In this document: positions 1 through 38,780 of the stretch, piece after piece
Numbering within the stretch: position 1 is the first letter of the stretch
Layout: each line of letters opens with the position of its first letter
NCBI GenBank assembly: GCA_031292255.1
Contig: JARLHN010000030.1
Coordinates: 1 to 38,780 of the forward strand
DNA from: Oryzomonas sp.
GTDB taxonomy: Bacteria; Desulfobacterota; Desulfuromonadia; Geobacterales; Pseudopelobacteraceae
DNA: 38,780 nucleotides
Direction: 5' to 3'
Made by a program: the position numbers and the translations under genes
The notes under the pieces: model-generated
The model's input: only the letters and a program-made list of their open reading frames with translations
Told to the model about the DNA's origin: nothing
Database searches by the model: none

Positions 1-126
1 ACTGTTCTACAGATTCTTGAGGTCAACTTGTTCGAGAAAAAGCCCATTTCATCGCTGGTTGCAGAGGCACTGAAGCGAAATCTCGATACCCATGATTGCA
101 ACCAACTAAACTTATTCAACTATTAA
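1..126 (+). CDS. C-terminal fragment of an IS4-like transposase (5' part lies outside the window)
   Basis: The frame is open from the first base and ends at TAA 124-126. It encodes 41 residues beginning TVLQILEVNLFEKKP and ending NQLNLFNY. The pattern LQIL..LFEKxPI followed by a NQLxLFN tail is typical, as I recall it, of the C-terminus of IS4-type DDE transposases common in Geobacter genomes. No catalytic residue falls inside the window, so the family call rests on the tail alone. The stop codon is directly followed by a probable terminal inverted repeat, and the last 15 bp overlap the 3' end of the opposite-strand hemerythrin-PAS gene, which fits an insertion boundary. Confidence 0.65.
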   Translation, partial: TVLQILEVNLFEKKPISSLVAEALKRNLDTHDCNQLNLFNY

Positions 127-139
127 CCGGACAGTAGTG
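1..139 (+). mobile_element. Right end of an IS4-like insertion sequence
   Basis: The element end is inferred from three facts: the transposase fragment stops at 126, the segment TTAACCGGACAGTAGTG at 123-139 looks like an IS terminal inverted repeat, and the opposite-strand sensor gene loses its expected continuation exactly here. The other end and the target duplication are outside the window, so the boundary is good to only a few bases. Confidence 0.5.
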
Positions 140-1002
140 ATCTGACTTAAAAGTTCTTCAGCCTGTTTAATCCCCGAAATATCCGTAGAAGAGGCAATGA
201 ATCCCAGTAGTACGTTGTTGGAATCTATGCGTGGCAGGATTCGTTCTAGAAACCAATGGTAAGTTCCTTTGTGATGGCGCAGTCGATACTCAACTTCAGC
301 CGGCTGAGGGGCCGTCAATATTACGCCAATTTTTGCCAGATATGCCTCGCGGTCATCGGGGTGAATGAATTTTGCCCACTCGATACTATGAGCGGAGTCT
401 TCATTGACTCCAACAAATTCACTCCATGCTTTATTGATAAAACCACGATCACCCGTGGCATCGGAAACCCAAATAAGGACAGGCGTATGATCCGAAATGA
501 GCCTGAAGCGTCGCTCGGTTTCAGTAAGGGCTCCCAACAGCAAGCGCTCGACAGACGATATTTCAAATAGTGGTTGTTCTTCTCTGCAAGTGCCGACATC
601 CTCATTTGCCAGTGCCTGGGCGATTTTCTTGTCGGAACCAAGGATATGGGCAATGAGCCACGTGGTCAGAAATTCCAGTACTTGTTGGGATACCTCCGAT
701 TTCAACAGATCCGGACGTAATATAATTTCCTTTGTTTTTTCCACAAACTCACGGTGCGCCTGCAAGTGGAGCTTTTTCTCCATTTCGTCGAGCGAAGATT
801 TTGACATAATCAGCTCTTCATCGTGAAAATGGACTGTTGCATATTGCATTAGCTGGCTAAAAAGCGTCTGTATTTCAGGCAGCTTTCCGTTCTCTACGAT
901 GGCGGCCGCCAATGAGTTGATAATATCAACCAATATTCGATGTTGTTGATCAACATCCGCAATGCCAACTTCAAAGCTTTTATTCCAGTAGAAGTATTGC
1001 AT
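112..1002 (-). CDS. Hemerythrin-PAS sensor protein, C-terminus cut off by an IS
   Basis: A 296-residue protein with an N-terminal bacteriohemerythrin domain (about residues 1-135) and a PAS/PAC domain (about 165-285). The di-iron ligand pattern is visible: DQQH, HFHDEE, HLQAH and AHILGSD. Such domains bind O2 and commonly signal redox state; the PAS domain probably passes the signal on. I chose ATG 1002 because GGAGG lies 8 nt upstream and the hemerythrin motif MQYFYWNKSF starts there. An in-frame ATG at 1152 with a weaker GAAGG inside the hairpin 1156-1173 would add 50 residues. After the PAC tail (DISGIKQAEELLS) a kinase or GGDEF domain is usual, but the frame runs into the IS repeat and ends with about eight IS-derived residues. 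The effector domain is therefore probably lost. The leader contains a GEMM-like riboswitch. Confidence 0.85.
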   Translation of the reverse strand: MQYFYWNKSFEVGIADVDQQHRILVDIINSLAAAIVENGKLPEIQTLFSQLMQYATVHFHDEELIMSKSSLDEMEKKLHLQAHREFVEKTKEIILRPDLLKSEVSQQVLEFLTTWLIAHILGSDKKIAQALANEDVGTCREEQPLFEISSVERLLLGALTETERRFRLISDHTPVLIWVSDATGDRGFINKAWSEFVGVNEDSAHSIEWAKFIHPDDREAYLAKIGVILTAPQPAEVEYRLRHHKGTYHWFLERILPRIDSNNVLLGFIASSTDISGIKQAEELLSQITTVRLIVE

Positions 1003-1204
1003 AATCCGGCGCCTCCTCTCCGACTCGCAATTGCTGTTGCATTGGATCAATTTGACCGGCACGTCCTCGGTCCTGTCCAGTTTATCTTCTCCCCCGGCAT
1101 CCGTGTCGGAGAGTTCTTGCTTCCCCTCGTCAAGTCCGGGAAAATTGAACATCCAGGTGACCTTCAGGTCACCGTTTTACCAACGCAATCCAAAATGAGC
1201 TGAC

Positions 1205-1253
1205 AAAAAAAGCCGCCAGGATGAGCTTCCGAGTGAAGTTGACATCTGGCGGC
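1205..1253 (-). terminator. Intrinsic terminator forming the riboswitch expression platform
   Basis: Read on the minus strand, GCCGCCAG (1253-1246) pairs with CTGGCGGC (1219-1212). The stem extends inward through ATG/CAT and CTTC/GAAG pairs and is followed by seven T (1211-1205). The 5' arm directly overlaps the 3' end of the GEMM-like aptamer, so ligand binding could compete with terminator formation. Confidence 0.75.
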
Positions 1254-1326
1254 CCGGCTGTCTTTCTCTAATAAGACCCGCAGCTTTCCGTCCCCCATCT
1301 CACGGTGGGGTTGGCTTTTTCAGTTA
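1250..1326 (-). promoter_or_regulatory. GEMM-I-like cyclic dinucleotide riboswitch aptamer
   Basis: On the minus strand the leader reads GCCAACC, then a stem closed by a GUGA tetraloop (CCCCACC-GUGA-GAUGGGG), then GGACGGAAAGC, a second hairpin starting GCGGGUCU, and ends GACAGCCGGGC. This is the order of the GEMM-I class: P2 with a GNRA loop, the receptor strand GGACGnAAAGC, P3, and the AGCCGGG 3' segment. Two positions differ from the consensus I remember (GCAAACC, ACGCAAAG) and P1 pairing is poor. The ligand could be c-di-GMP or 3',3'-cGAMP; Geobacter is known for cGAMP-responsive GEMM-Ib variants and I cannot decide between them. It lies upstream of the hemerythrin-PAS gene on the same strand. 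Confidence 0.7.
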
Positions 1327-1583
1327 TGTCTTGTTGCTGATTTCGCTTGTTGTTATCTGTATAATCAACAGGTTGTACATTAAGTATTTTTTATTATTAA
1401 TGTGTTACGCTCTTTTCTACACCACATAAGCACGTGTTTGCAATTGTAATTTAAGGCATAATAATAACTCTTTGATATAGTTACGATGCATCGCTTGTGA
1501 ATACTACCACCCCCGGCCCCTCCTCTACCGGGACTGCTCCGGTTTGGCTCTCTGTAACGTATCGTCCGCGCAGACTCCATCCA

Positions 1584-1616
1584 CAAAAAAAGAGCCTGCG
1601 TTCCGGCAGGCCCTTT
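1584..1616 (-). terminator. Intrinsic terminator of the 66-residue protein gene
   Basis: On the minus strand GCCTGC and GCAGGC form a hairpin around a short CGGAAC loop, followed by a run of seven T. It sits about 35 bp past the stop codon of the small gene at 1648. I see no gene between 1254 and 1583 apart from the riboswitch. Confidence 0.7.
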
Positions 1617-1647
1617 ATCCTGATAATCGGTGTGTGTTACCATCAGT

Positions 1648-1848
1648 TCAATGCGTGGTGACCTCGACGCAATCCTTGCTTTCCCACGAATCCAACTCCC
1701 CGTTTTCGAGCCTTACCTGAACGGTCTTTCCCTCGTAGGTGCAGCCGAACGAGTATCCTAGCTGCCCGTTTCTCAGGTTGCGGAGGGGAACGCGTTCTTC
1801 CCGCCGCTCGGTCCAATTGCAAACATGATCGAATTGCTTGGTTTCCAT
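1648..1848 (-). CDS. Small hypothetical protein (66 aa)
   Basis: The frame starts METKQFDHVC and ends KDCVEVTTH. The start is set by AAAGGGGGGAG ending about 5 nt before ATG 1848; the frame is open further upstream without a comparable site. It is a charged, soluble protein with three cysteines and no membrane segment or recognisable motif. An intrinsic terminator follows, so it looks like a monocistronic gene. I do not recognise the family. Confidence 0.6.
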   Translation of the reverse strand: METKQFDHVCNWTERREERVPLRNLRNGQLGYSFGCTYEGKTVQVRLENGELDSWESKDCVEVTTH

Positions 1849-2082
1849 ATACTCTCCCCCCTTTCCTTTTATGTTCCGACAACTATAATTATACTCCTCC
1901 GGGGCAACGCTCCGCAAGCCCCCGCTCTCGGGCGCGACTCGACCCTGCTTTGGGGACTGGCCGCGAAAATTGCGTACATTTAATGTTGTCTCCATCTGTC
2001 TGTAACAATCGTACGGTATTTTATATCAGAAAAGACCCATCCAGATTTCAGATGTCTTTGCCACGTCCAAAGGAGGGCCGAC

Positions 2083-2268
2083 ATGACGATTCGCCTCGAC
2101 GAAGACTATTACTACTGGTGTTGCGATTGGTGCGACACGGAAAACCTCGTGCTCTGGGAGCGGCTGTACACCGGCGCCTACTGCGGTGCCTGCCATCGCC
2201 CCATGGGCCTGTCCGACAACCCTCATGAGGTGGTTGCCGACCGCCGGATCAGCGCGGGATCGTGCTGA
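2083..2268 (+). CDS. Small zinc-ribbon-like protein (61 aa)
   Basis: ATG 2083 is preceded by AAAGGAGG at good spacing. The protein carries a CDWC pair near residue 14 and a CGAC pair near residue 35, a spacing that could bind one zinc ion as a zinc ribbon. It has no signal peptide and no membrane segment. Such minimal ribbons occur in regulators and RNA-binding proteins, but nothing here shows a specific role. It stands alone between the opposite-strand small gene and a repeat-rich spacer. Confidence 0.6.
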   Translation: MTIRLDEDYYYWCCDWCDTENLVLWERLYTGAYCGACHRPMGLSDNPHEVVADRRISAGSC

Positions 2269-2331
2269 AGCAAAGGCTTGCGGTGCGGGCATTTACGGAA
2301 CTATAACCGGAACAAAGGTATTGCTTGTCTT

Positions 2332-2348
2332 CCCCTTTTGAAAAGGGG
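2332..2348. repeat. Palindromic GC-rich intergenic repeat, copy 1
   Basis: CCCCTTTT-G-AAAAGGGG forms a perfect 8-bp hairpin. It is the first of a series of C-run/G-run palindromes scattered between genes in this window. The non-coding stretch 2269-2723 holds no gene I can support and consists largely of these repeats. Confidence 0.7.
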
Positions 2349-2421
2349 GATTGATGGGGATTTGCACTTACACAGTTTCCTGCCCGCTATCCTCTTTGAC
2401 CTTTTTGCAGAAAAGGGCTCA

Positions 2422-2507
2422 ACCACCCCCTGCCCCCCTCCTTATCAAGGAGGGGGAAGAGATAGGCGTTTATCCCCCCTCCTAGTTTAGGAGGGGCCGG
2501 GGGTGGT
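2422..2507. repeat. Compound palindromic repeat (two nested hairpins), copies 2 and 3
   Basis: Outer arms ACCACCCCC (2422-2430) and GGGGGTGGT (2499-2507) are exact complements. Between them are two hairpins, CCCCCTCCTT/AAGGAGGGGG (2434-2456) and CCCCTCCTA/TAGGAGGGG (2476-2496). In RNA this would fold as a cloverleaf-like unit. No coding content is visible. Confidence 0.75.
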
Positions 2508-2520
2508 AGCCATTCGAAGC

Positions 2521-2550
2521 CCCCCTTTACAAAGGGGGGAATTGGCCCCT
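2521..2550 (-). repeat. Palindromic repeat with conserved flank, copy 4
   Basis: CCCCCCTTT and AAAGGGGGG form a 9-bp hairpin with a 2-nt loop, followed by AATTGGCCCC. Read on the minus strand it gives GGGGCCAATTCCCCCCTTT, identical over 19 nt to the copy at 15205 between hgcB and hgcA. Confidence 0.75.
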
Positions 2551-2723
2551 ACCTTTTTAGGATTATAGATCGGCTAATTTAACGTCTGGATATAACCTGC
2601 TATTTTGATATCATGAAGGGCGCCCAAGGGTGGCATCCGATCAAGATGCCACCCTTGGCATGCTCACTCTCCCAAAGGTACGTTGTCCGCCGCACCAGGA
2701 CGGCAGCGAAACATCCGGACCCC

Positions 2724-3596
2724 ATGTATTCCAGTCCATTCCTGATCATAAATCCTGATTCCGGCAGTTTCAGCCGCAGACGCATTACGCAGGTGGTCGA
2801 CAGCCTCAAGCGTTCCGGTCTGATCCCCGTCATCCACCCGGTCAGGAATCCCGCCGAGGCACTCCCCTGCTGTCAGGCCATCCGCCGGGTGCAGGAGCAT
2901 CCATTCGTCATCGTCGCCGCCGGAGACGGCACGTTCAACGCCGTCATCAACGGGCTTGGTCCCGGACCGTCAACCCTGGCGGTGCTCCCGCTGGGCACGT
3001 CCAATGTCCTGGCGGCCGAGTTGGGTATATCGTCCCTTGACGACGGCATCGCCCGCATATGCGCGGGCAAAACCAAGCCGTTGTCGGTCGGGCTGCTGGA
3101 GCTTGCGGCCAGCCGCCGTTATTTTGCCCTGATGGCGGGCAGCGGGTTGGACGGGGCCGTGGTGGATGGCGTCAGGCCGGGGGAGAAACGGTTGCTGAAG
3201 CAGGGCGCCTATGCACTGTCGGCGTTCAGGGCGACCCTTGCGTGGGATAGTGAGATGCAGGAGATCGTCGCGGACGGAAAACGCTGCCTCTGCCATACGG
3301 TGGTGGTCTGCAATGCCTCGCGCTATGGCGGCTCGTTCAGGCTCTCACCCAACAGCGACCTTTTCCGTCCCGGTTTTGAGATCGCTTGCGTTACGAGCAG
3401 CCACAGGAGGGGGTACCTGGCGATTGCACGCAACCTCCTCCTGGGCCGTCGGACGCCGGATACCGCCATTACCTGGCTATCCGCCGCAGAGCTCGAATTC
3501 CGGGGTACAAAGGCGATCCAGATCGATGGGGATTTCGTCGGGTACGGCCCGGCAAGGATCACGGCGGTGGCTGATTTTGCCCAACTCATTATGTAA
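2724..3596 (+). CDS. Diacylglycerol/sphingosine kinase-like lipid kinase (YegS/BmrU type)
   Basis: A 290-residue protein from ATG 2724 with the diacylglycerol-kinase catalytic fold. It shows the nucleotide-binding AAGDGTFN near residues 65-72, PLGTSN near 89-94, and QIDGDF near the C-terminus. Members phosphorylate lipid substrates such as diacylglycerol, phosphatidylglycerol or undecaprenol-like lipids with ATP at the membrane; the substrate cannot be read from sequence. No signal peptide or membrane segment is evident. The start is uncertain: the frame is open back to ATG 2613, and neither site has a strong ribosome-binding site. I chose 2724 because the conserved fold begins at once (FLIINPDSGS). 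The secreted protein gene 120 bp downstream may be co-transcribed. Confidence 0.85.
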   Translation: MYSSPFLIINPDSGSFSRRRITQVVDSLKRSGLIPVIHPVRNPAEALPCCQAIRRVQEHPFVIVAAGDGTFNAVINGLGPGPSTLAVLPLGTSNVLAAELGISSLDDGIARICAGKTKPLSVGLLELAASRRYFALMAGSGLDGAVVDGVRPGEKRLLKQGAYALSAFRATLAWDSEMQEIVADGKRCLCHTVVVCNASRYGGSFRLSPNSDLFRPGFEIACVTSSHRRGYLAIARNLLLGRRTPDTAITWLSAAELEFRGTKAIQIDGDFVGYGPARITAVADFAQLIM

Positions 3597-3642
3597 TTCC
3601 GATTGTAATTGGAGGCTCTTGCAAAACTCTTGCAAATTGACT

Positions 3643-3665
3643 CCCCCTCCCTTGACGGGAGGGGG
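3643..3665. repeat. Palindromic repeat between two genes, copy 5
   Basis: CCCCCTCCC and GGGAGGGGG form a 9-bp hairpin with loop TTGAC between the lipid kinase and the secreted protein. There is no T tract, so it is unlikely to be a plain terminator. Its G-rich arm could act as a Shine-Dalgarno sequence for an alternative GTG start at 3673. Confidence 0.65.
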
Positions 3666-3717
3666 TTGGGGGGTGGGTGAAGCTGCAACATTCAGATTTC
3701 ACGGCCAACTTCCCCCC

Positions 3718-5856
3718 ATGTCCCGACTTCTTATTTTGTGTGTCCTTGCCGTCCTTATGGCTTGGCCCGGCCATTGTCTGGCCGCTTCCGGCCGTCCGCT
3801 CGCCATCTCCGTCTTTGCCTCCCAATCCCTTCTCAGCCGGCCGACGGCGCGGTTGGCTGTTGACGACACCATCGTCCTTTTGCGCCATGCTTTTCCAGCG
3901 GCCCTGATCGGCTCCGGCCAAAGGCGTGCCGACGTGGTCATCCGCTTGCCGGAGATGCCGGCCGCAACCGCTTCCGCCCGTCCTGCGGCACCTCCGGACT
4001 GTTCCTATTGCTGGAGGTCTTCGCGCCGCAACGGTGTCACGACCCTTGGTTTGGCCGCCTCGACTCCGGAGGGGGTGGCCTGCGGCCTTTACGCCCTCTT
4101 GCAGGAAAGACTCGCCATACGCTTCATCCATCCACGGGAGACTCTCTACCCCGCCTACCGCTCTTGGCCGCTAAAGTCCGCCTTCACCTTTGCGGGGGCT
4201 CCCCGGTTTCCGGTCCGGGGCTTTCATCTCCACACCCTGCACCCCATCGAACTGGAAGAACCGTTGATGAACCCTGCGCTAGCCGGTGGGTTCGATGAGG
4301 TCAGGGAATACATAGACTGGCTGGCCCGCAACGGCCAGAACACCATGCAATTTTTCCTGCTGCGGGAGATCGACCGCACTGCCTGGATCAGGCATGCCGC
4401 ACGCATCGTCGAGTACGCCCACCAACGCGGTGTGCGCTGCGGGGTGGAGATCTCACTGTCCATGCTCCAGCAGCAGGCATTTCAGTCCCTGGCCCTGCTG
4501 CGCCCGTATCCATCTTATTGCCGTCAGGTGGATGCCACCCTGGCCTGGTTGTTCCGGGTCCGGTGGGATTTCCTCACGCTCGAACCTGCCATGGGAGAGC
4601 ACCTTCCCGTTTTGGGCGGCCTGCTCCCCGACGTGCAGCGCCACATTGAGCGAGAGGTGGCGCAGCGCTACGGCGCGCGGATCATGCTCGCCACCCATGT
4701 CATTCCCTCCGGCCAGGGGGAGCGGGTGCACCGTCCCCTGGAGCCGACCAGCGGCATCCTGATCCATACGGTCATGTGCTATTCCGTCTCGGAGCCGCAC
4801 GCACCGGTCTACGGCAACGCCAACCAGTGCTTCATGCTGGACGCCGCCCGCGAAGAGGTGCGTCGCCGGGAGACATGGTATTGGCCGGAGTCGTCCTATT
4901 GGGTCGGGTTCGACAGCTCGGTGCCGCTGCTGCTGCTCCCCTATCTGGACAGCCGCTGGAGCGACATGGATCAGATGGCCCGCCTGGGGGTGTCCGGGCA
5001 TCTCACCTTTACCTCCGGCTGGGAGTGGGGCTACTGGCTGATGGACTGGAGCATCGCACGCTGGTCGTGGCGTTTCAGCGACAACGGCAGGCCGCGCGGG
5101 GAGACCCCCCTTGCCCCGCTCAACGACCTCCTGCAGGACCAACGGCTTCATGTCCTGTGGGGCGAAGCGCTACGCCTGCAGAACCGCTATCTGAAGGAGC
5201 GCGGCCTGATGCGCTACCTGGCTGCATTGACCCCCTTCTCCGAGCTGCCCCATCCCTTCGACCGCCCCTTTCAACCCGAACCGGGATTCCGGTACGCGTG
5301 GCTGTTGAACGATGCGCCCCCGGGGGAGGCACAGGCCGTTCTCGCGGGACCGGTGGCTGATATGGAATCCTATAGCGTTGCCATGAACTCCGTTGCAACG
5401 CGTATCGATACCAGGCTGGCGCAGCTCGAAGCGGCGCCGGGCAACCATCCGCGCGGTTCGCTTCACGCGGTCCGGGAATTGAGCCGCGGGCTGAGGGTAA
5501 CGGCCTTGCGCGCCCGCCATCGCGCCCTGACCCTGCGGGCGCTCGTGGCGAAGCGGCCGGGGCAGGGCATCCCCCCAGGCCGGCCGGAGGACCTCCTCGC
5601 ACGGGCCGCCATGACCCGGATCGAGGCGTTGGCGCTGGTAGCCCGGCAGGAGTCGGGCTATCGCTACCCGCTGGAGCGGATTGCCCGCCGCACCGACAAC
5701 CTGACAGCCTATTCCTTCGGCTACCTCTATCCGGCAAGCCGGCTGTTCTTCTGGGAGCGCGAGGAGGAACAGGTCCGGCACGAACGCTTCGATGCATTCT
5801 TCATGAACCTGTGGGATTTCCGGCGGACGCTCGGGCTGGGTAGTCTCTTCCGGTGA
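3718..5856 (+). CDS. Secreted protein with glycoside-hydrolase-like N-domain and TIM-barrel-like core
   Basis: A 712-residue protein with an N-terminal signal peptide (MSRLLILCVLAVLMAW, cleavage probably near LAASG). Residues about 30-170 resemble the small alpha/beta domain that precedes GH20/GH67-type catalytic barrels, including the phrase TPEGVACGLYALLQERL. Residues about 180-480 contain alternating strand and helix segments (RGFHLHTLHPIE, WLARNGQNTMQFF, EYAHQRGVRCGVE, YWPESSYWVG) suggesting a TIM barrel. The C-terminal third is helical. I cannot point to the catalytic acids, so enzyme activity is inference. The start is uncertain: ATG 3718 has no clear ribosome-binding site, and GTG 3673 in frame would place 15 residues before the signal peptide. 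It follows the lipid kinase gene on the same strand; a cell-envelope role is plausible. Confidence 0.65.
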   Translation: MSRLLILCVLAVLMAWPGHCLAASGRPLAISVFASQSLLSRPTARLAVDDTIVLLRHAFPAALIGSGQRRADVVIRLPEMPAATASARPAAPPDCSYCWRSSRRNGVTTLGLAASTPEGVACGLYALLQERLAIRFIHPRETLYPAYRSWPLKSAFTFAGAPRFPVRGFHLHTLHPIELEEPLMNPALAGGFDEVREYIDWLARNGQNTMQFFLLREIDRTAWIRHAARIVEYAHQRGVRCGVEISLSMLQQQAFQSLALLRPYPSYCRQVDATLAWLFRVRWDFLTLEPAMGEHLPVLGGLLPDVQRHIEREVAQRYGARIMLATHVIPSGQGERVHRPLEPTSGILIHTVMCYSVSEPHAPVYGNANQCFMLDAAREEVRRRETWYWPESSYWVGFDSSVPLLLLPYLDSRWSDMDQMARLGVSGHLTFTSGWEWGYWLMDWSIARWSWRFSDNGRPRGETPLAPLNDLLQDQRLHVLWGEALRLQNRYLKERGLMRYLAALTPFSELPHPFDRPFQPEPGFRYAWLLNDAPPGEAQAVLAGPVADMESYSVAMNSVATRIDTRLAQLEAAPGNHPRGSLHAVRELSRGLRVTALRARHRALTLRALVAKRPGQGIPPGRPEDLLARAAMTRIEALALVARQESGYRYPLERIARRTDNLTAYSFGYLYPASRLFFWEREEEQVRHERFDAFFMNLWDFRRTLGLGSLFR

Positions 5857-5916
5857 CGGAAACAGCCCGCTTCGCCCTGCCTCCATTGCACGTAACGGCC
5901 ATTTTCATTTTGGGGC

Positions 5917-5945
5917 TTGACAGATCTTCCCAGAGAACGTATTTT
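5917..5945 (+). promoter_or_regulatory. Sigma-70 type promoter of the Fur/PerR-family gene
   Basis: TTGACA at 5917-5922 and TATTTT at 5940-5945 are separated by exactly 17 nt. The predicted transcription start near 5952 coincides with the left edge of the 20-bp operator, so a bound repressor would block initiation. Confidence 0.7.
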
Positions 5946-5951
5946 TCTTTC

Positions 5952-5971
5952 AAACAGGAACCATTCCTGAT
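5952..5971 (+). promoter_or_regulatory. Operator, copy 1 (CAGGAA-N3-TTCCTG palindrome)
   Basis: AAACAGGAACCATTCCTGAT contains the inverted repeat CAGGAA/TTCCTG. The same 20 bp occur in opposite orientation at 6432-6451, ahead of rubrerythrin. Position at the predicted transcription start of a Fur-family gene suggests autoregulation; that this regulator binds it is inference. Confidence 0.75.
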
Positions 5972-5983
5972 TGGGAGAATGCC

Positions 5984-6409
5984 ATCAAACGGGAACAGAT
6001 CAAAAAGAGCATCATCCAGGGGCTCAGGGATAGGGGGCTGAAGCTCACCTCCCAGCGCCTGGAGGTCATAGACGTGCTTACCCGCGACAAGAGCCATCCA
6101 TCCGCCCTGTCCATCTTCAAGAAGGCCCGCGAGAAGTATCCCGCCATAAGCCTGTCCACGGTGTACTATACCCTGGCCCTTCTCAAGAAGCACCGGCTGA
6201 TCAGGGAGCTGGAGTTCGAGACCATGGACAACCGGTACGACATGGATACGGACCATCATCTCAACCTGATCTGTACCAACTGCGGCAGGATCGAGGATTT
6301 CACCGATGCCGTCCCCGTAACGCCCGAGGTGGTGGAGCAAATCACCGGCTTTGCGGCCCACGACATGCGCTTTGAATACTACGGGTTGTGCAAGCAGTGC
6401 CGTTACTAG
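5984..6409 (+). CDS. Fur/PerR-family metal-dependent repressor with a non-standard start
   Basis: The frame encodes a full-length Fur-family protein of about 141 residues. It has a winged helix (IKKSIIQGLRDRGLKLTSQR... LSTVYYTL), the metal-site region (TDHHLNLI) and two zinc-type CxxC pairs (CTNC, CKQC). Fur/PerR proteins sense iron or peroxide and repress defence genes. No ATG, GTG or TTG lies in frame before the conserved N-terminus; the first GTG, at 6074, would delete most of the DNA-binding domain. GGGAG at 5973-5977 has ideal spacing to ATC 5984, which gives IKREQIKKS where relatives would have Met-Lys-Arg. The nearby ATG at 5979 is out of frame. A rare ATC start, a lost start codon, or a one-base sequence error are all possible. 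The neighbours (rubrerythrin, cytochrome c peroxidase) favour a peroxide-sensing role. Confidence 0.8.
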   Translation: MKREQIKKSIIQGLRDRGLKLTSQRLEVIDVLTRDKSHPSALSIFKKAREKYPAISLSTVYYTLALLKKHRLIRELEFETMDNRYDMDTDHHLNLICTNCGRIEDFTDAVPVTPEVVEQITGFAAHDMRFEYYGLCKQCRY

Positions 6410-6431
6410 CGCCATTTGTTTTTACCTGCTT

Positions 6432-6451
6432 ATCAGGAATGGTTCCTGTTT
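6432..6451 (-). promoter_or_regulatory. Operator, copy 2, upstream of rubrerythrin
   Basis: Reverse complement of the 20-bp operator at 5952-5971 with no mismatch. It lies 66 bp before the rubrerythrin start. I could not identify a convincing -10/-35 pair around it. Confidence 0.75.
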
Positions 6452-6517
6452 AAGTGTAAGGTGTTCCGTATCCCCCCATGGGATGCCAGCCAATTACAGA
6501 AAGGAGAAGCGATAGAC

Positions 6518-7090
6518 ATGTCACTGAAAGGAACCCGCACCGAGAAGAACATCCTCACCGCATTCGCCGGCGAGAGCCAGGCCCGCAACCGCTACACCTA
6601 TTTTGCCGCAAAGGCGAAGAGCGACGGTTACGTGCAGATTGCCGAGATCTTCGAAGAAACGGCGAGCCAGGAGAAGGAACATGCCAAGCGGCTGTTCAAG
6701 TTCCTGGAAGGAGGCGATGTGGAGATCAGCGCCACGTTCCCGGCCGGGAAGATCGGGACCACAGCGGAAAACCTGCTGGCCTCCGCCCAGGGGGAACACC
6801 ACGAGCAGGCCGAGATGTATCCGGAATTTGCTGCCATCGCCAAAGAGGAAGGCTTTCCGGCGCTGGCCGCCGTGTTCACGGCCATCGCCGTTGCCGAAAA
6901 GCAGCATGAAAAGCGCTTCAGGGCCCTGCTGTCCAACGTGGAAAGCGACCGGGTCTTCCGGCGGGAGGAGCCGGTGGTCTGGAGATGCCGTAATTGCGGC
7001 TACCTCCACGAGGGACCGGCCGCGCCGGAGCAGTGTGCTGCCTGCGCCCATCCCAAGGCCCACTTCGAGTTGCTGGCCGAAAATTACTGA
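6518..7090 (+). CDS. Rubrerythrin
   Basis: A 190-residue rubrerythrin that reduces hydrogen peroxide in the cytoplasm of anaerobes. The N-terminal ferritin-like four-helix domain carries the di-iron ligands (AGESQARNRY, SQEKEHAKR, GEHHEQAEMY, AEKQHEKRF). The C-terminal rubredoxin-like domain has two pairs, CRNC and CAAC. Start ATG 6518 follows AAAGGAG at good spacing. It is preceded by a Fur/PerR-family gene and the shared operator and followed by a cytochrome c peroxidase, so it belongs to a peroxide-response cluster. Confidence 0.93.
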   Translation: MSLKGTRTEKNILTAFAGESQARNRYTYFAAKAKSDGYVQIAEIFEETASQEKEHAKRLFKFLEGGDVEISATFPAGKIGTTAENLLASAQGEHHEQAEMYPEFAAIAKEEGFPALAAVFTAIAVAEKQHEKRFRALLSNVESDRVFRREEPVVWRCRNCGYLHEGPAAPEQCAACAHPKAHFELLAENY

Positions 7091-7254
7091 CCGACGGAAG
7101 CGGCCCTCCCAGGGGGCGGGGCGCACGAAGAAGCGACCGGGCCATTGTGTTGTCAAGTCGGCGGACGGGACGTTTTCGGCGTGTACCGTGCCCTCTTGGG
7201 GGGCACGGCTGTTCGGATCGCGTCCACCCCATCCCAACCTTAGGAGGAATACCC

Positions 7255-8298
7255 ATGAAACGTATCAGCATATCGCTCGTTGTGGTGCTGTCGCTGGCAG
7301 TTTGCGCCGGCCAAGCCGGCGCCGCGGAAGATCTGCAAGCCCGCGCCAAGGCCCTTTTCAAGCCGATTCCTACCAAACCACCCGTTCTGAAAGGCAACCC
7401 GGCAACACCGGTCAAGGTTGAACTGGGTGCCAAACTCTATTTCGATCCACGCCTTTCCAGGTCACAACTCATCAGTTGCAACACCTGTCACAATGCGGGG
7501 TTGGCCGGAGCCGACCTCCAGGAGACCTCTACCGGCCATGGCTGGCAGAAGGGGCCGCGCAACGCTCCGACCGTGCTGAACTCCGCCTACAACATCGCCC
7601 AGTTCTGGGACGGCCGTGCCAAGGACCTGGCCGAGCAGGCCAAGGGGCCGGTGCAGGCGTCGGTTGAGATGAACAACACACCTGATTTGGTGCTGCGGAC
7701 CCTGAACAGCATCCCCGAGTACGTCAAACTCTTCAAAGAGGCCTTTCCGGGTGAGAAGGAACCGCTGACCTTCAACAACATGGCCAGGGCCATCGAGGTC
7801 TTCGAGGCGACCCTGATCACGCCTGATGCCCTCTTTGACCGTTACCTCAAGGGGGAACGCAAGGCCCTGGGCGCACGGCAAACCGCCGGGCTCAAGCTCT
7901 TCATCGACAAGGGATGCGTCGCCTGCCACGGCGGCCTCAACCTCGGCGGTTCCGGTTACTACCCCTTCGGCGTGGTGGCCAAGCCGGCCGAGAACATCCT
8001 GCCGCGGAAGGACAAGGGGCGGTTTGCCGTTACCAACACCTCGGCGGATGAGTACGTCTTCAGGGCGCCATCGTTGCGCAACGTCGCCGTCACGGCCCCC
8101 TATTTCCATTCCGGCGTGGTCTGGAGCCTGAAGGAGGCGGTTGACGTCATGGGGTCGGCCCAATTCGGCATCCGGCTCAGCGATGGGGAGAGCGGCGCCA
8201 TTGTCGCGTTTCTCGACAGCCTGACCGGCAAACAGCCCAAGATAGTGTATCCCCTTTTACCGGCCAGTACAGACGTCACGCCCCATCCCGCGTTATAA
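7255..8298 (+). CDS. Di-haem cytochrome c peroxidase (CcpA/MacA type), periplasmic
   Basis: A 347-residue protein with a cleavable signal peptide (ending near AGAA) and two c-type haem motifs, CNTCH at residues 75-79 and CVACH at 221-225. It reduces periplasmic hydrogen peroxide with electrons from c-type cytochromes. The start is fixed by AGGAGG ahead of ATG 7255. It lies 164 bp after rubrerythrin on the same strand, so cytoplasmic and periplasmic peroxide removal are encoded together. CcpA and MacA paralogues in Geobacter differ in electron partners; I cannot tell which this is. Confidence 0.92.
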   Translation: MKRISISLVVVLSLAVCAGQAGAAEDLQARAKALFKPIPTKPPVLKGNPATPVKVELGAKLYFDPRLSRSQLISCNTCHNAGLAGADLQETSTGHGWQKGPRNAPTVLNSAYNIAQFWDGRAKDLAEQAKGPVQASVEMNNTPDLVLRTLNSIPEYVKLFKEAFPGEKEPLTFNNMARAIEVFEATLITPDALFDRYLKGERKALGARQTAGLKLFIDKGCVACHGGLNLGGSGYYPFGVVAKPAENILPRKDKGRFAVTNTSADEYVFRAPSLRNVAVTAPYFHSGVVWSLKEAVDVMGSAQFGIRLSDGESGAIVAFLDSLTGKQPKIVYPLLPASTDVTPHPAL

Positions 8299-8309
8299 TC
8301 CCTTCCCCG

Positions 8310-8352
8310 CTCCCCCTGTTTCCGCGTGTTGCCGGCGCAGAAACAGGGGGAG
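8310..8352 (+). terminator. Hairpin downstream of the peroxidase gene
   Basis: CTCCCCCTGTTTC and GAAACAGGGGGAG are perfect 13-bp complements around a 17-nt loop, 11 bp after the stop codon. There is no T tract, so it may stabilise the mRNA 3' end rather than terminate transcription. The remaining spacer to 8539 shows no gene. Confidence 0.5.
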
Positions 8353-8539
8353 TCACTTCCCCGTGTTGATCGCATCGGATGGGATACCTCGTTGGTGAAG
8401 ATCACCACGGCATCGGCATGTTTCGGCTTCGCGGCGATATTGTTTTGCGCGGTGGCGTATACGCGCAACCGCCCGCCGGGCCGTTCCCGCGAACAGCCAC
8501 ATAACAATTACACAGCCTCAACACGCCTGTAACAGGGCT

Positions 8540-10957
8540 ATGCTACAAATCGCAGACATGAGAACCTATAAAGCGGATCTGCATGTCCATTCGAGCCACT
8601 CCAACAAGCCCACCTACTGGGCGATGCGCAAGTTCAATTGCCCTGAAAGCTATACCTCGCCCGATTTTCTCTACCAGACCGCCCGCAGCCGGGGGATGGA
8701 TTATGTCACCATCAGCGACCACAACAGCATCAACGGCGCCCTGGAGATCGCCCACCTGCCGGGGGTGTTCGTCAGTTCGGAGATAACCTCCTATTTCCCG
8801 GAAAACAGTTGCAAGGTCCATGTGGTGGTACTGAACATCAACGAATCCCAGTTCCGCCATATCATTGAACTGCGCAAGAACATCTACGAGATGGTGGCCT
8901 ACCTCCACGGGGAGGGTATCGCCCACTTCATGGCACATCCGCTCTATGCCCAGAACGATAAGTTGACCACCGGCATCATCGAGAAAGCCCTGGTGCTGTT
9001 CACCACTTTCGAGGTCAAAAACGGTTGCCGGGCGCGACGTTTCAACGCATTTACCGAACAGGTCGTCGGCAGCCTGGACGCCGAAACCTTGGAGCGGCTG
9101 GCCAACCGGCACGATATCCGGCCCTACGGGGCCACCCCCTGGATCAAGGGGATGGTGGGGGGCTCGGACGACCACGGCGGGCTGTTCATCAGCCGGGCCC
9201 ATACGGTCGTTGACGGAGCAGACAGCGTGGATGGATTCATCCGGGGCGTAAAAGCGGGGCAAAGCCGCGCCGAGGGTGATGACGGCGGTCCCCTGACCAT
9301 GGCCCACAGCATGTACGGCATCGCCCACAGCTTTTACCGTGAACGCTTCGGCGAACGCCGGCGCAGTTCAACCCCCTTCATCAGTGCCTTGTTGAACCGC
9401 TTCTTCAATGTCGGTTCGGCACGGGAGTCGTTCATTGAAAAAATCAGGCTGTTCATTCTGAAAAACATCCCGGAGTCACGGGACTACCGCAGCCGCAGCT
9501 TCGAAGAGGTCCTCGACCGCGAGGCACGGGTATTGCTCAACGACAACGTATTCCTGGCCACGCTCAAGGGCGCCGACCAGAACCGCACAATATTCGCCGT
9601 GACCAGCTATCTGGCCAACCGGATGGTCTACATCTACACCAACCGCCTGATGTCGCTGCCGCTCTCCACCGGTTTCTTCGACTACGTCACGACCTTGAGC
9701 ACCATCGGCCTGGTACACCTGCTGATTACGCCATACTACCTGGCCTTCCATCACCAGCATAAAGGCAAGGATGTCATGCGCGGCCTGCAGGAGACCTTTC
9801 CTGATGCCGGAAATGGGGGGAGCAAGGAAAAGATTGCCCTGTTCACCGATACGCTTGACGAGATCAACGGGGTGGCAATCACCATCCGCCGCCTGATCCA
9901 GACCGCACGCAACCGGGGGGTGGAATTGATGGTCATCACCGCGGGAGACGCTGCAGCCCCGTTCCCCGAGGGGGTCAAGCGCTTCGAGTCGGTGGGTGAT
10001 TTTGTGCTGCCGGAATATCCCGAACTGAAGCTCTCCTTTCCACCGATCCTGGACGTCATGGATTATATCGAGCAGGGTGGCTTCACCCGCATCCATGTCA
10101 GCACGCCCGGAACCGTCGGCCTGCTGGGACTTTTGATCTCCCGCCTCATGGACATCCCGGTGGCCGGCACTTATCACACCGACATCCCCCAGTACGTGCG
10201 CAGCCTGACCAACGACGAATTCCTGGAACAGGCCGCCTGGAGCTACATGATCTGGTTCTACAACCAGATGGAAGAGGTCATGGTGCCGTCCAACGGGACC
10301 AGGCAGCAACTCATGTCGCGGGGGCTGCCGGAAGAAAAGATGAAGCCGCTGCCGCGCTGGGTGGACACGGAACAGTTTACGCCGGTCAGGCGCAAGCAGG
10401 ATTTCTGGACCAGCCGGGGTATCCCGGAAGGTATCAGGCTCCTGTACGTGGGACGGATATCTCGGGAAAAATCGCTGGAGCTTCTGGCGGAAACGTTCGG
10501 CGAGTTGATCGATTCCGGCTTCAATGCCTCGCTGGTGGTCGTCGGCGACGGGCCGTACCGTCAGGAGATGGAGACGCGCCTGAAGGGGTATCCGGCCTTT
10601 TTCACCGGCTACCTGGCGGGCGAGGAGTTGCAGGACGGGTATGCCTCGGCTGATCTGTTCGTTTTTCCCAGTGCTACCGACACCTTTGGCAACGTGGTCC
10701 TGGAAGCCCAGTCATCGGGATTGCCGGTGATCGTATCCGATGCCGGCGGTCCGAAAGAATTGATGGTGGACGGCGAGACCGGCATGGTCTTCAGCGCCGG
10801 CAGTGGGGCGGATTTGGCCGCTGCCATCAGATATTTCCTCAATAACCGGGCGATATTGGCCGAGATGGGTCACAATGCCCGCAGGTTTACTCTCCATAGC
10901 GCACCCGCTGCCGGCGACGTCTACAGCACCATCCTGCAAAGCGGCCGGGCGGCCTGA
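8540..10957 (+). CDS. PHP-domain / GT4 glycosyltransferase fusion
   Basis: An 805-residue two-domain protein. Residues about 10-230 are a PHP-type metal-dependent phosphoesterase domain (DLHVHSSHS, TISDHNS, AHPLYA, GGSDDHGG). Residues about 430-800 are a GT-B glycosyltransferase of family 4, with LLYVGRISREKS, VVGDGPYR and the donor-site segment ATDTFGNVVLEAQSSGLPV. A linker of about 200 residues joins them. GT4 enzymes move a sugar from a nucleotide-sugar to lipid or sugar acceptors; both substrates are unknown here. The start is uncertain between ATG 8540 and ATG 8558; neither has a strong ribosome-binding site. An intrinsic terminator follows, so the hydrolase-GH3 pair behind it may be a separate unit. 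Confidence 0.85.
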   Translation: MLQIADMRTYKADLHVHSSHSNKPTYWAMRKFNCPESYTSPDFLYQTARSRGMDYVTISDHNSINGALEIAHLPGVFVSSEITSYFPENSCKVHVVVLNINESQFRHIIELRKNIYEMVAYLHGEGIAHFMAHPLYAQNDKLTTGIIEKALVLFTTFEVKNGCRARRFNAFTEQVVGSLDAETLERLANRHDIRPYGATPWIKGMVGGSDDHGGLFISRAHTVVDGADSVDGFIRGVKAGQSRAEGDDGGPLTMAHSMYGIAHSFYRERFGERRRSSTPFISALLNRFFNVGSARESFIEKIRLFILKNIPESRDYRSRSFEEVLDREARVLLNDNVFLATLKGADQNRTIFAVTSYLANRMVYIYTNRLMSLPLSTGFFDYVTTLSTIGLVHLLITPYYLAFHHQHKGKDVMRGLQETFPDAGNGGSKEKIALFTDTLDEINGVAITIRRLIQTARNRGVELMVITAGDAAAPFPEGVKRFESVGDFVLPEYPELKLSFPPILDVMDYIEQGGFTRIHVSTPGTVGLLGLLISRLMDIPVAGTYHTDIPQYVRSLTNDEFLEQAAWSYMIWFYNQMEEVMVPSNGTRQQLMSRGLPEEKMKPLPRWVDTEQFTPVRRKQDFWTSRGIPEGIRLLYVGRISREKSLELLAETFGELIDSGFNASLVVVGDGPYRQEMETRLKGYPAFFTGYLAGEELQDGYASADLFVFPSATDTFGNVVLEAQSSGLPVIVSDAGGPKELMVDGETGMVFSAGSGADLAAAIRYFLNNRAILAEMGHNARRFTLHSAPAAGDVYSTILQSGRAA

Positions 10958-11001
10958 CCGGCAGTCGAATTTTTTCACCCGCAGTTCCTCCCCCATGTTA
11001 T

Positions 11002-11036
11002 GCCGGGACAGAAGTCATGGTCCCGGCGATTTTTTT
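11002..11036 (+). terminator. Intrinsic terminator after the PHP-glycosyltransferase gene
   Basis: GCCGGGAC and GTCCCGGC form an 8-bp stem with a 10-nt loop, followed within 2 nt by seven T. Confidence 0.85.
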
Positions 11037-11139
11037 CACAACTGCAACACGTTCTTCACCAATCTTATCCATTGCGTCTCACGCGTGTAACGTCGCCATG
11101 CTCTAATGGCAAAATCTTGCACGATGATCAGGAGGCGAC

Positions 11140-12219
11140 ATGAAATCCGTTTCTTTAAAGACCGGCCCGTCAAAAGATGTTCACCCCGTACTTGTCTCGG
11201 CTGCAACCATGGCGCATGGCTTCATGCGTTCCATGGCCATCAAGCCTTACGCGCCGCGGGACCGCCGTCGCGAATTCAGCCTGATGAAGAACTTCCACAG
11301 CATGCACAGTATCCGTTGCCAGGTATTCCGTGAAAAGGGCGCCGGATCGATACCGACCATCGTGATTGCCGGTTTCGTGCCCGACGCTACGGAAACGATT
11401 GAATTCCAACGCCCGCTTTTGCGGCGATACGGCAACATTTATTATCTCAACTATCCCCGCAACGGCTTTTCGGCCGAGATGTTTTCCGCCCAGTTGTCCG
11501 ACCTGATCGACGATATCCACGCCAAGGCAGGCAAGCCGCTGATCATGAGCATCAGCTTCGGCTCCGGCCTGCTGGTGGATTTTCTCCGGCGGGCCGACGA
11601 GCATATCCACGAGAAGATTCGTGGTCTGCTGCTGGTCAGCCCGGTGATCTGTACCGACGACCTGATCCGTCCCAAGAGCGAGAAGCGTGACGGCGTCCGT
11701 TTTCTGGAAAGCAGCCTGCAGAAGATCATCACCGCCGACCCGCTCAAACATGACGAGCTGGAGAAACAGGTGGAACGCTCGCGTCGTTGTTTTCAGGCCC
11801 TTTTCGCCGCCGGGGCGGAAAACCGGGTACTGAGCAGCAAACACCTTGCGATTCGTCGCAAGATCATGGATATGCTGGCCCATACCTCGGCACTGGGAGG
11901 CTACGAGCGGGTAAAGGCGCTGCGCGATCTTGAGTTTCCCGCACTCCACGGCTCGGTCTATGCCGGGCCGGTTCTGGCGCTTATGGCGGAAAACGAGGAA
12001 GATATCCTGGTGCCGTTGTCTCCGACCCTTGGTTTGTTTGCCGATTCGACCCGTTACACCAAGCTGTTCCCCAACTGCCGGGTGAAGAAGGTCATCTCCA
12101 AAAACGAGGGGGACAACGTACCCCACGCCTCCATGATCTTTCACCATGATGCCTACAACCCCCTGCTGGAAAGCTGGTATAGCAAGCTTTCGGCGCCGCT
12201 TCTGCAGATGGCGGTCTAA
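11140..12219 (+). CDS. Alpha/beta-hydrolase-fold protein
   Basis: A 359-residue protein with ATG 11140 preceded by AGGAGG. The segment IVIAGFVPDATETIEF, the nucleophile-elbow-like SISFGSG near residue 140 and a late HASMIFHHD histidine fit an alpha/beta hydrolase. The elbow reads SxSxG instead of GxSxG, so the nucleophile assignment is tentative. No signal peptide is evident. Its stop codon directly abuts the ATG of the GH3-family gene, indicating co-translation and a shared pathway, possibly making or breaking an acyl bond. The substrate is unknown. Confidence 0.7.
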   Translation: MKSVSLKTGPSKDVHPVLVSAATMAHGFMRSMAIKPYAPRDRRREFSLMKNFHSMHSIRCQVFREKGAGSIPTIVIAGFVPDATETIEFQRPLLRRYGNIYYLNYPRNGFSAEMFSAQLSDLIDDIHAKAGKPLIMSISFGSGLLVDFLRRADEHIHEKIRGLLLVSPVICTDDLIRPKSEKRDGVRFLESSLQKIITADPLKHDELEKQVERSRRCFQALFAAGAENRVLSSKHLAIRRKIMDMLAHTSALGGYERVKALRDLEFPALHGSVYAGPVLALMAENEEDILVPLSPTLGLFADSTRYTKLFPNCRVKKVISKNEGDNVPHASMIFHHDAYNPLLESWYSKLSAPLLQMAV

Positions 12220-13800
12220 ATGGTCCTTATCAGGCACGCATTGAGGACACGGCCCATGCAGGGGCTGATCAGGCATTCGGCAGCGTTCCGGGCCCAGCGC
12301 TTTATGGAACGCGACCCGCTGTCGGCCCAGCGGGCCATCTTTCAGCGGCTTGTCTGTACGGCCGAGGGGACGTGCTTCGGCCGCGACCACGATTTCCCGG
12401 TCTTGGCGCGACTCCCCTATGACCAGGCATACGCACGATTTCAGCAGCAGGTGCCGATCCGCACCTATCAGGATTTCTGGAACGAATACTTCCAGGCAGG
12501 CTGCCACACCGGACTGGACGGCAGAAAGCGGATCTCCCTGGAGAATGTCACTTGGCCCGGCAGGATACGGATGTTCTGCGAGACCTCCGGCACGACCGCT
12601 CCGACCAAGTACATCCCGTTTTCCGGCCAGATGTTCGATGAAAATCGCCGGGCGGCCACGGATATGATCGCCTGCTATCTTGCCGCCCAGAGCGCATCGT
12701 GCATCGGCTCCGGCAAGATCCTTTACATGTCCGGTTCCACCGAGCTGAACGACATGGGCGACGATATCTGCTCCGGCGACATGAGCGCCATCACGCTTCG
12801 TTTCCGCCCGAAATGGCTGGACCCCTTCGTGGAGCCTCAGGCGCATGTCTCGGCCCTCCCCTGGGAGGAGAAGCTCCAAGCCATGGCCGAACTGCTGATC
12901 AACGATCACGACATCCGAGTCATCTCCGGCGTGCCCCCCTGGATCATCCTGCTCCTGAAACGCTGCATCGAATTGGGCGGCAGACCCCTTGGCGAGCTGC
13001 TGCCGCACCTGGAACTGATTATCCACGGCGGCACCAGCATCAAACCCTATCGCAACGAGCTGGAGGCGCTCTTCGACGGCCGGCTCCCAAATCTGCTGGA
13101 GTTGTTGCCTTCCTCCGAAGCCTTCATGGCCTTTCAGCAGCAGGGCGACGACCACATGCGCCTGACCCCTTTTTACGGCGCATTCTTCGAGTTCGTGCGC
13201 TTCGAGGACCTGGACGAACAAGGGCGTCCGGCGCGGGGTGCAGCGGCAATCCCGCTGGAGCAGGTACAAGTCGGCCAGCGCTACGCCGTAATCCTCAGTA
13301 CCTGTTCCGGGCTGTGGCGCTACCACATCGGCGACACCATCCGTTTTACCTCGCTCGCGCCGCATTTCATCGAGTTCACCGGCCGGGACCGCTTTCTGGA
13401 CAAGTTGGAGGAGAAGGTCACCCAAGGGGAGGTGGAGCGGGCGATTGCGGAGCTGAATGCCTTTGGGAGCTGGAACGTGCGGGAATTCATGGTCGGGGCG
13501 GATGTGCAGGGCCGGCGGCATGTGTGGGTGCTGGCCACGGCGGAAACGGGCGGCAACATGGACCAGGCTGCACAATTGCTGGATACCGCCCTGTGCGACT
13601 TGAACGCGGATTATGCCACCTTCCGCAGCCAGGGGCGCATCAATAAACCCCTGATGTTGGTGACGGGGGAGGGGACGATCTACGAGTGGTCCAAGACGGT
13701 GCGCGGCAAGCTGGGGGGCCAGACCAAGATCCCGCACATCGACCCGACGCCCGATTCGTCCATGATCGCCAGCCTGCGGGAATTTGTCGGGCGAGATTGA
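12220..13800 (+). CDS. GH3-family acyl-acid-amido synthetase-like enzyme
   Basis: A 526-residue member of the GH3 family, best known from plant auxin/jasmonate-amino-acid conjugases. Visible motifs are the ATP-binding CETSGTTAPTKYIP near residue 123, SGSTELNDMGDD, HGGTSIKPY and LPSSEAFMAFQQ, and the C-terminal YRVGD-like RYHIGDTIRF. GH3 enzymes adenylate a carboxylic acid and transfer it to an amine. Bacterial members are largely uncharacterised. ATG 12220 follows the hydrolase stop codon with no gap; ATG 12256 is an alternative. An intrinsic terminator follows the gene. Confidence 0.85.
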   Translation: MVLIRHALRTRPMQGLIRHSAAFRAQRFMERDPLSAQRAIFQRLVCTAEGTCFGRDHDFPVLARLPYDQAYARFQQQVPIRTYQDFWNEYFQAGCHTGLDGRKRISLENVTWPGRIRMFCETSGTTAPTKYIPFSGQMFDENRRAATDMIACYLAAQSASCIGSGKILYMSGSTELNDMGDDICSGDMSAITLRFRPKWLDPFVEPQAHVSALPWEEKLQAMAELLINDHDIRVISGVPPWIILLLKRCIELGGRPLGELLPHLELIIHGGTSIKPYRNELEALFDGRLPNLLELLPSSEAFMAFQQQGDDHMRLTPFYGAFFEFVRFEDLDEQGRPARGAAAIPLEQVQVGQRYAVILSTCSGLWRYHIGDTIRFTSLAPHFIEFTGRDRFLDKLEEKVTQGEVERAIAELNAFGSWNVREFMVGADVQGRRHVWVLATAETGGNMDQAAQLLDTALCDLNADYATFRSQGRINKPLMLVTGEGTIYEWSKTVRGKLGGQTKIPHIDPTPDSSMIASLREFVGRD

Positions 13801-13836
13801 CGCGACGCGAGCGCGGATTACCGTGACTAAAACTGT

Positions 13837-13861
13837 AAGGGCTGCCCGATCGGCAGCCCTT
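13837..13861 (+). terminator. Intrinsic terminator of the hydrolase-GH3 unit
   Basis: AAGGGCTGCC and GGCAGCCCTT form a 10-bp stem with a 5-nt loop, 36 bp after the GH3 stop. The T tract is weak, but a second hairpin follows. Confidence 0.75.
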
Positions 13862-13878
13862 CTACGTTTGTCATTAGT

Positions 13879-13907
13879 CCCCTCCCCCAGCGGGGGAGGG
13901 GATTTTT
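13879..13907 (+). terminator. Second terminator hairpin, also repeat-family copy 6
   Basis: CCCCTCCCCC and GGGGGAGGGG form a 10-bp stem with a 3-nt loop, followed by A and five T. The C-run/G-run arms match the dispersed palindromic repeats in this window. Confidence 0.7.
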
Positions 13908-13924
13908 CCGAAATAGTTAATGGT

Positions 13925-14728
13925 TCAGCGCTGGCAGCGGGGACAGTAGACCGTGCTCCGGTTCCCCAGCCTGATCCCCTCCAGCGCCCCGTTGCAGCGG
14001 GTGCAGCGCTCCTTGCCACGCCCGTACACGGTAAACGCCAGCGGGTGATAAGCAACCGTTTCCTCTGCCACCCGGTAGGTGCTCCCCTGGTCGATGGATT
14101 CCTCCAGCACCTCCCGGACAGCGAGGGCCAGCCGTTCGCACTCCCGAGGGGTAAGGGAGGAGGCGGGCCGGTCGGGGCGGATAGCGGCGCGGAACAGCGC
14201 TTCATTGGCGTAGATGTTGCCGACCCCGGCAACCGTGGCCCCGTTCATGATGAGCTGTTTCACCGCAACCCTGCGGGACCGGCTCACCTTGAAGAGATAA
14301 TCGCCGTCAAATGCAGCAGTGAACGGCTCCGGACCGATCCCGGCCAAGAGCGGATGCCCTGCCGGGGCGTCCGTTGTCCAGGCCACGGTGCCGAATCTGC
14401 GCGGGTCGTGGAAGCGGAGCACCGAGCCTGCGCCGAGGCAGATATCGAGATGATCGTGTTTTCCGGGCTGGGCCGGTTCGGCGAGGAACCGCAGAAAACC
14501 GGTCATGCCCAGATGAACGATGAGCCACCCGGCCTCACAGTCGAACAGCAGGTACTTGCCGCGCCGCCCCACGGAACGGATGGTCCGCCCCGGTAGGACC
14601 GTGGCCAGTTCCCCAGGGATCGGGAGGCGAAGTTTCGGTATCCTCGCCTCGACCCGTTCGATCCTTTTGCCCACCAGATCCGGCTCCAACCTGCGCCGGG
14701 TCAATTCAACCTCCGGGAGTTCCGGCAC
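13925..14728 (-). CDS. mutM: Formamidopyrimidine-DNA glycosylase
   Basis: A 267-residue base-excision repair enzyme (Fpg/MutM) that removes 8-oxoguanine and cleaves the abasic site. The N-terminus PELPEVELTRRRLEP contains the catalytic proline, so the start must place Pro at position 2. That selects GTG 14728, which follows AAAGGAGG at 6 nt. The C-terminal zinc finger is present (CTRC...CPRC). It is the last gene of the minus-strand run marR-hgcA-hgcB-mutM, 58 bp after hgcB, and may be co-transcribed; a functional link is not implied. Confidence 0.95.
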   Translation of the reverse strand: MPELPEVELTRRRLEPDLVGKRIERVEARIPKLRLPIPGELATVLPGRTIRSVGRRGKYLLFDCEAGWLIVHLGMTGFLRFLAEPAQPGKHDHLDICLGAGSVLRFHDPRRFGTVAWTTDAPAGHPLLAGIGPEPFTAAFDGDYLFKVSRSRRVAVKQLIMNGATVAGVGNIYANEALFRAAIRPDRPASSLTPRECERLALAVREVLEESIDQGSTYRVAEETVAYHPLAFTVYGRGKERCTRCNGALEGIRLGNRSTVYCPRCQR

Positions 14729-14786
14729 CGCCACCTCCTTTAAAACTGAAAAAGCATTTGAACCGCTAAGATAGCGGTACCCGTCA

Positions 14787-15077
14787 TCAGGAACAGCAAC
14801 CCCCGCCCGGCGCGCGCAGCTTCCGTTCCCGCAGCCACTCATTGATCATCCCCGAGGCGCAGCCGACCCCGGCATCCACCGTGATGGCCTTGACCGGGCA
14901 GTTGAGGGCGCAGGCGCCGCACTCCATGCAGGCGTCACGATCCCCGAGGGAGGCCTGCTTCTCCGCCAGGACGAACACCTGGTGCGGGCAGACCTCCAGG
15001 CATCTGCCGCAGCCGACGCAGGCTGCCCGATCCAGTTTCAGGGTCGCCACGTCCTTTAAGTATCTGAAACCTTTCAT
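14787..15077 (-). CDS. hgcB: Mercury methylation ferredoxin HgcB
   Basis: A 96-residue ferredoxin with two [4Fe-4S] motifs: C20/C23/C26/C30-Pro and C50/C53/C56/C60-Pro, the second reading CMECGACALNCP. It ends with the paired cysteines C94-C95 typical of HgcB. HgcB is thought to reduce the corrinoid of HgcA and may bind Hg(II) through its cysteines; both genes are needed for methylmercury formation. ATG 15077 has GGAGG at 6 nt. It lies 206 bp downstream of hgcA on the same strand, separated by a palindromic repeat. A generic ferredoxin is possible in isolation, but the HgcA neighbour makes HgcB the best call. Confidence 0.93.
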   Translation of the reverse strand: MKGFRYLKDVATLKLDRAACVGCGRCLEVCPHQVFVLAEKQASLGDRDACMECGACALNCPVKAITVDAGVGCASGMINEWLRERKLRAPGGGCCS

Positions 15078-15204
15078 AATGCCTCCAAACTGCGCAGCCC
15101 GCGTCGGCCGAGCTGAACAACTTCAAATCGTTCGGAACCGCAGATATATAGGATGAACGCAGATAAAACCAAAATATTTCGGGTCTATAACCCAAAGAAG
15201 GACT

Positions 15205-15235
15205 GGGGCCAATTCCCCCCTTTAACAAAGGGGGG
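15205..15235 (+). repeat. Palindromic repeat between hgcA and hgcB, copy 7
   Basis: GGGGCCAATT followed by CCCCCCTTT-AAC-AAAGGGGGG, a perfect 9-bp hairpin. The first 19 nt match the copy at 2521-2550 (opposite orientation). Its position inside the hgcAB unit could affect the relative level of the two genes. Confidence 0.75.
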
Positions 15236-15283
15236 AGACAAACAGCACCATTGTTTCGGCTATAGTTCCGAAATTTTTTCAGG

Positions 15284-16471
15284 TTACAGCAGCTTTCCCA
15301 CCAGCAACAAAATCGCGCCGACGAACAGCGCGCCTCCCATGGCCGGCAGGGCGATCCGCATCTCCTTCTTCACGCCGGAACGGGAGGTGTAGGTGCTGCA
15401 CCCGGTAAAATTGAGGGTGTGGAAGGCGCTCACCGCAGGCAGCGCCAGAAAGAGCGCCAGGGTCGCCGGTACGCCCCAGGCGCGGCCTCCGGCAAGAAGA
15501 TAGAATGCCCCGCTCCAGATAAGTCCCGTCACGGCGCCCTTGACGGAGAAGCTTCTGCCGGGAAGCCAGGGGAGAAGCAGCGGCCCGATCACAACCCCTG
15601 TCAGGACCGCGCCCACATAGGCGAAAAGGGCAGCTATGCCTGCTGTTAGGCCACCCAGCGCGGCCACCGGCAAAAGTATCGCGCCAGCCACGATGGCGGC
15701 GGATTTGAGGGCCATCACCAGTTCAACCGGCACCAGCACCAGCCGTTCGTACAGAGTGAAGGTCAGCTGCTGCATGGCCGGGGTGGTGACCATGCCGTTG
15801 TCCAGATATTCAGGCAGGTCTGCTGCCCGGATGGCGGCGTAGCTGATCGAAAACCCGCAGCGCTTGGCCACCTGGTGGGCGGCTACGCCGGGCGCCCCCA
15901 GGATCGGCAGGATCAGGCGGCGATGGCTGACGACCTGCGCCAGACCGGTGGCCGTGACCCGGCGTACCAGTTCCCCGGTGCCGAAGGTCCCCTTGCCGGC
16001 CGCGCACCAGACGTTGATGCCATAGGTCTCCAACACCAACAACCAGACGTCTCGCCCAGTCAGAGTGTGACGCATAATGTCGTAACTCATCTTGTAGTTG
16101 GCGGTCACCAGTACCGGGGCGTCCGCCGTTGGGCGGCCGATGGCGTAGAGGCCCGGCGGCACCATATAGCTCATCCTGCCGATACCCCAGCGGGCCTTGC
16201 AGGCACCCAGCCGGTCGTTGAAACCGATCTCCGACGAAATCCTGGGCGCACGGCCGGCCGGGGTATCCAGCCACTCCACGAAACCTGGCACCTTGTCGGT
16301 GATTGCTCCGCCCCCGGCGGAGGTGGGCGGCCCTCAACAGGGAGGCTTGTCTATTCCGTCACCCGCCTCCAATGTGCAGACTACGCCGGCTGGGATACGC
16401 TCGGCTTCATTCATTTTGCGAACACTCTTTATTTTGAATGTCTTGGGGTCGCCGTTCTTTACTTGCAGCAT
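15284..16471 (-). CDS. hgcA: Mercury methylation corrinoid protein HgcA with an in-frame TGA (possible selenocysteine)
   Basis: HgcA transfers a methyl group from its corrinoid to Hg(II). The cap-helix signature NVWCAAGKGTFGT is present, with the cobalt-ligating Cys at residue 156 of the full frame. About five membrane segments follow in the C-terminal half, ending with the conserved NFTGCSTYTSRSGVKKE region. ATG 16471 has AAGGAAGGA about 9 nt upstream and overlaps the marR stop by 13 nt. From it the frame is open for 45 codons, meets TGA at 16336-16334, then runs to the end (395 residues if read through). The TGA context is PPC-TGA-GPP. A hairpin follows (separate entry). Without readthrough, GTG 16291 would give a 335-residue protein that keeps the corrinoid domain. 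A nonsense mutation or sequence error cannot be excluded. Confidence 0.9.
16306..16336 (-). promoter_or_regulatory. Candidate bacterial SECIS element with its UGA
   Basis: On the minus strand UGA (16336-16334) is followed by CUCCGCC-GGG-GGCGGAG (16322-16306), a perfect 7-bp stem. The apical loop starts after 18 intervening nt and begins with G. As I recall them, bacterial SECIS criteria are a hairpin with a 3-14 nt loop about 16-37 nt after UGA and a G in the first two loop positions; all are met. The region is GC-rich, so a chance hairpin is possible. An alternative CCGCCC/GGGCGG pairing uses the same 3' arm. Confidence 0.55.
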
Positions 16472-16929
16472 GCAATTGTTCCTTCCTTGGTTGCTTCTGC
16501 CCTGCCAACCGTTATCAGCGCATGATTGAGCAGTTCAAACGAGCGAGTTACCGTTTCCTGCTCGAAGCTGCTCATCTGAGCAAAAATCCTGTCGATTTTT
16601 TTGGCCATGAAACGGTTGATTTTCTCCAACATCGCAGTCCCGGCCGGCGTCAGCTCAAGCAGGACCACTCTCCGGTCTTCGTCGGATATGCGCCGCGCAA
16701 CCAAGCCTTTTTCCTCCAATCCTTTGACCTGACGACTGAATGTGGTTACATCCAACCCCAACTCTTCGGCAATTCTCTGCATGGGCGAACCGGGACTTCG
16801 TTGCACCTCGAAGAGGATATGGCTCTGGGCCATGGATATCTGTTCACCACAGCATTCGTCGCGGCATGTGGCGTTCAATAGCCCGAAATGGCGGACAAAC
16901 AGTTGGAGTTGTTCCTTGATCGATTCCAT
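16459..16929 (-). CDS. MarR-family regulator with cysteine-rich sensor motif
   Basis: A 156-residue winged-helix regulator of the MarR family (PMQRIAEELGLDVTTFSRQVKGL recognition region in residues 53-75, wing with DRR). It has an N-terminal CRDECCG motif (C22, C26, C27) and a C-terminal pair C154-C155, which could bind As(III), Hg(II) or another thiophilic metal. The gene overlaps the hgcA start by 13 nt, so the two are probably translationally coupled and the protein may control hgcAB. A palindromic operator candidate lies 31 bp upstream. No Shine-Dalgarno sequence precedes ATG 16929; TTGCAG and TATGGT spaced by 17 nt would place the transcript start next to the ATG, suggesting a leaderless or nearly leaderless mRNA. 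Confidence 0.85.
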   Translation of the reverse strand: MESIKEQLQLFVRHFGLLNATCRDECCGEQISMAQSHILFEVQRSPGSPMQRIAEELGLDVTTFSRQVKGLEEKGLVARRISDEDRRVVLLELTPAGTAMLEKINRFMAKKIDRIFAQMSSFEQETVTRSFELLNHALITVGRAEATKEGTIACCK

Positions 16930-16959
16930 TGTTAAACCATAGTCGATTTAGTTGCATTC

Positions 16960-16976
16960 TGCAAATATATTTTGCA
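16960..16976. promoter_or_regulatory. Candidate MarR operator between marR and arsR
   Basis: TGCAAA-TATAT-TTTGCA is a perfect 6-bp inverted repeat in the divergent spacer, close to the predicted marR promoter. Size and symmetry fit a MarR-type site. The rest of 16930-17150 is AT-rich and must also contain the arsR promoter, which I could not place with confidence. Confidence 0.5.
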
Positions 16977-17150
16977 TGTTTCGATTGTAAGTTCAATCAG
17001 CAAACACGGCCTTCGACTCAAAAATCCGATTTTTGGGGTTCAGGCCGAGCTGCATGGCGATGGCGAGTGCACTTGTAACGGTTTTGCTTCTCTGCATTTA
17101 TGCGATCTGGTTTTCTTGACCGTATCAGACATCTGCTTTATAAATGAAGA

Positions 17151-17501
17151 ATGAAACATCTCGCACAAACCCTCAAGGCCCTCTCGGATCCGATCCGTCT
17201 GCGCATCGTCATCTTGCTGCAAGCCGAGGGAGAACTATGTGTCTGCGACCTTATGGCGGTGCTCAAACTGCCCCAGTCAACCGTGTCGCGCCACTTGGCC
17301 TATCTCAAGCGCAGCTGTTGGGTTGATATCCGACGCCAGGGGGTCTGGATGCACTATGCTCTCAGCAAGGAAAGCTGCGATATCTGCAATGATTTGCTGC
17401 TGATCCTCAAGCAGCACGCCAGCAACCTTCCCGAGGCAAAATCAGACCGAAAGGCGCTGGCTGCCTTCCTGAAGACCAAAATCGATTCCCCTTGCCCGTA
17501 A
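17151..17501 (+). CDS. arsR: ArsR-family arsenite-responsive repressor
   Basis: A 116-residue ArsR/SmtB winged-helix repressor. The metal-binding motif ELCVCDL (C30, C32) lies in the position used for As(III)/Sb(III) sensing, followed by the recognition region LKLPQSTVSRHLAYLK. It heads the plus-strand set arsR-acr3-arsC and probably represses it. ATG 17151 has only a weak upstream GAAG. A late CDIC motif near residue 75 could contribute to metal binding. Confidence 0.92.
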   Translation: MKHLAQTLKALSDPIRLRIVILLQAEGELCVCDLMAVLKLPQSTVSRHLAYLKRSCWVDIRRQGVWMHYALSKESCDICNDLLLILKQHASNLPEAKSDRKALAAFLKTKIDSPCP

Positions 17502-17569
17502 CCTGATTGTGACTTGCTGTATCCGCTAAAACGGATATGATATCCCCAGATATGACTTCGAGGTATATT

Positions 17570-18637
17570 ATGTCCGAACACCTTTCCCGCAAACTCTCCT
17601 TCCTCGACCGCTGGCTGACCCTCTGGATCTTTGCCGCCATGGCGCTGGGCGTCGGAGTGGGGTGGTTCGTGCCCGGAGTGGAGAACTTCATCAATCGCTT
17701 CCAGGTAGGCACCACCAACATCCCCATCGCCGCAGGCTTGATCCTGATGATGTACCCTCCCTTTGCCAAGGTAAAGTACGAAGAGATGCCGGAGGTCTTC
17801 CATAACAAGAAGATTCTGGGACTTTCGCTGGTGCAGAACTGGGTGATCGGTCCGATGCTGATGTTCGTGCTGGCGGCGCTGCTGCTGCCTGACAAGCCTG
17901 AGTACATGGTGGGTCTGATCATGATCGGCCTGGCGCGCTGCATCGCCATGGTGATCGTCTGGAACGAGCTGGCCAAGGGCAACACCGAGTACGCAGCCGG
18001 CCTGGTGGCCTTCAACAGCATCTTTCAGGTCTTGTTCTACAGTATCTATGCGTGGTTCTTCATTACCGTACTGCCGCCGTTGCTCGGGCTGAAAGGGGTG
18101 GTAGTGGATGTCGGCATTGGCCAGATCGCCCAGAGCGTCTTCATCTATCTGGGCATCCCCTGCATCGCCGGTGCGCTCACCCGTCTGGTCGGCGTGAAGG
18201 TGGTGGGCAAGGAGCGCTACCACCGGGAGTTTGTGCCTAAGATCGGCCCGATTACCCTGATCGCCCTCTTGTTCACCATCGTGGTCATGTTCAGCCTCAA
18301 GGGGCAACTTATCGTGCAGTTGCCGCTTGACGTGCTGCGCATCGCCATCCCGTTACTGATCTATTTCGTGGTCATGTTCCTGGCGTCGTTCTGGATGGGC
18401 AAGCGGCTGGGGGCTGACTACGGGAAGACGACCACCCTGGCCTTCACCGCCGCCAGCAACAACTTCGAGTTGGCCATCGCCGTTGCGGTGGCAGTCTTCG
18501 GGCTCAATTCCGGGGCCGCTTTTGCCGCCGTTATCGGCCCGCTGGTGGAAGTGCCGGTGATGATCGGCTTGGTCAACGTCGCCTTCTGGTTTCAAAAGCG
18601 AATGTTCGTTGCCGTTGTCTCGTCACGGGATCTGTAG
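17570..18637 (+). CDS. acr3: Arsenite efflux permease of the ACR3 family
   Basis: A 355-residue membrane protein with about ten transmembrane segments that exports arsenite. The ACR3 signatures are visible: [39 protein letters not shown] with the conserved cysteine, and [18 protein letters not shown] 17570 follows GAGGT at 7 nt; a start 11 codons earlier lacks such a site. It lies 68 bp after arsR. Confidence 0.95.
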
Positions 18638-18719
18638 CGCCATCGCGGCCGACCGGCAATCAAACCTTCATGGATCGTTGATAAACTGTCACTTTATTGC
18701 AAGCAAAGGGGATGCGTTC

Positions 18720-19154
18720 ATGGGAAAAAAGATCAAGGTGCTCTTCATTTGTGTCCACAACAGCGCCCGCAGCCAGATCGCCGAGGCGTTTCTCAGGGAG
18801 ATGGCCGGCGACAGATTTGAGGCGCAAAGCGCAGGATTGGAGCCAGGCGTGCTCAATCCGCTGGCGGTCGAAACCATGGCTGAGGTGGGTATCGATATCT
18901 CCGCCAGCCACACAAAGAGTGTTTTCGATTTTTTCAAAAGCGGCGTCATGTTCAACTACGTCATAACGGTCTGCGACGGCGCGAACGCCGAACGCTGTCC
19001 CATCTTTCCCGGTATCACCCAGAGGCTCCACTGGAGTTTTGCCGACCCGTCTGCCTTGGAGGGGGCGCACGAAGAGAAACTGGAGGCGGTTCGCAGGATT
19101 CGGGACGAAATACAGACGGCTGTAAAACTCTTTGTGGAACAAACTGTTGCCTGA
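18720..19154 (+). CDS. arsC: Arsenate reductase, low-molecular-weight phosphatase type
   Basis: A 144-residue protein with the phosphatase loop CVHNSARS (catalytic C11) and the two further cysteines of thioredoxin-coupled arsenate reductases in [14 protein letters not shown]. It reduces arsenate to arsenite, which ACR3 exports. AAGGGG lies upstream of ATG 18720. It ends the arsR-acr3-arsC group and is convergent with galE. Confidence 0.93.
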
Positions 19155-19205
19155 CCGGTGTCCTGTGCGGCGGGTTAACGTCGCAGGAGACAAATACCAA
19201 TAATC

Positions 19206-20192
19206 CTACCTGCCCGTCAGTTTGCTCTCCCACCTCCAGGCATCGGCGACGATGGTTCGAAGATCGTCGTAGCGCGGTTGCCAGCCGGTCAGCCGCCTGA
19301 TCCTGTCGGCTTGCGCCACCAGCGAGGCTGGGTCGCCGGGACGGCGCTCCGCCTCCGCGACCTTGAAATCCACCCCACTGATCTCTTTCACCACCTCCAG
19401 CACCTCCCGCACGCTGCTGCCCCGGCCGTAGCCGACGTTCATGGCGGTAGGTTCGCCCCCTTTCTCCAGGTATTGCAGGGCACAAAGGTGGGCGGCAGCC
19501 AGGTCTTCAATGTGAATGTAGTCGCGGATTCCGCTGCCGTCAGGGGTCGGGTAGTCGGTGCCGTAGATGGCGACGCTTTTCCGCACCCCCAGGGCGGCCT
19601 GGCAGGCCACCTTGATCAGGTGGGTCGCCTCTGGCGTGCGCTGTCCAATGCGGGCCTGGGGATCGGCGCCTGCCACGTTGAAGTAGCGCAGGGCCACGTA
19701 CTGCATGCCGTGGGCAGCGGAGGTGTCCCGCAGCATCCACTCGCTCATCAGCTTCGAGGTTCCGTAGGGATTGATCGGCGCCAGGGCGCTCTCCTCGGAG
19801 GCCGTGCCGCCGTCGGGAAAGCCGTAGACCGCGGCGGTGCTGGAAAAGATGAAACGCCGCACGCCGAACTTGGTGCAGGCCTCCAGCAGCCCCAGCGTGT
19901 TGCGGGTGTTGTTGCCGTAGTACTTGAGCGGCAGGGAGACCGACTCCGGGGCCACGATGGCGGCGGCGAAGTGCAGAACCGTGGTGAAGCGGTGGCGTTC
20001 GAAAGCGGCCTCCAGGGCCTGGTGATCGGCCAGGTCGGCCACGATAAGTTCTTCGCCGTGGATCAGGGCATCGCGGAAACCGGTGGAGAGGTTGTCGTAG
20101 ATAACGACCCTGCGGCCCGCTTCGCTGAGCTGCCGGACGACGTGGCTGCCGATATAGCCGCAGCCTCCGGTGACGAGAATGGTTTCGGGCAT
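19206..20192 (-). CDS. galE: UDP-glucose 4-epimerase
   Basis: A 328-residue extended short-chain dehydrogenase that interconverts UDP-glucose and UDP-galactose using bound NAD. The Rossmann motif TGGCGYIGS is at the N-terminus, the catalytic Ser lies in SSTAAVYG and the YGTSK motif supplies Tyr and Lys. ATG 20192 follows AAAGGAG. It probably supplies sugars for lipopolysaccharide or exopolysaccharide. Confidence 0.93.
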   Translation of the reverse strand: MPETILVTGGCGYIGSHVVRQLSEAGRRVVIYDNLSTGFRDALIHGEELIVADLADHQALEAAFERHRFTTVLHFAAAIVAPESVSLPLKYYGNNTRNTLGLLEACTKFGVRRFIFSSTAAVYGFPDGGTASEESALAPINPYGTSKLMSEWMLRDTSAAHGMQYVALRYFNVAGADPQARIGQRTPEATHLIKVACQAALGVRKSVAIYGTDYPTPDGSGIRDYIHIEDLAAAHLCALQYLEKGGEPTAMNVGYGRGSSVREVLEVVKEISGVDFKVAEAERRPGDPASLVAQADRIRRLTGWQPRYDDLRTIVADAWRWESKLTGR

Positions 20193-20213
20193 GGGGGCTC
20201 CTTTGTGAAACGC

Positions 20214-20286
20214 GAATGGTGAATGATGTCGTGTGAAAAGTTTAACGCGAAAAGCGAATTTATCTATTCACGATTCACCATTCACA
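20214..20286. repeat. Inverted repeat with a heptamer array
   Basis: GAATGGTGAAT (20214-20224) is the exact complement of ATTCACCATTC (20273-20283). The right arm lies in three tandem heptamers ATTCACG, ATTCACC, ATTCACA (20266-20286). It sits between galE and the next gene and overlaps that gene's stop codon; it may act as an mRNA 3' hairpin. Confidence 0.55.
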
Positions 20287-21049
20287 GATACTTGTCGATA
20301 TTTTTCAGCGCCCGTTGCAGATGCTCGATGCTGTGGGCCTCGATGGTCCAGATGGCATCGGGTGAGTAATGTTTCAGCAGGCCGAAGAGCAGGTCGAAGT
20401 CGATTTCCCCTTCCCCCAGCGGCAGGTGTTCATCCGTCTGACCGTGGTTGTCGTGGATGTGGCTTTCTGCGATGTACGGGCCGAGCTCGGCAAACCACTC
20501 CTCCAGCTGCACGGTGGTAAACATGTTCCAGTGCCCCCCGTCGAAGCAATGCCGAAAGCACGGCTCGCCGATCTCCTCAAGCAGAGCCCTCAGGGTGGAG
20601 GGTTCCTTTTCGAAGATGTTTTCCACGGCGATGACGGTGTCCAGTTCCCTGGCGCGGGGAACGAATTCCCGCCAAAAGTCGATACTGTTGTTCAGCCACC
20701 CTTGCCGGTTGTCGCCGTAGTGCAGTTCATCGAAACCGGGGTGTACGACGATCACCTTCGGCAACAGCAGTTCCGCTGCCTTGAATACTTGCCGGAACCG
20801 CCGCCGGGTCGCCTCGCGGATGCTGACATCCTGGGCGCCGGGGTTCAAATCCATGAAGGGCGAGTGGATGGTGGTGGCGAGCCCTGCCGCATGGAGGGTT
20901 TGAGCCTGGACGGCCAGTTCTTCCCAAACCATGCAGTCCAGCGCTTCCGCCGGGAGGTAGATCTCGGGGTTGATGCGTTGCTCCACCAGAGATGCCAGGT
21001 GTTGGGACAGTTGGGGATAGGGGATATGGGCATGGATCTTATTTGTCAT
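20282..21049 (-). CDS. Xylose-isomerase-like TIM-barrel protein (sugar epimerase / AP-endonuclease-2 superfamily)
   Basis: A 255-residue TIM-barrel protein. Metal-site candidates are HSPF, HPGF, AVENIF, DGGHWN, HIHDNHG and TIEAHS, the order of Glu, Asp and His ligands in this superfamily. Members are sugar isomerases/epimerases or endonuclease IV-like enzymes; the lack of a typical Nfo motif favours a sugar-related role. ATG 21049 overlaps the stop of the channel gene (ATGACAAATAA), so translation is coupled. Substrate unknown. Confidence 0.75.
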   Translation of the reverse strand: MTNKIHAHIPYPQLSQHLASLVEQRINPEIYLPAEALDCMVWEELAVQAQTLHAAGLATTIHSPFMDLNPGAQDVSIREATRRRFRQVFKAAELLLPKVIVVHPGFDELHYGDNRQGWLNNSIDFWREFVPRARELDTVIAVENIFEKEPSTLRALLEEIGEPCFRHCFDGGHWNMFTTVQLEEWFAELGPYIAESHIHDNHGQTDEHLPLGEGEIDFDLLFGLLKHYSPDAIWTIEAHSIEHLQRALKNIDKYL

Positions 21050-22094
21050 GGTCGCTCTGCTCTTTCCGGTGTTGTTTGATGGCCGCATCCGTGGCTGGTC
21101 GCGCCACCAGGTCCTCCAGCTTGGTGATGGCGCCTGGCTCGCCCAGGATGATCAGGGTGTCCCCCCCTTCGATCCTGGCTTGGGAATGGGGGTTGAAGAC
21201 CATCTTGCCGTGGGATTTTTTGATGCCGACGATGATGACGCCGATCTCCTTGCGGAATCCGGAGCTGACCAGGGTCTCCCCCACAAAGGCGGAATGATGG
21301 GGGATAGTGATCTCCTCCATCTGCAGGTCCATGTGTTCGCTACCGGTTGCGATCTCGATGAAATCGACCACGTTGGGTCGCAACACCGACTGGGCCATCC
21401 TGCTGCCGCCGATGATATAGGGCGAGACCACCTTGTTGGCCCCTGCCCGTTTGAGCTTGATATCTGATCCTTCCTCGCCGGAACGGGCCAGGATGTAGAG
21501 GTCGGGATTGAGGCCGCGGGCGGTGAGGGTGATGTAGACGTTCTCGGTATCCGAGGTGACCACCGAGATAAGCCCCTTGGCCCGCTTTATCCCCGCCTTG
21601 AGCAGGCTTTCATCCAGGGTGGCATCGCCTCTCATGTGCAGATAGCCATCGTCCTTAATCTTTTCAAGGGTTTCCCCGGCCTTTTCCACTACCACGAACG
21701 GGAGGCCGTTTGCCTTGAATTCCCGGCATATCAGCGAGCCGATCCGGCCGAACCCACAGATGATGTAATGGTCCCTGAGCGACTCGATCATCTTCTCCAC
21801 TTTTTTCCTCCCGATAACCCGCTGAATCTGCCCTTCGAACATGATCTGGGCCAGACTGCCGACGATGTAGCCCAAAACGCTCACCCCCACCACGATCAAG
21901 CACATGGTGAAGACCTTGCCGCCATCGGACAGGTCGTGTACCTCCTTGAAGCCAACGGTGCTCAAGGTGATGACCGTCATGTAGAGGGCATCAAGCGGCT
22001 GCCACTTTTCTATGGTCATGTAGCCGGCCGTGCCTGCCGAGACCAACAGCAGGAGCACCATCACGGATATTTTTAAATGTCGTACAGGGTCCAT
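21039..22094 (-). CDS. K+-channel-like protein with RCK/TrkA-N and TrkA-C domains
   Basis: A 351-residue membrane protein. Two transmembrane helices (about residues 10-30 and 60-90) flank a pore loop, followed by a Rossmann RCK domain (YIICGFGRIGS) and a TrkA-C domain (about 250-330). It probably conducts or gates potassium under nucleotide control. The pore loop reads STVGFKE rather than TVGYG, so Lys replaces the last filter glycine; selectivity may differ. ATG 22094 follows AGGAG. The stop overlaps the start of the TIM-barrel gene. Confidence 0.85.
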   Translation of the reverse strand: MDPVRHLKISVMVLLLLVSAGTAGYMTIEKWQPLDALYMTVITLSTVGFKEVHDLSDGGKVFTMCLIVVGVSVLGYIVGSLAQIMFEGQIQRVIGRKKVEKMIESLRDHYIICGFGRIGSLICREFKANGLPFVVVEKAGETLEKIKDDGYLHMRGDATLDESLLKAGIKRAKGLISVVTSDTENVYITLTARGLNPDLYILARSGEEGSDIKLKRAGANKVVSPYIIGGSRMAQSVLRPNVVDFIEIATGSEHMDLQMEEITIPHHSAFVGETLVSSGFRKEIGVIIVGIKKSHGKMVFNPHSQARIEGGDTLIILGEPGAITKLEDLVARPATDAAIKQHRKEQSDHDK

Positions 22095-22273
22095 GGATCT
22101 CCTAAACAACAACCCGATAAATGTTCTGAAGATTACCCGCAGAACCCGTAAAATTCAAGGACGATAATTCTTTTCCCAACCACCGGTCGAAGTACGCCCC
22201 ATGCCGAAACCGGGAAAAATCGATTTTTGGTGGCGGCAAACACGTAAAAAACTGCAATACCGGAAGGTTACGG

Positions 22274-22301
22274 TTGACAAACGGTGCATACTGTATACAA
22301 T
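22274..22301 (+). promoter_or_regulatory. Promoter and operator of the GntR-family gene
   Basis: TTGACA (22274-22279) and TACAAT (22296-22301) are 16 nt apart. The -10 box lies inside ACTGTATACAAT, a near-perfect palindrome of the type bound by FadR-subfamily GntR proteins, suggesting autoregulation. Confidence 0.65.
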
Positions 22302-22332
22302 ACATAAAAACATTTGTGGAGCCTTGTCATTC

Positions 22333-23022
22333 ATGAAAAAGTCGATGGAAAAGCACCTCACTCTGCGGGAAAAAATTCTTGAAAACATCCGTGACGCTAT
22401 TATTTCCGGTGCAATCAAGGCCGGCAGCAAGGTTTCGGAGCCCGACCTGGCTGAACGCTACGGCATCAGCCGGACCCCCATCCGCGAGGCCTTCCGCCAA
22501 CTGGAATCGGAAGGGTACCTGACGGTCATTCCCCGCAGAGGTGCGGTGGTCAGCGAGTTCAGCGAGAAGGATGTGGAAGAGTTCTATGCCATAAAGAGCA
22601 TCCTCGAAGGGTATGCCGCGCGGCGCGCCTGCGAGAAGCTGACCGCAAAGGAGTTGGACCGGCTGCAAACCATCAATGACCGCTTGGCCGAATTGGCGTC
22701 CCATAACGATATCAAGGCGTTTTTCAAGAGCCACAACGATTTCCACGACGTCTTCATCAAGGCCGCCGACAATGAAAAACTCCGGGAACTGATCAAAAGC
22801 CTGGTGACTCGTTTCCAGCGCCTGCGCCTGATGTCGATCTCGCTGCCCGGCCGCATGGAAATCTCGGTTCAGGAGCACGAAAAGATCATCGAGGCATTCC
22901 GCCGAAAGGATGACGATGCCGCCGAGATGCTGGTGCGCAAGAATGCCGAGTACGGCGGGAAGGTGCTTATGGGTAGCGGCATTGTTTCTTCTCAGGCTGC
23001 GGCGATGCAGATGGATTTATGA
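22333..23022 (+). CDS. GntR-family regulator, FadR subfamily (FCD domain)
   Basis: A 229-residue regulator. The N-terminal winged helix (LREKILENIRDAIISG, SRTPIREAFRQLESEGYL) is followed by an all-helical FCD ligand-binding domain with candidate metal ligands in HNDFHDVF and EHEKIIEAF. FadR-type regulators usually sense carboxylic acids. The start is ATG 22333 or 22345; neither has a strong ribosome-binding site. The gene is divergent from the channel operon and followed by selA after 220 bp in which I see no gene. Confidence 0.88.
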   Translation: MKKSMEKHLTLREKILENIRDAIISGAIKAGSKVSEPDLAERYGISRTPIREAFRQLESEGYLTVIPRRGAVVSEFSEKDVEEFYAIKSILEGYAARRACEKLTAKELDRLQTINDRLAELASHNDIKAFFKSHNDFHDVFIKAADNEKLRELIKSLVTRFQRLRLMSISLPGRMEISVQEHEKIIEAFRRKDDDAAEMLVRKNAEYGGKVLMGSGIVSSQAAAMQMDL

Positions 23023-23242
23023 TCGGAGCGTTTCCGGCGGTCGGTGCCTTGCACTAAAACCCGTGAGCTTTCGCGGATGGTCCAGCCATGGCTTTCTTTG
23101 TGTCCCTTGCTGCTCCGTGATTTTTTTTGCACTTTCCCTGTTTGTATGGTTTAATCAACCCCGTCTCCAGTGTCCCGTTTGTTTCCCTGGCCTATCAATA
23201 ATACCGTGATATAATAAACAAATAACAATCAGGATCGCCATC

Positions 23243-24652
23243 GTGCACCAAGAGATATTGAGGCAGATACCGAAGGTTGACCGTGTCCTTGCATGGGAGC
23301 GGATGGCCGCGCTCGTGGCTTCCCACCCGCGCCCGGAACTGCTGGCAGCCATACGCTCGGTGCTGGAACGGTTGCGCGTCGCCGTCCGTAGCGGAGCCTC
23401 CTGCGAACTTTCCGAGGATAATATCGTCTCCCTGGTGAACGTCGAACTCGATCAACGCGGCGCGCCCAGCCTGCGCAACGTGGTCAATGGGACAGGCGTG
23501 GTGATCCACACCAACCTGGGGCGCTCGCCCCTGGCCGACGATGCCGAGGAGGCCATCCGGAGGGCCTCCCGCGGTTACTCAAACCTTGAGTTCGACCTCT
23601 CTTCGGGCGAGCGGGGCACGCGCTACGTCCACGTGGAAGGGCTGGTTTGCGAACTGACCGGCGCCGAGGCGGCCCTGGTGGTCAACAACAATGCCGCTGC
23701 GGTCATTCTGGCCTTGTCATCCCTGGCCCAGGGCCGGGACGCGATCGTCTCGCGCGGGGAACTGGTGGAGATCGGCGGCTCCTTCCGCATCCCCGAGGTA
23801 ATGCTCCAGAGCGGGGCTCATCTGGTGGAGGTCGGTGCGACCAACTGCACCCACGCCCGTGACTACCGAGCAGCGATCAACGATGCCACGGCGCTGCTGC
23901 TGAAGGTGCATACGAGCAACTTTGCCATGGTCGGCTTTACTGCCGAGGTTACGGTGGAGGAGATGTCGGTCATGGGGCGCGAGGCCGGGGTTCCGGTCAT
24001 GGTAGATGCCGGCAGCGGGTGCCTGATCGACCTGTCCGCCTATGGTATTGCCGGCGAACCGACCGTGCGCCGGTATCTGGCTGGTGGCGCCGATGTGGTG
24101 ACCTTCAGCGGCGACAAACTGCTGGGTGGACCCCAGGCCGGCATCATTGCCGGACGGCGGGACATCGTGGCGCCGATGAAGCGCCACCCCCTCTTGCGAG
24201 CCCTGCGGATGGACAAGCTCTCCCTCGCGGCACTGGAGGCCACGTTGCGGCTCTACCGCGACGAGTGGCGTGCAGTCCGTGACATCCCGACGCTTCGCAT
24301 GCTTACGGCGCTCCCGGCCGATGTGTCGCAACGGGCCGACCGCATCCTCGGGATGCTTCGCCGGCGTCTCCCCAAAGCGGTCATCCTGCTGAAACACAAG
24401 GGCGAATCGAGCGCCGGGGGGGGATCGCTTCCCCTGCTCCGCATGCCCACAAGCCTTATCGAAGTGCGCATCGGCGATGCCTCTGTGCAGCAGATCGAAC
24501 AGAGCCTGCGCCAGGCATCGACCCCGGTCGTCGGCCGTATTCATCGGGATCGGTTTTTACTTGATGTCCGCACCATCCTGGACCATGATCTTCCCGGCCT
24601 GTCGCTCTCCCTCGCCGAGACGGCGGCATCTTTGACAGGGGGAAACCAGTGA
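23243..24652 (+). CDS. selA: L-seryl-tRNA(Sec) selenium transferase
   Basis: A 469-residue PLP enzyme that converts seryl-tRNA(Sec) to selenocysteinyl-tRNA(Sec) using selenophosphate. The PLP lysine is K292 in [13 protein letters not shown], and [18 protein letters not shown] is the conserved N-terminal motif. It shows that this organism makes selenocysteine, which matters for the in-frame TGA in hgcA. The start is GTG 23243 behind AGGATC. selB, often next to selA, is not here; ispD follows with a 4-bp overlap. Confidence 0.95.
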
Positions 24653-25368
24653 CCCATTCCAGATCCTTTGCCTTGATCCCGGCAGCCGGCATGGGCAAGC
24701 GCATGGGTGCTTCCATCAACAAACAGTATCTGCAACTGGCTGGAATGCCGATCGTGGCCCGTACCATCTCCGTATTTGAGAACGCCCCCTTTATTGACGG
24801 CATCTTTCTGGTTACCCCGGTCGACGAGATCCCCTACTGCCGCGAACATGTGGTTGAGGCCCATGGTTTCCGCAAGGTGCTGGAGATCGTGCCGGGCGGC
24901 AGGGAACGTCAGAATTCCGTAATGAACGGGTTGCGTGCGCTCCAGCGGCATGCGGGGGAGGACGACGTTGTGCTGATACACGACGGCGTCAGGCCGCTTA
25001 TCAGCCGGGAGTTGCTGAAGGAGTCCATTGAGGTGGCCCGCGGCTGCGACGGCGCCCTGGTGGCGGTGCCTGCCAAGGACACCATCAAAACGGTCCGGGA
25101 CGGGCTCGTCATTGATACCCCGGATCGGGATACCCTCTGGCAAGCCCAGACACCCCAGAGCTTCCGGTTCGGCGTTATCTTCGCAGCGCATCGGGCAGCG
25201 GAACAGGAAGGATTCATGGGGACCGACGACGCTTCCCTGGTTGAACGGCGCGGCGGCGCGGTCCGCATTGTACGTGGAGACTATCGCAACATCAAGATCA
25301 CAACGCCCGAAGACATTGTTCTGGCTGAGGCGTTCCTCGCCGGCGGCGGGCAGAATGGAGTTCTCTGA
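24649..25368 (+). CDS. ispD: 2-C-methyl-D-erythritol 4-phosphate cytidylyltransferase
   Basis: A 239-residue nucleotidyltransferase of the MEP isoprenoid pathway that makes CDP-methylerythritol. Motifs are [10 protein letters not shown] (CTP binding), [16 protein letters not shown] and the C-terminal [13 protein letters not shown] 24649 overlaps the selA stop (GTGA) behind GGGGGAAA. The last base of its stop is the first base of the next gene's ATG. ispF, a frequent partner, is absent. Confidence 0.95.
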
Positions 25369-26555
25369 TGGTCGCACAACTACCCGTTGAAAAGATTTTG
25401 GTGGTAGCCGACCAGGCCGAAATCGCCGGGCAGATCGTGCTGCAACTGCAGGAAGCGGGCTTTGCGGCTACCTGGGTGGGAGACGGCGAGGCGGCTTTCG
25501 CCGCGCTTGAGGGGGAGGATTTCGCGCTGGCGTTGCTGGATGTCATGCCGCCCAAGGTCAAAGGGATTGAAGTGCTCAGCCATATTCGAGAATCCGGAAA
25601 GAACACGGCGGTCATCATGATGATCGCCCACGGCAACGAAAACCCGGCCGTGGAGTGCGTGAAGGCAGGGGTTGTCGATTACCTCTCCAAGCCCTTTACA
25701 GCGAACGACATGCTCCAACGGGTCATGCGCACCATCGCCAATCGGCGCGTGCTGCTGGAAAAGCAACGCCTCGAGCAGGAGAAGAGCGATTTCGCCTCCA
25801 TGCTTTCCCACGATATGAAAAATCCCCTGACCGCCGTGATCGGCTCTATCGATATCATGCGGGAGGGACGACTTGGGCCGGTGAATGGAGAACAGGAAGA
25901 ATACCTCCAATCCGCCATCGACAGCTGTAATGAAGTCATCGCAATGATCGACAACCTGCTGGACATCCATCGCTTCGAGGCGGGCCGGATGCAGTTAAAG
26001 ATTGCCGAATACGGCGCCGCGGAAATCATGCAGGCGGTTACCCGGCGTTTCACGCGGATTGCAGAACACGACGGGATCAGGCTGAAGGAACGGCTTTCCC
26101 ACGAAATGCCGAAGATCGCCGTCGACAGAAACGCTTTCAGCCGGGTTATCGCCAACCTGCTGGCAAATGCCGTCAAATTTACCCCCGAAGGAGGCGAGAT
26201 CGTCGTCTCCTGCCGCTGCCTGAAAGGCTCCGATATGCCATGGGAGCGTCTGCCTGCCTACGTGATCCTGCCCGACGGTTTTGTGGAGCAGGGTTGTTTC
26301 GTGCGGGTCAGCATCCGTAACACCGGCAGCGGTATTCCGGCCGCTGATCTGAACCGCATCTTCGAGCGCCATGTGCAGTCGGGCAACGGCGTTGGGCGGG
26401 AACGGGGCGGGTCGGGGCTGGGGCTGACCTTCTGCAAGATAGTGATTGAGAGCTGTGGGGGGATTATCTGGGGTGAGAACGAGGGGGGAGATGGAAGCAA
26501 GTTCATCATCCTTTTACCTTGCTATTTAAACGGTACGGAGTGTAGCGGACAATGA
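25368..26555 (+). CDS. Receiver-histidine kinase hybrid with a degenerate receiver
   Basis: A 395-residue protein with an N-terminal receiver domain (1-120), a HisKA domain with H148 in MLSHDMKNPL, and a HATPase domain (ANLLANAVKFTP, SGLGLTFCK). It is a cytoplasmic sensor kinase without a membrane segment. In the receiver the phospho-acceptor D58 and K108 are present, but one of the acidic pair is Ala (VVADQ) and the conserved Thr/Ser is Ile (MMIAHG), so signalling may be altered. It overlaps ispD by 1 bp and the DsbC-like gene by 4 bp. Confidence 0.9.
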   Translation: MVAQLPVEKILVVADQAEIAGQIVLQLQEAGFAATWVGDGEAAFAALEGEDFALALLDVMPPKVKGIEVLSHIRESGKNTAVIMMIAHGNENPAVECVKAGVVDYLSKPFTANDMLQRVMRTIANRRVLLEKQRLEQEKSDFASMLSHDMKNPLTAVIGSIDIMREGRLGPVNGEQEEYLQSAIDSCNEVIAMIDNLLDIHRFEAGRMQLKIAEYGAAEIMQAVTRRFTRIAEHDGIRLKERLSHEMPKIAVDRNAFSRVIANLLANAVKFTPEGGEIVVSCRCLKGSDMPWERLPAYVILPDGFVEQGCFVRVSIRNTGSGIPAADLNRIFERHVQSGNGVGRERGGSGLGLTFCKIVIESCGGIIWGENEGGDGSKFIILLPCYLNGTECSGQ

Positions 26556-27055
26556 ACAACAAAGAACGTTTTGCGGCATGTCTCAAGGGGGCATTGGTAG
26601 CGGCGGTAGGGATGTTGTTGTGCGCCGGGCCGGTGTCTGCAACGGATATCGATTTCAACAAGGCGATCGTCATCGGCTCCGGCCCCAAGACGGTTGTGGA
26701 GTTCACCGATCCCGACTGCCCCTTCTGTCGCAAGGCTGAGAAGTACTTTGCGGGGCGCAGCGACATAACCCAGTACATTTTCTTCTGGCCGCTTCCCCGT
26801 CACCCCAAGGCGAGGGAAAAAGCCCAGTTCGTCCTATCCCAACACGACAAGGCCAAGGCCTACCATGACGTCATGTCGGGCAAGCTGGACAGCCAACAGG
26901 CCTTTGCCATTACCCCCGCCGGTATAAAACTGCAGGAAGAGCAGTACGACATCGCCAAGAAGAACAACATCACTTCCACACCGACCTTCATGCTGTTCGG
27001 CAGGATTATCGAAGGCTTTGACCGGAAGAAGATCGAAGAGGCGCTGGGAAAATAG
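26552..27055 (+). CDS. DsbC-like periplasmic thiol protein
   Basis: A 167-residue protein with a signal peptide (ending near VSAT) and a thioredoxin fold. The active-site motif is DPDCPFCRK, and the cis-Pro loop is TSTPTFML. It resembles the catalytic domain of DsbC/DsbG without the dimerisation domain and probably reduces or isomerises disulfides, perhaps for cytochrome maturation. ATG 26552 overlaps the kinase stop (ATGA). It ends the selA-ispD-kinase unit. Confidence 0.88.
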   Translation: MNNKERFAACLKGALVAAVGMLLCAGPVSATDIDFNKAIVIGSGPKTVVEFTDPDCPFCRKAEKYFAGRSDITQYIFFWPLPRHPKAREKAQFVLSQHDKAKAYHDVMSGKLDSQQAFAITPAGIKLQEEQYDIAKKNNITSTPTFMLFGRIIEGFDRKKIEEALGK

Positions 27056-27296
27056 TTTCCGCCCGGAAAGGGTTCTTTTTCGCCCAGGCGGCGTCAATCT
27101 TCGGGCTTGCTTGTGACTTCGGCCGTTGGCCTCACCCTTCGGGCGCCTTCGCGGTCCAATTTAGCAAGCGAAATTGTGCGACGTATCGATGTGCGCCTCC
27201 GCGCAATCCCTTGATTTCCTTGCCTGGACAAAAAAGCCCTCCTTTCCGAATCGGAAACCAATGGTTTCGCGGATTCCAAAGGCGGGACGCGTCAGC
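27056..27296. other. Unassigned intergenic stretch with two overlapping palindromes
   Basis: No gene is supported here. At 27243-27268 two 15-bp palindromes overlap by four bases: TTTCCGA-A-TCGGAAA (27243-27257) and GAAACCA-A-TGGTTTC (27254-27268). Confidence 0.4.
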
Positions 27297-27329
27297 GGGA
27301 GCAGGCTGTGAGCCTGCTCCCGTTTTTTT
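27297..27329 (+). terminator. Intrinsic terminator of the selA-ispD operon
   Basis: GGGAGCAGGC and GCCTGCTCCC form a 10-bp stem with loop TGTGA, followed by G and seven T. A fragment of group II intron 3' end begins in the T tract. Confidence 0.9.
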
Positions 27330-27369
27330 GATGAGGGAGGGCAGGGGGAAACCTACTTTCTACTATACC
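27327..27369 (+). mobile_element. 5'-truncated fragment of a group II intron 3' end
   Basis: This stretch matches the 3' end of the complete intron (30390-30432) at 37 of 43 positions, covering the end of domain V and domain VI. It directly follows a terminator hairpin on the same strand. Retention of only the 3' end fits an incomplete reverse transcription during insertion. Confidence 0.7.
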
Positions 27370-27383
27370 TTTGGGTGTTTCCC

Positions 27384-28351
27384 CTAATCAATGTTTACGA
27401 CACCAATCGAGTTTGTTTCCGGATCTGTAAACCAGATATTTTTGTCGGGACCGTATGTGATTGCAGAAGGACTCCACCCTGTAAGGCCGGCATACTCGGT
27501 TATTGCTCCTGCCGCAGTAATTTCGCCTATTTTGTCGCTATTATATTCTGTAAACCAGAGATTGCCGTGAGAGTCGGATGCTATATAGTAAGGTAGACTA
27601 GAGGCAGTTGGAATTGCATACTCGGTAACCACCCCTGCCGTGGTGATTTTCCCGATATTGTTGCCGTACGATTCCACAAACCAGAGATAACCTCTGAACC
27701 GGATGTTATACCCATTGGACAACTGTTGGCTGTAGTGGTTGCATACTCTGTAATTGATCCTGTAGTAGTTATTTTTCCAATTGTGCCCGTGCGATATTCT
27801 GTAAACCAGAGATTGTCATCAGGACCTAAAGTGATACTTTCAGGATAACTATCGGTTGTAGTAAGGGGGTATTCGGTTATTAATCCTTTAGTGGTAATTT
27901 TTCCGATCTTGTTTCCAAGGCATTCTATAAACCAGAGATTGCCGTCAGAACCGGATGTAATGCCATTAGGACCAGCTTCTGAAGAAGAAAGAGCATATTC
28001 AGTTATTACTCCCGCCGTAGTAATGTTTCCAATTTTGCCAGTACCATATTCTGTAAACCAGAGATTGCCGTCAGGACCGGATGTAATGCCATATGGAATT
28101 GTTCCCGAAGAGAGAGCATACTCGGTTATAACTCCAGCCGGAGTAATTTTACCAATCTTGCTCCCCTCATATTCTGTAAACCAGAGATTGCCGTCAGGAC
28201 CGGTTATGATACCTCCAGATGGATAACTCGAAGAAGTAGGGATGGTGTATTCCTTTATTGATGGCGTTGTATTGCTTGTGCTGCCGCCTCTTCCACCGCA
28301 CCCGACCAAAACCGTCCAGACTGACAGTAGCAAAATAATAAATTTCCTCAT
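27384..28351 (-). pseudogene. Vgb-like beta-propeller lipoprotein with a frameshift
   Basis: An exported lipoprotein (signal ending LVGC, lipobox cysteine) made of about seven repeats of the type GPDGNLWFTEYxxxKIGKITxxGxITEY, as in virginiamycin B lyase-like propellers. Near 27692-27697 one base is missing in the sixth repeat: the frame leaves GITSGSE and the downstream frame resumes with GYLWFVESYGNNIGKIT. Restoring one base would give about 322 residues. ATG 28351 follows AAAGGGG. Either a recent mutation or a sequencing error. Antibiotic-lyase activity should not be assumed; catalytic residues were not identified. Confidence 0.75.
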
Positions 28352-28995
28352 TATTGCCCCTTTACGAAATCTGCAAAACTTCTTCTAAGCTTTCTTTAAT
28401 CTCTAAAGAAATCAAATCTTTGGTTTTTGCTTTCATGGTGTCACGTCCAAATGTGCATTACTTTATTAGCCTTCCACTGGGAATGAGTTTTGTTCGTTAA
28501 CAAAATTAACAACGTCCGTACGCAGTAACAGTTGAATATCTAACGGGTTTAAGTCCTGTCCGGGGAATTGTCCGATTCACCCCGGTAGCTCAAGGGAGCG
28601 GCGTTCTGGTAACAGGGGGTTGTAAGTTCCCAATTGGCAAAGCAGTAGGCCGTAACGCAAGTGAATCTGGATGTAGCCTCGTCAGTTAATTTGAAGATGC
28701 CGACCCAGTGGACGTATGGGGAAGGCCGCCGTCACAGACTCTGATAACGGAACCGGTCTGTGTAATCTTCCGGGGTAGCAGGGACGGCATGTTGCGGAAG
28801 ATATCCAACCCAGTGCTGGAGACCCGTTACGGTGATGTCTAAGGAACATCAACCGGCGCGTATAAGGCAACGAAATCGCGTTGGGCTGTACCGGGAGTCG
28901 GAGGGGTTCATAGTACCGCTTGAGGGCACGGACTAACATAAACCTGCCCGAGGGAAGGGACCCTGCTTTGTTCACGCAACCAAAGAGCGGAGGAG

Positions 28996-30345
28996 ATGGG
29001 GATTGCAGACATGCTAACAACCCCGGAAACAATCAGGACGCTACAGAGGAAGCTCTACCGCAAGGCCAAGCAGGAACCGGCCTGCCGCTTCCACGCCTTG
29101 TACGACAAGGTCTATCGGGCCGACATCCTTGAGTTTGCCTACCGCCTTGTCCGGTCCAACAAAGGGAGCGCCGGTATCGACGGTGTCACCTTCGAGGCCA
29201 TCGAGGAAAACGAAGGGGCACCCGCATTCATTGGGGAGTTGGAAGAAGCACTGAAAACCAAGACGTACAAGCCTGATCCGGTAAAAAGGGTCATGATACC
29301 AAAGAGCGACGGCAGTCAGCGCCCTTTGGGTATTCCGACCATCCGCGACCGGGTGGCTCAAATGGCCGTAAAACTGGTCATCGAGCCGATCTTCGAGGCG
29401 GACTTTTGCGCAACCTCATACGGATTTAGGCCGAAGAAATCAGCCCACGACGCAGTCGAAGACGTAACGTATGCCATGAACACCGGCTACACCGAAGTCA
29501 TTGATGCCGATCTTTCCAAATATTTCGACACCATTCCCCATGCCAACCTCATGAAAGTGGTTGCCGAGCGCATCTGTGACGGCGAAATCCTCAGTCTCAT
29601 CCAGATGTGGCTCAAAGCGCCAATCATGGAACAGGGCAAGGACGGGACGAAACGGAATATCGGCGGCGGCAAAGGCAACCGCACAGGCACCCCGCAAGGC
29701 GGAATCATCTCACCGTTGCTGGCCAATCTCTACCTGCACATACTGGACAGGATATGGGAACGGAACAACCTGCAACAGCGACTGGGAGCCCGCATCGTCA
29801 GATATGCCGACGATATCGTCATCCTCTGTCGGAGGAACAAATCTGACAAAGCAATGGCGGTGCTGCGGCAGATACTGGAGCGGCTGAAACTTACCCTAAA
29901 TGAGTCAAAGACAAAAATCGTCAACACCCACAAAGGAAAGTTTGATTTTCTCGGATTTTCAATCTGGATGGCAGAAAGCAATATATGTGGGAATCTGTAT
30001 CCCCATGTTCAACCTTCGAAGAAATCCTTGCAGGCTATCAAAGATAGTATCACTGACCTCACGAAGCGAGTGAGGACGGTAAAACCGCTTGAACGGATAG
30101 TAAATGAAATAAACACGACCGTGAGAGGCTGGGTCGGCTACTTCCACTTCAAGAATTGTAGCAATGTGCTTGTGAATTTGAAATGGCACGTAGAAGAACG
30201 GCTACGGACACATCTACGCAGACGCCACAAAATCAAGGATAGGGGGACTGGCGGCATAAAATTTAGCAGCCAGAATCTCTATGGTAAGTACAGGCTGTAC
30301 AAAGTGCCGACAACAGCGGGTTGGAAGAAAGTGCATGCTTTGTAG
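28996..30345 (+). CDS. Group II intron-encoded reverse transcriptase/maturase
   Basis: A 449-residue protein with reverse transcriptase motifs (GSAGIDGVTFE, KSDGSQRPLGIPTIRDRV, GTPQGGIISPLLANLYLH, catalytic RYADDIVIL) and a maturase/X domain (VRGWVGYFHF, NLYGKYRLYKVPTTAGWKK). It has no HNH endonuclease domain, as in intron classes that rely on other means to find nicked or structured targets. It splices its intron and copies it into new sites. ATG 28996 follows GGAGG with almost no spacing; ATG 29011 may be the true start. Confidence 0.95.
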   Translation: MGIADMLTTPETIRTLQRKLYRKAKQEPACRFHALYDKVYRADILEFAYRLVRSNKGSAGIDGVTFEAIEENEGAPAFIGELEEALKTKTYKPDPVKRVMIPKSDGSQRPLGIPTIRDRVAQMAVKLVIEPIFEADFCATSYGFRPKKSAHDAVEDVTYAMNTGYTEVIDADLSKYFDTIPHANLMKVVAERICDGEILSLIQMWLKAPIMEQGKDGTKRNIGGGKGNRTGTPQGGIISPLLANLYLHILDRIWERNNLQQRLGARIVRYADDIVILCRRNKSDKAMAVLRQILERLKLTLNESKTKIVNTHKGKFDFLGFSIWMAESNICGNLYPHVQPSKKSLQAIKDSITDLTKRVRTVKPLERIVNEINTTVRGWVGYFHFKNCSNVLVNLKWHVEERLRTHLRRRHKIKDRGTGGIKFSSQNLYGKYRLYKVPTTAGWKKVHAL

Positions 30346-30358
30346 CGAAGAACATCGG

Positions 30359-30432
30359 AAAGCCGGATGCGGGAAAACTGCACGTCCGGTTTGATGAGGG
30401 AGAGCAGGGTGATACCTGCTCTCTACTCTACC
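30359..30432 (+). ncRNA. Group II intron domains V and VI
   Basis: Domain V (about 30359-30393) is a hairpin starting AGCCGGATGCGGG with the catalytic AGC triad, capped by a GAAA-type loop and closing with CGTCCGGTTT. Domain VI (about 30394-30432) pairs GAGAGCAGG with CCTGCTCTC and contains the branch-point region. The splice site should lie near 30432. Confidence 0.85.
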
Positions 30433-30452
30433 CCTAGCCCTCCCAAGAACCA

Positions 30453-30480
30453 AGGGTAAAGCCTGCTCTATACTCTACCC
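30453..30480 (+). mobile_element. Second fragment of intron 3' end
   Basis: Matches domain VI of the complete intron at 24 of 28 positions, 20 bp after its 3' end. It suggests an older copy into whose neighbourhood the complete intron inserted. The rest of 30433-30526 shows no gene. Confidence 0.55.
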
Positions 30481-30526
30481 ATTGTCTTAGACCTGCATAG
30501 CAGGTGGCTTGAGGAATGCCCCTGGC

Positions 30527-33304
30527 CTAGAGTCCTAGTGAGACTTCTTTGGGGCCGGTCCCAACAGATATAGTTGCAACCACTGTGTTGCTGGTCGTAT
30601 TGATGACTGAGACGCTATTGCTGTAGCCATTTGTCACGTAGGCCCGGCTGGCGGCGACATTCAGCGCCACTCCCTGGGGTGCAGTCCCCACAAAAACAGT
30701 TGCAACCAACGTGTTGCTGGTCGTATCGATGACGGAAACGCTATTGTTGCCGCTGTTTGTCACGTAGACCCGGTTGGCGGCGCTGTTCAGCGTCACTCCC
30801 TGGGGAGCAATCCCTACGGAAACGATTGCAACTACCAAGTCGCTGGTCGTGTCAATGACGGAGACGCTATTGCCACCGCTGTTTGTCACATAGGCTCGGC
30901 TGGCGGAAGCGTTCACAGCAACCCGCTGAGGAGTGCTTCCAACGGGAATGGTCGCAATAACCGTGTTGCTGGTCGTCTCGATGACGGAGACGCTATTGTT
31001 GCCGCTGTTTGTTACGTAGGCCCGGTTGGCGGCGGGATTCAGCGCAATTCCCTGGGGGGCAGTTCCCACGGAAATAGTGGCAACTACGGTATTGTTGGCG
31101 GTGTTAATGATGGAGACGCTATTGCTGCCATTATTGGTCACGTACGCCCGGCTAGAGGAAGGGGTCACCGCAACTGCCTGAGGGGATACCCCAACTGGAA
31201 TATTGCTTATGAACGCGTTGGTGGCGGTGTTGATGACAGAAACGCTATTGCTGCCACTGTTCGCCACATACGCCCTACTGGCGGAAGGGTTCACGGCAAC
31301 GCCCTGGGGTGTTGCTCCCACGGAAACGGTTGCAACAACCGTATTATTTGTGGTGTTGATGACAGAGACATTATTGCTGCCGCTATTCACCACATAGGCC
31401 AAGTTGCTCTGAGTGACGGACAGGGTAGTTGATGAGTAGAGGGCGCCGAAGCTCACCGTGATAGTTGTAGAACCAAGTGTGTTGGCGGAGACCAACCCTT
31501 TTGATCCTGAAACGTTACTGACGGTCGCAACTCCGGTATTTTGTGAAGACCACGTCACGGAAGCAGTCAAATCCTGAGTGGAACCATCCGAGAATATGCC
31601 AGTTGCAGTAAGCTGTAATGTTGAACCAGGCCCCATGACTGGATTTAAAGGCGCCAAGGCAATTGAAGTGAGCGCTCTTACCGCCAGAACCGTTGAACCG
31701 GTAACCCCCAGGGTCGCGCTAATGGTCGTGGAACCGGCCGCAACAGCGGTGGCTAGCCCTTGTAATCCCGAAGCATTACTGATGGTTGCAGTGCTGGTGT
31801 TTGACGAACTCCATGTGACTTCTTTGGTCAAATCGTGTACAGAGCCATCCGTAAAAGCTCCTGTTGCCGTGAATTGCTGGGTTGAACCTACTACCGCACT
31901 CGGGTTGGCAGGTGTTATGGTAATGGATACGGGGCCTTGCACGGTCACGGTGGTTGTGCCGGAAACGCCGGTAAGGCTTGCCATGATAGTTGTAGAGCCA
32001 AGAGCGGTGGCGGAGACCAATCCTTTTGTTCCCGTAACGTTACTGACGGTAGCTGTTCCGGTGTTTTGTGAAGACCAGGTAACTGAAGCGGTTATATCCT
32101 GCGTGGAACCATCCGAGAATGTGCCTATTGCATTGAGCTGTACTGTTGCGCCAGGTACCATTACAGGTTTTGAAGGCGTCACGGCTATTGATGAGAGGGT
32201 TTTCACCGCCAGAACCGTTGAACCGGTAACCCCCAGGGTTGCACTAATGGTCGTAGAACCGGCCGCAACAGCGGTGGCAAGCCCCTGTGACGTAGAGACA
32301 TTATTGATGGTTGCAATGCCGCTGTTTGAAGAACTCCAGGCAACCCATGTGGTCAAATTGTGGGTAGAACCATCCGCAAAAAATCCCGTTGCAGTGAACT
32401 GCAGGTTTGTGCCCGCTACCGCACTTGGGCTGGCGGGCGTTACGGTAATGGACACGGGTGATTGCACGGTCGCGGTGGTTGTCCCGGAAACCCCGGCAAA
32501 TGTTGCGCTAATGGTAGTTGAGCCGAGTGAAGCGGAAACGACCAGTCCTGTGGAATTGATTGCGGCAACCATGGTATTGGACGAATTCCATGTGACAAGC
32601 GACGTTATATCCTGGGTGACGGCATTGGACAACGTTGCGGTTGCTGAAAACTGTTGTGTGGCTCCCGCTGCTATGGTCGGGTTTGCAGGCGTAACCGCTA
32701 TGGACGCCACGGTAGCCGAGGTTAGCGTGGTTGAGCCGGAAACACCGGCAAAGGTTGCGCTGATGGTGCTGGAGCCGACGGCAACGGCTGTGGCGCCACC
32801 ACTGGTGTTGATCGTGGCCGCTGCCGTATTTGACGAATTCCAGGTTGCCACACCAGTCAGATCCTGGGTGGCGTTGTTCGATAAAACCCCAATTGCCCTG
32901 AGTTGTTGACTTGTGCCGACGATGCTGGTCGAGTTTGCGGGTGTCACCGAAATGGATGTCACTGCCAGCGATGCGAGGGTGGTCGAACCTGAAATGGCCC
33001 CCGAAGTTGCGGTAATGGTAGTGGTGCCTGCCGAGACTGCCGTGGCCAGACCCTTGGTGCCCTGGGAGTCGCTTATGGTGGCAGCAGCGGGATTTGACGA
33101 ACTCCAGGAAACTGAAGTTGTCAAGTCCTGAGTGGAGTTATCGGAATATATCCCTGTTGCCGTAAATTGCGTGGTTGTGTTCGGGGCAATGCTCCCGTTC
33201 GCTGGGGTAACCGTAATTGAAACCAGCGTCACGGAAGCGGACTTGCCGCCGCATCCCGAAAGAGCAAAAATCATCAGAAGTGCAACAAAAAGATATTTTG
33301 CCAT
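30527..33304 (-). CDS. Large surface lipoprotein: Big2 Ig-like repeats plus YVTN beta-propeller
   Basis: A 925-residue protein with a lipoprotein signal (ALSGC). Residues about 25-600 contain seven Big2-type Ig-like repeats (VTPANxSxxxGxTQQFTATG...STQDLT...WSSSN). Residues about 610-925 contain seven or more YVTN repeats of about 42 residues (xAYVTNSGSNSVSVINTTxNTVVATxxVG), forming a propeller. It is probably an outer-surface adhesin or scaffold. Start ATG 33304 has a weak GAAAG site. The DNA is strongly repetitive with a period near 126 bp in the propeller part, so unequal crossing-over and assembly collapse are likely. Confidence 0.88.
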   Translation of the reverse strand: MAKYLFVALLMIFALSGCGGKSASVTLVSITVTPANGSIAPNTTTQFTATGIYSDNSTQDLTTSVSWSSSNPAAATISDSQGTKGLATAVSAGTTTITATSGAISGSTTLASLAVTSISVTPANSTSIVGTSQQLRAIGVLSNNATQDLTGVATWNSSNTAAATINTSGGATAVAVGSSTISATFAGVSGSTTLTSATVASIAVTPANPTIAAGATQQFSATATLSNAVTQDITSLVTWNSSNTMVAAINSTGLVVSASLGSTTISATFAGVSGTTTATVQSPVSITVTPASPSAVAGTNLQFTATGFFADGSTHNLTTWVAWSSSNSGIATINNVSTSQGLATAVAAGSTTISATLGVTGSTVLAVKTLSSIAVTPSKPVMVPGATVQLNAIGTFSDGSTQDITASVTWSSQNTGTATVSNVTGTKGLVSATALGSTTIMASLTGVSGTTTVTVQGPVSITITPANPSAVVGSTQQFTATGAFTDGSVHDLTKEVTWSSSNTSTATISNASGLQGLATAVAAGSTTISATLGVTGSTVLAVRALTSIALAPLNPVMGPGSTLQLTATGIFSDGSTQDLTASVTWSSQNTGVATVSNVSGSKGLVSANTLGSTTITVSFGALYSSTTLSVTQSNLAYVVNSGSNNVSVINTTNNTVVATVSVGATPQGVAVNPSASRAYVANSGSNSVSVINTATNAFISNIPVGVSPQAVAVTPSSSRAYVTNNGSNSVSIINTANNTVVATISVGTAPQGIALNPAANRAYVTNSGNNSVSVIETTSNTVIATIPVGSTPQRVAVNASASRAYVTNSGGNSVSVIDTTSDLVVAIVSVGIAPQGVTLNSAANRVYVTNSGNNSVSVIDTTSNTLVATVFVGTAPQGVALNVAASRAYVTNGYSNSVSVINTTSNTVVATISVGTGPKEVSLGL

Positions 33305-33360
33305 GTTGTCTTTCTTTTATGTGACGTCGGTTAGTTCTGGTGAGAAGAACCGTTATTACT

Positions 33361-33807
33361 TTAATGTAAAACCAACTTAATTTCTTTATACGCTTTTTGA
33401 GTTAATACACCATCAAAAACCCAATACACAGATTTTGTCACATTTTCATGAGGTTTTAGTGTTGATTCAAGAATAATATAACTTGCAACACTGTCAATAT
33501 AGATACCACTACTAATTATATTGTTATAATATAAATAATATTGGTTTAGATTGTATTTAACAAATGAATTAGATATATTTTTTATTGAAATAGTGCCATA
33601 TATATATGTTAACTTGTCAGCCTTTACGCCGAATAACTTTTTATAGTTTTTATCAAGATCGCGAACAACTATTTTGGTTAGGTTACAGTTTATATTTATA
33701 TCGTTACGGTTAAATGCCAAATTAATATCTATATCTTTGCTTTGCGAGCATGAAGTTATTAATATTGCAATAATAACTATAGTTCTGTTTACAATTCCAG
33801 ATAACAT
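33361..33807 (-). CDS. Small lipoprotein next to the RHS tip protein (candidate immunity protein)
   Basis: A 148-residue protein with a lipoprotein signal (IVIIAILITSC). The mature part is predicted to be beta-rich and has no motif I recognise. Base composition is much more AT-rich than the neighbours, a sign of transfer. Its start lies 19 bp after the stop of the RHS tip gene on the same strand, the usual place for an immunity gene. AAAGGCG precedes ATG 33807. The immunity role is inferred from position and predicted periplasmic anchoring only. Confidence 0.6.
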   Translation of the reverse strand: MLSGIVNRTIVIIAILITSCSQSKDIDINLAFNRNDININCNLTKIVVRDLDKNYKKLFGVKADKLTYIYGTISIKNISNSFVKYNLNQYYLYYNNIISSGIYIDSVASYIILESTLKPHENVTKSVYWVFDGVLTQKAYKEIKLVLH

Positions 33808-33826
33808 AAGAAGCGCCTTTAATTTT

Positions 33827-34690
33827 TTAATACAATGTCTTAAGTTCGATAAACCACGTATTAGGCTTGAAAGTCATTTGTGAATTTGGTATTTGGATAC
33901 CAGCCCCAGACCTATTTATAACGTCGCTAACCGCATCTTTACAATTATTACTGTAGATATTATATTCTTTTCCTTCATAATTATGTTCCATCTGGCTTCT
34001 TAATGCGCTATTCGCAATTTTTGAATCTTGTAGTTTGTTTGTTTTAATTAACACCGAGTCCACAGGTGGTCCTTGTACAGGCTCTATCGATACCCCAGCA
34101 GTTGCATCGGATCCCAACAAAAAGCCCAAATTGCCTCCTGACGAAGTATTACCCGCAGCTCCTTGGTTAAATACATACCAGTGACCATTTGAGTTTTGAA
34201 AAAATAACGATGCATGCCCATTTCCTCCAGCGGCTTTGGGGTCAACCATTAAAGCAACATCTCTCCCATCCGGGTCCACAAACTGATATGGATTATTTAC
34301 CCCATATGCATACAAATTCAGTCGCTGCGGATCAAGCAGCATCTTCTCATTGGTCTTGCTCGTATTGGCATCGACCGCATGCACCGGATCAGGTGCGATA
34401 AATCTACCGATTCTCGCATCCTCGTACCGTGCCCCGAAATACGAAAACCCGGTTTCCGAATCCTTTTCCTTGCCCACGAACCGTCGATCATTGCTGGCTG
34501 AGGCGGTGACGCTCTGCTCCTCGCCGAAGGGTTTGTAATCGGCTTTCCAGACCACCTTGCCGGTGGAGTCCGACATGGCCAAGGGCGTACCCGCAGGATC
34601 GGTATGGTAAAAGTATACTTGCTCGGCGGCAAGGGCTACGCTAGCAAAACTGAGCGTGCATATCAATAAAAGTAGTGCTATTTTTTTCAT
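33827..34690 (-). CDS. Stand-alone RHS core-associated tip with possible papain-like C-terminal domain
   Basis: A 287-residue protein with its own signal peptide (cleavage near LAA, residue 22). Residues 25-143 are the RHS core-associated segment: YFYHTDPAGTPLAMSD, FSYFGARYEDARIGRFI, LNLYAYGVNNPYQFVDPDGR. In RHS toxins this segment ends the shell and releases the variable toxin. Residues 144-287 are that variable part, with GHASLFF (H159) and NNCKDAV (C250). A His-then-Cys order is seen in permuted papain-like folds (LRAT/NlpC relatives), so a cysteine hydrolase is possible but unproven. ATG 34690 follows GGAGG at 8 nt. Confidence 0.75.
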   Translation of the reverse strand: MKKIALLLLICTLSFASVALAAEQVYFYHTDPAGTPLAMSDSTGKVVWKADYKPFGEEQSVTASASNDRRFVGKEKDSETGFSYFGARYEDARIGRFIAPDPVHAVDANTSKTNEKMLLDPQRLNLYAYGVNNPYQFVDPDGRDVALMVDPKAAGGNGHASLFFQNSNGHWYVFNQGAAGNTSSGGNLGFLLGSDATAGVSIEPVQGPPVDSVLIKTNKLQDSKIANSALRSQMEHNYEGKEYNIYSNNCKDAVSDVINRSGAGIQIPNSQMTFKPNTWFIELKTLY

Positions 34691-34818
34691 TTGGCACCTC
34701 CATGCCGTGTTCCATGTAGTTGCATCATGCACCATGAGAGATAATTCGCTATTAAACATAAGGAGCCCTGCACAGATTTAACGCCTCCAGCGTCCAGTGC
34801 GTAGTCCTTTATCAATAT

Positions 34819-37800
34819 CTAATAAGAGCTGACAACGTTACCATTAATGTCAATCAAACTGTATTTAATCATTGTCGGGGTTGGGCTCAGACTCGTCCAG
34901 GTGCCAAAATTGATCGTCGCAATTTGGCCGCTGCCGGAGAAAGCTGATGTGCTAAGGATACCAATGGTTATTGAACCGGGACTGGTAGTATTGGCTAACA
35001 TAGTTGATCCGGATATGAGCGACCCGGTTGATACCGTTGGTGAACCTAGCATTGTGCTGTCGTAAGCAATAGTCAATTGAATAGCCGCAATACCATTTAA
35101 GTTATTGCCCTGGATTGTGTAGGAACCATTGCCTGAAGATGCAATCGACAATGTTGCAGAGGAGCTGTTTGTGGTTAGGGCCGAACTACTTAACGTAGTC
35201 TTTGCAGTAGTGGCCATTTGTGATGTGCCGCATGACACAGTCCAATTATTTAACCCCACAGCTTTCCTTAATATTATCAGGGCGTCAGCAGCTGTAATCT
35301 GTCCATCCGGAGCAGGATACCCGTTTGTAAGCGGAGCAACATCTGCATGTGCCAGTAGGCTAGGTGTAGTCGGAATCAGGTTTACAGCCGCCCTGAGTGC
35401 AAGGAGCGCATCTACCGCTGTTACATTTCCATCAGCATTAACGTCGCCATCAGGGAAGCTGAAATATGTTGACAATATGTGATTGTCATAAAGGTTGCTC
35501 AGTGTGATCGATGATGGATTGGTGATGGCAACCTGCTGTGGAACATCATCGAGAAGAACTCCTGCTAATCTGGAACCTGTCGAGGCGGTAAACGTAAATT
35601 GTTGGCTATTGCCGTAACCTACGACCACAGAGCCGGAAGGGGAGACCGTCCCACAGCCGGAATTATTCTCACTTATTGTAATATTTGTTGGAACCGGCAC
35701 TATTTTTGAGATGAGTTTACCATTTAAATAAACGTAATCTGCAATCAAATTACCACTCAAATCATTTTCAGACATGACTCTACCAGCTCTGTCGTAATGA
35801 TAAATCGTAGTAAACCCATTTTCCGTTTTAGTAACCCGCATCCCGTCGCCATCGTAAGCGTAACCGGCAATTTGCGTGGCGCCGGAAGCGACATTTGAGA
35901 CACGATCAAATGCGTCATATAAAAGTGTATAGCTTGCACCTTGCCATGTCCCGCCAAACAGAGTGCCGTTGCCGTTATAGCTGTAGGTCGCTTGTTCGCC
36001 TCCTGTGGTCGAGCTGAGAAGATTATTTGTATAAGAGTAAATAGTATTGCTTCCGGCAATATTTTTACTGAACCTATTCCTCGAATTATCGTACGTAAAT
36101 ATACCGCTTCCCCAGGACCCGTCAAAGGTTGTGAGTCTGTTCAGTGAATCATAATCATAGTTTTGGTTATTTGTAGCATCAAGATTATCAGTCAGGGTTT
36201 TAGTATTGCCACGGGTGTCATATCCATATCCTATATCCAGCGCAGAACTGCTGATGCCGGTTATCTGTTGCCTGGTATTAAAGTCAAGCGAAGTACTAAC
36301 TCCGTTAGCTAATGAATATGACTGTGGCTGACCGGCGTTCACTCCGGAAGTGTAATACGAGGCGGTACTGACATAACCGGTAATTGAGGTGTTCTGGTTG
36401 TTAGAATTATATCCATATGTTACTATTCTTGAAGAGGGGTATGTTATGGTTATTATATTATCATTGTCATCATATACATACGATATAGTTGATGACGTGC
36501 TATTGACATTATCTTGAATTGTTTGCAGCCTGTTGGCACCATCATAACCAAAAGTCGTAGACGATGCAGGTGATGACATTGATGTCCTGTTATTTGCATT
36601 ATCATAACCATATGTTATTGTACTATTCCCTGACGTTATTGTTTTCAATCTATTTATACTGTCGTAAATGTAGTTCTTTGTGCCTGATGAATCTGATTTA
36701 CTCTTCATGTTGCCTACATTATCTCTGACATAGGTTATGGTGCCAAATTCAGGGCTTACTTCTGATGCTAAAAAACCAATTTTCAGCGGGTCGTAGTTAA
36801 ATGTTCGTGCAACGCTTCCTTGGCTAATATTTGTGATATTGCCTAGAATATTTCTTGTATAGGAGGTCGGATAGGAGGTCGTATAATACGGATCAACAAC
36901 CGATATCAAATATTTTTCCGATGGACTTCCAAAGCAGTCATAGTCTAACGTTGTTTTAGCACCATTTTCGTCGGTTAGAGTCTGGTTGCAGAGGTTGTAG
37001 TTATATTGAAAAGTCGATCCGTCTTGGTGGGTAATTAATGAGATTCTGCCAAAATAGTCATATGCAACGGTGTCACCGATACTTGATTCATCCAGACTTT
37101 TGACCCCATAAGCATTATAAGCCGTGGTTGTGGTAATGCCGATACTGTCGCTGCTTCCCGAGGAACGACCGAAACCGTCGAATGTGTAGGTTGTCGTGTG
37201 CCCTCCCCTAGTTTCTGTTCTTGTCGAGCTATCTGGTGCATAACTAATAGTAGTGCTATTGCCAACCGGAGGAGTAATGCTGGCTAGGCGAAGATTGTTG
37301 TCATACGTATATGAGGTGGTAAAACCTCTGCCATTGGTTTCGCTGTAAATAGTGCCATTGCTGTTGATTACTCGAGTAACCGAATATATCGGATTTGTTT
37401 CATTTGATATTTTACCGTTACTCCATAGGTATGTTGTATTATAACTATTGGCGTCAATAACCGAGGCCAAATTACCATTACCATCAAAGCCATAATTGGT
37501 AGTGACATCGTTGATTGTTGACTGTTTGACATTGCCGCTGGTACTGTCGTAAACCCATGATGAAGTGCTCGTGCCAGGATAAGAGCCGGTTACGGTCTCC
37601 GACTGAATTTTACCTTTAACGATATTATTTGTTGAATTGGTAAAATACGTCAGGGTTCTACTACGGTTACGCGTGCCGGTCTCGGCAATAGTCTGTGGAT
37701 CATTGTAGCTATTGGGATTGGAATAGCTGCTTGTGAAACTCTGTCCATCACGAGTTATTATCTTTGAAGAGAAAAAAGGGACGTATATACCTAAATCGAA

Positions 37801-38652
37801 TATAGTCACCCCTGAACCCCAGTTTGCATTTGCAAGATAATTTGTTGAAATTTGTGTGCCTTGTGACCATGAATATGTCTCGGTTTGGGTAAGGCTGCCA
37901 GAATATGCTTTACTCATCGGTAATCCGACTTTCCAGACATTGTTAGTGCCGGTATTACCCCATCCATAAAATTTATGCACCTCGGTAACACCTGGAGCTG
38001 TTATTGTTGTCGTATCTCCGGCGGCGTTTCCAGAGTTGTAACTGTACGTCCACGTCCCGCCGGTGATTCCTCTTCCCGTGGTGCTCCTGCTCGCAATAAC
38101 TCTAAATTTAACGTACGTTGCCGCCCCCCCTGTTGCAAATAAGATGTCGTTATAAGTATAATTTATGCTGCCACCGGTTGGGAATCCAATGGAGGTGAGT
38201 TCAAAGTCACTGGGTCCGTAGCCGTAGCTCCAGGCGTTCCCGGTCGGTGGAGTAAAGCTGGTTAGATAATTGTTACTGTTCGTTGTCGTATAACCATAGT
38301 TGAATGTTCTTTTGTCAACGTTTATCGAGGTAAGGGTGTTGCTTGTATAATTATAGTTTAAGGTGATTACCCTATTGGCTGAATCAGTTATTGTTTTTAA
38401 ATATGAAAGGCCGGTCGTAGGGTCTCTGTAATACGACATTGTGATTACAGATGTTCCGGCTGCATTCCGAATTTTGGTGACCTGAGCGATTGCTTGCGTA
38501 GGAGCCCCGAGGATATTGCCGAAAGTGATTGAATACCCGGCATTGCCTGTAGCCCATTCAAAGGTATAGACCGTTCCGTCAGGCAGGGTTAGCTCCCATA
38601 CTGTTCCAGAACCGGTCGGGCTCGTGCTTAATTCCTTATTGATCAACGTCAA
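34819..38652 (-). CDS. Large RHS-repeat protein ending in dockerin and cohesin-like domains, probably 5'-truncated
   Basis: A 1277-residue protein. Residues about 130-980 are RHS/YD repeats (YDxxGxxxxxT type), ending with YVYLNGKLISKI at about 974-984. A short beta segment follows (SPSGSVVVGYG), then a dockerin with two calcium-loop repeats (DVNADGNVTAVDALL and DGQITAADALIIL, about 1060-1125), and a cohesin-like beta domain to the end (about 1140-1275). There is no toxin domain. The frame starts at TTG 38652, directly after an in-frame TAG, without a signal peptide or clear ribosome-binding site, and the first in-frame ATG is 71 codons on. It starts in mid-domain, so the 5' part seems lost and this may be a pseudogene. 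Neighbour: the RHS tip gene 128 bp downstream. Confidence 0.8.
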   Translation of the reverse strand: MTLINKELSTSPTGSGTVWELTLPDGTVYTFEWATGNAGYSITFGNILGAPTQAIAQVTKIRNAAGTSVITMSYYRDPTTGLSYLKTITDSANRVITLNYNYTSNTLTSINVDKRTFNYGYTTTNSNNYLTSFTPPTGNAWSYGYGPSDFELTSIGFPTGGSINYTYNDILFATGGAATYVKFRVIASRSTTGRGITGGTWTYSYNSGNAAGDTTTITAPGVTEVHKFYGWGNTGTNNVWKVGLPMSKAYSGSLTQTETYSWSQGTQISTNYLANANWGSGVTIFDLGIYVPFFSSKIITRDGQSFTSSYSNPNSYNDPQTIAETGTRNRSRTLTYFTNSTNNIVKGKIQSETVTGSYPGTSTSSWVYDSTSGNVKQSTINDVTTNYGFDGNGNLASVIDANSYNTTYLWSNGKISNETNPIYSVTRVINSNGTIYSETNGRGFTTSYTYDNNLRLASITPPVGNSTTISYAPDSSTRTETRGGHTTTYTFDGFGRSSGSSDSIGITTTTAYNAYGVKSLDESSIGDTVAYDYFGRISLITHQDGSTFQYNYNLCNQTLTDENGAKTTLDYDCFGSPSEKYLISVVDPYYTTSYPTSYTRNILGNITNISQGSVARTFNYDPLKIGFLASEVSPEFGTITYVRDNVGNMKSKSDSSGTKNYIYDSINRLKTITSGNSTITYGYDNANNRTSMSSPASSTTFGYDGANRLQTIQDNVNSTSSTISYVYDDNDNIITITYPSSRIVTYGYNSNNQNTSITGYVSTASYYTSGVNAGQPQSYSLANGVSTSLDFNTRQQITGISSSALDIGYGYDTRGNTKTLTDNLDATNNQNYDYDSLNRLTTFDGSWGSGIFTYDNSRNRFSKNIAGSNTIYSYTNNLLSSTTGGEQATYSYNGNGTLFGGTWQGASYTLLYDAFDRVSNVASGATQIAGYAYDGDGMRVTKTENGFTTIYHYDRAGRVMSENDLSGNLIADYVYLNGKLISKIVPVPTNITISENNSGCGTVSPSGSVVVGYGNSQQFTFTASTGSRLAGVLLDDVPQQVAITNPSSITLSNLYDNHILSTYFSFPDGDVNADGNVTAVDALLALRAAVNLIPTTPSLLAHADVAPLTNGYPAPDGQITAADALIILRKAVGLNNWTVSCGTSQMATTAKTTLSSSALTTNSSSATLSIASSGNGSYTIQGNNLNGIAAIQLTIAYDSTMLGSPTVSTGSLISGSTMLANTTSPGSITIGILSTSAFSGSGQIATINFGTWTSLSPTPTMIKYSLIDINGNVVSSY

Positions 38653-38675
38653 CTATTATTCCCGGTCAGCGACAA

Positions 38676-38780
38676 TTAAATTTCCCGTTTCGCCCAATCA
38701 AATTTCAGGCGTCCGCGCACAATCGGAGCGACCTTTCTCATAACATCGAGTTCAGATTCGTCTGGAATTATGTTTTGTTG
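38676..38780 (-). CDS. C-terminal fragment of an unknown protein at the window edge
   Basis: A frame open from the window end gives 34 residues, ending KFDWAKREI before TAA at 38678-38676. It lies 23 bp upstream of the truncated RHS frame on the same strand. I do not recognise it. If it is a mobile-element protein it could explain the RHS truncation. Confidence 0.35.
   Translation of the reverse strand, partial: QQNIIPDESELDVMRKVAPIVRGRLKFDWAKREI

Follow-up and report, generated by a model that had tools for sequence, protein, structure and literature searches.

We conclude, with a probability of about 0.93, that UGA46 of hgcA in Oryzomonas sp. is read as selenocysteine (Sec) and that the gene encodes a predicted selenoprotein, because the codon, a hairpin that follows it and the Sec machinery agree by comparison. 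The gene lies in a 38,780-nucleotide stretch of contig JARLHN010000030.1, which is referred to here as the window (Table 1). In the mechanism that we propose, SelB would bring charged tRNA-Sec to UGA46, directed by the hairpin 11 nt downstream of it, and the codon would be decoded as selenocysteine. The product would be a full-length HgcA with Cys45-Sec46 in a disordered N-terminal arm that precedes the corrinoid domain.

The Sec-HgcA described here is a member of an already predicted family and no first report. The preliminary description knew of no Sec-containing HgcA, a claim that gives way to an earlier prediction by Haft and Gwadz (2023), to whom the suggestion of Sec in both HgcA and HgcB is attributed, and to a 2026 review (PMC13188914), whose accessible part includes a table that gives HgcA as NF040863 with the motif CU and accession WP_250697417.1, and HgcB with the motif GVGU. 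Going by the accessible parts of these sources, the protein of Haft and Gwadz has the same family model, NF040863, and the same Cys-Sec motif as the one in the window. The accessible part of PMC2398784, an older paper checked in connection with the review's citation for HgcA, gave no hit for the terms CO dehydrogenase or acetyl-CoA synthase. What the present analysis adds is the prevalence of predicted Sec-HgcA in the order and the phylum, together with a possible exchange of Sec for Cys pairs. A literature search, confined mostly to papers outside subscription, found no paper on the frequency of Sec-HgcA or on its exchange with Cys pairs.

Table 1. Features of the hgcA locus and of the Sec machinery; positions are those of the window unless a contig of the source genome (G000) is named.
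Feature	Position	Strand	Remarks
hgcB, ferredoxin	14787..15077	-	NF040864, 130 bits (cut-off 99); downstream of hgcA; tail GGGCCS
hgcA	15284..16471	-	395 residues by predicted read-through of UGA46; start ATG 16471, stop TAA 15286-15284
Rival start GTG	16289..16291	-	mechanical ORF 15284-16291; the conserved C-U-G-P arm would stay untranslated
SECIS-like hairpin	16306..16322	-	CTCCGCC-GGG-GGCGGAG; perfect 7 bp; consistent with the model of bacterial SECIS elements in the accessible part of PMC13188914
In-frame TGA, codon 46 of hgcA	16334..16336	-	probably read as selenocysteine
marR-type regulator	16459..16929	-	PF01047; gene end overlaps the hgcA ATG
Shine-Dalgarno-like AAGGAAGG	16481..16488	-	9 nt upstream of ATG 16471; read from the sequence
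selA, selenocysteine synthase	23243..24652	+	TIGR00474, 603 bits (cut-off 267.9); 6.8 kb from hgcA
tRNA-Sec pair	G000:C43:6528-6621 and 9019-9112	+	equal scores; 2.4 kb apart; the second directly before selB

The hgcA frame runs through 45 sense codons from its ATG to the TGA and is open again from there to the TAA (395 codons, with U as residue 46), and this TGA is the only one within it. The preliminary description had placed these elements correctly: the marR-coupled start with its Shine-Dalgarno sequence and 45-codon frame, the perfect 7-bp hairpin with a GGG loop 18 nt after the UGA, and selA about 7 kb away. The read-through protein scores 456 bits against NF040863 (cut-off 275) and contains a CdhD domain (PF03599). 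Its residues 153-160 read NVWCAAGK, invariant in 28 aligned sequences, in agreement with what we take to be the cap-helix motif of HgcA, N(V/I)WCA(A/G)GK. In an AlphaFold2 model of one chain, computed without cofactor from 28 sequences and with U entered as C (mean pLDDT 77.1), five C-terminal helices are predicted (residues 240-273, 275-298, 308-326, 334-357 and 364-394), and residues 1-39 and 46-48 of the N-terminal arm have a pLDDT below 50. We infer from this model that the arm is probably disordered; it may also bind metal.

The HgcA of Pseudodesulfovibrio mercurii ND132, the biochemical model, is Cys-only and resembles the protein in the window in having a corrinoid domain, a five-helix membrane domain and an HgcB partner. 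It differs in that its corrinoid-domain model starts at residue 15, so that any arm is at most short, according to the accessible text of PMC7305189. Another parallel is the tail of HgcB in ND132, where the same text describes Cys94 and Cys95 as vicinal soft-metal ligands in a disordered tail beside the corrinoid, although that pair sits in another protein and at the other end and is Cys only, whereas the HgcA arm here carries Cys-Sec. By this analogy we lean slightly towards a Cys-Sec pair that would act as a high-affinity soft-metal site, capturing Hg(II) or removing methylmercury near the cobalt, with one pair doing the work of the several Cys-Cys pairs found in many Cys-only HgcAs. Sec might instead be inserted as proposed and the Cys-Sec pair serve in redox chemistry, for example by reducing the cobalt or the HgcB tail, and not in mercury capture. 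Sec is common in redox sites, and the arm lies beside a corrinoid protein. We nevertheless regard a redox role as rather unlikely, since the Cys-only relatives of the class carry two to six repeated Cys-Cys units, often Cys-Cys-Pro-Pro, which resemble metal binding more than a redox pair, and since the Cys pair of the HgcB tail has been proposed to shuttle Hg(II) (PMC7305189, accessible text).

The reading of UGA46 as Sec draws its first support from the same codon in relatives. When 293 related genomes were queried with the read-through protein, 173 gave matches. Codon 46 was read in 190 loci (30 search loci, 80 named genome-contig loci and 80 fetched stretches, with some genomes included twice) and is TGA in 127, TGC in 42, TGT in 16, TCT in 1 and ACC in 1, with 3 unaligned. 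By the 60 nt from the site, 140 of these loci are distinct: 88 read Cys-TGA-Gly-Pro, 16 read Cys-Cys-Gly-Pro, and 36 are class-level relatives with a different arm, which were excluded from the Sec and Cys counts (repeated Cys pairs, unreliable column). One locus further to the 140 (L101) has Leu before the TGA. Codon 46 is accordingly TGA in 88 and TGC or TGT in 16 of the 104 distinct C-x-G-P loci. Each of the 104 thus has Cys or TGA in this column, which bears out the earlier proposal that Sec takes the place of the second Cys of Cys-Cys-Gly-Pro. The frame is open through the site in the 16 Cys loci, and in 28 chosen sequences P-C-x-G-P is invariant and the protein alignment continuous across the codon.

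Most listed rows of the sampled order have exactly one inner TGA. Among its 95 genomes with a readable match, 84 have one TGA, its position verified in 46 and resting on the stop count in the other 38, and 11 have no stop; three further matched genomes (G030, G074 and G114) had no listed row and fall outside the 95. All 11 genomes without a stop have a Cys codon at site 46. Isolates with TGA at codon 46 include Oryzomonas japonica (L033) and several Geomonas strains. The predicted Sec form is the usual HgcA in the sampled order.

The hairpin lies 11 nt (stem) and 18 nt (loop) after the UGA, and with its 3-nt loop, G in first position, 18-nt spacing and 7 bp it agrees with the bacterial SECIS model as given in the accessible part of PMC13188914. 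Folded in isolation, however, the GC-rich 56 nt do not adopt it as their minimum-energy structure (z -0.68, with an equally good fold in 44 of 200 shuffles), so a comparative test was required. With the loop allowed 14-37 nt away, a G within the first two loop positions and synonymous recodings drawn from the gene's own codon usage, the best stem averages 6.73 bp in the 88 Sec loci versus 4.59 bp in their recodings, and 3.56 bp versus 3.86 bp in the 16 Cys loci. In 65 of the 88 Sec loci, 18 nt separate the codon from the start of the loop. At the seven pair positions of the window, pairing holds in 581 of 616 cells for Sec loci, C-G, U-A, A-U and G-U exchanges included, and in 57 of 112 for Cys loci; sliding the stem by 1-3 nt lowers the pairing in Sec loci to 44-74%. 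Folding energy hardly beats the synonymous recodings (6.8% of the 88 Sec loci at p <= 0.05), and only stem geometry separates the two. By these comparisons, the stem pairing is kept only where the TGA is present. The preliminary description's view of the hairpin as SECIS-like is thus upheld, its geometry being conserved in TGA loci and not in Cys loci.

The genes needed to use such a signal accompany it. Besides selA, the source genome has selB (375 bits), selD (364 bits, with an inner TGA) and two tRNA-Sec genes near selB (78 bits each), which stand for selC, so that selB, selC and selD, for which the preliminary description had suggested looking, are all present. In the order as a whole, the search for selA came up empty in 6 of 84 TGA genomes, compared with 4 of 11 Cys genomes (Fisher p 0.015). 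Since 7 of the 11 Cys genomes do have selA, a Cys form does not imply that the genome lacks Sec. In a closer machinery search of 16 chosen genomes (eight for selD), no selA, tRNA-Sec or selB over the cut-off was found in the Cys genomes G040, G063 and G066 or in the class-level G175; selB and tRNA-Sec are present in the Cys genome G072. Four TGA genomes without selA (G120, G021, G016 and the class-level G273) have part of the Sec set, as gaps would give. Three others, G101 (78% complete), G027 and G052 (both 99%), yielded no selA, tRNA-Sec or selB over the cut-off; in G052 selD lacks an inner stop, and in G027 selD was not found. The hgcA of each of the latter two (L027 in G027, L186 in G052) has the TGA with a good hairpin, and these genomes are either real counter-examples or assembly losses. 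Absence of machinery is soft evidence, because G136 and G011 have selA although tRNA-Sec was not found in them.

Were UGA46 a true stop, it would end a 45-residue leader, and a functional HgcA would start downstream, for example at GTG 16291. The ORF from that GTG does span the whole NF040863 match, and the TGA is kept in the two genomes just mentioned, where Sec machinery was not detected. A true stop, however, does not predict that the protein should be conserved on either side of the codon, that Cys should occupy the site in 16 open-frame loci or that the hairpin should be kept only with the TGA, and we consider it very improbable. A sequencing error or recent inactivating mutation, for which we found nothing beyond the fact that single MAGs can hold errors, has a negligible chance and, like a pseudogene, is ruled out by conservation across genomes, since one inner TGA recurs in 84 of 95 genomes of the order, at the same codon in the 46 checked, isolates included.

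Decoding of UGA as Sec in HgcA is also predicted in more distant relatives. In the class-level outgroup, whose arms are of a second type (type 2), 8 of 37 loci have a TGA in Cys-TGA-Pro-Pro, followed in 7 of the 8 by a closely similar (K/V)APPGA stretch, and the four that were folded (L138, L151, L164 and L178) have a stem of at least 7 bp after the TGA. A phylum-wide draw of 395 genomes gave 117 matches to the HgcA model, and 101 arms could be read (29 loci and 72 stretches, with a few repeat genomes: G283, G078, G144, G145 and G146). A rule (TGA, at least 5 bp of stem, Met upstream), which is not clean alone, flagged 35 arms. By our reading, 34 of these and three close cases are Sec arms, giving 37 of the 101; the remaining flagged arm, L217, was rejected by eye. 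The three close cases (L212, L268 and L283) come from a class of 23 rows with TGA in other settings, and 5 of the other 20 have a hairpin of at least 5 bp; such a hairpin alone is not specific for Sec. In context, 28 of the 37 have Cys-Sec, 4 Sec-Cys and 5 no adjacent Cys, and some share the arm type of the window while others differ. On this reading, predicted Sec-HgcA recurs across the phylum, including other arm types. The order of Sec and Cys looks reversed (U-C-P, U-C-S, U-C-A) in L231, L235, L240 and L265, where the stems have 5-8 bp and the loop lies at a distance of 17-19 nt.

Sec and Cys arms differ in how many further Cys-Cys pairs they hold. Among arms of the window's type (type 1), the 45 residues upstream contain an extra pair in 2 of 88 Sec loci, compared with 15 of the 16 Cys loci (Fisher p 4e-15), or 14 of 15 Cys loci without L139; in one of the two Sec exceptions, L022, the pair lies before the Met. 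Type-2 loci average 0.75 Cys-Cys pairs in Sec arms (n = 8) versus 3.62 in Cys-only arms (n = 29), in a count that cut arms at the first Met found, so that its Cys type-1 row is lower than the fixed 45-residue count. In the phylum draw, any Cys-Cys pair was present in 4 of 37 Sec versus 34 of 62 non-Sec arms (p 1e-5), with pairs undercounted in some non-Sec rows by the same cut and with L208 and L237 omitted from the non-Sec set (contig edge, masked bases). These tests are inflated because the loci share kinship. After correction on starred branches, there were 5 independent pairs, with 0 in the same direction and 4.2 opposite on average (median p 0.125). The pattern of one Cys-Sec versus several Cys-Cys pairs is strong only without kinship correction. 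We see an even chance that a single Cys-Sec in a disordered soft-metal arm takes the place of two to six Cys-Cys pairs, and that this exchange happened many times over in the phylum, in arms of different types (C-U-G-P, C-U-P-P, U-C-P). Not every HgcA can need the arm, since by our count 28 of the 62 non-Sec phylum arms contain no Cys-Cys pair and several HgcAs lack a Cys arm.

A quick tree (LG+G4) of 139 HgcA cores, with the codon-46 site left out, holds 15 Cys loci, one partial Cys locus being too short. Fourteen of the 15 fall within the Sec clade, and L139 groups with the outgroup. The Sec label changes 6 times on this tree versus a shuffled mean of 41.5. This topology fits an early origin of Sec followed by reversions to Cys, a direction that hinges on a weakly supported root (74). 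The presence of Sec loci in metagenome bins titled Nitrospirae (L054) and Syntrophus (L064 and L072) suggests gene transfer.

The Sec-HgcB listed with the motif GVGU in the accessible part of PMC13188914 is similar to the present case in placing Sec in the mercury methylation pair, and differs in that HgcB here has Cys. Sec at the Cys73 site of HgcB was rejected: the codon is TGC in the window, and the site is Cys in all 170 readable loci, a set that includes repeats of one genome (hgcB was not found in 9 further loci, and 4 were unaligned). Some HgcBs end with a single Cys followed by a stop, TGA in six (L030, L068, L090, L092, L138 and L142) and TAG in one; many others end in Cys-Cys. C-terminal Sec at these Cys-TGA ends is possible but unsupported, TGA being the commonest stop (64 of the 88 rows in which a stop could be seen).

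Environmental methylmercury is a product of HgcA. Should the Sec form be normal in the order and common elsewhere in the phylum, annotations that start HgcA past the UGA miss the arm. Hosts unable to read the SECIS would then express a truncated HgcA, and methylation could respond directly to the supply of selenium. A comparison of Cys-only with Sec forms would be a natural experiment on the function of the arm.

Several other features of the window were noted. The MarR-type regulator has a Cys-rich CRDECCGEQ near its N terminus and a C-terminal ACCK, and could be a sensor of a soft metal or of the thiol state; L185 also has an IACCK ending upstream of hgcA. Adjoining the hgc genes, an arsR-type regulator, a sodium/bile-acid-type permease (PF01758) and a low-molecular-weight phosphatase family protein (17151-19154, plus strand) resemble an arsenic resistance set. 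A group II intron at 28550-30431 (plus strand) has Rfam matches at both ends and encloses an ORF that resembles a reverse transcriptase by eye. Finally, a c-di-GMP-I-GGC riboswitch at 1244-1324 (minus strand) lies upstream of a minus-strand ORF (112-1152) that by eye resembles a hemerythrin/PAS sensor.
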